IMG/VR virus record: IMGVR_UViG_3300046804_002051
Span: 1-59,716 of that record
Source of the DNA: a virus
Length of the DNA: 59,716 bases
Direction: 5' to 3' (one strand)
Shown here: positions 1-59,716 of the stretch, in pieces
Layout: every line of letters starts with the position of its first letter
How positions within the stretch are numbered: position 1 is the first letter of the stretch
Program-made: the position numbers and the translations under genes
Notes under the pieces: model-generated
What the model saw: only the letters and a program-made list of their open reading frames with translations
What the model was told of the DNA's origin: nothing
Database searches by the model: none

Positions 1-52
1 TATCACCATCTAGTACTCCACCAGCACCATACTTTTTCATTTTAGTTTTCAT
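1..52 (-). CDS. Partial 5' end of a gene running off the left edge
   Basis: Seventeen codons starting at the ATG at 50-52 are open to the window edge. The N-terminus is basic and then Gly-rich (MKTKMKKYGAGG). It lies 12 bases downstream of the stop of the preceding leftward gene, which matches the tight spacing of this operon. A second in-frame ATG at 38-40 is an equally possible start. No function can be assigned from this fragment; its position after the capsid gene and the next gene suggests another virion-module protein. Confidence 0.55.
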   Translation of the reverse strand, partial: MKTKMKKYGAGGVLDGD

Positions 53-64
53 TTTTATTTAAAT

Positions 65-1084
65 TTAAGTGTTCCAATATTTCTCACAGGAAAGTATTAA
101 GTCTTTAAGAATGTCCTCATTTAAAGGATTTTTTAAGTGCTCAATAACATCAGATACATTTCTTCCAAGTAAACTATTTGTCTTAGAATGATAAATATAT
201 CCATCCGGCTTATTTATAATATACTTAAAAAAACTGGAATCTTTAACAATTGATTTAATTTTTAATGATTCCATATCTAAATTAACTGCATCATTAAATG
301 TTTTTGCTGCTCTTTCTTTGTTAGATTCAGCTCCTTCACCAGCAATGTATTTATCCATGTTTTCATAGATAACATCTAGTGGAGTAGACTTTCTATACTG
401 AGAACTATTAGCATCTACAACTTTTGCAATGTAGAACAATTTAGTACTATTTTTATCATATAGTTTCTGTAATTCTGAGTAAGCTTTGTTACGAAGTTTT
501 TTGTACTCTGTTCTTACCATTACAGTTTCTTCTTCCTTATCTAGGTAGAATTTAGGTGGAACTGCTTTTGATCTTGCATCATCAAAACTTTTTGCAATCA
601 TTGCAAAACCTCCTGCTTCAATTGCATGAAGTTTAATTCTATCAAATGGTTTAATTGGATCAAGATATACTGGTTCATTACCACATGACATTTCTATCTT
701 ATTCCAAAATTCTGAATTATCTGGTTTAAGAAGTTTTACTTTATTCCAGAAGTCTTTATCTTCTACATCAATAATATTAGCAGCTAGTTCTTTTTCTAAT
801 TCAGCTACTGCACTTCTTATCTCTTTAATTCTTGCTTCTCTGGTATCAGCATCAAGTAATTTAATTTCAGGAGCAAACTCATTTAAACCTGTAATGTATC
901 TTATTACTCCATTGAGTTCAAGACATGCAAGTTGTTCATTATGTGTTACTCCGTCAAATAGACTCATACCATATTCTTCTAGCCCCATATTAGTGGCTTG
1001 TTTGTCAAAGTAAGGTCTGATAGCAATGTTTGTTTTTTTAATGCTACCTACTCCTACTTCTACCATTGTAAATTGTGTTTCCAT
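65..1084 (-). CDS. Unknown protein directly downstream of the capsid gene
   Basis: The product has 339 residues and I do not recognise it. It is soluble, with no signal peptide or membrane segment. A charged helical stretch rich in Lys/Glu lies near residues 80-105, and the C-terminal third is mixed alpha/beta. It follows the major capsid gene in the same direction, separated by a hairpin terminator at 1124-1149, so it probably has its own transcript or receives read-through. The leader just before the ATG carries AAAAACCAACATG, shared with the scaffold-like gene. The position suggests a head-completion or other virion protein, but that is inference from context only. Confidence 0.85.
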   Translation of the reverse strand: METQFTMVEVGVGSIKKTNIAIRPYFDKQATNMGLEEYGMSLFDGVTHNEQLACLELNGVIRYITGLNEFAPEIKLLDADTREARIKEIRSAVAELEKELAANIIDVEDKDFWNKVKLLKPDNSEFWNKIEMSCGNEPVYLDPIKPFDRIKLHAIEAGGFAMIAKSFDDARSKAVPPKFYLDKEEETVMVRTEYKKLRNKAYSELQKLYDKNSTKLFYIAKVVDANSSQYRKSTPLDVIYENMDKYIAGEGAESNKERAAKTFNDAVNLDMESLKIKSIVKDSSFFKYIINKPDGYIYHSKTNSLLGRNVSDVIEHLKNPLNEDILKDLILSCEKYWNT

Positions 1085-1123
1085 GTTGGTTTTTATTTTG
1101 TTGGTTATTAATTTTTAAAATTT

Positions 1124-1149
1124 AAAAAAGGGAGGAGTTACCCCCTCCC
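1124..1149 (-). terminator. Intrinsic terminator after the major capsid gene
   Basis: Read on the minus strand, a GGGAGG stem pairs with CCTCCC across an eight-base loop and is followed by TTTTTT. It lies 22 bases past the capsid stop codon and ahead of the next leftward gene, so it would end or attenuate the capsid transcript. Confidence 0.8.
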
Positions 1150-1170
1150 TATTTTTATATATATGATGGA

Positions 1171-2790
1171 TTAGAACGAGCCACCAGTTACTGGGTTTCT
1201 CATAACAATCTTCAATACCTTAGTAGGGTCTTTAACCCAGATTGCAGGCATTGTTTGAGACATCATTACTCGGTATCCATTGAACTGTCCAGAAGACTGG
1301 AATCCTTGGGTACGACCCATATAGTCCATAGTACCATTTTGATACCACCATTTCAATTGATTATCCCAAGACAATTTCAATAAGTAGATATTGTCATTAG
1401 TGTTATCAGTGATATCAAAGATAATGAATGAGTAAGAAGATAATGGGAAACCATCAATGATTGGGTTCTCAATATCATTTGTATGGATATTGTCAAATGC
1501 AGGGTTCAATACAAACTTAACATTTGCCAAGAATGGAATTACATATGAAGTATAAGCAAATCCAAAGTTCAAGTCCATACCTTTACCAGTGATAGCACCA
1601 ATATCAGCAGCCTGAATCAATAGACCAGAAGCAACTGCTTCTCTCTTAATAGCTTCATTTACCATTCTCATTCCACCCATACCAGTTTGAACAATCAAAG
1701 ATCTTTTTGGATCTGGACCTTGGAACTCAACCTTACCATTGAAGAAGTTGTAGATTTCTCCACGGAACAAATCAAGAGTAAAGTTATTTTTGTTGTATAC
1801 TCTTTTGAAAGAGTTATCCAACTGTCTCCAAAGACCCACAGATAATCTGATATCATCTGGACCATCTTGACGTACTCTACCTCCTTGTCCCCACATTAAG
1901 TAAGTCTCAATGTCAGTTGCTACTTTAGTTAAGTGAGCTGCTTCCATTTGAGTCAAGAAAGTTCTAGATAAGTCACCGTTATCAAATGCACGTTTAACTT
2001 TATCTTTACCCATGATTTTGATCATATCATCTAATGAAGATATAGAAGGATCTTGAGTATTTTTATCGAATGATCTCCAGATCTCAGTTACAGGAACTGT
2101 ACCATCTGCATTCATTCCACCTTTGATCATCAAGTCTGCACGAGATGAGATAGAATAATGTACGTGAGCTTCAGCACCACCAACAAAGTTATAGAATTCA
2201 CGGAATCCTGTTCTTGTTGTAATGTCTGAGAATCTTTCACCATATTCTCCACGGGCAGAACCTTTTCTAAAGATTTTTGTACCGTTGGTCAAATATTTTG
2301 AATCAAGATATTTAAAGTTGTCGTTGTTTACCAACTGTACAGTATAGATGTATCCATCTCCTACAGGAAGAATATCTTCATCTGTAATGTACATCTCAAC
2401 TCCGTTATATTTGTCATAAGTGATAATATCACCATGTCCAAACTCACGTCTGTTAAGTTTAATACGGAAGGTAGAACCATCTGTACCTTTATACTCTAAA
2501 TTTGGTTCAATGTCTTCAATGATGTATGGAAGATCTACAGATACAGGAGTCTGCCATCTGTACTCTCCACGAGCATTGTCAACCATGATTACATTTTTAC
2601 CACCAAAGCTAGACATTTGGTAAAGAGGCATTTCCACCTTCTGAGCCATTGCCCATAGGTCTACTGGACCAAGGTCCATTGGTTCTGCATCCTTCAACAT
2701 GTTAACCAAGTGGTAAGAGTCTACGTGTGAACTTGCCTGGTAGGCTGTATCCCGTAGAAAGATACCATTGTTTAAAACTGGAGTTGCCAT
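1171..2790 (-). CDS. Probable major capsid protein
   Basis: The 539-residue soluble product sits downstream of terminase, portal and a scaffold-like gene, which is the classic position of the major capsid protein in tailed phages. Length and composition (many Tyr, Gly, Asn and Asp, no membrane segment, no coiled coil) fit a large HK97-type capsid protein with an inserted domain. It is followed by a strong terminator, as expected for a very abundant product. No single catalytic motif is diagnostic for this family, so the call rests on gene order and size; a structure prediction showing the HK97 fold would settle it. Start is the ATG at 2788-2790, 30 bases after the stop of the preceding gene. 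Confidence 0.75.
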   Translation of the reverse strand: MATPVLNNGIFLRDTAYQASSHVDSYHLVNMLKDAEPMDLGPVDLWAMAQKVEMPLYQMSSFGGKNVIMVDNARGEYRWQTPVSVDLPYIIEDIEPNLEYKGTDGSTFRIKLNRREFGHGDIITYDKYNGVEMYITDEDILPVGDGYIYTVQLVNNDNFKYLDSKYLTNGTKIFRKGSARGEYGERFSDITTRTGFREFYNFVGGAEAHVHYSISSRADLMIKGGMNADGTVPVTEIWRSFDKNTQDPSISSLDDMIKIMGKDKVKRAFDNGDLSRTFLTQMEAAHLTKVATDIETYLMWGQGGRVRQDGPDDIRLSVGLWRQLDNSFKRVYNKNNFTLDLFRGEIYNFFNGKVEFQGPDPKRSLIVQTGMGGMRMVNEAIKREAVASGLLIQAADIGAITGKGMDLNFGFAYTSYVIPFLANVKFVLNPAFDNIHTNDIENPIIDGFPLSSYSFIIFDITDNTNDNIYLLKLSWDNQLKWWYQNGTMDYMGRTQGFQSSGQFNGYRVMMSQTMPAIWVKDPTKVLKIVMRNPVTGGSF

Positions 2791-2820
2791 TTTTATTTGT
2801 TTTTAAATTGTTACTATTTA

Positions 2821-4080
2821 TTAAAATCTTCTAAACATATTTCCCTTAGAAAGTTTTCTAGGTTGTGATGTTGAAGAAGGTCTTCTTGGTTCATCATCAT
2901 ACTGATTATTTACAGAAGAATTAATTTTTCTTGATTCCTCTGTTTTTAATTGTCTGACTGTTTTTTCTACTGCTGCTTTACTTCCTTGTTCTCTTACTCT
3001 GTTTTTGTATCCATTTGGATCAGCAAGTAACCAAAGTGCTTCTGCAATTAGGTCATGTCTTGGTTCTACAAACTGATACTTCTCTAATAAGTGACCAAGT
3101 AAGTTAGTTGGTTTTCCTGAAATAGAAGGATAGTTTGGTTGTACTAGTCCGGAGAATAATAAACCTTGAACTTTTCTATCTAATTTAAGACCACCAATTG
3201 TTCCATTAGCAAGAGTATTGTAAACATTTTCTTGATATGCTTTTGCTTGTTCAGCTTGCATATTTCTTCGATGTTCTTGTTCTGCTAGTTGTCTTGCAAC
3301 AATTTCTTCTTGCATTGCATCTAACTTAGGTTTAAATTGATTAGCCTTTTGTTCAAGTCTGTTAAGATCTTTCCAGTCTTGAATTTCAGATTCAATTTCT
3401 TCAGGAGTTCCAAATTGAGTAGCATATAAATATTGTCTTGCAATTTCAGCTTGATCATATTCATCAGTTGGATCAAGTTGTCTCATTTCTTCTACATGAG
3501 CTAAAGTTCTAAATAAACCTTTAAGATCTTGTCCACCATCAGCTACATATTTAGCTGCAACTTGAAGTTCTTCTGGTAATGATTGAAAAAACTCTCTTGG
3601 AGTATTTTCTCTAATTTGATTTTCTCTTTCTTGAAAGTTAGCTTCAAATAACTCTCTGAAATCTTTAGTAGTATATTCTTCTAATGGTTTGTCATCATCA
3701 AAAGGAATAAGTGTACCTTCTTCAATCATTTTAGTTGCTAAATCAGCAAGACCAGATTTATCTACTTTAGGTCTTCCTTTATTACCAGCTTCTTCTTCTT
3801 GAGAAATAAGATTGTCAAGTTCATTGATAGTTTCTTGAACTTCTGTTTTTTTCTCTTGAGCTTGTTGTCTTTCCTCTACAGTAGCAGTAGGATTGTCAAA
3901 GAACGATGTATCAACTGTTTCTTTATGAAACATTGATTTTGGTTTTTCTTCTTCACCTTGTGGGAGCATAACATTTTCTGCTCCGGGCATTCCAAAGATC
4001 TCATCAATATTTACATCTACCTGTTCTACCGTTGTAGAATCTTGGACCTGATTTTCAGGATTTGTGTTGGTTGTATCCAT
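2821..4080 (-). CDS. Probable capsid scaffolding protein
   Basis: This 419-residue protein is strongly acidic in its first 250 residues, with Gln/Glu-rich predicted coiled coils (around residues 70-95 and 250-285), and ends in a short basic tail (KLSKGNMFRRF). Acidic helical body plus a basic C-terminus that can bind the capsid protein is the usual design of phage scaffolds, and the gene lies exactly between portal and capsid. No protease signature is visible. Transcription may start at the TTGTATATTGATA box 21 bases upstream of the start codon. The function is inferred from composition and gene order, not from a recognised family motif. Confidence 0.6.
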   Translation of the reverse strand: MDTTNTNPENQVQDSTTVEQVDVNIDEIFGMPGAENVMLPQGEEEKPKSMFHKETVDTSFFDNPTATVEERQQAQEKKTEVQETINELDNLISQEEEAGNKGRPKVDKSGLADLATKMIEEGTLIPFDDDKPLEEYTTKDFRELFEANFQERENQIRENTPREFFQSLPEELQVAAKYVADGGQDLKGLFRTLAHVEEMRQLDPTDEYDQAEIARQYLYATQFGTPEEIESEIQDWKDLNRLEQKANQFKPKLDAMQEEIVARQLAEQEHRRNMQAEQAKAYQENVYNTLANGTIGGLKLDRKVQGLLFSGLVQPNYPSISGKPTNLLGHLLEKYQFVEPRHDLIAEALWLLADPNGYKNRVREQGSKAAVEKTVRQLKTEESRKINSSVNNQYDDEPRRPSSTSQPRKLSKGNMFRRF

Positions 4081-4100
4081 GTTGTTGGTTTTTATTTATA

Positions 4101-4113
4101 TATCAATATACAA
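4101..4113 (-). promoter_or_regulatory. Candidate late promoter box upstream of the scaffold-like gene
   Basis: The minus strand reads TTGTATATTGATA 21 bases before the ATG. It is a close variant of TTGTATATTATA found 25-26 bases before two other leftward gene clusters (13801-13812 and 19901-19912). Spacing and recurrence suggest the -10 region of a late promoter; there is no experimental support. Confidence 0.45.
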
Positions 4114-4173
4114 AATAAACTTGATAAATTTAAAGAACTAAGAAAAAAAATTGTAATATATAGCTAACTAATA

Positions 4174-6915
4174 TTATTCTTTCTTAGGTTTTATATCAAA
4201 TTTGTTTTTATTTTCTTGTGCAATCTGTAATTGTTTGTTAGCAATCTCTTTCTGAGCTTGGATTTTTTCTCTTTCTAATTGACCTTTTTGATTTTCAATG
4301 ACCATTCTATTTGCTTCTTTTTCTCTTTGTAAACCAGTTTGTTCTTGATATTCTTGAGTATCTCTAATATCTTTCATTGCTTCTTTAAAGTCAGACTCCT
4401 GATTTTGATTAATGTCAGCCATAGAACCATATCCAGCAGCTCTAATTTCTGCAACAAGAACATCTCTTTGTCTATCTTTCTCTTTTTCAGCTGCAGTAGC
4501 ATCAATCTTCATTTGTTCAATTTCTTGTTGTTTTTGAAGTTGTTCTTGTTGCATTTGCTGTGCTTGTTGTTGCTCTTGTTGTTTTTCTTGTTGTTGTCTT
4601 TGTTCTGCTCCTTTAAGAACTGTATTAAGAGCAGCAATAGAATCAGACTGAATAACTTTACCAAGATCATAAATACTTGCACCAGTAGTATTATTTTGAA
4701 CAGCCATTTGTTTTAACTGTTCTAAGATAGCTCTGTGATTTGCATTTGTACTTATTGAAATATTAAGATCTCTAAGTAAAAGATCAGTTCCATTAATTTC
4801 AAAATTTACTTTTTCATCTGCTGATGTTACATAACTTAATCTTGCTGATGGTTTGGTAGAATGATAATATTGAGATAGATCAGTTCTCATTTGATGTACT
4901 CTTGGCATCAAATAATCACAGTGTTGTATGAAATACATTTCTGTTTGTGCATAGGATGCTTGCATTGCTTGCTCTACTCCAGTTGCAGTGGTTTGAGATA
5001 ATTGTTGACCCATCCTTTGAGGATTTACACCTATTACCTCATATGCTTGTTGTTTAAAGTAATTTGCAAGTTGAATTCTTGACATAAGTCTGTTAGTTTG
5101 TTCTAAGTCAAGTTTTTGAAAATGAGAAAAGTTTAATGCATTTTCTGTATTTGTTATAGATGTATCTAAAGGTAGCATCTGAAAATTCTTCATTGCTACA
5201 TAAGCTTTAGCTAAATTACCTTTACCCCAATCTTCTCCTAATGAATGTCTAGGTAAAGAATTTTGATCAAGCATAATTACAGTTCCAAGTTCATCTACTA
5301 GTATATCTGCAATTTGATTATTGACAATGTTATATCCAATTTGGTATGGTTTCATTAAGTCAATTAATGCAGTAGATTTAGTATTTCTATCTGAGAATAC
5401 AGATCCTTCTACCGGTAATTTACAACCATATAAACTTGAATCTCCTTTAAATTGAAACTTAAGTGGACCAATATGGTTTCTATCTATACCAATATAGATA
5501 GGAGAAAATCCACCTGGGTTATTCATTCCCCAGAATGAAGGAACATTTGGACCAATCTTAACTCCACCCCAAACTTCATTAATCCATATCCAATCTATAT
5601 GTTCTCCAAATAATAAATTATCTTTTGTTTTATTTTTGAAAAGTCTTGTATCATAAATTGGCTTATCAGTAATTTGGTAATCTTCAGATATGATTTCATT
5701 TGTTACTTCTCCTTCTTCAGTAATCTTAGTTAAGTGACCAATTTTACGTTGAGATTTCCAATAAGCAGTAGTTACTCTAAGTAAATAGGCAGTTCCTTGA
5801 TCATAGTAATCTTCTCCTTCTGCTAAGATTTGAGTAATAATATCTGAACCATCAAGAATATTACCTGACATAAATGAAGTATACTGTCTATATGCAAGAG
5901 AAGGCATATTAGTATTCCATTCATGAGATTTAGTACCATCATAAAAAGTTCCATCATTTTGTAAACCACCAATATTATAACCAGCTGATCTTATAGGATA
6001 AACTGATTCAAGTGCTTTATGTTGTTCTTCTGTAAGAACATGTCCAAATTTATCTATAACATCTGATACAGTAAACATATCAGTTTTACCTACCCAGTTA
6101 CCTTGAGATATATATCTAATATCTGGAGACTTATGATAAAAAGTAAGTACAGGGTTCCATAATTCTACATCATAGTCATCTTCTAACATTCTAAAATGCC
6201 AGTATTCTCTATCTGTAATTAACATATCACGGAATGCCCTTTCTTCTAGTTCATCTATTCTAAATCTTTCTACATCAACTTTATGCTGATGTTCAGCCCA
6301 TTGTTCAATCATAGAACGATAATCTTTTTTAAAGAATTGTTCAATTTCAGGTAAGGACTTTAAATTATCTGGAGATAGTTGTTGTTGTGCTTCTTCTGAA
6401 TCAGGATCTAGTCCTTGCTCTAACATTGCTGCTAACATTTTTGTTTGAGCATCAGCCATTAATGTTTGTTCTACTTGTACTCTTTTTTGTTCAAGCATTT
6501 CATTATAAGAAAAATCATCAACAGCTCTATAAGTTAATCTAGTTGACCTTTTAGCAAATTCAGCTACTAAAACATTAATAACATTTGGAATGATTGGATA
6601 AAACTTAAGTTCTAATGCTGAAACATCTTCTTTTGTTAGTAGTTCTACAACATCTCTCATTTCATTGTCTTCTTCAACAATGTAATCAGTTCTATCAATT
6701 ATACCTTTTGCCAACTTATAATTTTTCATAAGTCTTCTGGCATTTCTTCTAATTTGTTTAAGACCTTGCCACTCTAACCAATCCAAATTCCATGCTGCCC
6801 ATTCTTCTGTTTTATCTTTTTTAGGTAAAAACTGTAATGGTTGAGTTATACTACCTAACCTATTTTGTTCAGTTTTAGCACCTTTCTTAGCCTGTAATGC
6901 GTTGTATATTTGCAT
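4174..6915 (-). CDS. Portal protein
   Basis: The 913-residue product follows the terminase gene by five bases and precedes scaffold and capsid, the expected portal position. The N-terminal two thirds is a mixed alpha/beta body with many aromatic residues. Residues about 760-900 form a long Gln/Glu/Lys-rich coiled coil (repeated QQQ, EKQ and QAQ runs) that would be the helical barrel/crown. It is longer than P22-type portals (about 725 residues), with the excess mostly in this helical tail. Role: dodecameric channel at the head vertex through which DNA is packaged and ejected. Family assignment rests on size, architecture and neighbours. Confidence 0.82.
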   Translation of the reverse strand: MQIYNALQAKKGAKTEQNRLGSITQPLQFLPKKDKTEEWAAWNLDWLEWQGLKQIRRNARRLMKNYKLAKGIIDRTDYIVEEDNEMRDVVELLTKEDVSALELKFYPIIPNVINVLVAEFAKRSTRLTYRAVDDFSYNEMLEQKRVQVEQTLMADAQTKMLAAMLEQGLDPDSEEAQQQLSPDNLKSLPEIEQFFKKDYRSMIEQWAEHQHKVDVERFRIDELEERAFRDMLITDREYWHFRMLEDDYDVELWNPVLTFYHKSPDIRYISQGNWVGKTDMFTVSDVIDKFGHVLTEEQHKALESVYPIRSAGYNIGGLQNDGTFYDGTKSHEWNTNMPSLAYRQYTSFMSGNILDGSDIITQILAEGEDYYDQGTAYLLRVTTAYWKSQRKIGHLTKITEEGEVTNEIISEDYQITDKPIYDTRLFKNKTKDNLLFGEHIDWIWINEVWGGVKIGPNVPSFWGMNNPGGFSPIYIGIDRNHIGPLKFQFKGDSSLYGCKLPVEGSVFSDRNTKSTALIDLMKPYQIGYNIVNNQIADILVDELGTVIMLDQNSLPRHSLGEDWGKGNLAKAYVAMKNFQMLPLDTSITNTENALNFSHFQKLDLEQTNRLMSRIQLANYFKQQAYEVIGVNPQRMGQQLSQTTATGVEQAMQASYAQTEMYFIQHCDYLMPRVHQMRTDLSQYYHSTKPSARLSYVTSADEKVNFEINGTDLLLRDLNISISTNANHRAILEQLKQMAVQNNTTGASIYDLGKVIQSDSIAALNTVLKGAEQRQQQEKQQEQQQAQQMQQEQLQKQQEIEQMKIDATAAEKEKDRQRDVLVAEIRAAGYGSMADINQNQESDFKEAMKDIRDTQEYQEQTGLQREKEANRMVIENQKGQLEREKIQAQKEIANKQLQIAQENKNKFDIKPKKE

Positions 6916-6920
6916 AACTC

Positions 6921-9131
6921 TTATTTAATATTTTTAAATGCAGATCTTTTAAACCCACTCATAGTATTTTTCATACTATTATTTCCCATATGTCTAAATG
7001 GGCTCTTATTTAATTTAAACAAATTTTCTGACTTTTGCAAGTTTTTAGCCGTATCATCCATAATTGTTCTTTTAGAATAACCAATATTTGATTGTTGGAT
7101 TCTCATAAATGCAACAAGTGCAGCAAATGAAACTAGTCTATCCACATTGACTCCATCAGCATATTCTCTCATTTCTTTAATTAACATTGGGTCAGGAATT
7201 CTTTCTATTCCATATGTGGTTCTAACTACTGTTCCATCTGGTTTTAATTCTTGATCTAATTCTTCTTTAGTATATTCTATAGCATAACTAAGAAGATGTG
7301 CTTTGAAAAGAGTTCCTGTATTCTTCCATCCATATTCCTGGAATACATTATTATTAGACCCTAAATCTTTTAAGAACATAATTTGACTCTTAGGTACTAG
7401 ATATCTTTGTTTTCTTCTTTGAATCATATACTGAATAAATAATGATATGTTGTTTTCTACAAGAGTCCATGCATTATACCACTCAATAATAAGTTCTAGT
7501 TGATGATGTGTTCTGTTTATGTCATCATATCTACCACACCAGGCTGCTACAATCTTACCTTGTTCAATATATGTTTCAGTCTCGGAGCCAGTATGTTTAG
7601 TTACTTCAATAGGGGACTTCATTATATAGATGGAGCATAAGGATTCTGAGGTAGTAGTTTTACCTTCACCTACGGGGTCAACAGATGCATAGTATGTTCT
7701 AAATTCAGGATTTGCAATTGGTCTTTCCCAAACAACAAGACATCCTGTTTTATCTTCTGTCTTTTTGTTTATTGGAAATTCCATGATCGGTCTTTTGTTA
7801 CTCTTAGTAACTACCGGTTTTCCATCTACATCAGTAGATATATCTAGATACTCAAAACCATATTCTTTTTCTTCTATTCTTCTTTCTTGTGCAGCCAGAA
7901 GATGTGGAGGGAATACTGATACAGTTCTATAAGCAAATGCTTCTTTAATATTTCTTGGATGCTGAGATATCCTTAACTGGTAATCTTCTGGAGATAACTC
8001 ATCTTTCCATTGTTTAAACTGTTCTTCTAATGCTATTGATGCTTCTTCTACAAGTGAATTACCATACACATCAATATGTGGGGGCATAGACCATTGTTCA
8101 GGAATAAATAAACCTGACAAACCTGTAGTACCTTTTTCATCAATAAGATCTGTTTCTACTGCATAGATATCTTTAGATGTAGGATTAAGAATCATATCTT
8201 TTAGAGGATTACACTGAGACAAGTCACCCACAGATCCTGCAGCTATGAACATACCTGTAGTAATTAAACCGGATCTCATAGCAGGTCTCATATACTCATA
8301 GGTCTGATCCATCTTAGGTGCAATCCCAGCCTCTTCATGAAAAAAGTACTTAACCGGACCCCCTACACCATTTGTTGGATCTTTCTCAAATGACATACCT
8401 TGTATAGTACCTTTAAGACCGACTTCTGTTTTTCTATCACCTTTTCTTACTTCAATCTTTTGTTGCCACATCATTACTTTATCCGGAGACATTGGACGGT
8501 ACCATGCAGTATGTTCATTTAAGAATGCTGCATATTCCTGTAAAAATTTCCAGGATCCTTTTTCATTAATGTAGTCTTTAAGACTAGCACCCATCTTTAA
8601 AGTTACCCCGGCCTCAAACCATTGTTGGTTTATAAATTTACCCATATGAAAATATGAGGATGCAATCTGACGTTTCTTTAGAATTGCAGCATGTTTATAA
8701 GAAAGTTCTGCAAGTAATTCATAAAGTGCCATATGATACTGGGCATCCCTAATTTTGGCAAAACCAAATTTTTGAATCTCTTTATCAAAGATTGGTAAAA
8801 AGTTTAACCACATGTAGTATTCTCTACATACAAACCAAGTTAAATCTCCATCTTTTATAATAATACCTTTACGACATTTAACTTTCTGATCATCCCAATA
8901 ATTTATGTAGTCTCTAGATTTGTAGGGAGATGTACAATATACTCCATCTTTTTTAAATTTTTCTGACTCTGAAATAAATACTTCATTGGTAGTTTTATTG
9001 AAGTTGTACTTTCCAGGTTCTTTAAAAATATCATTGAGTATAAAGTTTTTGAAGTCCTCTCTGGATTCAAAACTTGTGGTTGTCCACTTTCCGTTTTCAT
9101 AGGTTGGTATGTCTTGATAAATTTCACTCAT
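6921..9131 (-). CDS. Terminase large subunit (TerL)
   Basis: This 736-residue protein has the layout of a packaging motor. The N-terminal ATPase shows a degenerate P-loop region around KKRQIASSYF and a Walker B-like segment VKYFFHEEAG with the acidic pair. The C-terminal RNase H-like nuclease has SVDPVGEGK (first catalytic Asp, about residue 478) and a distal acidic segment near YADGVNVDRLV. It cuts concatemeric phage DNA and drives it through the portal encoded next door. The start overlaps the stop of the upstream 172-residue gene by one base, implying coupled translation. The non-canonical Walker A is the one oddity. Confidence 0.9.
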   Translation of the reverse strand: MSEIYQDIPTYENGKWTTTSFESREDFKNFILNDIFKEPGKYNFNKTTNEVFISESEKFKKDGVYCTSPYKSRDYINYWDDQKVKCRKGIIIKDGDLTWFVCREYYMWLNFLPIFDKEIQKFGFAKIRDAQYHMALYELLAELSYKHAAILKKRQIASSYFHMGKFINQQWFEAGVTLKMGASLKDYINEKGSWKFLQEYAAFLNEHTAWYRPMSPDKVMMWQQKIEVRKGDRKTEVGLKGTIQGMSFEKDPTNGVGGPVKYFFHEEAGIAPKMDQTYEYMRPAMRSGLITTGMFIAAGSVGDLSQCNPLKDMILNPTSKDIYAVETDLIDEKGTTGLSGLFIPEQWSMPPHIDVYGNSLVEEASIALEEQFKQWKDELSPEDYQLRISQHPRNIKEAFAYRTVSVFPPHLLAAQERRIEEKEYGFEYLDISTDVDGKPVVTKSNKRPIMEFPINKKTEDKTGCLVVWERPIANPEFRTYYASVDPVGEGKTTTSESLCSIYIMKSPIEVTKHTGSETETYIEQGKIVAAWCGRYDDINRTHHQLELIIEWYNAWTLVENNISLFIQYMIQRRKQRYLVPKSQIMFLKDLGSNNNVFQEYGWKNTGTLFKAHLLSYAIEYTKEELDQELKPDGTVVRTTYGIERIPDPMLIKEMREYADGVNVDRLVSFAALVAFMRIQQSNIGYSKRTIMDDTAKNLQKSENLFKLNKSPFRHMGNNSMKNTMSGFKRSAFKNIK

Positions 9132-9649
9132 TACATGTCATATGCTAATCCTTGTCCACCTCTAACTCTACTTGATTGTTCTTCTTGAAGATCTTTATAT
9201 GCACCTTTAAATGATGCTCTAATGGATTCATAATTCTTAGCTGCAGCAATTAAAGAGTTCATATTACCATCACGTCCGTGTGTGATAGGAGTCGTTTCCA
9301 TATATCTTGCTAATCTATCCAACATAGATGATATACCTTTATATGCTCTGGATGTTGGTGTTTCATACATCCTTTGACAAAACTGTAAGGCTGTATGGAT
9401 TGTATCATCTTCAGTAGAGAAGTCTGCCTCGATTTGTTGTAAGATTATATGTTCTTTATCTACATCTGGTGTAAAGAAAAATGGATTAAGATCCGGATTA
9501 GGACAAGACATATAGAATAAATACAGATAAATTTTAAGATACTCATCTGGATATTCATCCATAATATCTTTAAGAGCTTTTAATGTATAACAATGTTCAG
9601 TAGGAATTACTACTCCATTCTGAACATCAAATAGTTTTGTTAAAATCAT
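9131..9649 (-). CDS. Unknown 172-residue protein upstream of TerL
   Basis: I do not recognise the family. The protein is mostly helical, with a hydrophobic Tyr-rich helix near residues 35-50 (YLKIYLYLFYM) and a basic C-terminus (QSSRVRGGQGLAYDM). It overlaps both neighbours by one to four bases (PD-(D/E)XK nuclease upstream, TerL downstream), so the three are translated as one unit. A small terminase subunit is often encoded directly before TerL, and the size would fit, but no HTH is evident and I do not claim it. Confidence 0.85.
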   Translation of the reverse strand: MILTKLFDVQNGVVIPTEHCYTLKALKDIMDEYPDEYLKIYLYLFYMSCPNPDLNPFFFTPDVDKEHIILQQIEADFSTEDDTIHTALQFCQRMYETPTSRAYKGISSMLDRLARYMETTPITHGRDGNMNSLIAAAKNYESIRASFKGAYKDLQEEQSSRVRGGQGLAYDM

Positions 9650-10476
9650 TTCTTTTTAATTTTATGTCTGTTATCACTAAGGTAGTGAATAATTGCCATT
9701 ACTTCATCTACTAAATAAGGTACTGCAATTGGTATAACTTCTTTTAAAACAGGATCTCCATTTTCATCTAGCTTAGTTACTGGATATCCCCAATTATCTT
9801 CTCTCTCAACTTCAAATACTATATGATGAATAATAATTCTTCCTGGTTTAAGTTTTGGGTTATGCTTAAGTATAATATACATATAAATACTCAACTGTAA
9901 AGCATAATGATAAAAGTTACAATCATCTAAATTATCTACAGGAGGTGTCATCTTATCTGATATACCTTCCCAGTTAACATAAGATTCTTTTTTGATTTCT
10001 TTGTTAGTCTTGTAGTCAATGATATTTACTTTACCATTGACTACTTCAACTAAGTCTGATTGTCCACAGATACCGGCTGATCTTAAATAGACCATATGTT
10101 CTGGATACACGCCTGGTTCTAGTTTTTGTAATGGAGCAATTTTTACTCCATCTTTTAATTCTGTAGGTTTAAATATAGGTACAGTAACACCTTCTCTTTC
10201 AATTGAAGCTAAAGAACATAAGTCAGATTCTCTTTGGTTATGGTACCATGTGCCAAGAGTTGTAGACCTATCTCCTTCATTGGTCCATATTTGTTGTATA
10301 ATAACAGGATCTATACCAAACCATTTAGAGTTTTTGTTTTTGGTTACTTTTTCTGCAGTTTTCTTTGCATCAAAAGGTTTTTTAAAATGGGAAACAAGTG
10401 TAGTTACACTTATCCAATCAATGTTACTGTCATCTAGACTTTTATAACTATGATCATTTGCATTAAATACAATCAT
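9646..10476 (-). CDS. PD-(D/E)XK nuclease, RecB/Cas4-like
   Basis: The 276-residue product shows the core of a RecB-type nuclease: GICGQSDLVEV (motif with the first Asp), IIDYKTNKEI (the D-x-K pair) and a following helix HYALQLSIYMYI carrying the Q-x3-Y motif typical of RecB-like exonucleases. An N-terminal helix with TTLGTWYHNQRES resembles the usual leading His/Glu motif. Such enzymes trim DNA ends in recombination or process packaging intermediates. Location beside TerL hints at a DNA-maturation role. A second, diverged PD-(D/E)XK protein is encoded at 47225-48211. Confidence 0.85.
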   Translation of the reverse strand: MIVFNANDHSYKSLDDSNIDWISVTTLVSHFKKPFDAKKTAEKVTKNKNSKWFGIDPVIIQQIWTNEGDRSTTLGTWYHNQRESDLCSLASIEREGVTVPIFKPTELKDGVKIAPLQKLEPGVYPEHMVYLRSAGICGQSDLVEVVNGKVNIIDYKTNKEIKKESYVNWEGISDKMTPPVDNLDDCNFYHYALQLSIYMYIILKHNPKLKPGRIIIHHIVFEVEREDNWGYPVTKLDENGDPVLKEVIPIAVPYLVDEVMAIIHYLSDNRHKIKKK

Positions 10477-10479
10477 ACT

Positions 10480-10779
10480 TTATTCTTTAAGATTACCTAA
10501 TGCATCTTCTTCCTCTACTGTAGCAATGGCATCCCATTTACCAATAGGACAATCAGATGCAAGTGATCTAGTTTTAAAACTTAGTGAACATCCACATTCA
10601 TTACAACATGGGGCCGTACCTTTTACAGCACACTTCTTTCCTTTGTGTTCACATTCATCACAGATAGAATATCTGAGTCTAGCAATTTCTTCTACAGTCT
10701 CATCTCTGATAACACTATTGGTTATCCCCTCCAGAATCTGTTTCCGGTTTTGCCAAATTAATTTGAGAGTATTTTTCAT
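10480..10779 (-). CDS. Small cysteine-rich, probably zinc-binding protein
   Basis: Ninety-nine residues with eight cysteines clustered between about residues 38 and 76: CDEC, KKCAVKG, CCNECGC and a late CPIG. The C-x2-C pairs suggest a zinc-ribbon or related knuckle. The N-terminus is a basic amphipathic helix. It overlaps the end of the HU/IHF-like gene by 65 bases, an unusually long overlap for this phage, and no in-frame ATG exists downstream that would shorten it. Function unknown; the family looks like small phage zinc-binding proteins encoded near packaging genes. Confidence 0.8.
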   Translation of the reverse strand: MKNTLKLIWQNRKQILEGITNSVIRDETVEEIARLRYSICDECEHKGKKCAVKGTAPCCNECGCSLSFKTRSLASDCPIGKWDAIATVEEEDALGNLKE

Positions 10780-11125
10780 CTTTAAATGTTTTACGTTTTA
10801 ATAATTCTTCTTCTGCTTTAGAATGAATTTGGTTTAAAAGTTCTAGTTTCTCTTCTACACTTTTTTTATTATGATAAGCACCAAAAGTTGAAGTATCGTG
10901 ATTATCTAAAACTTTTTCATAATGAGGTATTGCTTTTTTTACTTTCTGTATTTTAATTACAAAGTGACCAAGACCATCTACATTTATTCTTAAATCACTT
11001 AAGCTACTCATTTTTTTTCTTAATGTTTTATAGTAGTTTTCTATTAAACTTTCTACTAAATCTTCAGAGACATCAAACTCTTCTGTTATTTCTTTGTATA
11101 AACTATTTGCTTTCTTCGGTATCAT
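10715..11125 (-). CDS. HU/IHF-like DNA-binding protein
   Basis: The 136-residue protein begins with two helices (residues about 8-38, KEITEEFDVSEDLVESLIEN) followed by RINVDGLGHFVIKIQ. This reproduces the HU/IHF order of helix-helix then beta strand with the conserved GxGxF-type turn (G51, G53, F55). HU-family proteins bend DNA as dimers; a copy beside the packaging genes is typical of large Bacteroidota phages and could assist packaging or nucleoid remodelling. The C-terminal 60 residues are a Lys/Glu-rich tail beyond the usual 90-100 residue family length. It overlaps its neighbours by 23 and 65 bases. Confidence 0.7.
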   Translation of the reverse strand: MIPKKANSLYKEITEEFDVSEDLVESLIENYYKTLRKKMSSLSDLRINVDGLGHFVIKIQKVKKAIPHYEKVLDNHDTSTFGAYHNKKSVEEKLELLNQIHSKAEEELLKRKTFKDEKYSQINLAKPETDSGGDNQ

Positions 11126-11483
11126 GTCCTAAAAATTTATAGTCCAATAATATAGAACCTTCTGTTTGAACTTTTAAATTTGGATTAAGCATGATTAGTT
11201 TTTTATTACTTGAATCCTTAATTACAAGTCCACTTTTCTCAGCTTTATTTATACTGTTTCTAACAGTTTGTGGAGATTTGAATATCCAATCTTCTTCTGA
11301 AGATGCATCAAGACAAAAATTACTTAGCTCAATTGGTTGATTAAAACTCAATAATGTAAGACAGTCAAGATCAGATTCACTCATTGTTATACGGTTAATA
11401 TAACAATGAGTTAAAATCTGAAATTTTACAATATCCCATTTGGGCATTCTAACTTTTTTCTGTACTTGATTAACAAGTGCCAT
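11103..11483 (-). CDS. Winged-helix-like small protein
   Basis: This 126-residue protein has a helical N-terminal half and, around residues 67-102, SPQTVRNSINKAEKSG followed by LVIKDSSNKKLIML. That reads as a recognition helix followed by a two-stranded wing. A DNA-binding role is therefore likely, and with its place at the head of the packaging operon a regulator or a terminase accessory (DNA-recognition) subunit are both possible. It overlaps the next gene by 23 bases and shares one base with the upstream gene. No family name can be given with certainty. Confidence 0.8.
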   Translation of the reverse strand: MALVNQVQKKVRMPKWDIVKFQILTHCYINRITMSESDLDCLTLLSFNQPIELSNFCLDASSEEDWIFKSPQTVRNSINKAEKSGLVIKDSSNKKLIMLNPNLKVQTEGSILLDYKFLGHDTEESK

Positions 11484-11812
11484 TAACCTCTTTTTAATTT
11501 TTTACCTGTAGCAGGTGCTGATGCTTCAGGTTTTTGTACAGGTCTTGGTGGTACTACTGAATCTTGTCTAAGATCTTCTCTTTCATCTTCATCATCTAGA
11601 TCAGGACCTTGAGCAGCAGCCATCATACCAGCATAATTTAACTGCATAGTTGCTCTTTTATATCTTGCTTCTTCAATCTCAGTTAATAATTTTTCATACT
11701 TAGATTGTGCTTCAAGATATGGAAGAGATTTTTCATAAAATTGTTTCATTTCATCTCTTCTTGCATCTAATTCTTCAGGAGTTAGTTGCTCCTCATTTTG
11801 TTGGTTTTTCAT
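11483..11812 (-). CDS. Short coiled-coil protein, unknown
   Basis: A 109-residue charged protein: residues about 10-60 form an amphipathic Glu/Lys/Arg helix, followed by an acidic patch (DLDDEDEREDL) and a Pro-rich disordered end with basic residues (GKKLKRG). It is the first gene after a terminator/promoter boundary and so opens the packaging operon. This composition fits a small structural or scaffold-like protein, but nothing recognisable supports a specific role. Confidence 0.8.
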   Translation of the reverse strand: MKNQQNEEQLTPEELDARRDEMKQFYEKSLPYLEAQSKYEKLLTEIEEARYKRATMQLNYAGMMAAAQGPDLDDEDEREDLRQDSVVPPRPVQKPEASAPATGKKLKRG

Positions 11813-11835
11813 AATATTATTTATTAAAATTTAAA

Positions 11836-11843
11836 CAAATATA
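11836..11843 (-). promoter_or_regulatory. Candidate promoter (-7 box TATATTTG) for the packaging operon
   Basis: TATATTTG on the minus strand matches the Bacteroidota -7 consensus TAnnTTTG exactly and lies 23 bases before the ATG of the first gene of the packaging block. A hairpin terminator for the upstream operon lies 32 bases further upstream. No clear -33 TTTG is present at the right spacing. Confidence 0.45.
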
Positions 11844-11874
11844 CAAGAAAAGTTTAAACTAGAAATATTTAAAC

Positions 11875-11907
11875 AAAAAAAATCCAGGCATAGAAAGTAC
11901 CTGGATT
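11875..11907 (-). terminator. Intrinsic terminator ending the lysis operon
   Basis: Minus strand: AATCCAGG pairs with CCTGGATT around an 11-base loop and runs into a T tract. It lies 19 bases after the stop codon of the 52-residue ORF that follows the endolysin gene. Confidence 0.85.
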
Positions 11908-11925
11908 ATAGTAGTTAGGATGTAT

Positions 11926-12084
11926 TTATCTATTTTTAATTGTAAAATTTAAAATAGTAAGTAGGTAAAATTCTCTTGATAAATCTAATTCTAGTGAAAA
12001 TAAGTCTAAACTAGATATTCTCAATCTTATCATCAACTTATCCCACTGCTTTCTTGAACTATTCCAGTTGTTTCTTAGTTTCAT
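11926..12084 (-). CDS. Small 52-residue ORF following the endolysin gene
   Basis: The ATG at 12082-12084 comes one base after the TAG of the amidase gene, and the frame stays open for 52 codons to a stop 19 bases before the operon terminator. The product has a basic, Trp-containing N-terminus (MKLRNNWNSSRKQW) and a Leu/Ile/Phe-rich rest without a clean membrane helix. Start/stop spacing and the position inside the transcript favour a real gene; the absence of a recognisable family and the short length argue for caution. Confidence 0.45.
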   Translation of the reverse strand: MKLRNNWNSSRKQWDKLMIRLRISSLDLFSLELDLSREFYLLTILNFTIKNR

Positions 12085-12085
12085 A

Positions 12086-12964
12086 CTACAAACTTAATAA
12101 CATATCAATTAAATCTGGATGAGGATACATATCTACTTTACCTCTAATTACATTAGTATGTGTATATAATCCTGGAGTTTTATTAGCTTTATCAAGATCT
12201 AATATATCAAATCCATCGGCTCCTTTAGCTTTTACCCATTCTACTAAACCTACTCTAGGATCAATATTATATTTTTCAGCTATAAATAGTATCCAGTTTT
12301 TAAGATTAGTTAACTGTGCTTCTGAATAATTATGCCAAAATTGAAATCCACGGAAAGGTTTAGCTAACTTAATTATTTGAGCTGGATCAGCCGGAGTATT
12401 TACATAAGTCTTACCATTAACTATCTGACCCATACAACATACTTCAATAGCTACAGAATTTCTATGCATAACAGAATTACCTGTACCTGTATGCCAACCA
12501 TATCCTCCTTCTGGAAAACATTGAATTAGTTCTCCATCATATTGTTTAGATTTATTATCTACAGACTGTCCTCCTAAAATATATTCTGTAGCTACATTAC
12601 CTCTGTCATCTCTTGCCCACATATCTGCAACTTGATAAGGATTTGGTCCTCCTGCAGTATGATGTAAAAATATCCATTGCTTTTTTACAGGACCAGGAAA
12701 ATATGTTCCTACTGGCATATAATGTTTCTTTATTTCCAGTGCTCTAGATACTTCTAAATTCTCAGCATTATCTGTATTTAGAATACCCATATGTGCCCAA
12801 GTTTTTGGTCCCACTATACCATCTGCTACTAAACCATTTTTCTTTTGATATGCCTTAACTGCAGATTCTGTTTTAGGACCAAAGTCTCCATCTATAGTAA
12901 TTTTTAAAAATTCTTGCAAAGTTTTTACTGATTCTCCTTTGCTACCTTTTTTTAGTACTATCAT
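12086..12964 (-). CDS. Endolysin: N-acetylmuramoyl-L-alanine amidase with peptidoglycan-binding domain
   Basis: Residues 1-60 form a PG_binding_1 module (GSKGESVKTLQEFL, DGDFGPKTESAVKAYQ, DGIVGPKTW). From about residue 93 an Amidase_2 catalytic domain follows: IFLHHTAGG carries the first zinc His, the segment around GWHTGTGNS and VAIEVC continues the fold, and HTNVIRGKVDMYPHPDL holds the distal zinc ligand and catalytic-site residues. It cleaves the bond between N-acetylmuramic acid and L-alanine at the end of infection. There is no signal peptide, so release needs a holin; candidate membrane proteins lie immediately upstream in the operon. Confidence 0.95.
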   Translation of the reverse strand: MIVLKKGSKGESVKTLQEFLKITIDGDFGPKTESAVKAYQKKNGLVADGIVGPKTWAHMGILNTDNAENLEVSRALEIKKHYMPVGTYFPGPVKKQWIFLHHTAGGPNPYQVADMWARDDRGNVATEYILGGQSVDNKSKQYDGELIQCFPEGGYGWHTGTGNSVMHRNSVAIEVCCMGQIVNGKTYVNTPADPAQIIKLAKPFRGFQFWHNYSEAQLTNLKNWILFIAEKYNIDPRVGLVEWVKAKGADGFDILDLDKANKTPGLYTHTNVIRGKVDMYPHPDLIDMLLSL

Positions 12965-13263
12965 TTTTTATTAAATTTTTTAGTATAAAACTTTGCAAGC
13001 CATGTTCCAACTCTTTTAAGTGCTGAAGTTTTTGCATCAACAGTAACTTCAGTTCCTTCTTCTGTTTTTGTAACATGTACATCTAGTTTTTCACTGTCAA
13101 GTACAAACTCTTTTTTCTCTTCATCCTTATTGAGTTCTACATCAACTTTAGGTGTGTCAACTTTTACATTAACTTTTTTGCCTTCTTTCTTTGCTTTGAC
13201 TTTTACTTTTTTAGTCTTTACTTCTACTTCAAAGTCTTCTACTTTTTTAGTTTTCTTTGCCAT
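12961..13263 (-). CDS. Lys/Val-rich repetitive protein in the lysis cluster
   Basis: One hundred residues dominated by Lys, Val, Glu and Asp in alternating beta-prone runs (VEVKTKKVKVKAKK, VNVKVDTPKVDVEL), ending in a basic amphipathic segment (KRVGTWLAKFYTKKF). No membrane span or signal peptide. It overlaps the amidase start by four bases and the preceding hydrophobic protein by 17. Function unknown; strong charge and position suggest an accessory of lysis or an envelope-interacting protein. Confidence 0.75.
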   Translation of the reverse strand: MAKKTKKVEDFEVEVKTKKVKVKAKKEGKKVNVKVDTPKVDVELNKDEEKKEFVLDSEKLDVHVTKTEEGTEVTVDAKTSALKRVGTWLAKFYTKKFNKK

Positions 13264-13507
13264 TATTTTGTTTTTTAGTTATTACTTCGTCAAGATCCTT
13301 GTAATCTTCTACTGTTAATTGGGATAAAGTAGCTGCTACTGTTCCTGCAGTTACTAAATAACCAGCTACTGTAACTACTGCTGCTGGTAATGTTATTGGA
13401 GCTGCTATTACTACCCCTGCTGCTGCACCTACTGCAATAGCTACTTTCTGTACTTTTTTCCAGAACTTTGGAGTTGGAGTCTTCCATCTTTTCTTTAAAT
13501 TATTCAT
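13247..13507 (-). CDS. Small hydrophobic protein, holin candidate
   Basis: Eighty-six residues: a basic N-terminus (MNNLKKRWKTPTPKFWKKV), then about 45 hydrophobic Ala/Val-rich residues that can make two membrane helices broken by Pro/Gly (AIAVGAAAGVVIAAPI and PAAVVTVAGYLVTAG), then a charged C-terminus. Size, topology and location two genes before the endolysin fit a holin, which would form the inner-membrane lesion. The family cannot be named from motifs. It overlaps both neighbours by 8 and 17 bases. Confidence 0.7.
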   Translation of the reverse strand: MNNLKKRWKTPTPKFWKKVQKVAIAVGAAAGVVIAAPITLPAAVVTVAGYLVTAGTVAATLSQLTVEDYKDLDEVITKKQNNGKEN

Positions 13508-13775
13508 GTCTATTATTTATTATAAATAGTTTTACTGCATCTGATAATTCACTTACATTCTTTGCTAAGTTTTTAATCTCAAGCTGTGTAAGTTCTTGTA
13601 GTGCTTGATATTTAATTTGATTCTCTTGTTGTACTAGTTCTATTTTACCTTTTAATTTTCCTTGTTCTTCTGTGTTTTTTCTAACATCAGAGTGAATCAT
13701 TTTTAAAAAGTATCCAAATATAGCAAAAACTAAACTTGCAATAAAAATTATAAGAGTCATTATCCAACTTTCCAT
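13500..13775 (-). CDS. Membrane-anchored coiled-coil protein, lysis-associated candidate
   Basis: Ninety-one residues with one N-terminal membrane helix (residues about 4-25, MTLIIFIASLVFAIFGYFL) followed by a long coiled coil rich in Glu, Lys and Gln. The layout resembles phage spanin-like or DUF-type holin accessories. It is the first gene of the lysis unit, 26 bases downstream of a TTGTATATTATA box, and precedes the holin candidate and endolysin. The role in lysis is inferred from topology and neighbours. Confidence 0.7.
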   Translation of the reverse strand: MESWIMTLIIFIASLVFAIFGYFLKMIHSDVRKNTEEQGKLKGKIELVQQENQIKYQALQELTQLEIKNLAKNVSELSDAVKLFIINNRHE

Positions 13776-13800
13776 TTTTTTTAAAATTATAAATATATAT

Positions 13801-13812
13801 TATAATATACAA
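13801..13812 (-). promoter_or_regulatory. Candidate late promoter box of the lysis operon
   Basis: Minus strand TTGTATATTATA, identical over 12 bases to the box at 19901-19912 and at nearly the same distance (26 bases) from the first start codon. It sits in the 80-base gap between the tail gene cluster and the lysis genes. Confidence 0.5.
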
Positions 13813-13855
13813 AAAATAAATGAAACTACAATAGGATACTATGTATTTTTACGTA

Positions 13856-15271
13856 TTAAACTAAGTCTCCTTCAAGCAACCAAGAATTGGTTCCTATTTT
13901 AGTTAAAGTTACAACTCCATAAGGACTATCAATTCCATTTAAACTACTTCTTGAATTAAGTATTACTCCTGAACTTGGTATTACATAAACAACAGTTGAA
14001 CCAATATTTGTAATTTTAAAAACTGAACCAATAGCAATTGGTGATGTAAAATTTGTAGGTAGTACTATATCACCCGAAATATTTACATCTTGTACTATTA
14101 AAAAATTTCTAAGTGTTTCATTTAAAGTTAAACCTGTATCAGTTCCATTATTATAAATTTGGATTTGACCAGTAGCTTCAAAACTAAGATCAATTTGATT
14201 GCTTATTGTATTATTAATACTAGTTACAATAAGTCCGTTACCACTATTAAAATTAAGTTTAGATGTTGAACCTACAGGAATAGTATTATCTAATATATCT
14301 ATAGTAGCTGTATTTATTTGAGGGCCAAATCCTGATTGAAACTTAATATCATCAAGAGCATATCTATCAAATCCTGGAGCAAATGTATTGGCTGTAGCAC
14401 CAGTCATTAAAAATCTTACACTTGTAATTGTTGTAATCCCAAGATTTCCAAAGGCATTTGTAGGAATTGAAACTAACTGCCAGTTATTAATACTGTTCAT
14501 ACCCAATCCCCAGTTTGTTGCATTAACAGCTCCAATAAGTGTTGTATTATTATAAAGAGCTACAAGTATATTTCTAGCAGGTAGTGCTACAGGTAAATAA
14601 ACTCTAAATGTTAAAAATGTAAATGTACTTCTAGAAATACTTCCTGATGGTTTAGTATATCTTACAAACTTAAGATTATAACTATTAGGATAGGATGGAG
14701 CTGTAACTAATGTAGATTCTAAACCTTGAAAAGGTGGAAATGTAGTGCTTGTAAAAACAGCAGATAAAGAAGGTACAGCTCCTGCAGTAAATTGCTGTAG
14801 CCAATCTGGACTTGAGCCTTCTCTGTAGACAAATTCATTTGTAATGGTTGGAGTTGTTGCACCGGCACCTACTAATACATATTGAACTAGTACATAGTTT
14901 TCATCTATAGCTGGTGTAAGTGGATTTACTGCTGGGGTTCCTAAAATTACTGAAACTACTCCAGCCTCATTTACTACAATAGCATCAAATCTATTATTAC
15001 TAGGATCACCTGAAGATAAAGTTATATTTTGAGCAAGTGCTGAAAATTCTACTCCTGCAATTTGATATACAAGAGCTGATACATTAAATACCATTCCTGT
15101 TCCTGACCAAGAAGCTCCTCCAGATATTAATAAGTTGGCATTGCCAGGATTATTAATATTTGCAAGATCCAACATAGTTGCAAATGCATTAGTTGCAGAA
15201 GGATGTGATAAACTAGTGGTTGCTGCATCATATACATCACCAGGTAAATTTCTATTTATGTTAGTTGCCAT
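13856..15271 (-). CDS. Tail appendage / fibre-like protein
   Basis: The 471-residue product is rich in Thr, Ser, Asn, Gly and Ala with alternating beta pattern throughout, typical of phage baseplate or fibre proteins. The N-terminal 150 residues (GDVYDAATTSL, then SSGDPSNNRFDAIVVNEAGVVSV, and ENYVLVQYVLVGAG) resemble baseplate/fibre-attachment segments seen in Bacteroidota phages. A middle region of about 130 residues looks like a carbohydrate-binding jelly roll (LVSIPTNAFG and DDIKFQSGFG at its end). The C-terminus is another beta domain. Likely receptor or polysaccharide binding; no catalytic motif seen. Shares one base with the upstream gene. Confidence 0.7.
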   Translation of the reverse strand: MATNINRNLPGDVYDAATTSLSHPSATNAFATMLDLANINNPGNANLLISGGASWSGTGMVFNVSALVYQIAGVEFSALAQNITLSSGDPSNNRFDAIVVNEAGVVSVILGTPAVNPLTPAIDENYVLVQYVLVGAGATTPTITNEFVYREGSSPDWLQQFTAGAVPSLSAVFTSTTFPPFQGLESTLVTAPSYPNSYNLKFVRYTKPSGSISRSTFTFLTFRVYLPVALPARNILVALYNNTTLIGAVNATNWGLGMNSINNWQLVSIPTNAFGNLGITTITSVRFLMTGATANTFAPGFDRYALDDIKFQSGFGPQINTATIDILDNTIPVGSTSKLNFNSGNGLIVTSINNTISNQIDLSFEATGQIQIYNNGTDTGLTLNETLRNFLIVQDVNISGDIVLPTNFTSPIAIGSVFKITNIGSTVVYVIPSSGVILNSRSSLNGIDSPYGVVTLTKIGTNSWLLEGDLV

Positions 15272-15783
15272 TATTTTACTCTATTTATTGTTGCTATTAC
15301 AGAAGGAATTGATGGTAATGGTGCAACTGTTGTATTTCTAAGTAATTCTATAGAAGCTGCACTTGCTTGCCACATGATTTGAACATTACTTCCTGCATTC
15401 ATTTGAGTAAAGAAATTCCAAGCTGCCACCAACAAGTCACCATTATTTGCTAATGTGAGGGTTGTGTTACTATCCGGAACATCTACTCCATTTACTCTAA
15501 ACCAGATATAAATCTGAGTTGCTCCTCCACCTGCTGTTTTATGTAATTGAGCAGAGAAGGTAATATTATAAACTCCTGTTTGAGTTACTGTAATTTGAGT
15601 AGGTTTACCAAAAGTATCATTTACAACAGATACACCATTTGTTGCAACTGGATCTACACTATCAAATTGCATTGCTTTTTCAGTAGATACTCCTGTTGTT
15701 TGTGTAGTAGTATCAAAGAATGAACCAGTTGCTAACTGATTTAATACGGCTTGAGCATTATCAGTATGTATTGTTGTACTCAT
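15271..15783 (-). CDS. C1q/TNF-like jelly-roll tail protein
   Basis: One hundred and seventy residues with an all-beta pattern: TQITVTQTGVYNITFSAQL, IYIWFRVNGVDV, NNGDLLVAAWNFFTQM and SNVQIMWQAS reproduce the strand order of C1q/TNF-like trimeric jelly rolls common in phage appendages. These form trimeric knobs at fibre tips and bind host surface structures. The gene is embedded among other tail-appendage genes and separated from the upstream one by four bases. The fold is inferred from strand pattern and family resemblance. Confidence 0.6.
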   Translation of the reverse strand: MSTTIHTDNAQAVLNQLATGSFFDTTTQTTGVSTEKAMQFDSVDPVATNGVSVVNDTFGKPTQITVTQTGVYNITFSAQLHKTAGGGATQIYIWFRVNGVDVPDSNTTLTLANNGDLLVAAWNFFTQMNAGSNVQIMWQASAASIELLRNTTVAPLPSIPSVIATINRVK

Positions 15784-15787
15784 TATT

Positions 15788-16627
15788 TTATGATATCCAA
15801 GTAATTACAAAAGTAGTTCCTGAAGCATCATATGCTAAACTACCTAATGTATTATTTAGAGCACCCCCATCAAAATTAATTGTTACACCTGCAGGTAATG
15901 ATTGACCTGCTCCTACTAATCCTGCAGAAGAACCAACATTTGCAATAGAGAAACTAAATGCATTTGCTGGTGTAGATCCTATACCTACAGCTGTTATAAC
16001 ATTTGGAGTTCTAACTGCTGCTGTAAGTTTAGTATTTACTGCAGCTAAAGTAACTTCTGTTGCTGCTCCAGTAGGAAGAGATACTGTACCTGTAATGTTG
16101 TTAATATTCCATGTACCTGATTGAGATGCTGGTACAGCTGTTTGATTTGATGCAATAACTACAGGCATTGAATTTGCCATTGTAGTCTGTCCTAATGCAT
16201 TTGGTGTTCCTGCATTAATAGATACTAGGTTAGATGTATAAGATACAATCTGTGCTAAATAACTATTTGGATTAATGTATGAAATTGGAGCTACCGGAGT
16301 ACCTGGAGTATTTGATCCTGCTAAGAAATAAACAGGAGGATCAAAAGTTCCTGTAGCCGGATTCCATATTCTTACTTCTAACCAGTTAACACCTGCATTA
16401 TCTACTACTAAGAATGCTTCAAAATCAGAACCATTCTGAATAGCTGTAAGAATTTGTAACAATAAAGGTTCAACTTGATCTGTATTATTATCAATCTCTT
16501 GAAGAATATCAGCAGCCAGTTTTAGTTGATCACAAGCACATTGTTGACCATACAACATCTTTAGTTGCCAAGGGAAATTATTACCTTGTAAACCACTATT
16601 TTTTAAATTTCCTATACTATTTGACAT
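15788..16627 (-). CDS. Tail structural protein, beta-rich
   Basis: A 279-residue protein. Residues 25-65 form an N-terminal helical segment with CACDQLKLAADILQEID, which may be an attachment or trimerisation element. The remainder is beta-rich and Thr/Asn/Gly/Pro-rich (TGTFDPPVYFLAGSN, SGTWNINNITGTVSLP) and ends in a strand-rich domain. Composition and neighbours indicate a virion appendage component. No enzyme motif is visible. The family is not recognised. Confidence 0.65.
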   Translation of the reverse strand: MSNSIGNLKNSGLQGNNFPWQLKMLYGQQCACDQLKLAADILQEIDNNTDQVEPLLLQILTAIQNGSDFEAFLVVDNAGVNWLEVRIWNPATGTFDPPVYFLAGSNTPGTPVAPISYINPNSYLAQIVSYTSNLVSINAGTPNALGQTTMANSMPVVIASNQTAVPASQSGTWNINNITGTVSLPTGAATEVTLAAVNTKLTAAVRTPNVITAVGIGSTPANAFSFSIANVGSSAGLVGAGQSLPAGVTINFDGGALNNTLGSLAYDASGTTFVITWIS

Positions 16628-16631
16628 AGTC

Positions 16632-16781
16632 TTATATTTTATTTGTTTCTACATCTTTAGGAGGGAATAGTACTGCAAGTGCTTGTACAATAAATGCTGC
16701 ATCTTGTAGTGTATACACTCCTTTTTTAAATCCCTGATCTAAAGCTTGATTTAAGATTTCAATTGCTTGTTCTTTTGTCAT
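16632..16781 (-). CDS. Small 49-residue helical protein
   Basis: The ATG at 16779-16781 overlaps the stop of the preceding gene by four bases, and the 49-codon frame ends five bases before the next gene. The product is an amphipathic helix pair (TKEQAIEILNQALDQG, then LQDAAFIVQALAVLF) followed by PPKDVETNKI. It fills a 150-base gap exactly and keeps the ATGA-type overlap used throughout this operon, so it is very likely real. Function unknown. Confidence 0.7.
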   Translation of the reverse strand: MTKEQAIEILNQALDQGFKKGVYTLQDAAFIVQALAVLFPPKDVETNKI

Positions 16782-16996
16782 ACTGTGCCTAGTTCAGTTT
16801 TTTGTTTTTTAGTTAAAATGTTAGTAAACCAATCTTGTGTTAATACATATCTTACATGTTGTTGGTTAACATCTAACATTTTTGTTTCTTCTTCACTTAA
16901 TGTTTCTTTAGCTTTTAATTCATTAATTAAATTAAAACTATCATAAGTAGCTGATACCATTTTTTCTACTCTTTCTTGAGATATTTCTAGTTCCAT
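16778..16996 (-). CDS. Small helical protein, unknown
   Basis: Seventy-two residues, mainly helical and acidic, with LSEEETKMLDVNQQHVRYVL and a C-terminal TKKQKTELG. Located between the repeat-containing fibre gene and the 49-residue gene with which it overlaps by four bases. No recognisable domain; possibly a chaperone or connector for the appendage proteins. Confidence 0.75.
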   Translation of the reverse strand: MELEISQERVEKMVSATYDSFNLINELKAKETLSEEETKMLDVNQQHVRYVLTQDWFTNILTKKQKTELGTV

Positions 16997-17006
16997 GTTT
17001 TAATTA

Positions 17007-18047
17007 TTAAATTACTAATAAAGGAATTTTATAGTTTGCACCATTAATTCTTACAGTCCAAGTTCTATTAGGAGTTATAGTTTCTGTAGTTATAGCACCA
17101 GCATTTGTAAATGCAGATCCTACTACAAATTGATTATTTGCTGTTGCTGTAGCTTCTCTACCTAAAAGTACACATCCACTATAATTTGAACATGCTGTTG
17201 CCCACCCTATTGCAGTATTATTATTACCAACTGAATTACCACTTAAAGCAAATTGACCAACAGCTACATTATTATATCCTATAGTATTTTGACCTAAAGC
17301 ACTATCACCAATTGCTGTATTTGAACTACCTGATGTATTATTTGATAAAACATTAGCACCAATACCTGTATTTGCAGAACCAAATGTATTAAGTGATAAT
17401 GATCCACTACCAACAGCTGTGTTAGTACTTCCACTATTAATAAGTTGTAAAGAATTATGACCTATAGCTGTATTTTCACTACTTGAATTACCTGTAAACA
17501 TTGCAGTATTTCCAATTGCCGTGTTTTTTGAGCCTGTTGTATTACTTAGTAATGCACTTGTACCAATAGCAGTATTATTATTACCTGAAGAATTTGAACG
17601 TAAAGCAGACTGACCAAATGCAGTATTACTATTACCAGATGTAGTATTCCATAGAGTTAAATATCCAAAACCAGTATTACCACTTCCTGAGGTACGGCTT
17701 TTTAAAACACCTTCTCCAAATCCAGTATTTGTAATTTCATTACCTAAACCATTATTCCAAACTGTTTTTTCAGTGAGATTATATTCAAGATGAGGAATCT
17801 GTGTTTGATAAATAGGAATGTTTAATACTCCACCAGCAAATGTAGAAGCTCCACCAGTACCTATTGTAGTAACAGATAAATTACCTAACTGATTTTCTAA
17901 GTCTTTAAATGTAATTGCAGACGGTTGATAATCAGATCTATTTGTAGTATCTCTTACACCAATTGGTATTAAATCATTAGGAGCTAATGTTTTTTTAATC
18001 TTTTTGGTTTTAAATAAACTAAAAAAGTTATTTATATTATTTAGCAT
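17007..18047 (-). CDS. Tail fibre with YadA-head-like tandem repeats
   Basis: The 346-residue product has three parts. Residues 1-55 are a basic N-terminus with LAPNDLIPIGV and AITFKDL, which resembles the N-terminus of the 217-residue protein at 18797-19450 and is probably a virion-anchoring element. Residues 120-289 are ten tandem 17-residue repeats with consensus x-G-x-x-N-T-A-I-G-x-x-A-L-x-x-N-T, the left-handed beta-roll repeat known from YadA-like adhesin heads and phage fibres. The C-terminus has a strand-rich end (TWTVRINGANYKIPLLVI). Expected to be a trimeric, surface-binding fibre. Confidence 0.8.
   Translation of the reverse strand: MLNNINNFFSLFKTKKIKKTLAPNDLIPIGVRDTTNRSDYQPSAITFKDLENQLGNLSVTTIGTGGASTFAGGVLNIPIYQTQIPHLEYNLTEKTVWNNGLGNEITNTGFGEGVLKSRTSGSGNTGFGYLTLWNTTSGNSNTAFGQSALRSNSSGNNNTAIGTSALLSNTTGSKNTAIGNTAMFTGNSSSENTAIGHNSLQLINSGSTNTAVGSGSLSLNTFGSANTGIGANVLSNNTSGSSNTAIGDSALGQNTIGYNNVAVGQFALSGNSVGNNNTAIGWATACSNYSGCVLLGREATATANNQFVVGSAFTNAGAITTETITPNRTWTVRINGANYKIPLLVI
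17181..17690 (-). repeat. Ten tandem 51-bp coding repeats in the fibre gene
   Basis: Each unit encodes 17 residues centred on NTAIG or a variant (NTAFG, NTAVG, NTGIG, NVAVG). The repeats are diverged at the DNA level, so the unit is conserved mainly as protein. One partial unit (NTGFGEGVLKSRT) precedes the first full copy. Copy number of such repeats often varies between related phages. Confidence 0.9.
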
Positions 18048-18053
18048 GAGTTC

Positions 18054-18365
18054 TTATTTTTTTCGAATAAATGGTACTATCTCTACTGTAAATTCTTTTT
18101 CTTTAGTTTCAGGATTATCTACTATAATAAATGTACCTGCTGGTACTCCTGCTTTGGCAGCATCTGCTGCATAGCTCCATATACCATTTGCTAGTAAACC
18201 TTTAACTAATCTAGTTAACTCAACTGCTTTTGCTTCAGGTTTTGAATTATACTCACCTGTTAAGTATACTGCTGGAGTAATGTTTCTTACATTAAATCCT
18301 ACACTTGCTTTTTCTATTCCAGGTACTTCTGGTTTTACGTCAATTGGTTGTTTTACATCTGCCAT
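18054..18365 (-). CDS. Small appendage-cluster protein, unknown
   Basis: A 103-residue protein with a Pro/Val-rich start, a conserved-looking core VYLTGEYNSKPEAKAVELTRL, the segment GLLANGIWSYAADAAKAG, and a C-terminal pair of strands ending in a basic tail (FIRKK). Not recognised. It lies between two other small tail-cluster genes with six- and sixteen-base gaps, so it is probably a minor virion or assembly protein. Confidence 0.75.
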   Translation of the reverse strand: MADVKQPIDVKPEVPGIEKASVGFNVRNITPAVYLTGEYNSKPEAKAVELTRLVKGLLANGIWSYAADAAKAGVPAGTFIIVDNPETKEKEFTVEIVPFIRKK

Positions 18366-18381
18366 GATTTCTAATTTTTAT

Positions 18382-18582
18382 TTATTTTACAATTTTTACT
18401 GTTCCATCTGGAGTACTGTATAGTTCTCCAGGTTTTAATCCTGCAGCACATGCTGCAGCATTGTCAGGGAATTCCCTTCTAATGTTTGCTAAGAGTGCAT
18501 TAAGATGCCCAAACTTAGCAGGTGCCATATCATTATCTGTCTTTAGATATGGATCTGGAGATACTGGAAAAAACTTTACCAT
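18382..18582 (-). CDS. Small appendage-cluster protein, unknown
   Basis: Sixty-six residues: Pro-rich start, helix with GHLNALLANIRREF, Ala-rich AAACAAGL, and a terminal hairpin KPGELYSTPDGTVKIV. That last motif (G-x-L-Y-x-x-x-D-G-x-x-K-I-V) is frequent at the ends of phage fibre-associated proteins. Shares its first base with the last base of the upstream gene. Confidence 0.7.
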   Translation of the reverse strand: MVKFFPVSPDPYLKTDNDMAPAKFGHLNALLANIRREFPDNAAACAAGLKPGELYSTPDGTVKIVK

Positions 18583-18785
18583 TATGCTTTTTGTTTAGTT
18601 GATAATTGTGCTTTTTCTTTTGCACTTTTAAAAAACTTTTCTGCTAGTATATTACTTTTTTCAAGTCTACTCTCTTGCCCTAGTGTGGCAACAGCAGTAA
18701 CTCCTTGTTGTATTAAACTTTCATATCTTTCTTGAAGTAAAGAATCTTTGAAGATTCGATTTACTTTTACTTTTACATCTGACAT
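18582..18785 (-). CDS. Small basic helical protein, unknown
   Basis: Sixty-seven residues, Lys-rich, mostly helical (RIFKDSLLQERYESLIQQG, then LEKSNILAEKFFKSAKEKAQ). No domain recognised. Embedded in the run of small tail-cluster genes. Confidence 0.7.
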   Translation of the reverse strand: MSDVKVKVNRIFKDSLLQERYESLIQQGVTAVATLGQESRLEKSNILAEKFFKSAKEKAQLSTKQKA

Positions 18786-18796
18786 AAGTTCTAATT

Positions 18797-19450
18797 TTAA
18801 AGTGATGTTGTAAATTCTAAGTTGATTGACTCATCCACAAAGATATCATATTCAAATGCAACATTTCCATAAATATCTCCTGCAGCTGATGTACTACCTA
18901 CAGCAAGATACAGTTCAATAGAACCCGGTGTTGTGTTATAGTCTTCCATAATTGTACAGAATTCTGCATTTACAGTACCACCAGCTGTATCTGAAAACAT
19001 TGCTCCATCAGATAATCCAGTTTGTAACCAGTTACCTGTAACATCATCAAATGCTTCTACTGATCCAGATACTCTCCATGGAAAATCTCCATTCAAAGGT
19101 ACATTTGCCGATACAGTACCTATATACCAAAACTGAAAATTAGTACCTACTGCAATCTTACCAGATATCTTGTATGATTTAAGAGTAACTTCATTTCCAA
19201 AAAAGAAACTCTCACCAGAAATAGTATTCACAGTTTCTTTCATTGTTGGAACCAATACATAATCAAAAGGATATGCAAATAAAGTAGACTTTAAATGAGC
19301 ATCAAGAAAGTCTTCTCTTGTGATAGCACCAGTAACAAATCTGTCATCTCTCTTTTGAGTTGCTACACCAACAGCAACTAATGATTTTCTAGGTGCTGAT
19401 TTAAGAACCCTTTTTCCCTTTATCCAAGAAATAAAATTTAAAATATCCAT
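18797..19450 (-). CDS. Beta-rich virion protein sharing an N-terminal anchor with the repeat fibre
   Basis: The 217-residue product begins with a basic segment followed by SAPRKSLVAVGVATQKRDD and AITREDFLDAHL, similar to residues 18-55 of the fibre at 17007-18047. The remaining 150 residues are beta-rich (VGTNFQFWYIGTVSANV, VNAEFCTIMEDYN, SIELYLAVGSTSAAG) and look like a receptor-binding or knob domain. It probably attaches to the same virion site as the fibre. Eighteen bases separate it from the upstream gene. Confidence 0.7.
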   Translation of the reverse strand: MDILNFISWIKGKRVLKSAPRKSLVAVGVATQKRDDRFVTGAITREDFLDAHLKSTLFAYPFDYVLVPTMKETVNTISGESFFFGNEVTLKSYKISGKIAVGTNFQFWYIGTVSANVPLNGDFPWRVSGSVEAFDDVTGNWLQTGLSDGAMFSDTAGGTVNAEFCTIMEDYNTTPGSIELYLAVGSTSAAGDIYGNVAFEYDIFVDESINLEFTTSL

Positions 19451-19468
19451 GATTATTTACTTATAAGG

Positions 19469-19876
19469 TTAACAATAGTCCATTCCATAGAATGCAGTTC
19501 CATCATATAAGAAAGGAATAGCTGTAGTTCCTTCATCTACACCATGATCTGATGGTGGTGAATCTGGACCACAGTTATTAAAGTTAAGATCTCCTGAAGC
19601 AGTAATTTGATATCCACTACTTGTACTTGAGAAAGTCAAATATAACTTATCTCCAAGTCTGTTTTTTACTGAAACCACATTTAGAGTAAAGTCAACTTGA
19701 ATATCTCCTTCAAATTTTACAATTGTTTCTGGAGCTGATAAGTAAAGATTAACTGTTTCCCCTGGAGTTGTAGGTACTGGAAGAGTAATTACTTTTCTTG
19801 AACTTCTAATAAATTCAAACACGGACCTGTTAAGGTATTGCCACATGTAAATTAGTGGTGATTTATATTCTTTCAT
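19469..19876 (-). CDS. Beta-sandwich-like virion protein, first gene of the appendage operon
   Basis: A 135-residue protein with a basic, aromatic N-terminus (SPLIYMWQYLNRSVF, then RSSRKV) and a beta-rich body (TVNLYLSAPETIVKF, DIQVDFTLNVVSVKN, DKLYLTFSSTSSGYQ). It ends with FLYDGTAFYGMDYC. No family recognised. It is 25 bases downstream of the TTGTATATTATA box and thus opens the long appendage transcription unit. Confidence 0.7.
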   Translation of the reverse strand: MKEYKSPLIYMWQYLNRSVFEFIRSSRKVITLPVPTTPGETVNLYLSAPETIVKFEGDIQVDFTLNVVSVKNRLGDKLYLTFSSTSSGYQITASGDLNFNNCGPDSPPSDHGVDEGTTAIPFLYDGTAFYGMDYC

Positions 19877-19900
19877 CTTTTATATTTAAGACATTAATAC

Positions 19901-19912
19901 TATAATATACAA
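19901..19912 (-). promoter_or_regulatory. Candidate late promoter box of the tail-appendage operon
   Basis: Minus strand TTGTATATTATA, 25 bases before the ATG, immediately after a strong hairpin terminator at 19925-19955. Identical box at 13801-13812 and variant at 4101-4113. Confidence 0.5.
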
Positions 19913-19924
19913 AAAATTTTTGAA

Positions 19925-19955
19925 TAAAAAAAATCCCTAGAAAAAAATTTCTAAG
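19925..19955 (-). terminator. Intrinsic terminator separating two leftward units
   Basis: Minus strand: CTTAGAAA pairs with TTTCTAGG (one G-T pair) around a four-T loop, followed by GATTTTTTTT. It ends the transcript covering 19983-21168. Confidence 0.8.
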
Positions 19956-19982
19956 TATCTTTTCGTTTGGAGAGTTATAGAG

Positions 19983-20180
19983 TTAAAACATAAGTCCCAT
20001 AAAAAATGCAATGAATAACATTACAATCAAAGTTATATTGGAGTATTTTCTACCTTCTGGATCATCTTCCCACACATTAGACATCTTATTATATATAGGT
20101 TTATTCATAGCTGCATTCACTAAGAATAAAAATCCTAGTGCACACAATCCTATTATAAACATAATACCTTTAACCATCAT
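19983..20180 (-). CDS. Small two-helix membrane protein
   Basis: Sixty-five residues with two membrane segments: residues about 3-23 (KGIMFIIGLCALGFLFLV) and about 47-65 (NITLIVMLFIAFFMGLMF). These flank a short polar loop containing WEDDPEGRKYS. No family recognised; it could modify the host membrane or take part in lysis timing. It overlaps the DUF3310-like gene by four bases and is followed by a terminator. Confidence 0.75.
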   Translation of the reverse strand: MMVKGIMFIIGLCALGFLFLVNAAMNKPIYNKMSNVWEDDPEGRKYSNITLIVMLFIAFFMGLMF

Positions 20181-20548
20181 AATGAGTTAATTCTTTTTTG
20201 TAAATATACTAAAGCTTTTTGTAAATCCTCCTTTTCAGTCAATTTATTTTTTTTACCTGCTCTAGCAACATACTTAATCACATTACCTAGATAGAAGTCT
20301 TTATCAAGTCCCCAGGCTTCTAACACCTCAAATACTTCATAAGGATTATCCACACCACCGTAGTAACTTGGTCTTGGTCCTTCATCTAGTTTTACAACTC
20401 TTTTACTCCAGTCTACTTCTGCTGCTGTAGGGCAAGGATTGGTAGTAATACTAGTATCTTTTCCATAAACATCCTTGACCATATCTGCATATGGAGAGTA
20501 TTTATCACCTGGACTTGGAGTATATGTATTATAATTTTTACTTTTCAT
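20177..20548 (-). CDS. DUF3310-like protein
   Basis: The C-terminal 60 residues read NPYEVFEVLEAWGLDKDF then YLGNVIKYVARAGKKNK and EDLQKALVYLQKRI. That is the signature of the DUF3310 family (phage small proteins once linked to nucleotide-kinase-like annotations). The 60-residue N-terminus is Pro/Tyr-rich and less conserved. Biochemical function is not established for this family; phages carry it among nucleotide metabolism or early genes. Length 123 is normal. Confidence 0.85.
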   Translation of the reverse strand: MKSKNYNTYTPSPGDKYSPYADMVKDVYGKDTSITTNPCPTAAEVDWSKRVVKLDEGPRPSYYGGVDNPYEVFEVLEAWGLDKDFYLGNVIKYVARAGKKNKLTEKEDLQKALVYLQKRINSL

Positions 20549-20551
20549 AGC

Positions 20552-20845
20552 TTACCATACTATAATTACATCACCTTCATTAAGAACAAGTTTGATAGAA
20601 CCATCAATGTCAATTCTCTCTACAGTCTCCATGTTTAATGATGATGTTCTTACATATACTTGATCTCCTTCTTGTACTTCTTCTACTTTATCTCCTATGG
20701 CATAAACAGTAAGTTTACTCCAGAGCTTTGCAGCTTCCTGCATCATTGCCTCTTCATCTTTTGCAGATAGTTCAATACTAGACTTTTTTCTTTCAGGTAC
20801 ACTTAACAGAATAGTCCTGCCTCTTAGTTTTTTAAATGGTTTCAT
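20552..20845 (-). CDS. Small beta-barrel protein, possible GroES-like co-chaperonin
   Basis: Ninety-seven residues: LRGRTILLSVPE at the N-terminus, then VYAIGDKVEEVQEGDQVYV and IKLVLNEGDVIIVW at the end. The order of a G-D-x-V turn followed by a terminal E-x-D-I-hydrophobic strand is like the GroES beta barrel, and the length matches. The central mobile loop with the usual hydrophobic tripeptide is not obvious. If correct it would partner host GroEL for capsid folding; otherwise it is a generic small beta protein. The leader carries the AAAACCAACA element. Confidence 0.5.
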   Translation of the reverse strand: MKPFKKLRGRTILLSVPERKKSSIELSAKDEEAMMQEAAKLWSKLTVYAIGDKVEEVQEGDQVYVRTSSLNMETVERIDIDGSIKLVLNEGDVIIVW

Positions 20846-20865
20846 TATTTGTTGGTTTTAAAAAT

Positions 20866-21168
20866 TTACGCATCATAACTTTTAGACTTATCTTTTCCCT
20901 TATTCCTTAGATCATAAATAGGAAGTTCTGGTTGAATCAATAAATCCATTTTGATTTTTTCTAGCAGTCCAATCACTGCAAAATTTTCATAGGCCTTTTC
21001 ACCTAGATGTACTTCTATCCCATTATCGGTTTCCATCAAGGATAGAATAACTTTACTTTCTGACATGTTTATTTTTTTAAGGAGCTCATCATATACCATT
21101 CTAGCCTCTAAGTTAGAGTCTGTTCTTTCTGCAACAAACAACCATAACTTTTTTTGCTGATCAGTCAT
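20866..21168 (-). CDS. Small acidic protein, unknown
   Basis: I take the ATG at 21166-21168 (100 residues, starting MTDQQKKLWLFVAER) rather than a TTG four codons upstream. The protein is helical in the first 45 residues, then shows strand-like segments around VILSLMETDNGIEVHL, and ends in a Lys-rich polar tail. No domain recognised. A TATATTTG box lies 25 bases upstream of this ATG. Confidence 0.75.
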   Translation of the reverse strand: MTDQQKKLWLFVAERTDSNLEARMVYDELLKKINMSESKVILSLMETDNGIEVHLGEKAYENFAVIGLLEKIKMDLLIQPELPIYDLRNKGKDKSKSYDA

Positions 21169-21193
21169 TTCATATAACAAACTTTGTGGAGAA

Positions 21194-21201
21194 CAAATAT
21201 A
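21194..21201 (-). promoter_or_regulatory. Candidate promoter (-7 box TATATTTG)
   Basis: Minus-strand TATATTTG, an exact TAnnTTTG match, directly downstream of the terminator at 21223-21247 and 25 bases before the chosen ATG of the 100-residue gene. Confidence 0.45.
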
Positions 21202-21222
21202 TAAATTTTTTTTGTTTAAACT

Positions 21223-21247
21223 AAAAACCCCAGAAAAATTTCCAGGG
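21223..21247 (-). terminator. Intrinsic terminator after the HExxH peptidase gene
   Basis: Minus strand: CCCTGGAAA pairs with TTTCTGGGG (two G-T pairs), followed by TTTTT. It lies 53 bases after the stop of the leftward gene 21300-21743 and makes that gene monocistronic. Confidence 0.7.
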
Positions 21248-21299
21248 TCTCTAGCTTATTAATCAATAAAACTTAATATGAACTTGGTAAAGGTAATAA

Positions 21300-21743
21300 T
21301 TATTTTTTAAAGAATCCTTTTTTAGGTTCTTCTTTTTTATTAAACCCTAACTTCTCTATAATCTTGTTAGCCTCTTCTTCAGCATAAGCAAGGATCTCTT
21401 CTTCTTTATTCTTTACATCCCAGTTATGAAGTAATAAAGACAAGTGTCCGGTCTCATGCATAACTGCAGTACACTTCTCTGTCAAACTGTACCTACTAAA
21501 GGTACCAATGTTAATAAATAGAAAAGGTTTGTACGGTGCCTTCCCAGTCAACTTCTTATCTGCTGGATCATAGTTAGTCCACCCATAAATATAAACCCCA
21601 TTACCTTTAGTCTTATCAACTTCTTCTGCCTTGGCATCTTTAAGATTCAACCCGTGCATCTCATCCACACCATAGTAGTCAAAGATCTCTGTAGCATCCT
21701 TACCTGCTAAGAGAACATATTTACCCATGTCAAACTTTTTCAT
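21300..21743 (-). CDS. Small zincin-type metallopeptidase (HETGH)
   Basis: The 147-residue product carries CTAVMHETGHLSLLLHNW, an HExxH zinc motif, followed after about 20 residues by EEEILAYAEEEANKI, which supplies the third acidic ligand. The arrangement is that of ImmA/IrrE-like or related minimal zincins. It lacks a signal peptide, so it acts in the host cytoplasm. Encoded alone, next to the divergent control region, with its own promoter-like box and terminator, it is probably an early product. Cleavage of a host regulator would be in keeping with family precedent but is inference. The Lys-rich C-terminus ends GFFKK. Confidence 0.8.
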   Translation of the reverse strand: MKKFDMGKYVLLAGKDATEIFDYYGVDEMHGLNLKDAKAEEVDKTKGNGVYIYGWTNYDPADKKLTGKAPYKPFLFINIGTFSRYSLTEKCTAVMHETGHLSLLLHNWDVKNKEEEILAYAEEEANKIIEKLGFNKKEEPKKGFFKK

Positions 21744-21747
21744 AAAG

Positions 21748-21755
21748 CAAATATA
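21748..21755 (-). promoter_or_regulatory. Candidate leftward promoter (-7 box TATATTTG)
   Basis: TATATTTG on the minus strand ends only four bases before the ATG of the peptidase gene. If used, the transcript would be leaderless or nearly so. It faces the non-coding hub that also precedes the rightward genes. Confidence 0.4.
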
Positions 21756-22225
21756 TAAAAAAACCCAGACAGTACTTCTTGATCAGAGAAACTTATCTGG
21801 GGTAGATCTTGGTTATACAAACTTAGGTACCTCAGTCTGATTTCCCAGTATCTAAAAAGTCCAGGACTAGTGAGCAGATCTAACGGTATGCTTCCCTGGA
21901 TCTAGACCTGTGTCTATCCCAACACAGGGGGGCTATGATGCAAAGATAAACAAAACCCCGGTACATTACTACCAGGGTCTGTCTGAGTAAATAAACTTCT
22001 TATGCAAGAAACTTCTACAAATATAAAAATTTTTTTTGGAATTTAAAATCTTGTAAATAAGAGAATGTGATGACCCCCTAGTCAGAGCCACCCCGGCCGT
22101 GTCACAGCTGGGGGTACCCCCCATCTCTTCCTACAGGGTGTCTCTGGTCTGACTAAGAAAAAACTTTTTTCCTGTGCCAGAGAAAAAACTTTTGTCAAGT
22201 CAGACTGTGGCTAACCCATCAACTG
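21756..22225. other. Structured non-coding divergence region
   Basis: About 470 bases between the leftward and rightward arms with no plausible gene. It is less AT-rich than the rest of the window and full of secondary-structure elements. There is a 7-bp hairpin at 21907-21928 (CCTGTGT/ACACAGG). A two-tier hairpin spans 22079-22155: outer arms TAGTCAGA/TCTGACTA, inner CACCC/GGGTG. A palindrome GGGGGTACCCCC sits in its loop at 22110-22121. Two direct copies of AGAAAAAACTTTT lie 25 bases apart at 22156-22168 and 22181-22193, and a third GTCAGAC sits at 22199-22205. It may hold early promoters, a small RNA, or an origin or packaging signal. Confidence 0.6.
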
Positions 22226-22246
22226 CATACAAAATAAATTTGTATG
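22226..22246. repeat. Perfect 8-5-8 inverted repeat over a start codon
   Basis: CATACAAA, five-base spacer ATAAA, TTTGTATG. The ATG of the first rightward gene (22244-22246) is the end of the right arm. It could be an operator for a dimeric repressor or an RNA hairpin that hides the start codon. Confidence 0.7.
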
Positions 22247-22486
22247 AAAGATCAACTTCCAACTCAGTCAGCTCTGGTGAGCATCCTTCCTTTGAAGTCT
22301 CATGACTTCCTTTATGGTATAAAGAAAGTCAACACGGAATCCTGGTTGCCCAGAATTCCTAAAGCCGTTGTCAAAGATCTTATCCAATCTCCTGGATTGT
22401 ATAACATCATTTACCGGCTTTACAAGAATGCAGCTGGATATGAATCCATCTACATTCAATCAGCACAACAGATTGTGACCAAATAA
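22244..22486 (+). CDS. First rightward gene, small basic protein, unknown
   Basis: Eighty residues, basic and compact, with LKSHDFLYGIKKVNTES, WLPRIPKAVVKDL and a Tyr-rich end (YKNAAGYESIYIQSAQQ). No recognised domain. Support for expression: its stop codon lies in the loop of a hairpin terminator, a perfect inverted repeat covers its start, and it follows the non-coding hub directly. A role as an early host-takeover or autoregulated DNA-binding protein is possible but not shown. Confidence 0.65.
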   Translation: MKDQLPTQSALVSILPLKSHDFLYGIKKVNTESWLPRIPKAVVKDLIQSPGLYNIIYRLYKNAAGYESIYIQSAQQIVTK

Positions 22487-22510
22487 GGTCACATCTGTTT
22501 TGCTTTTTCA
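22474..22510 (+). terminator. Intrinsic terminator overlapping the stop codon
   Basis: TGTGACC and GGTCACA pair around AAATAA, whose TAA is the stop codon of the preceding gene; a T-rich stretch follows. Confidence 0.7.
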
Positions 22511-22545
22511 TTTTCCCTCTTTTGGCTAACCCTTAACTTATCTTG
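22511..22545 (+). promoter_or_regulatory. Candidate early promoter with GCTAACCC element
   Basis: CCCTCTTTTGGCTAACCCTT is followed by AACTTATCTTGATAAT, 35 bases before the ATG of the 145-residue gene. The same CCCTCTTTT-nn-GCTAACCCTT-n-ACTT arrangement recurs at 23080-23103, and GGCTAACCC occurs at 22209-22217. It may be a phage promoter or operator; spacing does not fit the standard Bacteroidota -33/-7 pair. Confidence 0.45.
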
Positions 22546-22579
22546 ATAATAATTATTCATTAACTAAAATTTAAACATT

Positions 22580-23017
22580 ATGAAAGCAGTTTATGCAGGA
22601 AATTACATCCGTAAAGAAGGGGAACAAAAAGGTAAAACTTTTCACATTTACACCATTAAGGGTACAGTGGAAGAAATTAAACAGTATATTAATTCCCCGC
22701 AATTTAAACAGTATCCAAGAAAGTCTGCAACAGGTGAACCACAGTTGCATACAATGTATATGGATGCATTTAGAGATGAGTTGCCATTGTATCTTAAACA
22801 AGATGGAAACTTTACATTGGATCAATCTGAAACAAGAAAAGATGTTGCAAGATTGGAAATGTTAGAACAAACAAGTAGTGTTCTAGCAAGTGCATTTGCA
22901 AACAGATTAGCAGACAAAGTATTTGGTGCAGGTAAAGTATCAAGCAGTACTGCAAATTCATTCATACCAGAACCTGTAGCAACAGGTGATGATGCAACAT
23001 TGAATGAAGATTTGTAA
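22580..23017 (+). CDS. Unknown early protein of 145 residues
   Basis: The product has a beta-rich N-terminus (KAVYAGNYIRKEGEQKG, then TFHIYTIKGTVEEIKQY), a helical middle with LARLEML-type Leu spacing (KDVARLEMLEQTSSVLASAF), and a disordered, acidic end (GDDATLNEDL). No domain recognised. It is a monocistronic unit: candidate promoter upstream, strong hairpin terminator 16 bases after the stop. Such isolated, well-terminated early genes are usually highly expressed. The acidic tail could interact with a protein partner. Confidence 0.85.
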   Translation: MKAVYAGNYIRKEGEQKGKTFHIYTIKGTVEEIKQYINSPQFKQYPRKSATGEPQLHTMYMDAFRDELPLYLKQDGNFTLDQSETRKDVARLEMLEQTSSVLASAFANRLADKVFGAGKVSSSTANSFIPEPVATGDDATLNEDL

Positions 23018-23032
23018 GCATTAATGATGAGT

Positions 23033-23064
23033 GAGTAGGACTTAGGTCCTACTCTTCATTTTTT
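23033..23064 (+). terminator. Intrinsic terminator
   Basis: Perfect 9-bp stem GAGTAGGAC/GTCCTACTC with loop TTAG, followed by TTCATTTTTT; 16 bases after the stop of the 145-residue gene. Confidence 0.9.
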
Positions 23065-23432
23065 AGTAATTATTTCACCCTCTTTTTTGCTAACCCTTTA
23101 CTTTAATTGGGAAATAATGCTACTGCATTATTTTGATTTTTTTAGTAAATAGTATATGTCTACAGCATTAGTAATGATTACTCAATACTCAATAACATTT
23201 ACTAGAAATATAATATTATATATTTATTATACAGTGTGTGCATACTCAACATAGAAACTATTATTATATATTCTACAAATGTGTGCACGGAAAACTGTAA
23301 ATATAAGTGTGAGAATGTTATTGAGTATTACTCTCTTCCTAGTTTCTTAGGTAGAAGAACTACTCAATAATTATAATATTATATATTACTATTAATTAAT
23401 TAATATAGCTAACTTTTAAAACAAATATAAAT
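23065..23432. other. AT-rich non-coding region with direct and inverted repeats (origin candidate)
   Basis: There is no gene in 368 bases. It opens with a second GCTAACCC element (23089-23096). ACTCAATA occurs as a near-tandem pair (23180-23194) and again at 23362-23369, and in inverted form at 23319-23327. Very AT-rich TAATATTATATAT stretches occur at about 23209-23224, 23260-23272 and 23371-23387, and GTGTGCA occurs twice. Repeated short elements beside AT-rich stretches are the usual design of a replication origin, but a regulatory RNA is also possible. Confidence 0.55.
23184..23329. repeat. 16-bp inverted repeat with 114-base spacer
   Basis: AATACTCAATAACATT at 23184-23199 is the exact reverse complement of AATGTTATTGAGTATT at 23314-23329. 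It lies inside the non-coding region; the spacer contains AT-rich blocks and GTGTGCA copies. Confidence 0.85.
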
Positions 23433-23714
23433 ATGAAAACAAAAATTTATGATTCATTTGTAATAGGCATTGTAGTAGGTGCTCTATCATTCTGTATAAT
23501 ACAAGTTATACTTGGTTATGCATATGCAAGTTCAGTATCAAAGACTCCGGAAAAGGTATCAAAAGACTGGACAGATGTTGGTGGTAACATTGACATAGAA
23601 TATTATCTAGAAGTAAGCGAAGATAGTATTTGGATTGAGAATACTCAATCACATAGAGTATATGGTGGTACATATACTCAATTAGATTCATTAGTAACAA
23701 TTGATAACCAATAA
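23433..23714 (+). CDS. Small membrane-anchored protein
   Basis: Ninety-three residues with one N-terminal membrane helix (residues about 8-30, FVIGIVVGALSFCIIQVILG) and a short acidic exterior or periplasmic domain with beta pattern (IDIEYYLEVSEDSIWIE, then YGGTYTQLDSLVTI). It could be a signal anchor. No family recognised. It is the first gene after the repeat-rich non-coding region and is followed 13 bases later by another small gene. An envelope-directed early function is plausible. Confidence 0.75.
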   Translation: MKTKIYDSFVIGIVVGALSFCIIQVILGYAYASSVSKTPEKVSKDWTDVGGNIDIEYYLEVSEDSIWIENTQSHRVYGGTYTQLDSLVTIDNQ

Positions 23715-23727
23715 ATAATTAAATAAT

Positions 23728-23961
23728 ATGAATGCAACTATGATTCAACACAGAGAGTATGTAGATCAACTACATACAGCAGAACAAAAGATTAATACTA
23801 GTCTTATTAAGTATGCAGAACAATTCTTCGGGAAAAGATTGTCAACAAAAGAAACTAATGATTTAATAGCTATGGATGTCTATGACAAAATATGGTTATT
23901 AGATCAATACAAGTTTGAAGTTAACTATGTTAAAGAACCTGACTTATGTAACTTGTATTAA
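23728..23961 (+). CDS. Small helical protein, unknown
   Basis: Seventy-seven residues with REYVDQLHTAEQKINTSLI and FGKRLSTKETNDLIAMDVYD; mostly helical, without membrane segments. No domain recognised. Part of the early small-gene cluster. Confidence 0.75.
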   Translation: MNATMIQHREYVDQLHTAEQKINTSLIKYAEQFFGKRLSTKETNDLIAMDVYDKIWLLDQYKFEVNYVKEPDLCNLY

Positions 23962-24026
23962 TTTATTATCCTGAGTATGATATAAAACTGCTCATTATTA
24001 ACTTATAGAAACTTAATTTAAAACTT

Positions 24027-24359
24027 ATGAAAAACTTAAAATTTATAAAAGAAAAAGACAACAAATGGTATGTTGATTTACCTGAATGGACAGGTGATAA
24101 AGCTGATTTAGAAATGGTGTGTGGTGCTGATAGATTACTCGATTATCTATCTAACAAAGGAGATAAAGTTGATACACTAGTATTTGAAGAACCAGTTGAT
24201 GATAGTATTATCCTAACTAAAAGATGGGATATCTATGGTGGTGCTGATTACAGTGTTCAAAATTGTCCGGGTGTTGAGTATGCTTGGTTATGTAAAGTAA
24301 CAAAGTTTGTTTATGATGGTAATTTACCAGAAAAATTATATGTAAAACTTGCGTCATGA
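24027..24359 (+). CDS. Conserved small protein (DUF6717-like)
   Basis: One hundred and ten residues with KWYVDLPEWTGDKADLEMV, CGADRLLDYLSNKGDKVDT and later ADYSVQNCPGVEYAWLCKV. The pattern W-Y-V-D-L-P-x-W-x-G-x-K-x-D-L-x-M-V resembles the family I know as DUF6717, whose function is unknown. I am moderately sure of the resemblance. Its stop overlaps the start of a membrane micropeptide. Confidence 0.75.
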   Translation: MKNLKFIKEKDNKWYVDLPEWTGDKADLEMVCGADRLLDYLSNKGDKVDTLVFEEPVDDSIILTKRWDIYGGADYSVQNCPGVEYAWLCKVTKFVYDGNLPEKLYVKLAS

Positions 24360-24430
24360 CAGAAATTATAATTATGTTATTATCAGTAGCTCTTGTGTGG
24401 TCACAGAGCTACTTAAACCAAAAAAAATAA
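24356..24430 (+). CDS. Membrane micropeptide (24 residues)
   Basis: The ATG overlaps the TGA of the preceding gene (ATGA), and 24 codons encode a single hydrophobic helix (EIIIMLLSVALVWSQSYL) with a Lys-Lys end. It fills the gap before the thioredoxin gene, which starts four bases after its stop. It matches three further TM micropeptides in the same arm (31822, 33953, 34229), which strengthens the call. Confidence 0.5.
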   Translation: MTEIIIMLLSVALVWSQSYLNQKK

Positions 24431-24434
24431 AGAA

Positions 24435-24755
24435 ATGATAGTAGAAATTAACTCCGAAAATTACAAAGAGATTATATCTCAAACTGATAAACCTGTATTA
24501 GTAGACTTTTATGCTGATTGGTGTGGACCGTGCAAAATGTTACATCCAGTAATGGAAAAACTTGCTGAAGAATTTGCAGATACTGTAATAATTGCAAAAG
24601 CTAATGTAGAAGATAATAGAGATATGGGTGTAGAATATGGTATTATGAGTATTCCTGCAGTTATTATTTTTAACAAGGGAGAAATGATTGGTAGTAAAAT
24701 GATTGGTGTAAAACCAAAAGATGATTATGCAAATGTCTTAAAAGAATTAGTATGA
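24435..24755 (+). CDS. trxA: Thioredoxin
   Basis: A full-length 106-residue thioredoxin: VLVDFYADWCGPCKM carries the WCGPC redox centre at residues 29-33, with the buried Asp (D24) before it, and IMSIPAVIIF holds the cis-proline opposite the active site. No signal peptide, so cytoplasmic. Possible roles are electron donor to ribonucleotide reduction, or processivity or chaperone partner of a polymerase as in T7; the polymerase here is family B, so the T7 type of partnership is not implied. The stop overlaps the next start by four bases. Confidence 0.96.
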   Translation: MIVEINSENYKEIISQTDKPVLVDFYADWCGPCKMLHPVMEKLAEEFADTVIIAKANVEDNRDMGVEYGIMSIPAVIIFNKGEMIGSKMIGVKPKDDYANVLKELV

Positions 24756-24994
24756 GAATAAAAAAATTAGAACAAAGAAAAGATCAATTGCTTGATGATT
24801 TGTATATGTTACATTTTGCTGAACCTAGTCCAGAACTATATATGCAAAAAAGACATGAGATTGAGCATGAGATTGCTTGTATTGAAGAAGGAATTGAGAT
24901 TGAAAAGAAAATGTTACCATTCAAATACATGTTGTATGGGTTCATTATGATTGCAATTGGATTATTAATGTGGGCATATGCCGTAAGTAAATGA
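24752..24994 (+). CDS. Coiled-coil protein with C-terminal membrane anchor
   Basis: Eighty residues: a charged helix (RIKKLEQRKDQLLDDLYML and KRHEIEHEIACIEEGIEIEK), then one membrane helix near the C-terminus (YMLYGFIMIAIGLLMWAY). Tail-anchored topology with a cytoplasmic coiled coil. Translationally coupled to thioredoxin through an ATGA overlap. Function unknown. Confidence 0.8.
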   Translation: MRIKKLEQRKDQLLDDLYMLHFAEPSPELYMQKRHEIEHEIACIEEGIEIEKKMLPFKYMLYGFIMIAIGLLMWAYAVSK

Positions 24995-25000
24995 TTAATT

Positions 25001-25225
25001 ATGAAAGAAAAAGTAAATGCAAAGTTTTTAAAACTAGCTCTAGATTTAATGAATGACCAACAGCTTAAATATTTTGCTGATGAAATAGAAGATAGAATGG
25101 ATTATCTTAAAACAAAATTAATAGAAGATGCTAATCAAGAATCTTCAATTGAAATTAAAGAAGAATATGCTGCACTTAAACAAATACGTGGCAAATTTAT
25201 TGTTGATTTAAATATTATATCATGA
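25001..25225 (+). CDS. Small helical protein, unknown
   Basis: Seventy-four residues, entirely helical and charged (NAKFLKLALDLMNDQQLKYF, EIEDRMDYLKTKLIEDANQE). Overlaps the following exported-protein gene by four bases. No domain recognised. Confidence 0.75.
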   Translation: MKEKVNAKFLKLALDLMNDQQLKYFADEIEDRMDYLKTKLIEDANQESSIEIKEEYAALKQIRGKFIVDLNIIS

Positions 25226-25503
25226 AAAAACTGATTATGATTATTGCGGTTATGATTACTGGAGTTGGTTACTCACAAAAATTACCAAACTTTCTCTCTA
25301 GGTCAGAGAAAAGATTCGTGCAGAATGTAATTGAAATAAAAGGTAATAATCCTGTTGAGATTACAAAAAGAAATGATTCACATATTGTGTTAGAATTTAC
25401 TGATGCAATGTATGTACTCAAACCAAATGGTTATGTTGGTGAGATGTGGATTCTTGAAGATGAAGACTGGATACGTCTTCCTTCAGAAGAAGAATGTTAT
25501 TAA
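25222..25503 (+). CDS. Small exported protein with signal peptide
   Basis: The N-terminus KKLIMIIAVMITGVGYSQ is a typical Bacteroidota signal peptide with cleavage after about residue 18-19. The mature part (about 75 residues) is a small beta protein (PVEITKRNDSHIVLEF, MYVLKPNGYVGEMWIL) with an acidic C-terminus. Export to the periplasm or outer face would suit superinfection exclusion or envelope modification, which is inference. It is followed by the tRNA gene after six bases. Confidence 0.8.
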   Translation: MKKLIMIIAVMITGVGYSQKLPNFLSRSEKRFVQNVIEIKGNNPVEITKRNDSHIVLEFTDAMYVLKPNGYVGEMWILEDEDWIRLPSEEECY

Positions 25504-25509
25504 CTTGTT

Positions 25510-25583
25510 AGTCCTGTAGCTCAGGTGGATAGAGCAACTGCCTTCTAAGCAGTAGGTCCTTGGTTCGAATCCAAGTGGGACTA
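25510..25583 (+). tRNA. tRNA-Arg (anticodon UCU)
   Basis: A complete 74-base cloverleaf: acceptor AGTCCTG/TGGGACT (two G-U pairs) with discriminator A, TA, D-stem GCTC/GAGC, anticodon stem ACTGC/GCAGT around loop CTTCTAA with anticodon TCT, variable AGGTC, and T-arm CTTGG-TTCGAAT-CCAAG. CCA is not encoded. It reads AGA/AGG, and AGA is by far the commonest Arg codon in this AT-rich phage, so it supplements translation of phage mRNA. It sits between two small early genes and is probably processed from their transcript. Confidence 0.96.
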
Positions 25584-25609
25584 CTAATTTTATTGTTTAA
25601 TTTAAATTT

Positions 25610-25945
25610 ATGATTATGAAATGGTTAGGAAAAATGTTTAAGAAAAAACAGAAAGTTTATAATGTTCCAGGAAAATATAAACTTTTAATTATTGATGATG
25701 AAGCAGAATTGCTACATGAAAATCTTGGTATTATAAGTCCAAGAGCTGAAGAACTTTTAAAAGCATGTATGGATTCATTTGAAGATAACAAACGTGTACA
25801 TACTGCATTAGCAGAAATAGTAGACAAATGTTGTCATACTAATGAAATTGTATTTGCTACTCTTATGATGTCTAAAATCATTGAAAGAAATGAGCAAAAG
25901 AATAGATTACATGATATGTTAAAAGATATGTTTGGCCGTGGATGA
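25610..25945 (+). CDS. Small helical protein, unknown
   Basis: The product has 111 residues starting MIMKWLGKMFKKKQKV (an alternative ATG lies two codons on). A basic amphipathic N-terminus that could touch the membrane is followed by a strand YKLLIIDDEAELL and a helical body with CCHTNEIVFATLMMSKII. No family recognised. Confidence 0.75.
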   Translation: MIMKWLGKMFKKKQKVYNVPGKYKLLIIDDEAELLHENLGIISPRAEELLKACMDSFEDNKRVHTALAEIVDKCCHTNEIVFATLMMSKIIERNEQKNRLHDMLKDMFGRG

Positions 25946-26159
25946 TATAGTAATATTTGAGTCTGTCTTGGGATTTAATCTCAAGGCAGACATTAGAGAT
26001 GCAAATGGTAACTTGATAAAACCAGGAGTAAAAAGCTCAGTAATACCAAAAGAACTTCCAATAAGAATTTCTACTAAAATTACTGATAGAAGCTTTTTTA
26101 CTCATTTTAATGATGAGTTACTAAGTAAAATAAGACAACACAGAAGATTAACTGATTAA
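25932..26159 (+). CDS. Small protein with non-ATG start, unknown
   Basis: Up to 75 residues (IVIFESVLGFNLKADIRDANG and a basic end SKIRQHRRLTD). No ATG is available: the frame begins at TTG 25932 or GTG 25938, both overlapping the end of the previous gene. The stop is followed after two bases by the next ATG, so the frame fits the operon well. Function unknown. Confidence 0.6.
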   Translation: MAVDDIVIFESVLGFNLKADIRDANGNLIKPGVKSSVIPKELPIRISTKITDRSFFTHFNDELLSKIRQHRRLTD

Positions 26160-26161
26160 TT

Positions 26162-26581
26162 ATGAGAATAAGTGTTAACTATGATGATACTGATGTAGCA
26201 AAAGCACTCAGTAAGATCATCAAAGATTCTAATTCTGAGGAGTTTGTTAAGTTATTTACTCCTATGATATGTAGTAGCTCTCAGACATGTAATCACTTTT
26301 TTAAATTAATGTTGGGTAATAAACTACCTGATGTTATACCTAATGGTACTTTATGCAAAGTAAATGTAGCTAATCTTGGATATGGTGTTAATAGAGATGC
26401 TATTAAAGAGAAATTTGCTGATGATGATGACAAAGTTGTTGTTACTATAAAAGAATTTAGAGGATATCATGAATATAGTGAATATCATATTGAGTACACT
26501 AATGTTTTAGACAATGGTGCTACAAAAAGAGATACTACCTATGTTCAAGCAAGAGATTTAGAAATTATAGAAGAGTTTTAA
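26162..26581 (+). CDS. Unknown protein of 139 residues
   Basis: A soluble protein with a helical N-terminal part (DVAKALSKIIKDSNSEEFVK) and a beta-rich C-terminal half that resembles a small barrel (GTLCKVNVANLGYGVN, DKVVVTIKEFRGYHEYSEY, TYVQARDLEIIEEF). The final strand pattern is like small nucleic-acid-binding barrels, but nothing is specific. Last gene before a hairpin terminator. Confidence 0.75.
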   Translation: MRISVNYDDTDVAKALSKIIKDSNSEEFVKLFTPMICSSSQTCNHFFKLMLGNKLPDVIPNGTLCKVNVANLGYGVNRDAIKEKFADDDDKVVVTIKEFRGYHEYSEYHIEYTNVLDNGATKRDTTYVQARDLEIIEEF

Positions 26582-26623
26582 GATAGTATATCTGTTGATA
26601 TGCTTTTCCTGACCAAATGATAT

Positions 26624-26645
26624 GGGGAGAGAAATCTCCCCTTTT
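26624..26645 (+). terminator. Intrinsic terminator
   Basis: GGGGAGA/TCTCCCC with a GAAA tetraloop and TTTT. It closes the operon 23433-26581. Confidence 0.9.
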
Positions 26646-26731
26646 CATTGTTAGCTATATATTGCTAAATATTATTTGTTTAAATAAACAACATCTTAAT
26701 AAATGATATATATTTATCTGCATATTTATTT

Positions 26732-27013
26732 ATGCCGGTAATGCAATATCAACTCCCTAACGGGAAAGTAGTTCATCTCTCTATAGAAGAGTACCTTGAT
26801 CTTACAGATGAAGATATACAGTACCTCATGTCAATTGACTATGGTGAACATATTAGAGATCCTTTTACTGGTTCTGCTGTAGAAAGCAATAAAAAAGAAA
26901 AATATTATGACTTTGATTTCATCCCAATGGATGATGACGAGTTAAATGATATCATATCTGATGATACACCATTTGATGATATCATTGATTTATCTGATAA
27001 TTTGGATATGTAG
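26732..27013 (+). CDS. Highly acidic small protein, unknown
   Basis: Ninety-three residues with an Asp-rich C-terminal half (FIPMDDDELNDIISDDTPFD, IIDLSDNLDM). The N-terminus has strand/helix character (QYQLPNGKVVHLSIEEYL). Very acidic early phage proteins can mimic DNA, so a DNA-mimic inhibitor is one possibility; no family recognised. Preceded by 86 bases of AT-rich DNA after the terminator that probably hold a promoter. Confidence 0.75.
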   Translation: MPVMQYQLPNGKVVHLSIEEYLDLTDEDIQYLMSIDYGEHIRDPFTGSAVESNKKEKYYDFDFIPMDDDELNDIISDDTPFDDIIDLSDNLDM

Positions 27014-27120
27014 TTTATAGTCCGGAATTTAAACTACCAACTACCCTTAACGTGAGTAATTAAGGATTTAGTATACACTCAACAATCAATTTATTTATTA
27101 ATTATTTAAAACTTAAAGTT

Positions 27121-27600
27121 ATGAACTCTAAAGTAGTTATTTTGGCTGATGAAACAACAGGAGCTGTTGTAAATGTATCACAAAACAATCCTGAGTATGG
27201 ATTTATTCGTGTACAACAAGTAAGAACAATGATTGATGACAATGGTTTCTTACGTAGAAAACCTGTATCTGCATTGATTCCTGGTACATTAGCTGAGTTA
27301 AAAGAGTCTGGTTTCTTTGCTGGACAACAGTTAGATGGTAAAATTGTAGTAGAAGAATCTCTTGAGCCATTCAATGAGAAAACTCCAGAAAGAGATCTTA
27401 AAGTAGCTGGAGAAACAGGTATTGTATGTACATTAGGTGGATTACCTATCTACAGAAGAACTAAATTTTCTTTTGATGCAAATGGTGCAGATACTTTAAT
27501 TAAACATGATAATGTTGAAGAGTTACGTGCAGCATATGCTAAAGGTAAATCTTCTGCAATTCGTCCAAATATAAGTGAAGACTTTTCAATTGGAGGATAG
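27121..27600 (+). CDS. Unknown monocistronic protein of 159 residues
   Basis: A soluble, beta-rich protein: SKVVILADETTGAVVNVS, GFIRVQQVRTMIDDNGFLR and GIVCTLGGLPIYRRTKFSF. It ends in SEDFSIGG. Long leader, own unit, and an 11-bp perfect terminator hairpin 17 bases after its stop indicate strong, independent expression. The acidic-aromatic end is reminiscent of other proteins of this arm, including the SSB-like one. A DNA-associated abundant protein is a reasonable guess, without direct motif support. Confidence 0.8.
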   Translation: MNSKVVILADETTGAVVNVSQNNPEYGFIRVQQVRTMIDDNGFLRRKPVSALIPGTLAELKESGFFAGQQLDGKIVVEESLEPFNEKTPERDLKVAGETGIVCTLGGLPIYRRTKFSFDANGADTLIKHDNVEELRAAYAKGKSSAIRPNISEDFSIGG

Positions 27601-27617
27601 TATTTATTAGTTAGTTA

Positions 27618-27650
27618 AGAGAGGGACATTCGTGTCCCTCTCTATTTATG
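27618..27650 (+). terminator. Terminator hairpin with UUCG loop
   Basis: Perfect 11-bp stem AGAGAGGGACA/TGTCCCTCTCT with a TTCG tetraloop, followed by the weak tail ATTTATG. The stem is very stable; the poor T tract could allow partial read-through. Confidence 0.75.
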
Positions 27651-27663
27651 AATGTAAAATTGT

Positions 27664-28152
27664 ATGATTAAAATGGAAAAGTTAAAACAACAGGTAAGAG
27701 ATTACCAATTATCTGCAGGTAAAATGTACATGCAGTATGAACAAGACAAGTATTCTGTATATCAGAACTATTTGTATAAGAGAGCATTATATGGTCTAGA
27801 TGCTCTAACTCCACAAGAACTTTCTACAATGTGTAGCAAGAAGAAACAAAGAATACTTAATGTGTATAAGAAATCACAAGCTGTATTAAATACACATAAA
27901 CAGAAACTTACTATTGAATACACCAATAGGATTTTTACTACTTTGTTTCCAAAAGCTAAATTGACAAAAGAACTTGTTACTATCAATGATATAGATGAAA
28001 AGTTCAAGAATACTTTAACTTTTAAAGATTTAAACATTGATAAAGATCAAATTATTAGTATCTTTATAGCCGAAGGTATACTACCTAAAAACTTTTTAAG
28101 TTTAAAAGAAGCACCGGTTAGTCTACCTCAGCTTAAAAATCAAAGAGTATGA
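27664..28152 (+). CDS. Unknown helical protein of 162 residues
   Basis: Lys/Gln/Tyr-rich helical protein (KLKQQVRDYQLSAGKMYMQ, KKKQRILNVYKKSQAVLNTH) with a compact C-terminal domain (LNIDKDQIISIFIAEGILP). Start ATG 27664, or an ATG three codons later. Overlaps the following gene by four bases. No family recognised. Confidence 0.8.
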   Translation: MIKMEKLKQQVRDYQLSAGKMYMQYEQDKYSVYQNYLYKRALYGLDALTPQELSTMCSKKKQRILNVYKKSQAVLNTHKQKLTIEYTNRIFTTLFPKAKLTKELVTINDIDEKFKNTLTFKDLNIDKDQIISIFIAEGILPKNFLSLKEAPVSLPQLKNQRV

Positions 28153-28430
28153 GAACATTTTATGACATTAGAGAATTATCTCCAGCAAGAGAAAGATGGA
28201 GACCGCTAGAAGTAAAAGTTTTGTTAAGTAGTAAAAAGAAGTATTTAATTAAAGTTATTACAGCAGAAGATAAAAGATCTGGTGATTTAATAAACAAGTA
28301 TATTGTCTGTCCAAAAGATAATTTTCTTGATAAAGATCTTCACATTACTGAAAGTTTTTGGAGTGCTTTAAAGAATTTTCTTTTTAAGAAAGTAAATAAG
28401 TATCCTGAGTTTCCAGAAGAATTACTATGA
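28149..28430 (+). CDS. Unknown small protein
   Basis: Ninety-three residues, beta then helix (LEVKVLLSSKKKYLIKVI, DLINKYIVCPKDNFL, SALKNFLFKKVNKYPEF). ATGA overlaps on both sides place it in one operon with the HNH gene. No domain recognised. Confidence 0.75.
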   Translation: MRTFYDIRELSPARERWRPLEVKVLLSSKKKYLIKVITAEDKRSGDLINKYIVCPKDNFLDKDLHITESFWSALKNFLFKKVNKYPEFPEELL

Positions 28431-28831
28431 AACTTAAAATCTGTGATGGTTGTCAGAAAGAGACTGTCATTTGGAAGAACCACGAGGGATTCAAATACTG
28501 TAAATATTGTTGGAGTTGCCAAAAAGCCATTGATAATAACAGTTCACAGAAACCAACTGATTATAAAATCCCTCTGGTTTCTTCTAAACGTAAAAAGAAA
28601 GACCAGGAGTATCTTAAATTAAGAGAAAGATATCTAACACAAAATCATTTATGTATGGTAAAGGTAAATGGTTGTACCAATGGTGCAACTGATGTTCATC
28701 ACACATATGCAGGTAGTAATAGAGATGCTTTTTACTTAGTTCAGAGCACTTGGTTGGCTGTCTGTAGAAATTGTCATGATTGGATTCATGCTCATCCTAC
28801 AGAAGCAAGAACAATGAATTGGTTAAAATAA
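28427..28831 (+). CDS. HNH endonuclease with N-terminal zinc ribbon
   Basis: Residues 6-31 hold CDGC and CKYC pairs, a zinc ribbon. Residues about 76-124 give the HNH core: ATDVHHTYAG (catalytic His pair) and CRNCHDWIHAHP (C113, C116 and the His motif), ending EARTMNWLK. This is the single-domain HNH type found in many phages, where it serves in recombination-intermediate processing (NinG-like) or packaging-linked nicking. It directly precedes an SF2 helicase with a four-base gap, so a repair/recombination role is more likely than homing. Confidence 0.85.
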   Translation: MKLKICDGCQKETVIWKNHEGFKYCKYCWSCQKAIDNNSSQKPTDYKIPLVSSKRKKKDQEYLKLRERYLTQNHLCMVKVNGCTNGATDVHHTYAGSNRDAFYLVQSTWLAVCRNCHDWIHAHPTEARTMNWLK

Positions 28832-28835
28832 ACTT

Positions 28836-29942
28836 ATGGAGACATTATTGACAAAAGATGAGGTTCAATTAGAAGCATTAGCAGCAACTGATGGAAAAAG
28901 AAGATGTAGTGTAGTTTTAGGTACTGGTGTAGGAAAGACTCTGGTGGGTCTCAATCATATAGAACGTAATACTACTCCATTGATGAAAGTTCTTATTGTT
29001 GCTCCGAAAAGATCAATTTTTCAATCATGGAAAGATGATGCTGTAAAATTTGATAAAGAATATTTGTTAGGTAGAATGGTGTTTACTACTTATTTAAGTC
29101 TGAATAAACATAATCCTCATGACTATAATGCTGTCTATTTAGATGAAGCTCATAGTTTGTTGGATAGTCACCGTGGATTCTTACAGTTGTATGCTGGTAA
29201 GATTCTTGGCTTGACTGGTACTCCACCTAAACGTGGATATTCAGAGAAAGGTAAGTTGTTAAATGAATTCTGTCCTGTAGTATATACATTCAAAGCAGAT
29301 GATGCTGTAGAGAATAAAATACTAAATGATTATCAGATTGTTGTGCACCAGATAAGATTATCTAAAGAGAAAAACTATCCGGTAAACATGTCTGGTAAAC
29401 AATTTATGACTGATGAAGAATCAAACTATACATATTGGTCTAGAAGAATTGATGTAGGATCTGGAAACATGCACATGCTCAGAGTAATGAGAATGAAAGC
29501 AATGATGGAATATCCTAGTAAAGAGAAATATACTAAAATACTAATGGATAGTATTAGTACTAAATGTATTGTCTTTGCTAATACTCAAGCTCAAGCTGAT
29601 AGATTGTGTAGTCATAGCTATCATAGTGGTAATAAAGAGTCTGAAGATAACTTGATGTTATTTAAAGAAGGAAAAATTAATAAACTCTCAACTGTACTGC
29701 AGTTGAATGAAGGTGTAAATATTCCTAATCTTAGACAAGGTATTATTATGCATGCATATGGTAATGAGAGAAAGTCAAGTCAAAGAATTGGTCGTTTATT
29801 AAGACTTAATCCAGATGAAAAAGCTATTGTTCACATACTATGTTATGTAGATACAATAGATGAGAAATGGGTTAAAGAATCATTAGAAGGATTTGATCAG
29901 AGTAAAGTAATGTGGAAAGATTTTGGGGTTAAATTAGATTAA
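28836..29942 (+). CDS. SF2 DEAD/DEAH-type helicase or translocase
   Basis: The 368-residue protein contains Walker A VLGTGVGKT (residues 28-36), motif Ia VLIVAPKR, DEAH box YLDEAH (103-106), motif III GLTGTPP, and in the second RecA lobe FANTQAQADRL, LNEGVNIP and QRIGRLLR (motif VI). It lacks accessory domains and is short for the family. ATP-driven unwinding or translocation on DNA in recombination, replication restart or fork remodelling is expected; similar compact SF2/SNF2-type enzymes are a hallmark of crAss-like and related phages. Confidence 0.92.
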   Translation: METLLTKDEVQLEALAATDGKRRCSVVLGTGVGKTLVGLNHIERNTTPLMKVLIVAPKRSIFQSWKDDAVKFDKEYLLGRMVFTTYLSLNKHNPHDYNAVYLDEAHSLLDSHRGFLQLYAGKILGLTGTPPKRGYSEKGKLLNEFCPVVYTFKADDAVENKILNDYQIVVHQIRLSKEKNYPVNMSGKQFMTDEESNYTYWSRRIDVGSGNMHMLRVMRMKAMMEYPSKEKYTKILMDSISTKCIVFANTQAQADRLCSHSYHSGNKESEDNLMLFKEGKINKLSTVLQLNEGVNIPNLRQGIIMHAYGNERKSSQRIGRLLRLNPDEKAIVHILCYVDTIDEKWVKESLEGFDQSKVMWKDFGVKLD

Positions 29943-29971
29943 CCTCATAATTTTTCGTATATTAGAATTAT

Positions 29972-30226
29972 ATGGAAGATACTAGAACACATAAGTTAGT
30001 ACTGTATAATGATGATATTCATAGTTTTTTATATGTGGTTGCATGTCTTATAAAATATTGTAAACATGAACCATTACAAGCTGAACAATGTGCACTTATA
30101 ACTCATAATAAAGGTAAATGTTCTGTCAAATCTGGTGATTTTTTAGATTTATTAGAAATTAAAACTGAACTAGAAAGATTAGATTTGTTGACAGAAATTG
30201 AAGCCTATGAAAGTTATATGCATTGA
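29972..30226 (+). CDS. clpS: ClpS-like protease adaptor
   Basis: Eighty-four residues that match the ClpS core: KLVLYNDDIHSFLYVVACL contains the Y-N-D-D signature whose Asn/Asp residues bind the N-degron alpha-amino group. Later, QAEQCALITHNKGKCSV has the conserved His of the substrate pocket and the H-x-K/G-K turn. In bacteria ClpS docks on ClpA/ClpC and delivers N-degron proteins to ClpP. The N-terminal extension needed for substrate hand-over is very short (about 8 residues), so it might bind host ClpS substrates or chaperone without full delivery. Preceded by TTTTTCGTATATTAGA, a possible promoter. Confidence 0.88.
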   Translation: MEDTRTHKLVLYNDDIHSFLYVVACLIKYCKHEPLQAEQCALITHNKGKCSVKSGDFLDLLEIKTELERLDLLTEIEAYESYMH

Positions 30227-30473
30227 CTCCAGTAATAAACCATCAAAAATATCATCTGACGAATGGATACAAGAAGGTGTAACATACACTGTTGTAGAAG
30301 TTGTCAATATGGGTTTACAACCAGGTAAACTGGGAGTCAGATTAAAAGAAGTAAACCTAACTGAGAAATCTTTTCCTTATGAATACTATGATGCCACAAG
30401 GTTTATACCTATTGAAGGTCTCGTAGCCCATTCTATGGAAAAAGAAAAAGAAGTAGAACTTGATTTAGTTTAA
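30207..30473 (+). CDS. Small conserved beta protein, unknown
   Basis: I choose the ATG at 30207 (88 residues, MKVICIDSSNKPSKIS) over a TTG three codons upstream. SSDEWIQEGVTYTVVEVVN and KLGVRLKEVNL then FPYEYYDATRFIPIE form an SH3-like small beta fold seen in many phages. The C-terminus is acidic. It overlaps the ClpS-like gene by 20 bases and is one base from the next gene. No biochemical role known. Confidence 0.75.
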   Translation: MKVICIDSSNKPSKISSDEWIQEGVTYTVVEVVNMGLQPGKLGVRLKEVNLTEKSFPYEYYDATRFIPIEGLVAHSMEKEKEVELDLV

Positions 30474-30474
30474 T

Positions 30475-30912
30475 ATGGAAGAGTACACTAAAGAAGATGT
30501 ACTTGAAGCTCTATCTAAAATTATTGTAAAATCACGTAAAAGAGTTTTAGTAGATCAAAGAAGTTATCTTATTGGTATTTTGGCATATAGATTTATATTA
30601 TCTGAACATACTATTGCAAAGCTTACAGGTCATAAAAGACATACTGTTAATTATAATAAAAAGCTTGCTATAGACTTTTGTAAAGATAAATCATATATGC
30701 AAAATGTATATGTATATGCCCAAATGTTTCCATTTGACTTTAGTGTAATTGAAAAAGAATCCAAAAGTGATAGATCTATAAGAGTAGAATTAGATCTTGA
30801 TAAAAAACTATTTAATAAACTAAAAGCAGTTGGAGCTATAAAAGGTCATGATGACATAAGAGTTACAATTAAGTTTTTCTTAGAAAAAAGTTTAACAATA
30901 TGGGAAGAATGA
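30475..30912 (+). CDS. Probable DNA-binding protein with HTH and ribbon-helix-helix-like parts
   Basis: The 145-residue product has, around residues 25-70, a helical segment YLIGILAYRFILSEHTIAKL then TGHKRHTVNYNKKLAIDF, resembling a DnaA domain IV-type HTH. Residues about 105-143 (SIRVELDLDKKLFNKLKAV, DDIRVTIKFFLEKSL) look like a strand-helix-helix of RHH proteins. Such a combination suggests sequence-specific DNA binding, for example at an origin or operator. Both assignments rest on pattern only. Overlaps the next gene by 13 bases. Confidence 0.7.
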   Translation: MEEYTKEDVLEALSKIIVKSRKRVLVDQRSYLIGILAYRFILSEHTIAKLTGHKRHTVNYNKKLAIDFCKDKSYMQNVYVYAQMFPFDFSVIEKESKSDRSIRVELDLDKKLFNKLKAVGAIKGHDDIRVTIKFFLEKSLTIWEE

Positions 30913-31160
30913 AAGAAGTCTGTATTCAGATTATGAATGAAAATGAGGGAATACCGGAAGGTATGACTATAGCAGATGTTGCTAGAATGAAAGAATTAGA
31001 AATATATAATTGGGAAGAGTATGAAAGATACCAAGAAAGGACAAGATTACAACAGTATCAACAAGAAAATACAGGAGAGGTTGGAAAGACTGAACAAGTC
31101 AGCAAAAAATTCTCCTCGTGGTATGGTAAAGCAAGAGAAAATAAAAACAGTGAACAATGA
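30900..31160 (+). CDS. Small charged protein, unknown
   Basis: Eighty-six residues, Glu/Gln/Arg-rich and probably helical or disordered (EIYNWEEYERYQERTRLQQY). Start ATG 30900 overlaps the upstream gene; ATG 30909 is an alternative. The stop overlaps the start of an exported-protein gene. No domain recognised. Confidence 0.7.
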   Translation: MGRMKEVCIQIMNENEGIPEGMTIADVARMKELEIYNWEEYERYQERTRLQQYQQENTGEVGKTEQVSKKFSSWYGKARENKNSEQ

Positions 31161-31609
31161 AGAAGGTGATTAATTTATTAGGAGCAATACTAATTACAGG
31201 AAGTATTACTGCTCAGTGGACATATAAAGTTAGTAATAATGGTTTTGATGACCCATATAAAATTGCATATACAGAAGTAAATAATAATGCATTTTTAAAA
31301 ATGGAAAATGTAGATAGTTCTATTGTACTTTATGTACAAGGTGGATACTATTGTGATGAAAAACCAACAGTTGATGTTGTTTTTGTTGTAAACGGAACAG
31401 ATAAAAAATATAAGTTTATAGGTAATAAATCTCAAGATAACAGTACTGTATTTATTTCATGGTATTTTGATCTTTATTCAGATGCTGTAGTAGATTTTAA
31501 AGCTGCATCAAGTATAAGAATTAGAATAAATGAAAGTTTTTGTACATCAGAAATATACAACTTTAATATGGGTAACAGCAAAGCTGCTTATGATTTCATG
31601 ATTAAATAA
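31157..31609 (+). CDS. Exported beta protein with signal peptide
   Basis: The N-terminus KKVINLLGAILITGSITAQ is a signal peptide with likely cleavage after the Ala-Gln near residue 19-20. The 130-residue mature part is all-beta (AFLKMENVDSSIVLYVQGG, TVDVVFVVNGTDKKYKFIG, SIRIRINESF) with two cysteines, at about 74 and 135, that could form a disulfide in the periplasm. It resembles small bacterial periplasmic sandwich proteins. Second signal-peptide protein of this arm; envelope protection or receptor masking is possible. Confidence 0.8.
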   Translation: MKKVINLLGAILITGSITAQWTYKVSNNGFDDPYKIAYTEVNNNAFLKMENVDSSIVLYVQGGYYCDEKPTVDVVFVVNGTDKKYKFIGNKSQDNSTVFISWYFDLYSDAVVDFKAASSIRIRINESFCTSEIYNFNMGNSKAAYDFMIK

Positions 31610-31803
31610 TGAAACATTTTATTAAATATCTAGTGGTATGGATAAGTCAAAACTTATCTATACCATTTTGGATGGTGGGTCATGTACATCTGACAGTAAA
31701 TGTTTATGAAGATATCTATGAGATATTAGCATCATTTGGAATGAATATCATTGTTGCTGTAGGATTTATTATTGATTATCGGGACCAAAGAAAAAATAAG
31801 TAA
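31609..31803 (+). CDS. Small membrane protein
   Basis: Sixty-four residues, aromatic/hydrophobic N-terminal part (FIKYLVVWISQNLSIPFWMV) and a clear membrane helix near the end (MNIIVAVGFIIDY) followed by a basic tail. Starts on the last base of the preceding exported-protein gene, so translation is coupled. Function unknown. Confidence 0.7.
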   Translation: MKHFIKYLVVWISQNLSIPFWMVGHVHLTVNVYEDIYEILASFGMNIIVAVGFIIDYRDQRKNK

Positions 31804-31821
31804 CCTTTAAATCAGAATAAG

Positions 31822-31905
31822 ATGATGATTGGAATTGTATTTCTATTATTAGGACTTATTACAGGTCTTATAATAGGTTATAATATTATGAAAAATGGTA
31901 ATTGA
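31822..31905 (+). CDS. Membrane micropeptide (27 residues)
   Basis: A 28-codon frame encodes one hydrophobic helix (GIVFLLLGLITGLIIGYNI) with a basic end. Its stop overlaps the start of the radical-SAM gene by 11 bases and it fills the gap after the preceding membrane-protein gene. A second ATG directly follows the first. Confidence 0.5.
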   Translation: MMIGIVFLLLGLITGLIIGYNIMKNGN

Positions 31906-32761
31906 AAAAGTTACTAGAAAATCCATGATTATAAGACCATCAGGCCGTAGTACTGATTTTATCAGTCCAAGCTTTGGTCATGGCTGTTTGTATAACTGTA
32001 CTTACTGTTATATGAAAAGACATAAGCCGGAAGGATTATCTGTAGCAACTAATACTATGGATATCCTGACAGAGATTAATTCACATGCTTATTTTTCTAC
32101 TGTAGAGAAACCAAATCAGACGGGAGAGTATGTAACTTATGATATCTCTTGTAATGAAGACTTTGCTTTACATGCTAAATATCATGACTGGAAGACAATC
32201 TTTAAGTTTTTTAGAGAGCATCCTCTTGCTATGGGTTCATTTGCTACTAAGTATGTAAATGCAGATTTGCTTGAACTTAATCCAGAAGGTAAGATTAGAG
32301 TAAGATTTAGTCTAATGCCGGAGAAATGGAGAAAAATACTTGAACCTAATACAAGTTCTATTGATTTAAGATTGAATGCTGTACCAAGATTTATTGATGC
32401 AGGTTATGAAGTTCATCTTAACTTTAGTCCTATAATAGTTCATGACAATTGGTTAACTGAATATGAGTTTTTATTTCATTTGATTAATAGACATGCTCAT
32501 TTTAATAATTGGAATAATGATGCTGTCAAAGCTGAAGTAATATTTCTTACTCATAATGAACAGAAACATCTGTATAATCTAGAGAATAAACTTCCAGGAG
32601 AAGAATTACTTTGGGTACCCAAAATACAAGAAACTAAAACTTCTCAGTATGGTGGAGCTAATCTTAGGTATGAACACAATAGGAAAGCAGATTACATCAA
32701 ACAGTGGACTAAATTGCATGATGAACATATTCCTTGGAATACAATTAGGTATATATTTTAA
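31895..32761 (+). CDS. Radical SAM enzyme, spore photoproduct lyase-like
   Basis: The 288-residue protein has GCLYNCTYCYM, a CX3CX2C cluster (C31, C35, C38) binding the SAM-cleaving [4Fe-4S] centre. Flanking SPSFGHGC, YDISCNEDFALHAK and VRFSLMPEKWRKILEPNTSS resemble the spore photoproduct lyase family, where the conserved Arg/Ser segment follows the barrel's middle. Members repair UV thymine lesions or act on related substrates. Spores do not exist in the presumed host, so substrate is open: UV repair of phage DNA or base modification. It lies among small early genes with no evident partner. Confidence 0.85.
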   Translation: MVIEKVTRKSMIIRPSGRSTDFISPSFGHGCLYNCTYCYMKRHKPEGLSVATNTMDILTEINSHAYFSTVEKPNQTGEYVTYDISCNEDFALHAKYHDWKTIFKFFREHPLAMGSFATKYVNADLLELNPEGKIRVRFSLMPEKWRKILEPNTSSIDLRLNAVPRFIDAGYEVHLNFSPIIVHDNWLTEYEFLFHLINRHAHFNNWNNDAVKAEVIFLTHNEQKHLYNLENKLPGEELLWVPKIQETKTSQYGGANLRYEHNRKADYIKQWTKLHDEHIPWNTIRYIF

Positions 32762-32772
32762 ATTAAAATAAA

Positions 32773-33057
32773 ATGGAAGAAAAAATAACAAATGAAACAT
32801 TAATTCAAAATAGTTGGGTTAATGAGGGTATTAGTTACTCTAAAGATTGGAATGGATCAAGATATAGATTGTTTTTATCCCACAATTATGGAGTAGATGG
32901 TAATTATTTTATAAAGCTTCAACAAGATTTAAGTGATCATTCTCCTTCAATAAACATAAACTGTTTAACAATGAGAGATTTGGAATCATTACAAGCATTA
33001 TTTCATAGAGCAACTGCTTTGGATGTAATGAAAGATGTCATGAGAAATTATCTTTAA
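32773..33057 (+). CDS. Small protein, unknown
   Basis: Ninety-four residues: beta part (SYSKDWNGSRYRLFLSH, GNYFIKLQQDLSDHS) followed by a helix (MRDLESLQALFHRATALDVM). No domain recognised. Similar in style to the next two genes, with which it shares the operon. Confidence 0.75.
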   Translation: MEEKITNETLIQNSWVNEGISYSKDWNGSRYRLFLSHNYGVDGNYFIKLQQDLSDHSPSININCLTMRDLESLQALFHRATALDVMKDVMRNYL

Positions 33058-33061
33058 ATGT

Positions 33062-33340
33062 ATGACACTCAGAGATACAGAACTTATAGGTAAAAAGCTT
33101 GTAAAGTATGGATTCTATAGATCTAATACTGATCATCAAAATTATAGACTTCCTAAAGTTGAAGGTACTATAGAGGTGCAGTTTAAAAGATTTGGAAATG
33201 TTTGGTTTGCTTTAATACTTCATGAAATAGATCTACATACTAAAGTTAAATTTGATGGTCATCAAGCTACATTTACTCCAGAAGATTTAGTAGAAGAACA
33301 TAAGAAATTACAAGCAATGTTTAAATTTTTAAGATCATGA
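33062..33340 (+). CDS. Small protein, unknown
   Basis: Ninety-two residues with GKKLVKYGFYRSNTDHQNY, a beta stretch (IEVQFKRFGNVWFALIL) and a terminal helix (EDLVEEHKKLQAMFKFL). The strand-then-helix arrangement resembles the preceding gene's product, so the two may be distant paralogues. ATGA overlap with the next gene. Confidence 0.75.
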   Translation: MTLRDTELIGKKLVKYGFYRSNTDHQNYRLPKVEGTIEVQFKRFGNVWFALILHEIDLHTKVKFDGHQATFTPEDLVEEHKKLQAMFKFLRS

Positions 33341-33744
33341 TAAAAACATTTAAGGATCCTAAAATCATGGCAATGATTAGGAATATTTGTAAGGAACATT
33401 GGGAAGTTGCAAAACCAAGTGATAGCAATATTGGATATTTATGGTATATGTATGCAGCAGGCACCAAAGTAGGAACATTCAGACCATTTATTTTTCTTGC
33501 AGAATTAAACTTGTTAGTTAAAACAGGTTACATTACTGCAGTAGAGAAAGATAATATGATTGTGATGTTGGATAGTTCAGATGAAGATAATGCTCATGTA
33601 CTTGCATATTCTATACTTACATTAAGAAAAAGTAGAATAGAGGATTTAGGATTATGGACTACTGATAATGATAAATACAGTGAAATTGATTATATTAGAG
33701 ATATTATTAATACTCAAATGTTTGTAGGACAATGGCAGAAATAA
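33337..33744 (+). CDS. Unknown protein with S-x-D-x-D-N motif
   Basis: The 135-residue helical protein contains MIVMLDSSDEDNAHVLAYSI near residues 71-90. A matching motif occurs in the 135-residue protein at 43029 and the 450-residue protein at 45868. Early part: IRNICKEHWEVAKPSDSN, then WYMYAAGTKVGTFRPF. Function unknown; the motif looks like a helical repeat unit. Overlaps the next gene by 13 bases. Confidence 0.75.
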   Translation: MIKTFKDPKIMAMIRNICKEHWEVAKPSDSNIGYLWYMYAAGTKVGTFRPFIFLAELNLLVKTGYITAVEKDNMIVMLDSSDEDNAHVLAYSILTLRKSRIEDLGLWTTDNDKYSEIDYIRDIINTQMFVGQWQK

Positions 33745-33956
33745 TTTTAAAATTCCAAGAAGATGAACTTGATGATGCTAGAACTGCATTAGATGGTTAT
33801 AAATGGAAGGGTGCTATGTGGGATCTTGATCAATGGCTTAGAGGTGAGATAAAGTATAATGAAAAATTATCTGCAGAAACAGATAGAGCTTATCAAGCTG
33901 TTAGAGATAAGATCCGGGAAATTTTAAATGATGACAACCTAAATATAGAATCATGA
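33732..33956 (+). CDS. Small conserved phage protein (WDLDQWLR motif), unknown
   Basis: Seventy-four residues with KFQEDELDDARTALDGYKW, MWDLDQWLRGEIKYN and AVRDKIREILNDDNLN. The W-D-L-D-x-W-L-R-x-x-I-K-Y block followed by a helix ending in D-N is a pattern I recognise from many tailed phages, always without known function. ATGA overlap with a following micropeptide. Confidence 0.85.
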   Translation: MAEIILKFQEDELDDARTALDGYKWKGAMWDLDQWLRGEIKYNEKLSAETDRAYQAVRDKIREILNDDNLNIES

Positions 33957-34045
33957 AAGAGTTAGTTGAAATTGTTGATGTACTTTGTGTTACAGTAGTA
34001 GTACTATTTTTTATGTATGGTGTTTATAAAGTATTAATGGATTAG
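33953..34045 (+). CDS. Membrane micropeptide (30 residues)
   Basis: The ATG overlaps the preceding TGA. Thirty codons encode an acidic start and one hydrophobic helix (VLCVTVVVLFFMYGVYKVL). The stop is one base from the next ATG. Exact fit into the gap supports it. Confidence 0.5.
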   Translation: MKELVEIVDVLCVTVVVLFFMYGVYKVLMD

Positions 34046-34046
34046 T

Positions 34047-34229
34047 ATGGAATGTATTAAATGCGGAGCTCCGGCAACTAAAAGGTATAGTCCTGATCTT
34101 GATATCAAAGGTATAGGAATGTGTGCTGAGCATACAGATGAGATTATGATAGATCTTATGGTAGCTCAGTTTGATAAAAGAGGCTGGGAGAAGTTTGAGA
34201 AAAAGTATTTACCTAAAAAAGATAAGTAA
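34047..34229 (+). CDS. Small zinc-finger protein
   Basis: Sixty residues with CIKCGAPATKRYSP at the N-terminus and GMCAEHTDEIM later: a C-x2-C plus C-x2-H set that probably binds one zinc ion in a treble-clef or ribbon. The remainder is a basic helix ending LPKKDK. Nucleic-acid or protein binding is likely. Its stop overlaps the next micropeptide start. Confidence 0.75.
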   Translation: MECIKCGAPATKRYSPDLDIKGIGMCAEHTDEIMIDLMVAQFDKRGWEKFEKKYLPKKDK

Positions 34230-34324
34230 TGGAATTTGTAATTGGAGCAGTTATAGTAGTTATAATTGCAGGTTTAATAATTTATAACTTAAAAGATGAA
34301 AACTATCATAACTGGGATGATTGA
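34229..34324 (+). CDS. Membrane micropeptide (31 residues)
   Basis: A 32-codon frame begins on the last base of the zinc-finger gene's stop and encodes one helix (FVIGAVIVVIIAGLIIY) with a polar, Trp-containing tail. No family can be assigned at this length. Confidence 0.5.
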   Translation: MEFVIGAVIVVIIAGLIIYNLKDENYHNWDD

Positions 34325-34374
34325 TTGTATGTTTACAGCCATCATCAGTATTGTTTATAGAAATATTGATTAAT

Positions 34375-35274
34375 ATGATAACTGTAGAAGTATTATCTAA
34401 AAAATTAAATATTGCTGACATAAGAACTGTTAAGCAAATACTAGCAAATAAAGAACTTTCTGAAGAAATTGCAAAAAGAGATGTAATATCTGAAAGAAAG
34501 TTGGTGGAGGAATATCAAATTCCTCAGAGCCATTTAAGAAATCTGAAACAAAAAAATAAAATATCTTATTTCTGTACTACAGGTGAATTAAATAAAAGTA
34601 GTAGAGGATCTAAAGCTTATTATTTTGTAGATGAAGTTCAAGAAATATTTGGATATAATATTAAGTATAACAAATCATTAGTATTTAAGCATAACATATT
34701 TAATAAACTAATGGTAGATTTATCTAAGGAGTTTTGTACAAATAGGGAATCCAGATTATTAGAAATGTTACTTGTACAAAATCTATCAGTAGAAGAAATT
34801 GCTTATGAAGAAGGTGTGGGTGTTGTTAGAGCAAATGATATGATTAATAAAGCTCATAGAAGAGTACTTAGTAAGATTTATAGTCTTAAAAAAATGTTTG
34901 CTGAATGGCCTAATGAACTAGCTTATAAAACTGAAAATCAGTTACTTAAAAAACAAAATACAGAATTGTATCATAAGTTTTTAAGAAATAAAAAAAACAA
35001 AGAAGCTAAAGATTATTTGTCTCAAGATGCTGTTCAACACTTTATTAAATATGGATATGATCTTAAAGATTTAGATAAACCTATTATAGATTTTGATTTA
35101 TCTGTAAGAGCTCTTAATGGGTTAAAAAGTATAGAAATTGAAAAGCTTGAAGACTTGCTATCTTATAGTAAACATGATCTTTATTGTATAAGGAATATGG
35201 GTGATAAGAGTATAAGAGAAATCTGTGATTGGTTAGAAGATACTTATAATTGGAAATTAAAAATTAAGAATTAA
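34375..35274 (+). CDS. Sigma-70 region 4-like / RNA polymerase alpha-CTD fusion protein
   Basis: I take the ATG at 34375 (299 residues); the longer frame starts with TTG. Residues about 118-170 contain ESRLLEMLLVQNLSVEEIA and GVVRANDMINKAHRRVL, like a sigma region 4 or related HTH. Residues about 235-299 match the RpoA C-terminal domain: DLSVRALNGLKSIEIEKLED and IRNMGDKSIREICDWL, keeping the DNA-contact residues equivalent to E. coli R265, N268, N294, G296, K298 and S299. The N-terminal 60 residues contain a further HTH-like element (KLVEEYQIPQSHLRNL). It very likely redirects host RNA polymerase or marks phage promoters. Confidence 0.82.
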   Translation: MITVEVLSKKLNIADIRTVKQILANKELSEEIAKRDVISERKLVEEYQIPQSHLRNLKQKNKISYFCTTGELNKSSRGSKAYYFVDEVQEIFGYNIKYNKSLVFKHNIFNKLMVDLSKEFCTNRESRLLEMLLVQNLSVEEIAYEEGVGVVRANDMINKAHRRVLSKIYSLKKMFAEWPNELAYKTENQLLKKQNTELYHKFLRNKKNKEAKDYLSQDAVQHFIKYGYDLKDLDKPIIDFDLSVRALNGLKSIEIEKLEDLLSYSKHDLYCIRNMGDKSIREICDWLEDTYNWKLKIKN

Positions 35275-35278
35275 TGAG

Positions 35279-35530
35279 ATGACAGAACAAGAATTAATAG
35301 ATCTTGGCTTTGATAGAGTAGATATACTTGATGATGAAAGCCAAAATGGATATGATTACTATTACTATCATAAAGAGTTATGTTCTGGAGTACTTTTACA
35401 TAGTACAGATAATATTGATGTTGTAGGTGATAAATGGGCTTTAAAATCATTTGAGATTCCGGCATTAAATATTATAGATAAAGAACATTATGATCATTTT
35501 CTTGAAATAATGAACAATATAACTTGTTAA
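35279..35530 (+). CDS. Small conserved phage-type protein, unknown
   Basis: Eighty-three acidic residues starting TEQELIDLGFDRVDIL, then Tyr-rich GYDYYYYHKEL and a C-terminal helix. Small proteins with a T-x-x-E-L-x-x-L-G-F start are frequent next to replication genes in Bacteroidota phages. Two bases separate its stop from the next start codon. Function unknown. Confidence 0.75.
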   Translation: MTEQELIDLGFDRVDILDDESQNGYDYYYYHKELCSGVLLHSTDNIDVVGDKWALKSFEIPALNIIDKEHYDHFLEIMNNITC

Positions 35531-35532
35531 GT

Positions 35533-35886
35533 ATGTTTAGTGGAAAGTTTATAAAGAAAGATGGCAAACTTGTATTTGCTCATCCTCAAGACAAACTGTC
35601 TTATGAAATCTTTCTAGAAAAGATACCAGAAGGTCAAAAAGTAGATATGTATTTAGATCTGGCAAATACAGATCATAGTAAAGCACAACTTGCAAAAGTA
35701 CATGCTTGTATTAGAGAATTAGCAAAAGAATCTGGTTACACTTTTGATGAAATGAAACTTGTAGTAAAACAAGCTTCAGGACTTGAAGGTAAGTCTTTTG
35801 CAGATTGTAGTAAAGATGATTTGATGTTAGCTATAGAAGCTTGTATACAAATAGGTAAAGAACAATTTAATCTTTCTCTGGAGTAG
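35533..35886 (+). CDS. Conserved phage protein, possibly recombination-associated
   Basis: Start ATG 35533 (117 residues); a TTG three codons upstream would overlap the previous stop. The layout FSGKFIKKDGKLVF, YEIFLEKIPEGQKVDMYL, DHSKAQLAKVHACIRELAKE and SFADCSKDDLMLAIEACI is similar to phage proteins that precede recombination or repair genes (NinB-like in order of elements, but shorter). The gene converges with the minus-strand gene 35867-36184 and their 3' ends overlap by 20 bases. Confidence 0.75.
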   Translation: MFSGKFIKKDGKLVFAHPQDKLSYEIFLEKIPEGQKVDMYLDLANTDHSKAQLAKVHACIRELAKESGYTFDEMKLVVKQASGLEGKSFADCSKDDLMLAIEACIQIGKEQFNLSLE

Positions 35887-36184
35887 GGTCCACATAACCT
35901 TCATCACCAGGTTCAAGAAGTTCTTTTTCTGTATATACTTTTTGTTCAGTAGCTTGTCTTTCTATTTCAGCAATAACAAGAATAATAGTATAAAAGGCAC
36001 GTTCCATTTCAGTCATGTCTTCATACTTTTGAGAAGTTATTTGTTTGATATATTCAGCACCTTTATCTTCAACATTTAAATGTTTAAGAAGAGTTATAGA
36101 AGCTGCTTTAGCCATCAAATAAAAACTTTTATTGACTTTGATGTCTAATAATACATCATCGTTTAATTCTTTTACTTTAATCAT
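35867..36184 (-). CDS. Lone leftward gene inside the rightward arm, unknown
   Basis: A 105-residue protein from the ATG at 36182-36184 (a TTG six codons upstream is less likely). Body: IKVKELNDDVLLDIKVNKSF, KAASITLLKHLNVEDKGAEY, YEDMTEMERAFYTIILVIAE, ending in an acidic Pro-rich tail. It resembles small assembly-chaperone-like proteins in composition but I cannot assign it. It is the only minus-strand gene between 22.2 and 53.0 kb; its 3' end overlaps the convergent gene and its start is 32 bases from the UDG start. Confidence 0.75.
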   Translation of the reverse strand: MIKVKELNDDVLLDIKVNKSFYLMAKAASITLLKHLNVEDKGAEYIKQITSQKYEDMTEMERAFYTIILVIAEIERQATEQKVYTEKELLEPGDEGYVDPTPEKD

Positions 36185-36216
36185 TGTACTAATTTTTATC
36201 AAAAATAAATAAAAAA

Positions 36217-36915
36217 ATGAATCTAGAAGAAATTAAACAAAAAATGTTTGATAAACTTGAACCTAGTGGCTGGGGTAGAATTTTTAAATCTTTTATATTT
36301 AGTAGTGAGTTTGATGATATACTCAAAAAACTATATACTCTAAGTCAAGAAGATAAGAGATTTACTCCACCACTAAAACAAGTATTTAGGGCCTTTGAAG
36401 AATGTCCGTATAATAAATTACAAGTGGTAATAGTGGGTCAGGATCCATATCCACAGTTAGGAGTTGCTGATGGTATTGCATTTAGTTGTGGTAACACCAA
36501 TAAACTTCAACCAAGTCTTAGATATATCTTAGAAGAAGTAAACAGAACAGTTTATAATGGTCATTCTGTAAGTGAAGATGTAAATCTTGCAAGATGGTCA
36601 AATCAAGGTATATTGATGCTTAATACAGCTCTTACAGTTGAAGTAGGTAAAATAGGTAGTCATTATGATATATGGAAACCATTTACTGCTTATCTGTTAG
36701 ATTATTTAAATAACTATAATCCCGGATTAATTTATGTGTACATGGGTAAAAAAGCTGAAGAATGGTCTGAACTTACTACCAATACTGACTATAGGTTTAC
36801 TGTTAAACATCCTGCTTCTGCTGCTTATAACGGCTCTAAATGGGATAGTAATGATATTTTTATTAAAGTATCTACTATAGTAACTAATACAAGTGGTAAT
36901 ATAATAACATGGTAG
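36217..36915 (+). CDS. ung: Uracil-DNA glycosylase, family 1
   Basis: The 232-residue enzyme carries VVIVGQDPYPQLGVADGIAF (motif with catalytic Asp D76 and Tyr Y78), FSCGNTNKLQPSLRYIL, LMLNTALTVEVGKIGSHYDI and the C-terminal KHPASAAY in place of the usual HPSPLS loop. It removes uracil from DNA by hydrolysing the N-glycosidic bond. Full family length. The altered leucine-loop motif may change insertion chemistry. It starts the replication block and has an own leader after the divergent minus-strand gene. Confidence 0.96.
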   Translation: MNLEEIKQKMFDKLEPSGWGRIFKSFIFSSEFDDILKKLYTLSQEDKRFTPPLKQVFRAFEECPYNKLQVVIVGQDPYPQLGVADGIAFSCGNTNKLQPSLRYILEEVNRTVYNGHSVSEDVNLARWSNQGILMLNTALTVEVGKIGSHYDIWKPFTAYLLDYLNNYNPGLIYVYMGKKAEEWSELTTNTDYRFTVKHPASAAYNGSKWDSNDIFIKVSTIVTNTSGNIITW

Positions 36916-36916
36916 T

Positions 36917-37504
36917 ATGACAGAGATCTTTACTAAAGTAATTCAGAATGGTTTAACACCAAATTCTTTTTATGTTTTATACTGTATTAAGGAAAAAATA
37001 GTACCTCATAATTCAATTAACAAAGCACTTGAGTGCAAAAGGCTGCATATGGATCAGTGGTTGTCAGAATCCTTGGAATTGACAGATAAAAGCATTATCT
37101 TTATGGCAGAAATTGATGGATATTTTAAGAAATCCAAGAAGAAAACTTCTAAAGATTTAATGGGGCATAATTTTATGCAAAACATAGAGGCATATGTGAA
37201 CATATTTCCTAATAAGAAACTATCCTCTGGTAAATATGCAAGAGTTCCTGCTAAAAATCTTGAGAATGCATTTAGATGGTTCTTTGATACCTTCAATTAT
37301 AGTTGGGAAACTATCTTTTTAGCTACTCAAAAGTATGTTTTAGAATATGAATCTAAAAACTATGAATACATGAGAAACTCTCAATATTTTTTGAGAAAAC
37401 AAAATGTAGACAAAAGTTGGGATTCTGACTTAGCAACTTATTGTGAATATCTAAATGATAATCCTGATGAAGATAAAGATGTATTTAGTGAGTTAATTGT
37501 ATAA
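36917..37504 (+). CDS. Putative helicase loader / replication initiation protein
   Basis: The 195-residue protein is directly upstream of the DnaB-like helicase gene. The N-terminal segment GLTPNSFYVLYCIKEKIVPH looks like a winged-helix start. The C-terminal half AFRWFFDTFNYSWETIFLAT, then VLEYESKNYEYMRNSQYFL resembles phage loader or DnaD/gpO-like helical domains, where an aromatic helix ending in Y-M-R-N/K is common. Role by neighbourhood: loads the helicase at the origin. Family assignment uncertain. Confidence 0.6.
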   Translation: MTEIFTKVIQNGLTPNSFYVLYCIKEKIVPHNSINKALECKRLHMDQWLSESLELTDKSIIFMAEIDGYFKKSKKKTSKDLMGHNFMQNIEAYVNIFPNKKLSSGKYARVPAKNLENAFRWFFDTFNYSWETIFLATQKYVLEYESKNYEYMRNSQYFLRKQNVDKSWDSDLATYCEYLNDNPDEDKDVFSELIV

Positions 37505-37522
37505 TTTAAATTTTTAAAGTTT

Positions 37523-38530
37523 ATGGGAAAACTATTCAATGGTGCTAGACATCTGTTACCAGTAAGTGAAAGAGATAGTCTTGAAAAGGGTCTCTACAAA
37601 ATGAAGGCAAAAAGAGAAGGTAAAATACCTGCACTAATAAGTGCTTGGCCAAAATTTAATGATGCTTTTTGTGATGGACTTGAGTGGAGAACTATAACAG
37701 TTGTTGGTGCACGTCCTGGCACAGGTAAGACACTTTTTATGGAACAGTTAGTGTCTGACATCATTGCAAAAAATCCTGACCAAGAGTTCAGGGTATTAAA
37801 ATTTCAGATGGAAATGGTTGATGAAACCAGTGCTATTAGAAAATTTGGTCTGATTACAGGTGCTGATTACAATACATTAATGAGTAAAGACGGCAAGTTA
37901 GTTGACAAAAAATTATTTGAAAAGTGTGTAGAATACTACAAATCAACTATTAATAATGATTTAATTAATGTCATCTACGATACATGTACTGTCAATGAAA
38001 TGTGTGCTACAATTCATTATGAGTTGGAAAGATACAAGAAAGAAGATGGTACTTATCCTAACATGCTTGTTACAATAGATCACTCTGCTCTATTTAAAAA
38101 TGATGTAGGACAGAAAGACAAGTTTGATATGCTAGGTGCATTGGGTGAAGCCTTGACCTATATGAAGAAAAATTATCCTGTAGCATTTGTTGTCCTAAGT
38201 CAGTTAAATAGAAATATAGATGATACTAAGAGACAAGTAGAAGCCACTTATGGTAATTATGTATTAGATTCTGACATTTATGGTTCTGATGCTTTATTAC
38301 AACATGCTGATGTAGTTATTGGTATTAATAAACCTTCTATCAGAAGAATAAAGAAATATGGTCCTGAGAAGTTCCTAATTGAAGATCCGGATACCTTAGT
38401 GTTCCACTTCCTGAAGTCACGTAATGGTCTTACAAGAATCAGTTTCTTTAAACTAGATAGAGCTACTATGAGAATAGTAGAGATACCAACTCCTGCTAGG
38501 GAGACTACACAGAAAATCCAAGTAAATTAA
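37523..38530 (+). CDS. DnaB-like replicative helicase (RecA-fold domain only)
   Basis: The 335-residue protein has Walker A VVGARPGTGKT (residues 61-70), a catalytic-Glu region FRVLKFQMEMVDE, Walker B MLVTIDHSAL, and VVLSQLNRNID as the H-loop or motif-like segment, matching the C-terminal RecA domain of DnaB. It lacks a long N-terminal primase-interaction domain, being shorter than bacterial DnaB (about 470 residues). It unwinds duplex DNA 5'-3' as a hexamer at the fork. Lies between the loader candidate and other replication genes. Confidence 0.92.
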   Translation: MGKLFNGARHLLPVSERDSLEKGLYKMKAKREGKIPALISAWPKFNDAFCDGLEWRTITVVGARPGTGKTLFMEQLVSDIIAKNPDQEFRVLKFQMEMVDETSAIRKFGLITGADYNTLMSKDGKLVDKKLFEKCVEYYKSTINNDLINVIYDTCTVNEMCATIHYELERYKKEDGTYPNMLVTIDHSALFKNDVGQKDKFDMLGALGEALTYMKKNYPVAFVVLSQLNRNIDDTKRQVEATYGNYVLDSDIYGSDALLQHADVVIGINKPSIRRIKKYGPEKFLIEDPDTLVFHFLKSRNGLTRISFFKLDRATMRIVEIPTPARETTQKIQVN

Positions 38531-38536
38531 TAAATT

Positions 38537-39217
38537 ATGAATAATAACAATTTAAGAAAAGAAAAAGAAAGAGAGTTCTATATGCAGCATATGGACACTT
38601 TCAAAGCAATTGGATTAGCAGATCCATTCTTTACAATTAAAACTGCTTTCTTTAAGAAAGGTAAGTTTGGTAAACAGTGTCAATTCTTTGAGTGGGAGTT
38701 GAAGAAAGGTGAGGATATCTACATTGAGTTCTATGAGAACGTGTATGATGGCTCTGGAAGAAACACTGATATTGTTCCAGGAATGGAAGGTAGACCATTG
38801 TTTAAGTTAAAGTACAATCCTTTTTATCATGAGGAGTATGATGTTACAGAAACTGTTGATGCAGATGGAAAAGTAGATAGAAAATATCTAGTTTCTCTTG
38901 GTGAGATGGTTGCTGTTCTTCCTACTGGACAAGAGATTAGCTATGCTCTTTATGAAAAGAGAAAAGAAGAATCTAAACTTGAGGTTCCTGCATTACAACA
39001 ATCATTGAGTGTATTTCCAGATTTTGAGGCAGAGTATGCTCCTAAAGTAGAGGAAATTGAAATTGATGTACCTGCTGTAGAAGAAAATACAGAATTTACT
39101 GGAGGTTCTTTAGCAAACATATCTTTAAAAGATTTTGCAGCAATCATGCTTGTAAAACCTGTAAGTGATAAGAAATGGTTGAATGATTTAATAATTGAAT
39201 CAAGAAAAGACTTATGA
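38537..39217 (+). CDS. Replication-block protein, unknown
   Basis: The 226-residue protein has a beta-rich middle (CQFFEWELKKGEDIYIEFYE, LFKLKYNPFYHEEYDVTET) and an acidic Glu/Val/Pro-rich linker (IEIDVPAVEENTEF) before a short helical end. Located between DnaB and the RecA-like ATPase, with ATGA overlap to the latter, it is likely a replication or recombination accessory. No domain recognised. Confidence 0.8.
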   Translation: MNNNNLRKEKEREFYMQHMDTFKAIGLADPFFTIKTAFFKKGKFGKQCQFFEWELKKGEDIYIEFYENVYDGSGRNTDIVPGMEGRPLFKLKYNPFYHEEYDVTETVDADGKVDRKYLVSLGEMVAVLPTGQEISYALYEKRKEESKLEVPALQQSLSVFPDFEAEYAPKVEEIEIDVPAVEENTEFTGGSLANISLKDFAAIMLVKPVSDKKWLNDLIIESRKDL

Positions 39218-39933
39218 GTATAGTACTTCCAACTAAAAAAGTCAAAGCAGAAAGACAGAATCCTAAAAGAATTGTGATCTATTCTAAGCCAAAGACTGGT
39301 AAAACAACTGCATATGCAGGTCTTGATGACAATCTGATTATTGATTTAGAGAACGGTACTGATTATGTTGAAGCTCTTAAAGTTAAAGTAAGTAATCTAC
39401 AAGAACTTTTGGATACTGGTAAAGCAATCAAAGCTGCAGGTAATCCATACAAGTTTATTACTATTGATACTGTAACTGCATTAGAAGATATGATAATGCC
39501 GTTAGCTGTAAAACTTTACAGAGGAACTGCAATGGGTAAAAACTATGATGGAGACAATGTAACTACTCTTCCAAATGGTGCAGGTTATCTATATATTAGA
39601 CAAGCCTTCTTTCAGGTTTTAGATTTTATTGATACCTTAGCACCTACAATCATTCTATCTGGTCATATTAAAGATAAGGTAGTTGATGATAAAGGAGAGA
39701 TGGTCATGTCTGCAAACATAGACCTGACGGGTAAGATCAAATCATTAATTTGTGCAAATGCAGATGCTATTGGGTATATGTACCGAAAAGGTAACAAAAC
39801 TATTTTGTCTTTTAAGACTAATGAAGAGGTTACTTGTGGTGCAAGACCTGAGCATTTACGTAATGAAGAAATAGTAATTACTGAGATGATTGATGGTGTT
39901 CTAAAGACATCATGGGAAAAAGTTTTTGTTTAA
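39214..39933 (+). CDS. RecA-like ATPase (Sak4/AAA_24 type)
   Basis: A 239-residue single-domain P-loop protein: RIVIYSKPKTGKTTAYAGL (Walker A), NLIIDLENGTDYVEAL, KFITIDTVTALEDMI (Walker B) and TIILSGHIKDKVVDDKGE. It matches small RecA-family ATPases of the Sak4/AAA_24 group, which assist single-strand annealing recombination or replication. Paired with the downstream SSB-like gene, a typical Sak4-SSB arrangement. Start overlaps the upstream stop by four bases. Confidence 0.85.
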   Translation: MSIVLPTKKVKAERQNPKRIVIYSKPKTGKTTAYAGLDDNLIIDLENGTDYVEALKVKVSNLQELLDTGKAIKAAGNPYKFITIDTVTALEDMIMPLAVKLYRGTAMGKNYDGDNVTTLPNGAGYLYIRQAFFQVLDFIDTLAPTIILSGHIKDKVVDDKGEMVMSANIDLTGKIKSLICANADAIGYMYRKGNKTILSFKTNEEVTCGARPEHLRNEEIVITEMIDGVLKTSWEKVFV

Positions 39934-39953
39934 TAATTAAAAAGTAAAATAAA

Positions 39954-40637
39954 ATGGCGTTAAGTACAGAAGATCTTGGTACCGGTGGATCCGGCCTACC
40001 AAAAACAATTAGTCCAGGTAACAAAGTATTGAAAATTAACAATGTAGAACTGGAAGAGTTTAAATTCATTGATAATGCATATCATTTGATCTTGCATGTA
40101 GAAACTGAACCAATTGAAGGTTTTGAAGGTTTTGCTCTTGATAAAGACAATCCTGATAAAGGACATTATGCTGGTCAAATTGGTAGAGTTAAAGCTTCTC
40201 AGTATGCATTTGCAGATGGTGAAACTAAATCTGGTATTAAAATCCAAAGAGACAGATCTATTTTGATCTTTTTACAGAATCTTTGTAAGACTTTGGGTAT
40301 TAATGACTGGATGCAAGCTCAACATAACAAACACAATACTATTGAAGATTTTGTAGATGCATTTAATGCTACTGCACCTATCAAAGATAAGTATCTGGAA
40401 TTCTGTATTGCAGGTAAAGAGTATGTAGGTAAAACAGGTTATACTAATTATGACATGTGGTTGCCAAAAGCAGAAAAAGGTAAGTATGCATTTGGTGAAA
40501 TAGAAGAAGGTAAAGTAATTAGATATGATGAAAAAATTCATCTTAAGAAATTAGAAAACAAAGAAGTTTCTAAATTTGGTGATGATGATGATTTTTCAAC
40601 ATCAAACAAAACCTCAACTGATTTCTCTCTAGACTAA
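39954..40637 (+). CDS. SSB-like protein with acidic C-terminal tip
   Basis: The 227-residue protein has a beta-rich core (KVLKINNVELEEFKFIDNA, YHLILHVETEPIEGF, IGRVKASQYAFADGE) and a C-terminal acidic tail with FGDDDDFSTSN and STDFSLD that resembles the protein-interaction tip of SSB proteins. It follows the Sak4-like ATPase and precedes the primase. Single-stranded-DNA binding is inferred from tail, strand pattern and neighbours. Followed by a perfect 10-bp hairpin terminator. Confidence 0.6.
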   Translation: MALSTEDLGTGGSGLPKTISPGNKVLKINNVELEEFKFIDNAYHLILHVETEPIEGFEGFALDKDNPDKGHYAGQIGRVKASQYAFADGETKSGIKIQRDRSILIFLQNLCKTLGINDWMQAQHNKHNTIEDFVDAFNATAPIKDKYLEFCIAGKEYVGKTGYTNYDMWLPKAEKGKYAFGEIEEGKVIRYDEKIHLKKLENKEVSKFGDDDDFSTSNKTSTDFSLD

Positions 40638-40645
40638 AAAAATAG

Positions 40646-40680
40646 TTAGGGGGAATCAATAGGGGTTCCCCCTAATTTTA
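40646..40680 (+). terminator. Intrinsic terminator after the SSB-like gene
   Basis: TTAGGGGGAA/TTCCCCCTAA perfect 10-bp stem, loop of ten bases, then TTTTAAATTTT. Confidence 0.85.
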
Positions 40681-40691
40681 AATTTTAGAGT

Positions 40692-41672
40692 ATGATTTCC
40701 ACAACAACTATTGTTTCTGATTTAAACGATGTACCCAGAGAATGGGTCTTTGAACACTACCTGAAACTTACTGAAAGATTATCAGGACAGAGTCTTAAAA
40801 TCAAATCTATTTTCAGTACTAGAGATAAAGTTCCATCTATGTGTATTTATACAGATAGCCGGGGTCACTATAAGTTTAAAGATTTTTCTTCAGGCTATGG
40901 TGGTGATGGACTTAATCTTGTAATGCATTTGTATAACCTAGAAAGTAGAGGTAAAGCTTCTTTTAGAATAATGGAAGACTATGCTGTTTATATTTCTAAT
41001 AATACATATGTTCCTATTGCATATAAACCACAGAGTAAGTATGTAGTTTCTGATTATGAAATGAGACACTGGAATACACTAGATCAAGGATATTGGAGAA
41101 ATTTCAAGTTATCCTCTTCTATTTTAGAAGGTCACAATGTCTATCCTTTGTCATTTTATACAATGATTAAAGAAGATGATGAGGGTCGTATTCTAGATAC
41201 TGTACATATCAAAGCTAATTTTATTTATGGTTATTTTCGGGAAGATGGTACACTGTATAAAATCTATACTCCAAAGAACAAAGATAACAAGTTTATTAAA
41301 GTACATGATTACATACAAGGTTCTGATCAACTTGAGTTTAAATCTAAGTATCTGATTATTACTTCATCTCTGAAAGATCTAATGTGTTTTAAAAAATTGG
41401 GAATATCAGGTATTGAAACTATTGCTCCAGATAGTGAGAATAGTGTGGTACCAGAAAATTTTATGAGACCTCTTCTAGATAAGTATCAAAAGATCATTGT
41501 ATTGTTTGATAATGATGAGCCTGGACTAAAGTCTGCTCAGAAGTATAAAAACAAATATGGTTTTGAGTATATAAATTTAGATATGTCTAAAGATTTGTCA
41601 GATTCAGTAAAAGACTTTGGTGTTGAAGCTGTCAGAGATAAACTATTCCCATTATTAAAACAAGCATTATGA
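40692..41672 (+). CDS. DnaG-type primase with Toprim domain
   Basis: The 326-residue protein starts with a region like the primase zinc-binding/core fold without its cysteines (MCIYTDSRGHYKFKDFSSGYGGDGLNLV reads as the beta-turn-helix after the lost zinc ribbon). It continues into a Toprim domain: LIITSSLKDLMCF (Glu replaced by Ser-Ser/Lys-Asp at the first acidic site) and IIVLFDNDEPGLKSA (D-x-D motif). RNA-primer synthesis for the phage fork is the expected role. Loss of canonical zinc ligands and the altered first acidic residue are noteworthy. Confidence 0.82.
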   Translation: MISTTTIVSDLNDVPREWVFEHYLKLTERLSGQSLKIKSIFSTRDKVPSMCIYTDSRGHYKFKDFSSGYGGDGLNLVMHLYNLESRGKASFRIMEDYAVYISNNTYVPIAYKPQSKYVVSDYEMRHWNTLDQGYWRNFKLSSSILEGHNVYPLSFYTMIKEDDEGRILDTVHIKANFIYGYFREDGTLYKIYTPKNKDNKFIKVHDYIQGSDQLEFKSKYLIITSSLKDLMCFKKLGISGIETIAPDSENSVVPENFMRPLLDKYQKIIVLFDNDEPGLKSAQKYKNKYGFEYINLDMSKDLSDSVKDFGVEAVRDKLFPLLKQAL

Positions 41673-42094
41673 GTTGGACCTATAAAGGAAAACAATTTGA
41701 GGAATTAGATATTCCTGCAGGAGCCGTAGGGTTTATTTATATTATGACTGCTATCATAGATGGTAAATCAGTTGCTTACATAGGAAAGAAGAACTTCTTT
41801 GCTAATATCAAGAGACCTCTTGGTAAAAAAGCACTGGCCATGTCTACTGATAAAAGGTTAAAAAAGTACAAGCGGGAACTGAAACCTGACTTTATGAGAT
41901 ATTACAGTAGTAATAAAGTTCTTAAAGATGCTCACAAAGCTGGAGTACCTATCAAAAGAGAAATTCTTAGGATATGTAGTACTCAGATGGAGCTCACATA
42001 TCAGGAGACTAAACATCAGTTCTTGTATGAAGTACTTGAGAAAGAAGAATTCCTAAATGGAAATATTCTAGGTAGGTTTTACAAAATCAAATAA
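41669..42094 (+). CDS. GIY-YIG-type nuclease
   Basis: The 141-residue protein has GFIYIMTAIIDGKSVAYIGK, the GIY...YIG pair at about residues 21-40, followed by the Arg/Lys-rich RELKPDFMRYYSSNKVLKDA and a late Glu (STQMELTYQETKHQFLYEV) typical of SegE-like phage endonucleases. It could be a free-standing homing enzyme, but the ATGA overlap with the primase gene suggests an integrated replication or repair role. Confidence 0.8.
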   Translation: MSWTYKGKQFEELDIPAGAVGFIYIMTAIIDGKSVAYIGKKNFFANIKRPLGKKALAMSTDKRLKKYKRELKPDFMRYYSSNKVLKDAHKAGVPIKREILRICSTQMELTYQETKHQFLYEVLEKEEFLNGNILGRFYKIK

Positions 42095-42095
42095 T

Positions 42096-42500
42096 ATGAC
42101 AGAATTAGAATTAACAAGCCTCCTATTTAGGTTGGCTGATTTTGGTATTACAGGTGTTAAAGTAAAATATGATGGTGGAGGAGACTCAGGTGCCATAGAA
42201 TGGATAGGTTATACAAAAAAACCTTGTGAAACTCCAGAAGATGTAGATGATAATGTAGAAGATTGGGCAGATGAATGGAATTTAGCAAAACTTGATCAAG
42301 ATCTTTATTATGAAATTGAAAAATTTTCAGAATCTAAACTTCTTGATGAAATAGAAGATTGGTGGAATAATGAAGGTGGTTGGGGAGAATTGTCTATTTG
42401 TGTTCCTTCAGGTAAATATCAAATTACTAATAATATTAGAATTACTGATCATGAAACATATAATCATGAAGGTAGTATTCTAGATAAAGCAGAAGAGTAA
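42096..42500 (+). CDS. Conserved acidic protein (DUF6878-like)
   Basis: One hundred and thirty-four residues with VKVKYDGGGDSGAIEWIGY, DEIEDWWNNEGGWGELSICV and NIRITDHETY. The combination G-x-G-D-S-G-x-I-E plus D-W-W-N-N-E-G-G-x-G is the signature I associate with DUF6878, a family of unknown function found in phages and bacteria. First of four overlapping small genes leading to the VWA/MoxR pair. Confidence 0.8.
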   Translation: MTELELTSLLFRLADFGITGVKVKYDGGGDSGAIEWIGYTKKPCETPEDVDDNVEDWADEWNLAKLDQDLYYEIEKFSESKLLDEIEDWWNNEGGWGELSICVPSGKYQITNNIRITDHETYNHEGSILDKAEE

Positions 42501-42682
42501 TGGAAGATTTTGAAAGATGGTTAATTGATGAGTTGGAAACTCAAACATTAACAGATGAGTTAAAAGATGAAATACTTGAAAGAGTAAGAGAATTGCATGA
42601 AGATGCTCAGAGTGAAGGATATAGTGAGGGATATAGTGAAGCTAAACATGAAATTATTGATCACATAACATACAAAATGTAA
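42500..42682 (+). CDS. Small acidic helical protein, unknown
   Basis: Sixty residues, acidic helix with an SEGYSEGYSEA repeat. Both ends share one base with neighbouring genes, so translation is coupled. Function unknown. Confidence 0.75.
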   Translation: MEDFERWLIDELETQTLTDELKDEILERVRELHEDAQSEGYSEGYSEAKHEIIDHITYKM

Positions 42683-43029
42683 TGGCACATCCTTGGCAAC
42701 ATGCAAAATCATCAGTTAAGAAGTTTGGAGGGTCTCCTGTAGATTATCTAGCAATACATAACTGGTTTGATGAAACTAAGGCCTGGGTAGGTCATAGTAT
42801 GCACAGAATGTTTAGACATCATAGTGAAGGTATATTTGAATGTGAGCAAAGATTTGGTATGGTAATTACCAACTCTGATGGTAAAGATGTATATGTAAGA
42901 TATGTTGGTGAGCAGCATGTCAAGGAAGATTGTAATAATTATATCCCTACTGCAAAAGAATGGATAGATATGATTGAATCTGGTAAGCCTGAGAAATGGG
43001 CAATAAAAACATTAAAAATTGAAGACTGA
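42682..43029 (+). CDS. DUF6915-like protein
   Basis: One hundred and fifteen residues with HPWQHAKSSVKKFGGSPVDY, SMHRMFRHHSEGIFECEQRF, YVGEQHVKEDCNNYIPTAKE. The run of His residues (RHHSEGIF, EQH) and the family-like order S-S-x-K-x-F-G-G, H-H-S-x-G-I-F, G-E-Q-H-V match what I know as DUF6915. The conserved His/Glu suggest a metal site. Usually found next to DUF6878-type genes, as here. Function unknown. Confidence 0.85.
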   Translation: MAHPWQHAKSSVKKFGGSPVDYLAIHNWFDETKAWVGHSMHRMFRHHSEGIFECEQRFGMVITNSDGKDVYVRYVGEQHVKEDCNNYIPTAKEWIDMIESGKPEKWAIKTLKIED

Positions 43030-43436
43030 TGATTTTTAACAAAGAAGAAACAAAAAACTTAATTATGATGCTTCAATCTCAAGATGCAGACAATCATGTT
43101 GTTGCATTTGAGGCATTGAAAAATGTAGATTTTAAAAAGTATATAGGAGAGCTATTAGTACTTTATAAGTTTGGTGGACATACATTAAACAATTGGCAAG
43201 TAAACTGTAAAAAAGCAGCTACCAAACTAGATAAGATCTTAGATCAAAGTACACTTAGTAGTCCTAAAACTTTAGCCTTAATTACACAACACAAAGGTTC
43301 TAAAGCTTCGGTTGAGCTATTTATGGAATTCTTTATTAGAGATATGTCAAGGATGTTAGAATCCATTGGCTATCCTACAGATAAATTTGAAATAAACATT
43401 AAATTTAAAGATGATGGACAAACAACAGAGTCTTAG
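43029..43436 (+). CDS. Protein with S-x-D-x-D-N-H motif next to the VWA/MoxR pair
   Basis: The 135-residue helical protein begins with LIMMLQSQDADNHVVAFEAL (residues about 11-30), matching motifs in the proteins at 33337 and 45868. C-terminal half helical with KCAATKLDKILDQSTL-like pattern and an acidic end. Its end overlaps the VWA-metallopeptidase gene by 26 bases. Position suggests a partner or substrate-recognition protein of the AAA+/VWA pair. Confidence 0.8.
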   Translation: MIFNKEETKNLIMMLQSQDADNHVVAFEALKNVDFKKYIGELLVLYKFGGHTLNNWQVNCKKAATKLDKILDQSTLSSPKTLALITQHKGSKASVELFMEFFIRDMSRMLESIGYPTDKFEINIKFKDDGQTTES

Positions 43437-44592
43437 TAAAATTGGTAAAGAGCTAATGTTGAAAGAGCCCTTTTATGGGTTCTTTCTTATTGCTCTAAAT
43501 AAAATCTGGGGTAATAAGATACCAACTGCCGGGGTTAGTAAGAATGGTATTAATTATCAGCTCTTTATTAATACTGAATTTTGGGAAAGTCTTAGTGATA
43601 ACCACAGACTTGGATTATTGAAACATGAATTGCTTCATATTGCATTTGGACATCTTACAACTTTCTTTAAGTTTAGTGATAAGAGACTTGCAAATGTTGC
43701 AATGGATATGGAAATCAATCAGTATATATCTAAAGAATGGCTACCAGAAGGTGGTATTGATATAGATAATTATGAAGATCTTAATCTTGAAAGAAAAGCA
43801 GGTTGTAGATATTATTATGACAAGCTAAAAGAACTTCAGGATAAAAAGAAACAGAACGGTACTTGTGGAAATCAACCTATGGATAATTTGTTGGATGCTA
43901 TAGAAAATGGTGAGACAGATGATCATGCAACATGGGAAGAGTTTGAAGACATGACGGAAGCTGAGAAAAAGTTAATTGAGAAACAATTACAGAAAGTTCT
44001 TGGTGATGCTAAAGATCAGACTATTAAGAAGAAAGGTAATGTTCCTGGAGAGATTGAAGCAGTAATTATTATAGAAGAAGTTACTAAACAAAAATTTAAT
44101 TGGCGGAATCATATCAGAAGATTTACAGGTGTAAGTACAAAAGTATTTACTAAGAAAATCAGAAGAAAAGAGAACCGTAGATTTAGTGACAATCCGGGTC
44201 TAAAAGTAAAAATGAGACAACATATGTTGTTGGCCATAGATACTTCAGGATCTGTAAGTGATAATGAGCTCAAAGAATTTATGAGTGAAATCTATCACAT
44301 CTATAAATGTGGTGTAGACATTACTGTAGTACAATGTGATACAAGAATCAGATCAATTGAACCTTACAAAGGTAAATTTGAGATGGCTATACAAGGTAGA
44401 GGTGGAACTGAATTTGATCCCGTCCTAGAATATTTTAATGCAAACCTGAAGAAATATACAAGCCTGGTGTATTTTACTGATGGAGAATGTGGTTATTCTG
44501 TAAAACCTAGAGGTAATACTCTATGGGTTTTGTCAGAACAATCTTATATGAATGAAGAGTTACCGGGTAAAGTTATTAAATTAGAATTATAA
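43411..44592 (+). CDS. VWA-like putative metallopeptidase (DUF2201 type)
   Basis: The 393-residue protein has an N-terminal zinc-peptidase-like part with LLKHELLHIAFGH (HELLH at residues 72-76, third His H81). A Glu/Lys-rich linker follows (around 120-215). The C-terminal von Willebrand A-like domain carries HMLLAIDTSGSVSDNEL (MIDAS D-x-S-x-S at about 277-281), GRGGTEFDPVLEYF and LVYFTDGECG. Members of this group are encoded with MoxR AAA+ ATPases, as here (11-base gap). They are thought to act as chaperone or metal-insertion machines. Whether the HELLH site is proteolytic is unknown. Confidence 0.9.
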   Translation: MMDKQQSLSKIGKELMLKEPFYGFFLIALNKIWGNKIPTAGVSKNGINYQLFINTEFWESLSDNHRLGLLKHELLHIAFGHLTTFFKFSDKRLANVAMDMEINQYISKEWLPEGGIDIDNYEDLNLERKAGCRYYYDKLKELQDKKKQNGTCGNQPMDNLLDAIENGETDDHATWEEFEDMTEAEKKLIEKQLQKVLGDAKDQTIKKKGNVPGEIEAVIIIEEVTKQKFNWRNHIRRFTGVSTKVFTKKIRRKENRRFSDNPGLKVKMRQHMLLAIDTSGSVSDNELKEFMSEIYHIYKCGVDITVVQCDTRIRSIEPYKGKFEMAIQGRGGTEFDPVLEYFNANLKKYTSLVYFTDGECGYSVKPRGNTLWVLSEQSYMNEELPGKVIKLEL

Positions 44593-44603
44593 AAATTAGT
44601 GTT

Positions 44604-45773
44604 ATGAGTCAAGTACAATTAAATGTTAATGAGTTAAAGGATTTTATTAAACATATGGTTAAGAATAACCAGCATATTCAGTCTGAAGGTAAAGTACCTG
44701 TGGCTATTAATATTGAAGGTGATGCAGGTTTGGGTAAAACTTCTGCTATCATGCAGTTAGGTAAAGAAATGAACATGGATGTTGTAAAGCTGAATTTATC
44801 TCAGCTGGAAGAATTAGGTGACTTAGTTGGGTTTCCTGTAAAAGAATTTCAGATACAAAATGCAGAAGGTAAAACCAAATGGATTGGTGAGGCACAAGTA
44901 AATATGGCTCTTCATAAAGGGTTTAAAGTTGTTGGAAAGAGAATGTCCCATGCTGCTCCTGAGTGGATACAAGGTAAAGGTGAAGGTGGTTTCTTGATTC
45001 TTGATGACTATACTCGTGCCGATGCAAGATTTATGCAGGCAACTATGGAAATCTTAGATAGACAAGAATATGTTTCTTGGAAGCTACCTAAGAATTGGCA
45101 TGTTATCTTGACTACTAATCCAGACAATGGTGACTATAATGTAACTAGTCTTGACGTAGCTCAGAAAACAAGATTTATCTCTGTTGAGTTAAAGTATGAT
45201 TCTGATGTTTGGGCTAAGTGGGCAGAAAAAGCAAACATAGATGGTAGATGTATTAACTTTATGTTGATGCATCCAGAATTGGTTAACCAAAGAGTTAATC
45301 CAAGATCTATCACTACATTCTTTAATGCTATTAGTTCTGTACCTAAGTTTGAAGATAGCCTACCACTAATTCAGATGATTGGTGAGGGTTCTGTTGGTGT
45401 AGACTTTAGTTCAATGTTTACTATGTTCATTAACAATAAACTTGACCGAATTATTAGTCCTGAAGACATCTTGACCAAAGATGAGCAGTATGTTATGAAC
45501 TCTCTTACTAATGCAGTAGGAAAAGATGATGAGTTCCGTGCTGATATATCTAGTGTCATTGCAACAAGGGTAATTAACTATTCTCTTGCTTTGGCTGACA
45601 AAGGTTCAGTTGGTAAACCAATCATTGACAGGATAGCTAAACTTACTACTGATTGTGCAGCATTCACTGATGACCTTAGATACTATATGGTCAAAGAGAT
45701 TGTCAACGGTAATAAAGTTAAGTTTAGTCAGTTGATGATGAATCAAGACGTGGTGAAGATGGCTGTAAAATAA
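44604..45773 (+). CDS. MoxR-type AAA+ ATPase
   Basis: The 389-residue protein has Walker A IEGDAGLGKTSAIMQLGKEM (P-loop 39-46), a sensor and pore region near EELGDLVGFPVKE, Walker B FLILDDYTRADARFMQATME with the following conserved helix, and sensor 1 HVILTTNPDNGDY. It then has the lid with VNPRSITTFF. This is the MoxR/AAA_5 order. It forms hexamers and works with VWA proteins; the adjacent gene supplies one. Terminated by the hairpin at 45830-45855. Confidence 0.92.
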   Translation: MSQVQLNVNELKDFIKHMVKNNQHIQSEGKVPVAINIEGDAGLGKTSAIMQLGKEMNMDVVKLNLSQLEELGDLVGFPVKEFQIQNAEGKTKWIGEAQVNMALHKGFKVVGKRMSHAAPEWIQGKGEGGFLILDDYTRADARFMQATMEILDRQEYVSWKLPKNWHVILTTNPDNGDYNVTSLDVAQKTRFISVELKYDSDVWAKWAEKANIDGRCINFMLMHPELVNQRVNPRSITTFFNAISSVPKFEDSLPLIQMIGEGSVGVDFSSMFTMFINNKLDRIISPEDILTKDEQYVMNSLTNAVGKDDEFRADISSVIATRVINYSLALADKGSVGKPIIDRIAKLTTDCAAFTDDLRYYMVKEIVNGNKVKFSQLMMNQDVVKMAVK

Positions 45774-45829
45774 GTCAACATAGAAGGGTTCCCCTTTAAA
45801 AAAACACTAGTCTAATTAAAAACAATGAT

Positions 45830-45855
45830 AAGGGGAGGTAATACTCCCCTTTATT
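45830..45855 (+). terminator. Intrinsic terminator after the MoxR gene
   Basis: AAGGGGAG/CTCCCCTT 8-bp stem with loop GTAATA, followed by T-rich sequence. A weaker GGG/CCC element precedes it at about 45785. Confidence 0.8.
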
Positions 45856-45867
45856 AAATTTTAAAAT

Positions 45868-47220
45868 ATGAAAACATACTTGCATATTTTTGATATAGAA
45901 GCAGATGATAACGAGCTAATCATAAAGGTAGAACCTTTATATTGTGCTGAAGGAAGTGCATATTCATTTAATGTTACTCCTAATGATTATAATCCTACAA
46001 AAGGAGATAAATTGTATTTTCTACCAGGGGTTAATATTCCCAGAGTAAAACTTAAAGACTTGTCTCTACAACACGGTATTAAAACTGTAAGAGATGTAGA
46101 CCAAGCAACACATGTCTTTGTTGGTAAGAATACTAAAGATAAGATTGTAAATGGTCATTGGTATTATACAATGAATACTTCAGCTCTTAGAGCTATTCTT
46201 AATGATCCTGAGCTTGTAATGGATGATTATTATAAAGAAAATCTTACACAGGCTTTAGAGTTTTATACAGAACCAATTGTTATTGTAGATTATCATTCAG
46301 CAAGTGAATTAAGAAATTCAGAACTACCATTTGTAAAAAGATATATGATTGGTAATTTATCTAGATCATCAACTATATTTTATACTGTAGATGATGATCA
46401 CAAAGATTTATTTCCGGGTATTTTGAATCTAGAGCTTTATGATGAAAGTAAATTACTTAAACATATTAATGGTGATGATGCTGCTACTATAGATGAGACT
46501 ATGTTTCTGCAGATTTCTGATATGTTTAAGAGCTCAGATCAAGACAATCATATTCTTGCAATGGAGATTATGGCCAATTGTAATTATATTGACAGCCTCC
46601 TATATATAGAGATGTTGTTTGAAAAATATGAAAATCAGATGTATAGTTGTCATACTAAAAACCATGTGAATTTCAAGTCTTTACTTAGCTTTTTAGGTAA
46701 AAAGAGAACATACATGAATACTAGCATTGATGATGTTGTCAAGTCTCTTATAAATAAAGGAGTATTTGATATAGACAAAGTAAATGTCATTATGAAATAT
46801 TATGGTGAAGCAATTGCCAATCAAGGAGGTACTGATTATTTTGAAGTAAAAAGTTTAACTCTTAGTGAAGAAGCTGCAAAACTACTCAATACTAACTATG
46901 TTCATCAGACCTTCCCAGATTTTATTCCTGAAAGTGGTATAGAGGTTCCTGAAATACATGGAAACCTTGATGATTTAAACTGTGCAGAAATCATTTCTGC
47001 AGATTTGCCAGGGGAAAATGATGATGATATTATTTCTGATGAAGACATAGAAGAAGCATTTACTAGAATTGAGAGAAATGAACTCAAGTCAGAGTTAATA
47101 GCATTAGAAGAGGAAAAACAGGGTCCTAAAATAGAGACAAATAAAGAACCTGAGCCTGAAGAGGAAATAGATAATAATCAAACAACACAAACTAAAGATG
47201 ATGACTTTGAATGGTTCTGA
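45868..47220 (+). CDS. Unknown 450-residue protein with S-x-D-x-D-N-H motif and acidic tail
   Basis: Residues 1-200 are beta/alpha-rich (HIFDIEADDNELIIKVEPLY, ATHVFVGKNTKDKIVNGHWY, FYTEPIVIVDYHSASELR). Near residue 215-235 there is MFKSSDQDNHILAMEIMANC, matching motifs in the proteins at 33337 and 43029. The C-terminal 90 residues are acidic and disordered, ending DDDFEWF. A replication/recombination context (MoxR before, PD-(D/E)XK nuclease after). Function unknown. Confidence 0.8.
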   Translation: MKTYLHIFDIEADDNELIIKVEPLYCAEGSAYSFNVTPNDYNPTKGDKLYFLPGVNIPRVKLKDLSLQHGIKTVRDVDQATHVFVGKNTKDKIVNGHWYYTMNTSALRAILNDPELVMDDYYKENLTQALEFYTEPIVIVDYHSASELRNSELPFVKRYMIGNLSRSSTIFYTVDDDHKDLFPGILNLELYDESKLLKHINGDDAATIDETMFLQISDMFKSSDQDNHILAMEIMANCNYIDSLLYIEMLFEKYENQMYSCHTKNHVNFKSLLSFLGKKRTYMNTSIDDVVKSLINKGVFDIDKVNVIMKYYGEAIANQGGTDYFEVKSLTLSEEAAKLLNTNYVHQTFPDFIPESGIEVPEIHGNLDDLNCAEIISADLPGENDDDIISDEDIEEAFTRIERNELKSELIALEEEKQGPKIETNKEPEPEEEIDNNQTTQTKDDDFEWF

Positions 47221-47224
47221 TGAG

Positions 47225-48211
47225 ATGGAGAAATTCTATCAGAAGAAATTTTATTTTAGTTACAGTGGGTTGAATAAATTACTTTATTCTCCCGCAGCAT
47301 TCTATAATCATTATGTGCTCAACCAGAGAGAAGACAGTACAGACCCTCACCTTGTAGGAGGTAGGGTCTTGCACTGCCTTTTATTTGATCCTGAGAAGTA
47401 TGATGATTACTTTGTATCACTGCCGGGAAAACTTCCAAGTGATAATCCAAAGAAAATTATTGATAATATTTTTAGAATTCATCTTGGATATTCAAATAAT
47501 TCATTAATTTTGGAAGACTACTCAACAGATATACTCACACAGCTACTTACAGCAAATCTTTATCAGAATCTTAAAACAGATCAACAACGACTTGATAAGA
47601 TACTTACTGATGACCACAAAGAGTATTTTGAATTCCTTAAGAAAAGTCTAGACAAAACAGTAGTAGATGAACCTACTTTGAATGGCTGCAAAGCACAGGT
47701 TGAAATACTAAAATCTAATAGTGATGTAAGAGAACTATTAGCACTAGACTTAAACAAGGAAGACACTCACATTGAGACCCATAATGAGTTGCATATTAAG
47801 GTCGATCATGAGCAATTACCTTTTGGTTTACATGGAGTACTTGACAATGTTGTTATTGATAAAGAGGCAAAGATAATTTTTATCAATGACCTCAAAACAA
47901 CTGGTAAGTCTATCCAAGATTTCCCTGATGCAGTAGAATATTACAAGTATTGGATTCAAGCTGTAATATATGGTATTCTTGCTTCAGATAAATTTTTGAA
48001 AGACAGACCAGACAAAGATGACTGGGAAGTTCAAGTAACCTTCATTGTAATTGACAAATACAATTTAGTTTATCCTTTCCAAGTCTCAAAAGAAACAATG
48101 AGTCAGTGGAAAAGTGATTTCGGACAAGTTTTAAGAATTGCTAGATGGCATTATAAAAACAAAAGATATGATCTACCATATGACTTAGCAGTAGGTAATA
48201 TTAAATTGTAG
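47225..48211 (+). CDS. PD-(D/E)XK exonuclease (RecB-like)
   Basis: Starting at ATG 47225 gives 328 residues; ATG 47198 (nine codons more) overlaps the previous gene by 23 bases and is less likely. FSYSGLNKLLYSPAAFYNHY and LVGGRVLHCLLFDPEKYDDY supply the N-terminal motifs, GLHGVLDNVVIDKEA the first Asp, IIFINDLKTTGKS the D-x-K pair and YYKYWIQAVIYGILA the Q-x3-Y helix. Such enzymes degrade DNA ends 5'-3' or 3'-5' to feed recombination with the SSB and Sak4-like proteins. Diverged from the nuclease at 9646. Confidence 0.88.
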   Translation: MEKFYQKKFYFSYSGLNKLLYSPAAFYNHYVLNQREDSTDPHLVGGRVLHCLLFDPEKYDDYFVSLPGKLPSDNPKKIIDNIFRIHLGYSNNSLILEDYSTDILTQLLTANLYQNLKTDQQRLDKILTDDHKEYFEFLKKSLDKTVVDEPTLNGCKAQVEILKSNSDVRELLALDLNKEDTHIETHNELHIKVDHEQLPFGLHGVLDNVVIDKEAKIIFINDLKTTGKSIQDFPDAVEYYKYWIQAVIYGILASDKFLKDRPDKDDWEVQVTFIVIDKYNLVYPFQVSKETMSQWKSDFGQVLRIARWHYKNKRYDLPYDLAVGNIKL

Positions 48212-48216
48212 ATTTT

Positions 48217-48813
48217 ATGGCTTTAAATTCTGTTTATAGGAAGTACTTTCAAAAGTCCAAGGTGTTTTTATATCCGATCTTGGGCATTAAAAGAGGTGTA
48301 AGTGTTGTTCCAATTGAAACTTATGTAAGTTGGAAAGGATATTACAACTCTGAGGATATGAAATTAATATGTGTTTATGATGTAAGAACAGATGACGAGT
48401 ATAAACAATTTGAAAAGAATGTTTTACTTAATCATAACAGACTAAATGACTATGTAAAAGTAGGTAATCAAGCAGTTCTTACATTTGATATGGCTGATTT
48501 AGGGGATGACTGGTTCCATTTTATAAATGGAAGATACAGTAAAATAAGTATGAATTTAAAGCAAAAAATCCTTAACTTTTTTGACAAATACAGTGGTAAT
48601 TATGCTTATATGCACAGTTATTTAATACCTGAAAAGTATTTTAGTAATTATGCAGAAATTTTGGGTGTAGAACCAGAAATGTTAATGCAAGTGGGAGAGT
48701 TATGTACTAAGCCTGATGTGGAAAAAGAAACTTTATTTCTAGAACCTGCAGACTTAGGTGATCTAAGTGAAAATAAATTATTAAATTTGTCAAAACCAAC
48801 AGAAAATGAATGA
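48217..48813 (+). CDS. Unknown protein of 198 residues before the polymerase block
   Basis: The protein has a conserved-looking N-terminus (YRKYFQKSKVFLYPILGIKR, VVPIETYVSWKGYYNSEDM) and a helical C-terminal half, and ends in acidic/polar residues. No domain recognised. Overlaps the next gene by eight bases; both lie between the exonuclease and polymerase genes. Confidence 0.75.
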   Translation: MALNSVYRKYFQKSKVFLYPILGIKRGVSVVPIETYVSWKGYYNSEDMKLICVYDVRTDDEYKQFEKNVLLNHNRLNDYVKVGNQAVLTFDMADLGDDWFHFINGRYSKISMNLKQKILNFFDKYSGNYAYMHSYLIPEKYFSNYAEILGVEPEMLMQVGELCTKPDVEKETLFLEPADLGDLSENKLLNLSKPTENE

Positions 48814-49159
48814 ATCAATGATGTTAGTTCAGGCCACATGGCAAGAACAACAAACCTTTAGACTGATCCCTATTAAAGATGAATGCCCATATGTGGAATG
48901 TATCTTCGATCCAGGGACAAAAGTATTTGTAATTATCTCTAAAATTAAGAAGACATCTCTTCACATGCTTCCTAAACTTGATGAATATGGTCAAGCTGTA
49001 TCAGGAACAAAAGGTATGAAACAAGAGAGACACAAGATTGAAGTGTTTCAAGAGTTTTATGTAGAAGATGCTTCTGCTATTGAAGAATTAATCAAAACTT
49101 TTGCAGTAAATGCAAAGAAGTTTGATTATAAGAAGTTTATGTCTTCGGAGCCTGCATAA
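48806..49159 (+). CDS. Unknown protein of 117 residues
   Basis: Beta-rich N-terminal half (FRLIPIKDECPYVECIFDP, GTKVFVIISKIKKTSLHML) and a helical C-terminus (DASAIEELIKTFAVNAKKF). Last gene before the terminator ahead of the polymerase. No domain recognised. Confidence 0.75.
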   Translation: MNESMMLVQATWQEQQTFRLIPIKDECPYVECIFDPGTKVFVIISKIKKTSLHMLPKLDEYGQAVSGTKGMKQERHKIEVFQEFYVEDASAIEELIKTFAVNAKKFDYKKFMSSEPA

Positions 49160-49177
49160 ACATTTGCAATTAGTTTA

Positions 49178-49210
49178 AAAAGAGGGTGGGTACCAAGCAC
49201 CCTCTTTTTT
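49178..49210 (+). terminator. Intrinsic terminator before the polymerase gene
   Basis: GAGGGTG/CACCCTC stem (extended by flanking A-T pairs) and TTTTTT tail. Confidence 0.85.
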
Positions 49211-49249
49211 ATTTATTAAATGGGGGAACAGCTTAACTGAACTTATGGT

Positions 49250-51148
49250 ATGAGAACACATTGGGTAATGGACTACGAAACTCTTAGTAATTGTTTTGTA
49301 GCAGTCTTTGAAGACGTAAAGTCTGAACACACAGAAGTATTTGTTTGTCACGAATCCAGAAATGATATATTAGAACTAGTTACTTTTCTAGAAAGAAACG
49401 TGACCCTTAATGAGTGGCATGTTAGTTTTAATGGTCTTGCATTTGACAGCCAGATTACTGAACATATTCTCCGGAATAAAGAGCAATTACTAGAACAAGA
49501 TGGTGATACAATTGCTAGATTTCTGTATGACAAATCACAGTCAGTTATTGGTAGATCTCGAGACGGAGAATTTCCTGAATTTGGTTCTAGAGACTTAAGT
49601 ATTAGACAGATTGATATATTTAAACTCAATCACTGGGACAACCCAGCAAAAAGATCTAGTCTTAAATGGATTCAGTATACAATGGATTGGAAAAACATTA
49701 TGGACATGCCAATTCATCACAGTTTCCATGTAGTAGAATCTGAGATAGAAATGATTATTAAGTATTGTATTAATGATGTGAGATCTACTAAACAGATCAT
49801 GCATCTGAGTAAAGAACAAATTAATCTGAGGAGAGCTCTTACAGAAGAATATGACATAGATTTGTTCTCGGCCTCTGAGCCAAGAATATCTAAAGAGTTA
49901 TTTCTTCATTTCTTGAGTAACTCTACTAGAATTAGAAAGTCTCAATTAAGACAGATGAGAACTAGTAGAGAGCAGATTATATTTAAGGATATTATTCTAC
50001 CTTATATTAGCTTTGAGACAGCAACATTTCAAAATCTTTTAAAGAAGTTTGAAGGTGTTGTATTGTATCCTGGCCAAACAAAAGGTGGATTTAAATATTC
50101 TGTCCAATATAAAGGAGTTAAAACTGATTATGGTCTTGGTGGTATCCATGGTGCTAGAGCAAGTAAAGTTTATAATGCAACTGAAGATATGGTTATTATG
50201 ACTTCAGATGTTACAAGTTTTTATCCTAATCTAGCTATCAGAAATGGATGGGCACCAGCACATTTACCTAAAGAAGAATTTTGTGAACAATATGAATGGT
50301 TTTTTGAAGAAAGAAAAAAGATCCCAAAATCAGATCCACGTAATTATGTATACAAGATTATTTTGAATTCAACTTATGGACTCAGCAATGATGAGAACAG
50401 CTTCCTATATGATCCACAGTTTACTATGAGTATAACTATCAATGGTCAGTTATCTTTGACTATGTTGTATGAGATGATTTGTGAAGGTATACCCGGAGCA
50501 ATTCCTCTAATGCAGAATACAGATGGTCTTGAGACAATGATACCTAGAGAGTATGTAGACAAGTATATGGAGATTTGTAAAATATGGGAAGGTATTACTA
50601 AACTAGAACTAGAACATGATACATATTCTAAGTTAGTTCTTGGTGATGTCAATAACTATATTGCTGTTACTGAAAAAGGTAAATCCAAATGTAAAGGTAG
50701 ATTTGAGTATGATAATCTAGCCCTTCATAAAAACAAAAGCTTTTTGATTATTCCTAAAGCACTACATGCATATTTTGTTGAAGGTGTTAAACCTGAAAAG
50801 TTTATAAAAGAAAATCTAAACATTTTTGATTTTTGTGGTGGTGTCAAGATAAAAGGAGATTGGACATTTACAGAACGTAAAATAGAACTTGGAGAGTATA
50901 GTGAAGAAAAACTCCAAGAAACTATTAGGTATTATATCTCTAAACAGGGCTCTAAAATTATTAAGAAACATAACAGTGACGGGAGAGAGATACAGGTTGA
51001 GGCCGGTAGATGGTTGCAGAAACTTCTTATAAATTATGAAGATAAACCATTTGAAGAATATGATATTAATTATGATTATTATCTAGAGAAGATTAGAAAA
51101 GAAATAGAATCTCTAGATCCAAGTACAAATCAATTAAGTTTATTTTAA
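49250..51148 (+). CDS. Family B DNA polymerase with 3'-5' exonuclease
   Basis: The 632-residue enzyme has an N-terminal proofreading domain: Exo I VMDYETL (D8, E10), Exo II SFNGLAFDSQ (N61, D66), Exo III YCINDVRSTKQIM. The polymerase domain follows with motif A DVTSFYPNLAIRNG (about 320), motif B YKIILNSTYGLSND (about 370) and motif C MQNTDGLE (about 420). Motif C has Asn instead of the first Asp of the usual D-T-D; the second, metal-binding Asp is kept. It is short for family B, close to the size of protein-primed enzymes, but no TPR insertion signature is evident. Replicates the phage genome. Confidence 0.94.
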   Translation: MRTHWVMDYETLSNCFVAVFEDVKSEHTEVFVCHESRNDILELVTFLERNVTLNEWHVSFNGLAFDSQITEHILRNKEQLLEQDGDTIARFLYDKSQSVIGRSRDGEFPEFGSRDLSIRQIDIFKLNHWDNPAKRSSLKWIQYTMDWKNIMDMPIHHSFHVVESEIEMIIKYCINDVRSTKQIMHLSKEQINLRRALTEEYDIDLFSASEPRISKELFLHFLSNSTRIRKSQLRQMRTSREQIIFKDIILPYISFETATFQNLLKKFEGVVLYPGQTKGGFKYSVQYKGVKTDYGLGGIHGARASKVYNATEDMVIMTSDVTSFYPNLAIRNGWAPAHLPKEEFCEQYEWFFEERKKIPKSDPRNYVYKIILNSTYGLSNDENSFLYDPQFTMSITINGQLSLTMLYEMICEGIPGAIPLMQNTDGLETMIPREYVDKYMEICKIWEGITKLELEHDTYSKLVLGDVNNYIAVTEKGKSKCKGRFEYDNLALHKNKSFLIIPKALHAYFVEGVKPEKFIKENLNIFDFCGGVKIKGDWTFTERKIELGEYSEEKLQETIRYYISKQGSKIIKKHNSDGREIQVEAGRWLQKLLINYEDKPFEEYDINYDYYLEKIRKEIESLDPSTNQLSLF

Positions 51149-51150
51149 TT

Positions 51151-52371
51151 ATGCCAAAGAAAATACAAAACACAACAAAGGCACATTTAGTAAGTGTGCC
51201 TTTACCAAATCATGCTGCTACTTATACTGTTATAAGTCACCAGTTTGTAATTGATTATGCTTACCAATCCCTTGCTGCTGCAGGATTTGGGATTGTAGAT
51301 GAGGAGTACAGATGTACTGCCGATGGACAGATTGCCCAGGGAATTTATAAACTAAACTTTAATAATGACCCTGAGTTGTCAATGATGTTTGCTTGGACAA
51401 ACAGTTATAATAAACAAGTAAAGTTTAAATGTGTAGTTGGTGCTTATATAAACAATAGTGGTTCTGTTATGATTTCTGGAGAAGTTGGTAGCTGGGTTAG
51501 AAAACATACAGGTACTGCAGATACAGAGACAAAAGATACTATTGATCAGTATATTACTAATGCACATATGTATTATACTCAATTGTGTTCTGATAAAGCT
51601 GCTATGCAAACAGTAACCTTAAATAGGAGGAAACAGTCTCAATTACTTGGTGTTCTATTTGCTGAGTATGAGATTCTTACTACTGAGCAGGCTAGTATGA
51701 TTAGAGATCAAATGAAAAGACCACAACAAGTATTTGCTAATACTGATAGTTTATGGGCCTTCTATAACTTTGTAACTAATGCATTACAGTCATCACATCC
51801 TAAGACTTGGATGGAAGACCAAAGAATCTTGCATTACTTTATAGGGACAATTTGTGACTTTAGTCAACCAGTTCAACCAGTTGTTACACAAATACCTCTT
51901 ATCCCAGTTGTAGATCCTTTATATGCAGATCCAAATCAAACTAATATTCTTGATCAGATTGCTGATATAGAAGCAGACCAAATGGATGAAGATGTTAGAT
52001 ATGCTGCAGCTGAAGAAGATGTATTAACTGAAGATGGTATTGAAGTTACAGAAGAGGAATTACCATGGGATAATGATGAAGTAGTAGGTTACACTGATCC
52101 GGACGGCAATACTTTTGAGGCACCCATAGTAGATAAAACATTTACTGAAGAAGTTACTGAAGCTATAGGTCAAAAGTTTGAAACTGATGCTGAAGAATTA
52201 GTATGGGGTAAAGAAGTTAAAATTGATACAATTGATCTTAATGAAACTACTAAACAAGCAGTAATAGTAGAAGAGAACTTAGACGATGCTTTTGCTGAAG
52301 AAGACAACTTTGATCTAGACTTTACAGACGATACTGAAGAAGATAAGGATTCAATTCCTGACTTCTTTTAG
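51151..52371 (+). CDS. DUF932-like protein with SSB-like acidic tip
   Basis: The 406-residue protein begins two bases after the polymerase gene. Residues about 65-130 (MMFAWTNSYNKQVKFKCVVG, VGSWVRKHTGTADTET) resemble the DUF932 pattern of N-S-x-x-x-x-x-F then R-K/R-H-T. From about 260 the protein is acidic and disordered, ending EEDKDSIPDFF, which resembles SSB tails that recruit replication proteins. Location after PolB suggests a replication accessory. Followed by a terminator with a UUCG loop. Confidence 0.72.
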   Translation: MPKKIQNTTKAHLVSVPLPNHAATYTVISHQFVIDYAYQSLAAAGFGIVDEEYRCTADGQIAQGIYKLNFNNDPELSMMFAWTNSYNKQVKFKCVVGAYINNSGSVMISGEVGSWVRKHTGTADTETKDTIDQYITNAHMYYTQLCSDKAAMQTVTLNRRKQSQLLGVLFAEYEILTTEQASMIRDQMKRPQQVFANTDSLWAFYNFVTNALQSSHPKTWMEDQRILHYFIGTICDFSQPVQPVVTQIPLIPVVDPLYADPNQTNILDQIADIEADQMDEDVRYAAAEEDVLTEDGIEVTEEELPWDNDEVVGYTDPDGNTFEAPIVDKTFTEEVTEAIGQKFETDAEELVWGKEVKIDTIDLNETTKQAVIVEENLDDAFAEEDNFDLDFTDDTEEDKDSIPDFF

Positions 52372-52392
52372 TGATGAATAATTATCAATCAA

Positions 52393-52422
52393 GGGGGTAG
52401 CTTCGGCTATCCCCTTTTTTTT
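52393..52422 (+). terminator. Intrinsic terminator with UUCG loop
   Basis: GGGGGTAGC/GCTATCCCC stem, TTCG loop, eight Ts. Ends the polymerase transcript. Confidence 0.93.
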
Positions 52423-52436
52423 CTTAACTTAGTATT

Positions 52437-52859
52437 ATGGAAAAACAATTACAAGCAGTGGCAGAGTTCCACAAAGCATTTGGTCAAAAAGATGGTAAAT
52501 GGCCACAACTATTACCAACCTCAGAGTTTGATCTGAGACATACTCTTATGAAAGAAGAGAATGATGAATACTTAGAAGCATGTTATAACAAATCACTAGT
52601 AGAAATTGCTGATGCATTAGGGGACCAGTTATACATTTTATGTGGTACAATTCTTAAACACGGTATGCAACATATTATACTTGATGTATTCAATGAAATT
52701 CAAGCAAGTAATATGAGTAAGTTAGGTGATGATGGTAAACCTGTTCTTAGAGAAGATGGGAAGATTCTTAAAGGACCTGGATATTTTAGACCAGATTTAA
52801 GTAAGTTTATTAAAGTTGAGACAGATGCATCCAGTAACATTCAGGAAAGCAATGATTGA
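52437..52859 (+). CDS. MazG-like / phosphoribosyl-ATP pyrophosphohydrolase-type NTPase
   Basis: The 140-residue all-alpha protein has LMKEENDEYLEACYNKSLVE (E-E-x-x-E metal motif) and IADALGDQLYILCGTIL (D-x-x-x-D motif) then FNEIQASNMSKLGDDGKPV and GKILKGPGYFRPDL. The second part is characteristic of phage PRA-PH-like pyrophosphatases. It hydrolyses (d)NTPs to monophosphates, cleaning non-canonical nucleotides or lowering (p)ppGpp in MazG-type reactions. Separate transcript between two terminators. Confidence 0.9.
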   Translation: MEKQLQAVAEFHKAFGQKDGKWPQLLPTSEFDLRHTLMKEENDEYLEACYNKSLVEIADALGDQLYILCGTILKHGMQHIILDVFNEIQASNMSKLGDDGKPVLREDGKILKGPGYFRPDLSKFIKVETDASSNIQESND

Positions 52860-52998
52860 AGCATACCTTGCAGGTGCAGCTTCTATAGTTGAATCAGGAT
52901 CACATGAGTATCCTTCTAAAGAAGAAGCCAAAGATTGGTTTGATAATGAATATGGAACACAACAGTCAGAAGAATGTGACTGCTGTGAAGAAGATTAA
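52825..52998 (+). CDS. Small Cys-rich-tailed protein, unknown
   Basis: I start at ATG 52825 (57 residues); ATG 52852, with an ATGATTGA overlap to the upstream stop, is equally likely. MIEAYLAGAASIVESGSHE and EEAKDWFDNEYG form a short helical unit seen in small phage proteins, followed by an acidic tail with CDCC. Possibly metal binding. Last gene of the rightward arm; its stop is immediately followed by a terminator hairpin. Confidence 0.65.
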   Translation: MHPVTFRKAMIEAYLAGAASIVESGSHEYPSKEEAKDWFDNEYGTQQSEECDCCEED

Positions 52999-53000
52999 AT

Positions 53001-53030
53001 GGGAGAGCCTTCGGGTTCTCCCTTTTTTTT
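53001..53030 (+). terminator. Terminator closing the rightward arm
   Basis: GGGAGAGCC/GGTTCTCCC stem (one G-T pair) with TTCG loop and eight Ts. It separates the rightward arm from the convergent leftward gene ending at 53029. Confidence 0.93.
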
Positions 53031-53169
53031 ACCGTCCTTGTGCTCTATAAGTCTTTTTATAGTTCTTACTATTTTTAGACTTAGAAGTCTTTGTTTTAGC
53101 ATGCACTCCTGGTCTTGATACCTTTGGTTTAATGTATGCTTTTACTGTTGATGTTGTTGTCTTTGCCAT
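53029..53169 (-). CDS. Very basic 46-residue protein
   Basis: ATG at 53167-53169 lies one base after the stop of the 1991-residue gene (TAA-A-ATG). The product is Lys/Ser/Thr-rich (TSTVKAYIKPKVSRPGVHAK, NSKNYKKTYRAQGR), with about a third basic residues and no acidic ones. Such small basic proteins can bind DNA or act as virion cement or ejected peptides. Coupling to the giant gene suggests a virion role. Its stop touches the convergent terminator. Confidence 0.7.
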   Translation of the reverse strand: MAKTTTSTVKAYIKPKVSRPGVHAKTKTSKSKNSKNYKKTYRAQGR

Positions 53170-53170
53170 T

Positions 53171-56100
53171 TTAATTTCCTTTAGCTTGGTTTTTAAACTG
53201 ATTTTCAAATGATGTTACTGGATCTCCAGTAGAGCCAGTAAATCCTACTGCTTTTCCTAATTTATTCCATAATTTTAAATCTCCTTTCTCTTTCCATGAG
53301 TAAGGACCTGTGTCACGTTTATATCTATCCATTTCAGAGAAAGTAACAAAATCTAATACATCTCCAAAGATATCAATATAAAGAACAATAGTATTATACC
53401 ATGCACTTGTTGTTTGAGTTAGCATTTTTGTATAATCATCTGCTCCAAAATTTACTCCTTTTATAGATGGAAGTGGAACAAAGGCAGAGGTTTCTGCTTG
53501 TACACCCATCATTAATAATAACATGTGATTTGACATAAATCCATATGTATTAAAAGTATCTTGATTAATTGCACCGGATTTACCTCTTAGTTTTTTCCAT
53601 TTTTCATCATCATCTGGATCAAATCCAAATATCATTAGACCCAACAATGCAAGACCAATTGCAAAGAATGCTTCAGTAGAAAGTTTTCTAACTGCAGTTT
53701 TTTCTTGATCTGTGAGATAATTATAATTTCTAAAACCTGATTTTAATGTCTTTAACATTGCTTGAAATGCTGTAATATAAAATCCTTTTCCATATGATGT
53801 AGTTGCCCAATCATATCTCTCACCACCTCGTGTCCAACCAATAGTTTTGGAATCAAATCCGAATCTATTCATCAACATAGGAGTAAACCATTTTCTCATG
53901 AAGAAGAACATTCTATAGAGAAGTAGTTTATTACCTTCAGGTTGACCCATTTCATCATAAGCTCCAAACAATTTACGGGACGTACCTTGTATTCTATTTT
54001 TTAATCCCATAAATAACTCTGACTTAGATATAATAAGTTCTTGACCATCTTCAAGCTGCACTTCAGATTTAATTCTGTTCTTAGCTTTTAATTCTTCTAC
54101 AGGAATATAATATTTCTTAGCAATACTTTCAAGACTTTCACCTTTGGTATATTCATGATATACTGGTAAGTTACTCCATCCTGGATGTATACCCGGTTTC
54201 AATCTGATGATACCTTCTTCATCTTTTTCCCAAGCTTCAATATATCTTAAAGTCTTTTTAGAACCATCACTCATAACTTGTTCTACTTTTTGACCATACA
54301 TGAAGGCTCCAAATAAAGACATTGCAACTTGCATCTCACCAAACTTTCTGTGCATGTACATCCACTCCATATTAACAAGATCTTTTATCATAGATCTTTC
54401 TACTTCTCTACCAAATTCATCTTTAGTTTTGAAGTTAGGATCAAAAATTTGTACAAGTTGAGTTGATATGGCTCCAGGTCCAGTTTGGTAAATACCTTTT
54501 GTACTCCATTCTAACATAGCTTTTTCTGCCCAAGGTCTTGCTAATGCAATATCTTTAAGATTTATAAACTCGGCACCTGAACCTTCAATAATTAACTGTA
54601 CATATGCACCATACTTGTTTTTTAAATCTGATGGAAGATTGACAGCTAATGAACCTCTGGCTGATAAACCTTGTATTGTATTTACCCATTTACTAAATTG
54701 TGGATGAGTTTCTTCAATACCCTCAACCATTTTACCATGATATTCTCTTTCAATAAGTGATTTAACTTGACCAAGACGGTTGTTAGTTGCAAATTTTTTC
54801 TTTGCAAATGTTAGAGCTCCTTTTAAACTATAAATATTTTTATCAAACTTTTCTAAGTCTTTTGGAGCATTATCAGGATCTTCTAATGTATCTAGTATGG
54901 AATTAACAAGAGGTAAACTCTCTAAGAGTTTTCCCTGTGTCTGAATAGACAATGCATACTTAAACAGACCCTGGAATATATCAGCATCTTGATTTTCTAT
55001 TTCAAGATTATAAATACCAGATACTGGAATATAACTAATTTGATTACCATCAAGATCCGTATTAACTAAGTTATTATTTGGATCATAGTTAAACTCATTA
55101 GCAAGTGCATACTTATCAGATGTTCTTTCAGAGTCTGTAACTGATCTACCAATTAACTGTTTAGTCCATTCTTTAATGTTACTTCCAATTTCAGAAAATC
55201 TAGAACCATAACTTGCTTTTTGTAATGATTGCCAGATATCTCCTTTTTTAATTGAATATCTTGGCATGTCAAGGTAGAGTTTACTATAGTTACTCATACC
55301 TTTCTGATTCTGTAGATGATATTCTTTGATTGCTTCGAGTAATTCAAACTCTGCAGAGTTACTTGCTTGCATTTGAAAATATCTCTCATTCATAAATCTA
55401 TTATCCTTAGCACTGTATTTTTGGCCAGGTTGGAACATTCTTGGTAGCCATTGATTTTTATTATCAACATATTTACCAACGTAATCTTCTTTAGAAGCAG
55501 CAAAAGGAATTGTTCTATATTGATCTTTAACTTCATATCTTGAATGTCTAGCATTTGGAACACCCATTAAAACAACTTCATTACCTTCTCTATCAAGAAT
55601 TTTTGTAAACTTAATATAACTTGAGTCTCTTGGAATTGCTACACTATTTGCTTTTGTTCTTTTATATTTTGGAACATAACCTCTTGATTTTTTATCATAT
55701 ACATTAATTGTATAATGATTAAGATTAAACCATTCTTTAAATCCTTCATCAGCATCTAATATATCTTGAAACTCATCAGAGTTAATATACTCATCAATTT
55801 CATCTGCATCAAGTTCTTTAATGTTTTGTTTAGATAAATTATAGTTTAATGCTTCTATGTAATGTGTAGTAGGTAAATTTTCAGTAAGCTCAGATAATTC
55901 AGAAAATATTTCTTGTATTCTTGCAGCATCTGCAGGATTAATACCTTCTTTTTCCTGCATATCTAATAGATAAAAATATCTTCTAGATTCTGCAGAACCA
56001 GCTTGTAATAATCCTTTTCTTGCCTTATATGATAATTCATTTAACTCCTCGGCATCTTCTTTAGAGAGACCGGTGGACATATCATATTGAAACTTGAAGT

Positions 56101-59100
56101 CTGCAATAGCTTGTTCTGTATCTTTAATTTTTTCAAGTCTTGTTTTACCCATAGCAGCACTATCAGGTTCACCTTGTTCATCTCGATAGCTATATATTAA
56201 GTCATTTATTGTTTGGAATGCTGCGGCAACATCAAATCTAGATTTTGCAACTTCATTCATTTTTGCTTGAAGTTCTCTTAATTCAGTAATTAATCCAATT
56301 CTAGAGTTCCAATATTCTTCATCAAACTCCATTCTGAGGTTTTGTCTTCTCCATTTCTCAAGTTCAGTTCTAAATTCTGCTGATCCAGGGAAAATATTTT
56401 TAGTTGCAAGTCCATCTACAAATTCATTGTAAGCACTCTGTAACATACCTTCAATCGGTCTCCATTCATAGAATCCTTTTGTAGCTGCTCTATGTTCTAA
56501 TAGAACTTTAGCAATACTTAGGTCATATACATTTCTAGATGGGTCATCTATTTTAGGTGTACCATCTTCATATGTCAGTGAATACAACTGTTGGAACTCT
56601 CTAAATGCAGCTTGTATAGTAGAATACTTTTCAAATCTTTCAAGCTCATTTTCCATGGAGTTTACCAAGTTATTAAAAGCTTGAAGTTTTTGTTTTCTTA
56701 CATAGTATGCTAATTGACCTACCTCAGAGTTTTTAAAGATATCATCCTTCTCATAGAACTCAGGAACAAACTCCTGCCACATGTAATCTTTTTTAAATTC
56801 ATCAAACTCCATTTGAGCTTGAGCAATTTTATTGACATCTTCTGTTTTCTTTGCTTCATCTAAGTTATACTCTAACAAGTCATAATGATATCTATAGTTT
56901 TTAAAAGCACCAAGATAACTCCATACTTCTTTTTCAACCGGTTTACCAGTTTGTTTATCAACCCAGAATACTTTGTCTTTGAATCCCATCTTCTCTCTCA
57001 TTGCAATGGAATTCATTTTGCTAAAGCCTACTTTAGGTAATAGTTTTTCAAGCTTACCTCTAAACTTCATAGACTGTTCCCAAACTAAATTCTGCACCTG
57101 AGTCTTTTCATTCTGAATAAACATAGCTAATGGACCCACTATAACATCATTACTAGAACTATATGATTCTAACCATCTATTAAACCAGGTAACATCATGA
57201 GCTCCTCCAGTAAGTGCAGCTTTAATCTTATCTTCATCAACAACCATCTCTTTATATTCTTTCAAGAAACCACTTAGGACATCTGAAGGAACACCTTTTT
57301 GTATTAATGCATTTACATCTTCTTCAGTAAGTTTTTGCTCAACTACTTTGTTATATAAATCATTTACTTCACGTTCTAATTGTTCTGTTGGAAATGTTTG
57401 TTTTAAAGCAATACCTAAATTAGTACGAAGTCTATCCTGAACATACTTAGACATATATCCAGTAATTTCTACATAAAACTGAACATTATTATTTTTTAGA
57501 ATTGTAGCAATGTTTGTATTGATTCTAGTAATATTCAGTACTATTTCATTTAAAGTTTTATAGAATGGATTAGTAGTATCTACAAATCCTCCTTCTAATG
57601 TCAATGCCTCATCAATTTCTTGTATCATTTTTAACCAAGCCTTTGAATTAGATTTATAAAGCATCAACAATGCAATAGTACTTCTGTTATTAATGTTAGC
57701 TTTAGCAAGTTTAGATATATCCATCAACATGTTCTTTGTCATACTGTTGATTGTATCCAAACTATTTACCAGTGCAGTAGCTCTTTGAAGATCTACATCT
57801 AGTTCTTCTTTAGCACTATCTAATGCATTTTGTATGAGTTCATTTTCAGACTTACCTTCAATATTTGCATCTAAGTTCTCTCTTAAAGTTCTTACAACAT
57901 CACGGATATATCTATTAGTACCTTTTTCAAATATTGATTCTTTCAATAATTTTCTAGATGCTTTGTCTCCTTTAAATGCTTCAACTTCAGATAATATTCT
58001 TTTAGTTGTTTCAAATGTACTTCTAACAACTTTTTGCATAGACTCTTTATTAGAAAACTTGTTTAGTTCCCGGGCTCGTTCAACAACTTCTCTGGAAAAC
58101 ATTGCAAGGTCTTCTTCATTTACTCTATCTGTTTTAAAGTCAAAGTCTTTATCCAAGAGCATATCTGCCATCTCCTCTAATGAAGTATCCACATCTAACT
58201 TGGCTACATCTATTTTATTACCAAATAGTTTTCTAAAGAACTGTTTGATTGCAGCGAGAAGTTTATTCATAAAGTTTTTATACCCTTCAGTTTCAATGTC
58301 ATTATTGATTCTGTTAAGAGCCTTTAACTGCATTGCATATGCTAATACTTCTTCCTTAAATAGATCTGAGTTTTCTTCAAGTTCTGGATAGTTGTTTACT
58401 ACATAGTAATAGATACCCTGACCTTCTTCAGTAGAGATTGCTTGATTGTAGAGATTCTGAAATAGGATGTTGTTGGTCTGTCTCAATGCGTTCAAGACCG
58501 GGTGTGAGAATTCGTGTAGTACAGTTCTCACATTAACATTATCTCCTACTACATAAACTGTACCTGCATAGTAAAATGCTGGTTCTCCGTTATACTTAAC
58601 TGGTCTGTTCTTTAAAATATCTGCAGCTTGTTCAGCTGTTACGTTTCTGAATTGTGTATTAGTACTGAGTGATAATCTTTGAGCAAGTACTTCGGCAATT
58701 TCTTTTGATCTTTGATCTTGTAATTGTTCAAGATTAACATTCATAAATAATACTCCATTGATTTCTTGAAGAGTAGGATCTATTTTAGATTCTATTATCT
58801 CTTCCTCAGATTCAACAGGAAGATCTCTCATCATCATTGGTTGATCAGGTCTGGCGTTAAATAACTGCTGGAGTCTTTCAAAGAGTTGGACGTTAGGTTC
58901 AGCTCTTAATATTCTTACCTTAGCATCTCTATAGTAAGTTGATCTATATGGATCAATATGTTCGGACATGTTTACACTAAATAGTTTATTACCATTAGTT
59001 TCAAGACCGTACTTTAACTCTGCTGCAGCAGTGAGTTTATCATTTAATTCATCAAATAATTCTTCATTGATGATTCTTCTGATATCATCAGTTGCTCCTT

Positions 59101-59146
59101 TTTTTTCTAGATACTTTATAGAGTTTATTTTTACGTCACAAACCAT
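53171..59146 (-). CDS. Giant virion-type protein with HExxH, LysM-like segment and hydrophobic C-terminal helix
   Basis: The 1991-residue product is mostly helical and charged. Residues 208-218 read TVLHEFSHPVL, an HExxH zincin motif (H211, E212, H215). Residues about 1662-1712 contain HEYTKGESLESIAKKYYIPV and LEDGQELIIS, a LysM-like peptidoglycan-binding unit. Near residue 1835 there is a hydrophobic helix FFAIGLALLGLMIFGF. Long coiled-coil regions lie between. The layout (protease-like head, cell-wall-binding part, membrane-active tail) fits an internal or ejected virion protein of a large podovirus-like phage. No RNA polymerase D-x-D-x-D motif is present. Convergent to the replication arm. 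Confidence 0.8.
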   Translation of the reverse strand: MVCDVKINSIKYLEKKGATDDIRRIINEELFDELNDKLTAAAELKYGLETNGNKLFSVNMSEHIDPYRSTYYRDAKVRILRAEPNVQLFERLQQLFNARPDQPMMMRDLPVESEEEIIESKIDPTLQEINGVLFMNVNLEQLQDQRSKEIAEVLAQRLSLSTNTQFRNVTAEQAADILKNRPVKYNGEPAFYYAGTVYVVGDNVNVRTVLHEFSHPVLNALRQTNNILFQNLYNQAISTEEGQGIYYYVVNNYPELEENSDLFKEEVLAYAMQLKALNRINNDIETEGYKNFMNKLLAAIKQFFRKLFGNKIDVAKLDVDTSLEEMADMLLDKDFDFKTDRVNEEDLAMFSREVVERARELNKFSNKESMQKVVRSTFETTKRILSEVEAFKGDKASRKLLKESIFEKGTNRYIRDVVRTLRENLDANIEGKSENELIQNALDSAKEELDVDLQRATALVNSLDTINSMTKNMLMDISKLAKANINNRSTIALLMLYKSNSKAWLKMIQEIDEALTLEGGFVDTTNPFYKTLNEIVLNITRINTNIATILKNNNVQFYVEITGYMSKYVQDRLRTNLGIALKQTFPTEQLEREVNDLYNKVVEQKLTEEDVNALIQKGVPSDVLSGFLKEYKEMVVDEDKIKAALTGGAHDVTWFNRWLESYSSSNDVIVGPLAMFIQNEKTQVQNLVWEQSMKFRGKLEKLLPKVGFSKMNSIAMREKMGFKDKVFWVDKQTGKPVEKEVWSYLGAFKNYRYHYDLLEYNLDEAKKTEDVNKIAQAQMEFDEFKKDYMWQEFVPEFYEKDDIFKNSEVGQLAYYVRKQKLQAFNNLVNSMENELERFEKYSTIQAAFREFQQLYSLTYEDGTPKIDDPSRNVYDLSIAKVLLEHRAATKGFYEWRPIEGMLQSAYNEFVDGLATKNIFPGSAEFRTELEKWRRQNLRMEFDEEYWNSRIGLITELRELQAKMNEVAKSRFDVAAAFQTINDLIYSYRDEQGEPDSAAMGKTRLEKIKDTEQAIADFKFQYDMSTGLSKEDAEELNELSYKARKGLLQAGSAESRRYFYLLDMQEKEGINPADAARIQEIFSELSELTENLPTTHYIEALNYNLSKQNIKELDADEIDEYINSDEFQDILDADEGFKEWFNLNHYTINVYDKKSRGYVPKYKRTKANSVAIPRDSSYIKFTKILDREGNEVVLMGVPNARHSRYEVKDQYRTIPFAASKEDYVGKYVDNKNQWLPRMFQPGQKYSAKDNRFMNERYFQMQASNSAEFELLEAIKEYHLQNQKGMSNYSKLYLDMPRYSIKKGDIWQSLQKASYGSRFSEIGSNIKEWTKQLIGRSVTDSERTSDKYALANEFNYDPNNNLVNTDLDGNQISYIPVSGIYNLEIENQDADIFQGLFKYALSIQTQGKLLESLPLVNSILDTLEDPDNAPKDLEKFDKNIYSLKGALTFAKKKFATNNRLGQVKSLIEREYHGKMVEGIEETHPQFSKWVNTIQGLSARGSLAVNLPSDLKNKYGAYVQLIIEGSGAEFINLKDIALARPWAEKAMLEWSTKGIYQTGPGAISTQLVQIFDPNFKTKDEFGREVERSMIKDLVNMEWMYMHRKFGEMQVAMSLFGAFMYGQKVEQVMSDGSKKTLRYIEAWEKDEEGIIRLKPGIHPGWSNLPVYHEYTKGESLESIAKKYYIPVEELKAKNRIKSEVQLEDGQELIISKSELFMGLKNRIQGTSRKLFGAYDEMGQPEGNKLLLYRMFFFMRKWFTPMLMNRFGFDSKTIGWTRGGERYDWATTSYGKGFYITAFQAMLKTLKSGFRNYNYLTDQEKTAVRKLSTEAFFAIGLALLGLMIFGFDPDDDEKWKKLRGKSGAINQDTFNTYGFMSNHMLLLMMGVQAETSAFVPLPSIKGVNFGADDYTKMLTQTTSAWYNTIVLYIDIFGDVLDFVTFSEMDRYKRDTGPYSWKEKGDLKLWNKLGKAVGFTGSTGDPVTSFENQFKNQAKGN

Positions 59147-59147
59147 A

Positions 59148-59716
59148 TTACGAACATTTAAATGGATCTTCTTCTAATTCCAATTGCATTAATATTTCTT
59201 CATCTGAGATTCCTTGACTAGAACTAACAGCTTCTCTTACCTGGTCATATTTTGTTGATCCAGGATTGATATAACCAAACTCTTCAAATAATCTCTTACT
59301 TAAATATACGAATAATTCTTGAGGCATGGTGTTAGGATCACCAAAACCATACTCAGGAAATGCAAGTTTACCATCTTTTTCTTGAATTTGTTTCAGTATA
59401 TTTATTCTTTTCTCCCAAATATTTTTAAGTGTCTGATATTGATCTGGAGTAATATCTATCTTTTTACCATTTACAACACTTGCAAACAAATTAGTTGGAA
59501 AGTTAACTGACATATCTCCTACTTCTGTCATAAAGTAAGCAGAACCTCCAAGATTTCTACCTGCAGCAATTTGCTCAGGTTTAATTTCATAAATACTGAT
59601 ATTATGTACAAAGACTACATCCGGGTTATTTTTACCTAGATTTAAATAGTATGTTGCATTCTTAGCATTTGTATCATTATATGAATATACATTTGGATTA
59701 TCAGTAGTTTTAAGAC
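59148..59716 (-). CDS. Partial gene (3' part) upstream of the giant protein gene
   Basis: The frame is open from the stop at 59148 to the right window edge (about 189 residues); an internal ATG at 59529-59531 is not the start because the reading frame continues upstream with good protein-like sequence (YYLNLGKNNPDVVFVHNISI, EIKPEQIAAGRNLGGSAYFM). The rest includes AFPEYGFGDPNTMPQELFVY and a Glu-rich end. The segment resembles domains found in large phage polyvalent proteins, but I cannot name it. One base separates it from the giant gene. Confidence 0.8.
   Translation of the reverse strand, partial: LKTTDNPNVYSYNDTNAKNATYYLNLGKNNPDVVFVHNISIYEIKPEQIAAGRNLGGSAYFMTEVGDMSVNFPTNLFASVVNGKKIDITPDQYQTLKNIWEKRINILKQIQEKDGKLAFPEYGFGDPNTMPQELFVYLSKRLFEEFGYINPGSTKYDQVREAVSSSQGISDEEILMQLELEEDPFKCS

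Follow-up and report, generated by a model that had tools for sequence, protein, structure and literature searches.

An accessory phage protein family that joins a sigma region 4-like domain to an RNA polymerase alpha C-terminal domain

The stretch of DNA analysed here, which we refer to as the window, is a 59.7 kb viral record from IMG/VR. It encodes a crAss-type major capsid protein at positions 1171-2790 (Pfam Crass_capsid, 1.5e-30), along with portal, terminase and DNA polymerase genes, and its gene order is collinear, in both the early and the late regions, with that of a 120.7 kb relative, G408. As G408 extends some 50 kb past the window end, into a region coding for giant virion-type proteins, the full phage genome is probably of approximately 120 kb, of which the window would make up about half. 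The hosts of the window virus are of Bacteroidota type. The nearest match of the capsid protein in a named phage is from Leptolyngbya phage Lbo-JY46 (28.8% over 99%), a cyanobacterial phage according to its record.

The gene of interest lies among early and replication genes and codes for a protein of 299 amino acids. Its reading frame opens with an ATG at 34375 and its stop codon ends at 35274; starting instead from the in-frame TTG at 34321 would lengthen the product by 18 residues. The gene and the parts of its product are as follows.

34375..35274, plus strand: fusion coding sequence, 299 aa (P0001); open reading frame with full-length relatives 48-97% identical, dN/dS 0.16-0.31
34375..34668, plus strand: N-terminal domain, residues 1-98; AlphaFold (AF2) model of this part alone, pLDDT 81.7, pTM 0.73
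34705..34902, plus strand: sigma-70 region-4-like domain, residues 111-176, with the helix-turn-helix (HTH) at about 138-163; profiles and AF2
34903..35061, plus strand: predicted helical, possibly coiled-coil linker, residues 177-229; AF2, low confidence
35062..35271, plus strand: RNA polymerase alpha-CTD, residues 230-299; PF03118, target TM 0.92 to 1z3e_B, contact residues

A reading made from the sequence alone had proposed that this frame joins a sigma-4-like HTH to an alpha-CTD. The open reading frame, the PF03118 match and the profile comparisons described below bear this out, and both domains are almost certainly present in the fusion protein; what had been overlooked was the N-terminal domain, the predicted helical linker and the replacement of the -35-contact residues. 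The gene is under purifying selection, with dN/dS values of 0.31 and 0.16 against two relatives, and the corresponding values for the alpha-CTD stretch are 0.20 and 0.10, which indicates that this domain is among the most constrained parts of the protein.

Residues 230-288 match Pfam RNA_pol_A_CTD (PF03118) with E=2.3e-17 and a score of 62.9 bits, passing the curated cut-off of 23.8. The nearest solved structures for the C-terminal domain are the C-termini of RpoA, and the AlphaFold model, in which most of the domain reaches a pLDDT of about 80-86, has the alpha-CTD fold, superposing on 1z3e_B (Foldseek) with a target TM of 0.92 and 1.2 A rmsd. For this domain, then, the predicted structure does not refute the sequence-only reading, as a missing (HhH)2 fold would have done. 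The residues that contact UP-element DNA had been said to be kept, and indeed all six equivalents were found: E. coli R265, N268, N294, G296, K298 and S299 correspond to R245, N248, N274, G276, K278 and S279, and K271 corresponds to K251. The equivalents of R265, K271, N294 and G296 are invariant across 10/10 family members; in the same ten, those of N268 and K298 are nearly invariant and the S299 position varies conservatively. Acidic residues are also found, at D239 and D241, at positions that match the sigma-region-4 contacts of RpoA, where these acidic alpha-CTD positions touch sigma region 4. No alpha-NTD was matched in the Pfam search of the fusion protein, in which only the CTD was recognised, and the RpoA equivalog models covered the C-terminus alone and scored far below their cut-off.

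The sigma-4-like HTH is weak in the window protein alone. None of the Pfam sigma families matched this protein at E<=10, and its match to the PHROG 'sigma factor' family was weak (E=0.011). Two proteins that are 50 and 61% identical to it (L014 and L020) matched Sigma70_r4 at 1e-4, and the rumen phage proteins L015 and L016 did so at 1.3e-8 and 4.4e-8; against the Sigma70_r4 (PF04545) cut-off of 24.1, clade members scored 22.2 and 21.5 and the distant members exceeded it. A profile restricted to the clade matched region 4 of RpoD, represented by three Bacteroidota sequences, at 97.4% with P=1e-11. When a profile of the whole family was used, the middle domain matched bacterial ORFs with E-values down to 1e-11, all three of those examined being primary sigma factors, and sigma region 4 was found among solved structures at 6e-9. 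In the AF2 model the pLDDT of this domain is 73-90 per block. We conclude that, by these profile comparisons, the sigma-4-like HTH is firm for the clade, and the earlier claim of such an HTH is upheld by way of the clade profile.

In sigma70, the residues that read the -35 element are R584, E585 and R588. Alignment to the RpoD profile places V150, V151 and N154 of the window protein at these positions, which are thus not kept, and R586 is retained as R152. The rumen proteins L015 and L016 and the gut protein L024, on the other hand, retain the equivalents of R584, E585 and R588. With its -35-contact residues replaced, the HTH of the window protein may not read DNA in the way that sigma does; the fold is still sigma-4-like, and its DNA reading has probably changed. 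Sigma region 2 was also sought in the fusion protein with Pfam, and gave no match.

AlphaFold modelling of the full protein gave a pLDDT of only 63.5 overall. A model of the first 112 residues (scores as listed above) shows a small confident domain in the first 98, in which helices are followed by elements in the order helix-helix-strand-strand-helix, and this arrangement suggests a resemblance to a winged HTH. A Foldseek search of the domain against the PDB returned no significant match. Two rumen and human gut phage relatives show an HTH_17 at the N terminus, scoring below threshold; assignment of the N-terminal domain to HTH_17 by homology was not confirmed, as a profile comparison with the HTH_17 of the distant members gave no match. 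The linker is mostly helical in the models, at low confidence, with an AF2 helix at 178-205, and carries a TENELLKKQNTELY-type sequence common to the clade.

Within the phage group of the window, full-length relatives of the fusion occur on viral contigs. Beyond this group, rumen and human gut phages have proteins of only 19-24% identity with the order N-terminal domain, sigma-4, linker, alpha-CTD, in which, unlike the window copy, the -35 residues have for the most part been retained. The genes and relatives of the L015 and L016 viral contigs suggest a rumen source, and the human faecal phage scaffolds MT835636 and MT837876 encode proteins that are 27-30% identical over more than 90% of L015. 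A profile search of 395 Bacteroidota genomes, a sample in which rare prophage copies could have been missed, found no fusion at E<=1e-32, a cut-off set without a positive control; the point that the fusion is not cellular is therefore carried by a tally of PF03118 matches. Only 22/395 genomes have a second PF03118 match, of which one is strong, one is moderate (a 113-aa ORF) and the rest are weak. The strong one (E=7.7e-16, G363:C1:1419627-1419806) lies in a 986-aa open frame and is not RpoA-sized. Scanning the genome contigs with a rumen protein found nothing, and scanning them with the family alignment found only RpoA, as judged by eye from the proteins. A cellular origin for the whole fusion was accordingly rejected, the 395 genomes showing RpoA plus only weak or unlike second matches. 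Since the architecture recurs in phages and was not found in these genomes, the fusion is, on present sequence evidence, a phage protein family.

The distribution of the gene among related phages was then compared at its point of insertion, designated site A, which has the following neighbours.

34047..34229, plus strand: left neighbour, insertion site A, 60 aa; adjoins the homologue of the 35279 gene in relatives without the fusion, for example G408
35279..35530, plus strand: right neighbour, insertion site A, 83 aa; flanks the empty site in relatives without the fusion

In G408 the homologue of the 34047 gene runs directly into that of the 35279 gene with the flanking sequence still recognisable, giving a clean empty site, and a search of all 120.7 kb of this genome at E<=0.1 gave no match to the fusion. 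Among 80 syntenic early loci around the 31895 gene, the fusion is present in five, and site A is usually empty where both neighbours are visible. One of eight relatives of 85 kb or more carries the fusion and seven do not; these are linear contigs of uncertain completeness, and G408 spans both site A and a second site, B. At site B, found in other phages, the fusion lies between the homologues of the 28427 and 28836 genes, a place that in many relatives holds either a ParB-like protein or nothing. Site B is a swap site within the early region. We conclude that the fusion gene is accessory and occupies two sites in the early region.

This position raises the possibility that the protein serves in replication, segregation or DNA modification, its alpha-CTD being merely an (HhH)2 DNA-binding module. 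The gene does sit among replication genes, and the substitute at site B in many relatives is a protein of about 250 aa with a ParB-like DGQH motif (for example L231:630-1380 and L271:5125-5872) and a weak Pfam ParBc_2 match (E=0.09). However, the domain is specifically alpha-CTD-like and not a generic HhH, it is paired with a sigma-like HTH, and a common site need not mean a common job. We regard such a role as improbable.

The fusion had further been named the best candidate for the late-gene switch that reads the TTGTATATTATA boxes. The boxes in the window are located as follows.

19904..19912, minus strand: late box TTGTATATT, 36 nt to the start codon of the gene starting at 19876
13804..13812, minus strand: late box TTGTATATT, 37 nt to the start codon of the gene starting at 13775
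11838..11846, minus strand: late box TTGTATATT with TG after it, like the host -7 element, 34 nt to the start of the gene at 11812
4105..4113, minus strand: late box TTGTATATT, 33 nt to the start of the gene at 4080, which adjoins the capsid gene

It can be seen that all four copies are intergenic and on the late strand, always as T[TC]TTGTATATT, and lie 33-37 nt before start codons. The same pattern was found in 80 terminase-related loci (L113-L192), where 68 of the 69 late-strand copies are intergenic and most stand 32-39 nt ahead of a start codon; on their opposite strand there are 15 copies, 12 of them inside genes. In thirty non-redundant contexts the box is preceded by an A/T element, T[CT]AA..TTT, and followed by a TA, both of them conserved. 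The -7 element of Bacteroidota is TAnnTTTG (PMC6847099); the box core resembles it, matching exactly in one promoter class, and there is no evident -33 TTTG. The boxes proposed earlier thus hold up as real elements (intergenic, late-strand, conserved and at a constant distance from start codons), and the TTGTATATT box is a genuine late-promoter element, conserved across a large phage group. It gives direct experimental access, separate from the fusion, to late transcription in this group.

The role given to the fusion at these boxes did not survive. Were it to recognise the TTGTATATT boxes and bring host RNA polymerase to every late promoter, it ought to be present in any phage that uses these boxes. 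In favour of such a role, the boxes are real, conserved in relatives, almost confined to the late strand and at a constant distance from start codons, and the lack of an evident -33 TTTG together with the conserved upstream A/T element makes an extra factor plausible. However, G408 has four boxes before its late genes, 26-33 nt from the start codons, with no fusion anywhere in the genome and a cleanly empty site A; the rarity of the fusion, both in the syntenic loci and among the large relatives, of which 7/8 are without it, also speaks against the idea, as does the loss of the -35-reading residues from the sigma-4 domain of the window copy. This presence/absence comparison shows that the late boxes are independent of the fusion, and since they are kept in relatives that lack it, the fusion is an optional addition, and we now consider very unlikely that it acts as a master switch for late genes.

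Having neither a sigma region 2 nor an alpha-NTD, the fusion can be neither a complete sigma factor nor RpoA, and could not stand in for a polymerase subunit, so that any part it plays in transcription must involve host RNA polymerase. That it acts in transcription is probable. More specifically, we put at about even the chance that it is an accessory promoter-recruitment factor working on host RNA polymerase, assembled from parts of the holoenzyme. The domains, the alpha-CTD fold with its contact residues, the purifying selection, the accessory distribution and the independence of the late boxes are findings; DNA binding, RNA polymerase docking, activation, dimerisation and the target promoters are inferences. 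The free protein would probably be a dimer through its linker, the N-terminal domain would probably bind DNA, and the intact alpha-CTD and the HTH domains would place it on A/T-rich DNA upstream of certain promoters. Docking might be through the acidic face of its alpha-CTD on host sigma region 4, or through its sigma-4-like domain on the beta flap of host RNA polymerase. Transcription by the host enzyme would then be strengthened or redirected at a subset of promoters, most likely those of the early/middle programme because the gene lies there, with accessory control of early/middle or host genes as the outcome. A search for an early-promoter motif in the window found no early-region word enriched over shuffles and so gave no target promoter, which counts against this model.

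No observation separates activation from repression. As a repressor or agent of host takeover, the free alpha-CTD/sigma-4 module would occupy UP/-35 DNA or compete for host sigma region 4, dampening host or competing phage promoters, including in superinfection exclusion, without activating phage genes. A free alpha-CTD with all of its DNA-contact residues could compete against the host alpha-CTD, and genes for host interaction are typically accessory and tend to swap position. However, a free alpha-CTD alone binds DNA only weakly, and a simple competitor would need no N-terminal domain, sigma-4-like domain or conserved linker. We consider this reading unlikely. More broadly, and only tentatively, the recruitment factor may represent a transferable single-chain promoter-upstream module of sigma-4-like domain and alpha-CTD, gained and lost by Bacteroidota phages, which would re-aim host RNA polymerase and whose sigma-4 DNA-reading surface would have re-evolved in each lineage.

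Outside the holoenzyme, the alpha-CTD and sigma region 4 do not normally come together on promoter DNA. In PDB 3n97, which was among the matches in both the structure and the profile searches, the same two domain types sit side by side on one stretch of UP/-35 DNA, although as separate chains and not as a single one. This arrangement, with both modules being real, makes it reasonable to suppose, as the sequence-only reading did, that the fusion could bridge host RNA polymerase to promoters, apart from the late-switch role. Such a single-chain protein would offer a natural way to ask to what extent promoter recognition can be uncoupled from RNA polymerase, in Bacteroidota, a phylum with divergent promoters. 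No published description of such a fusion was found in the open-access literature, a negative that is weak evidence.

Compared with known systems, the C-terminal domain is like the RNA polymerase alpha-CTD in sequence, fold and DNA-contact residues, but is detached from the alpha-NTD, joined to other domains and carried by a phage. The middle domain is like region 4 of RpoD/SigA in fold and profile, but no region 2 was found with it, and its -35-contact residues, largely retained by the relatives from rumen and gut, are replaced in the window copy. T4 MotA/AsiA (PMC2988021) offers a possible functional parallel: the fusion would likewise be a phage factor that binds DNA around -35/UP and redirects the host holoenzyme, but is built of copies of polymerase domains and encoded by an accessory gene. 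Stand-alone phage alpha-CTD proteins, which likewise lack an alpha-NTD, have already been annotated in uncultured Caudovirales phages, Rhodococcus phage Finch and Bacillus phage Goe8 (QDP42789); the Goe8 protein, the only one compared here, differs in showing no recognised sigma-4-like domain.

Some further proteins were noted in passing. Those at L028:1959-2591 (Bacillus phage Goe8) and L023:3860-4207 end in an alpha-CTD with no recognised sigma-4 domain. A phage-encoded RNA polymerase that might lie in the half of the genome missing from the window was sought, non-exhaustively, among four giant G408 proteins and none was seen. A 3040-aa protein of G408 (L200:92-9211) has SF1 (Dda/PIF1-like) helicase and AlkB-like 2OG-Fe(II) oxygenase domains, and a 1991-aa protein of the window (53171-59146), which carries the metallopeptidase-like motif HEFSHPV and matches LysM weakly, is poorly conserved (22-43%) among phages that are otherwise alike.
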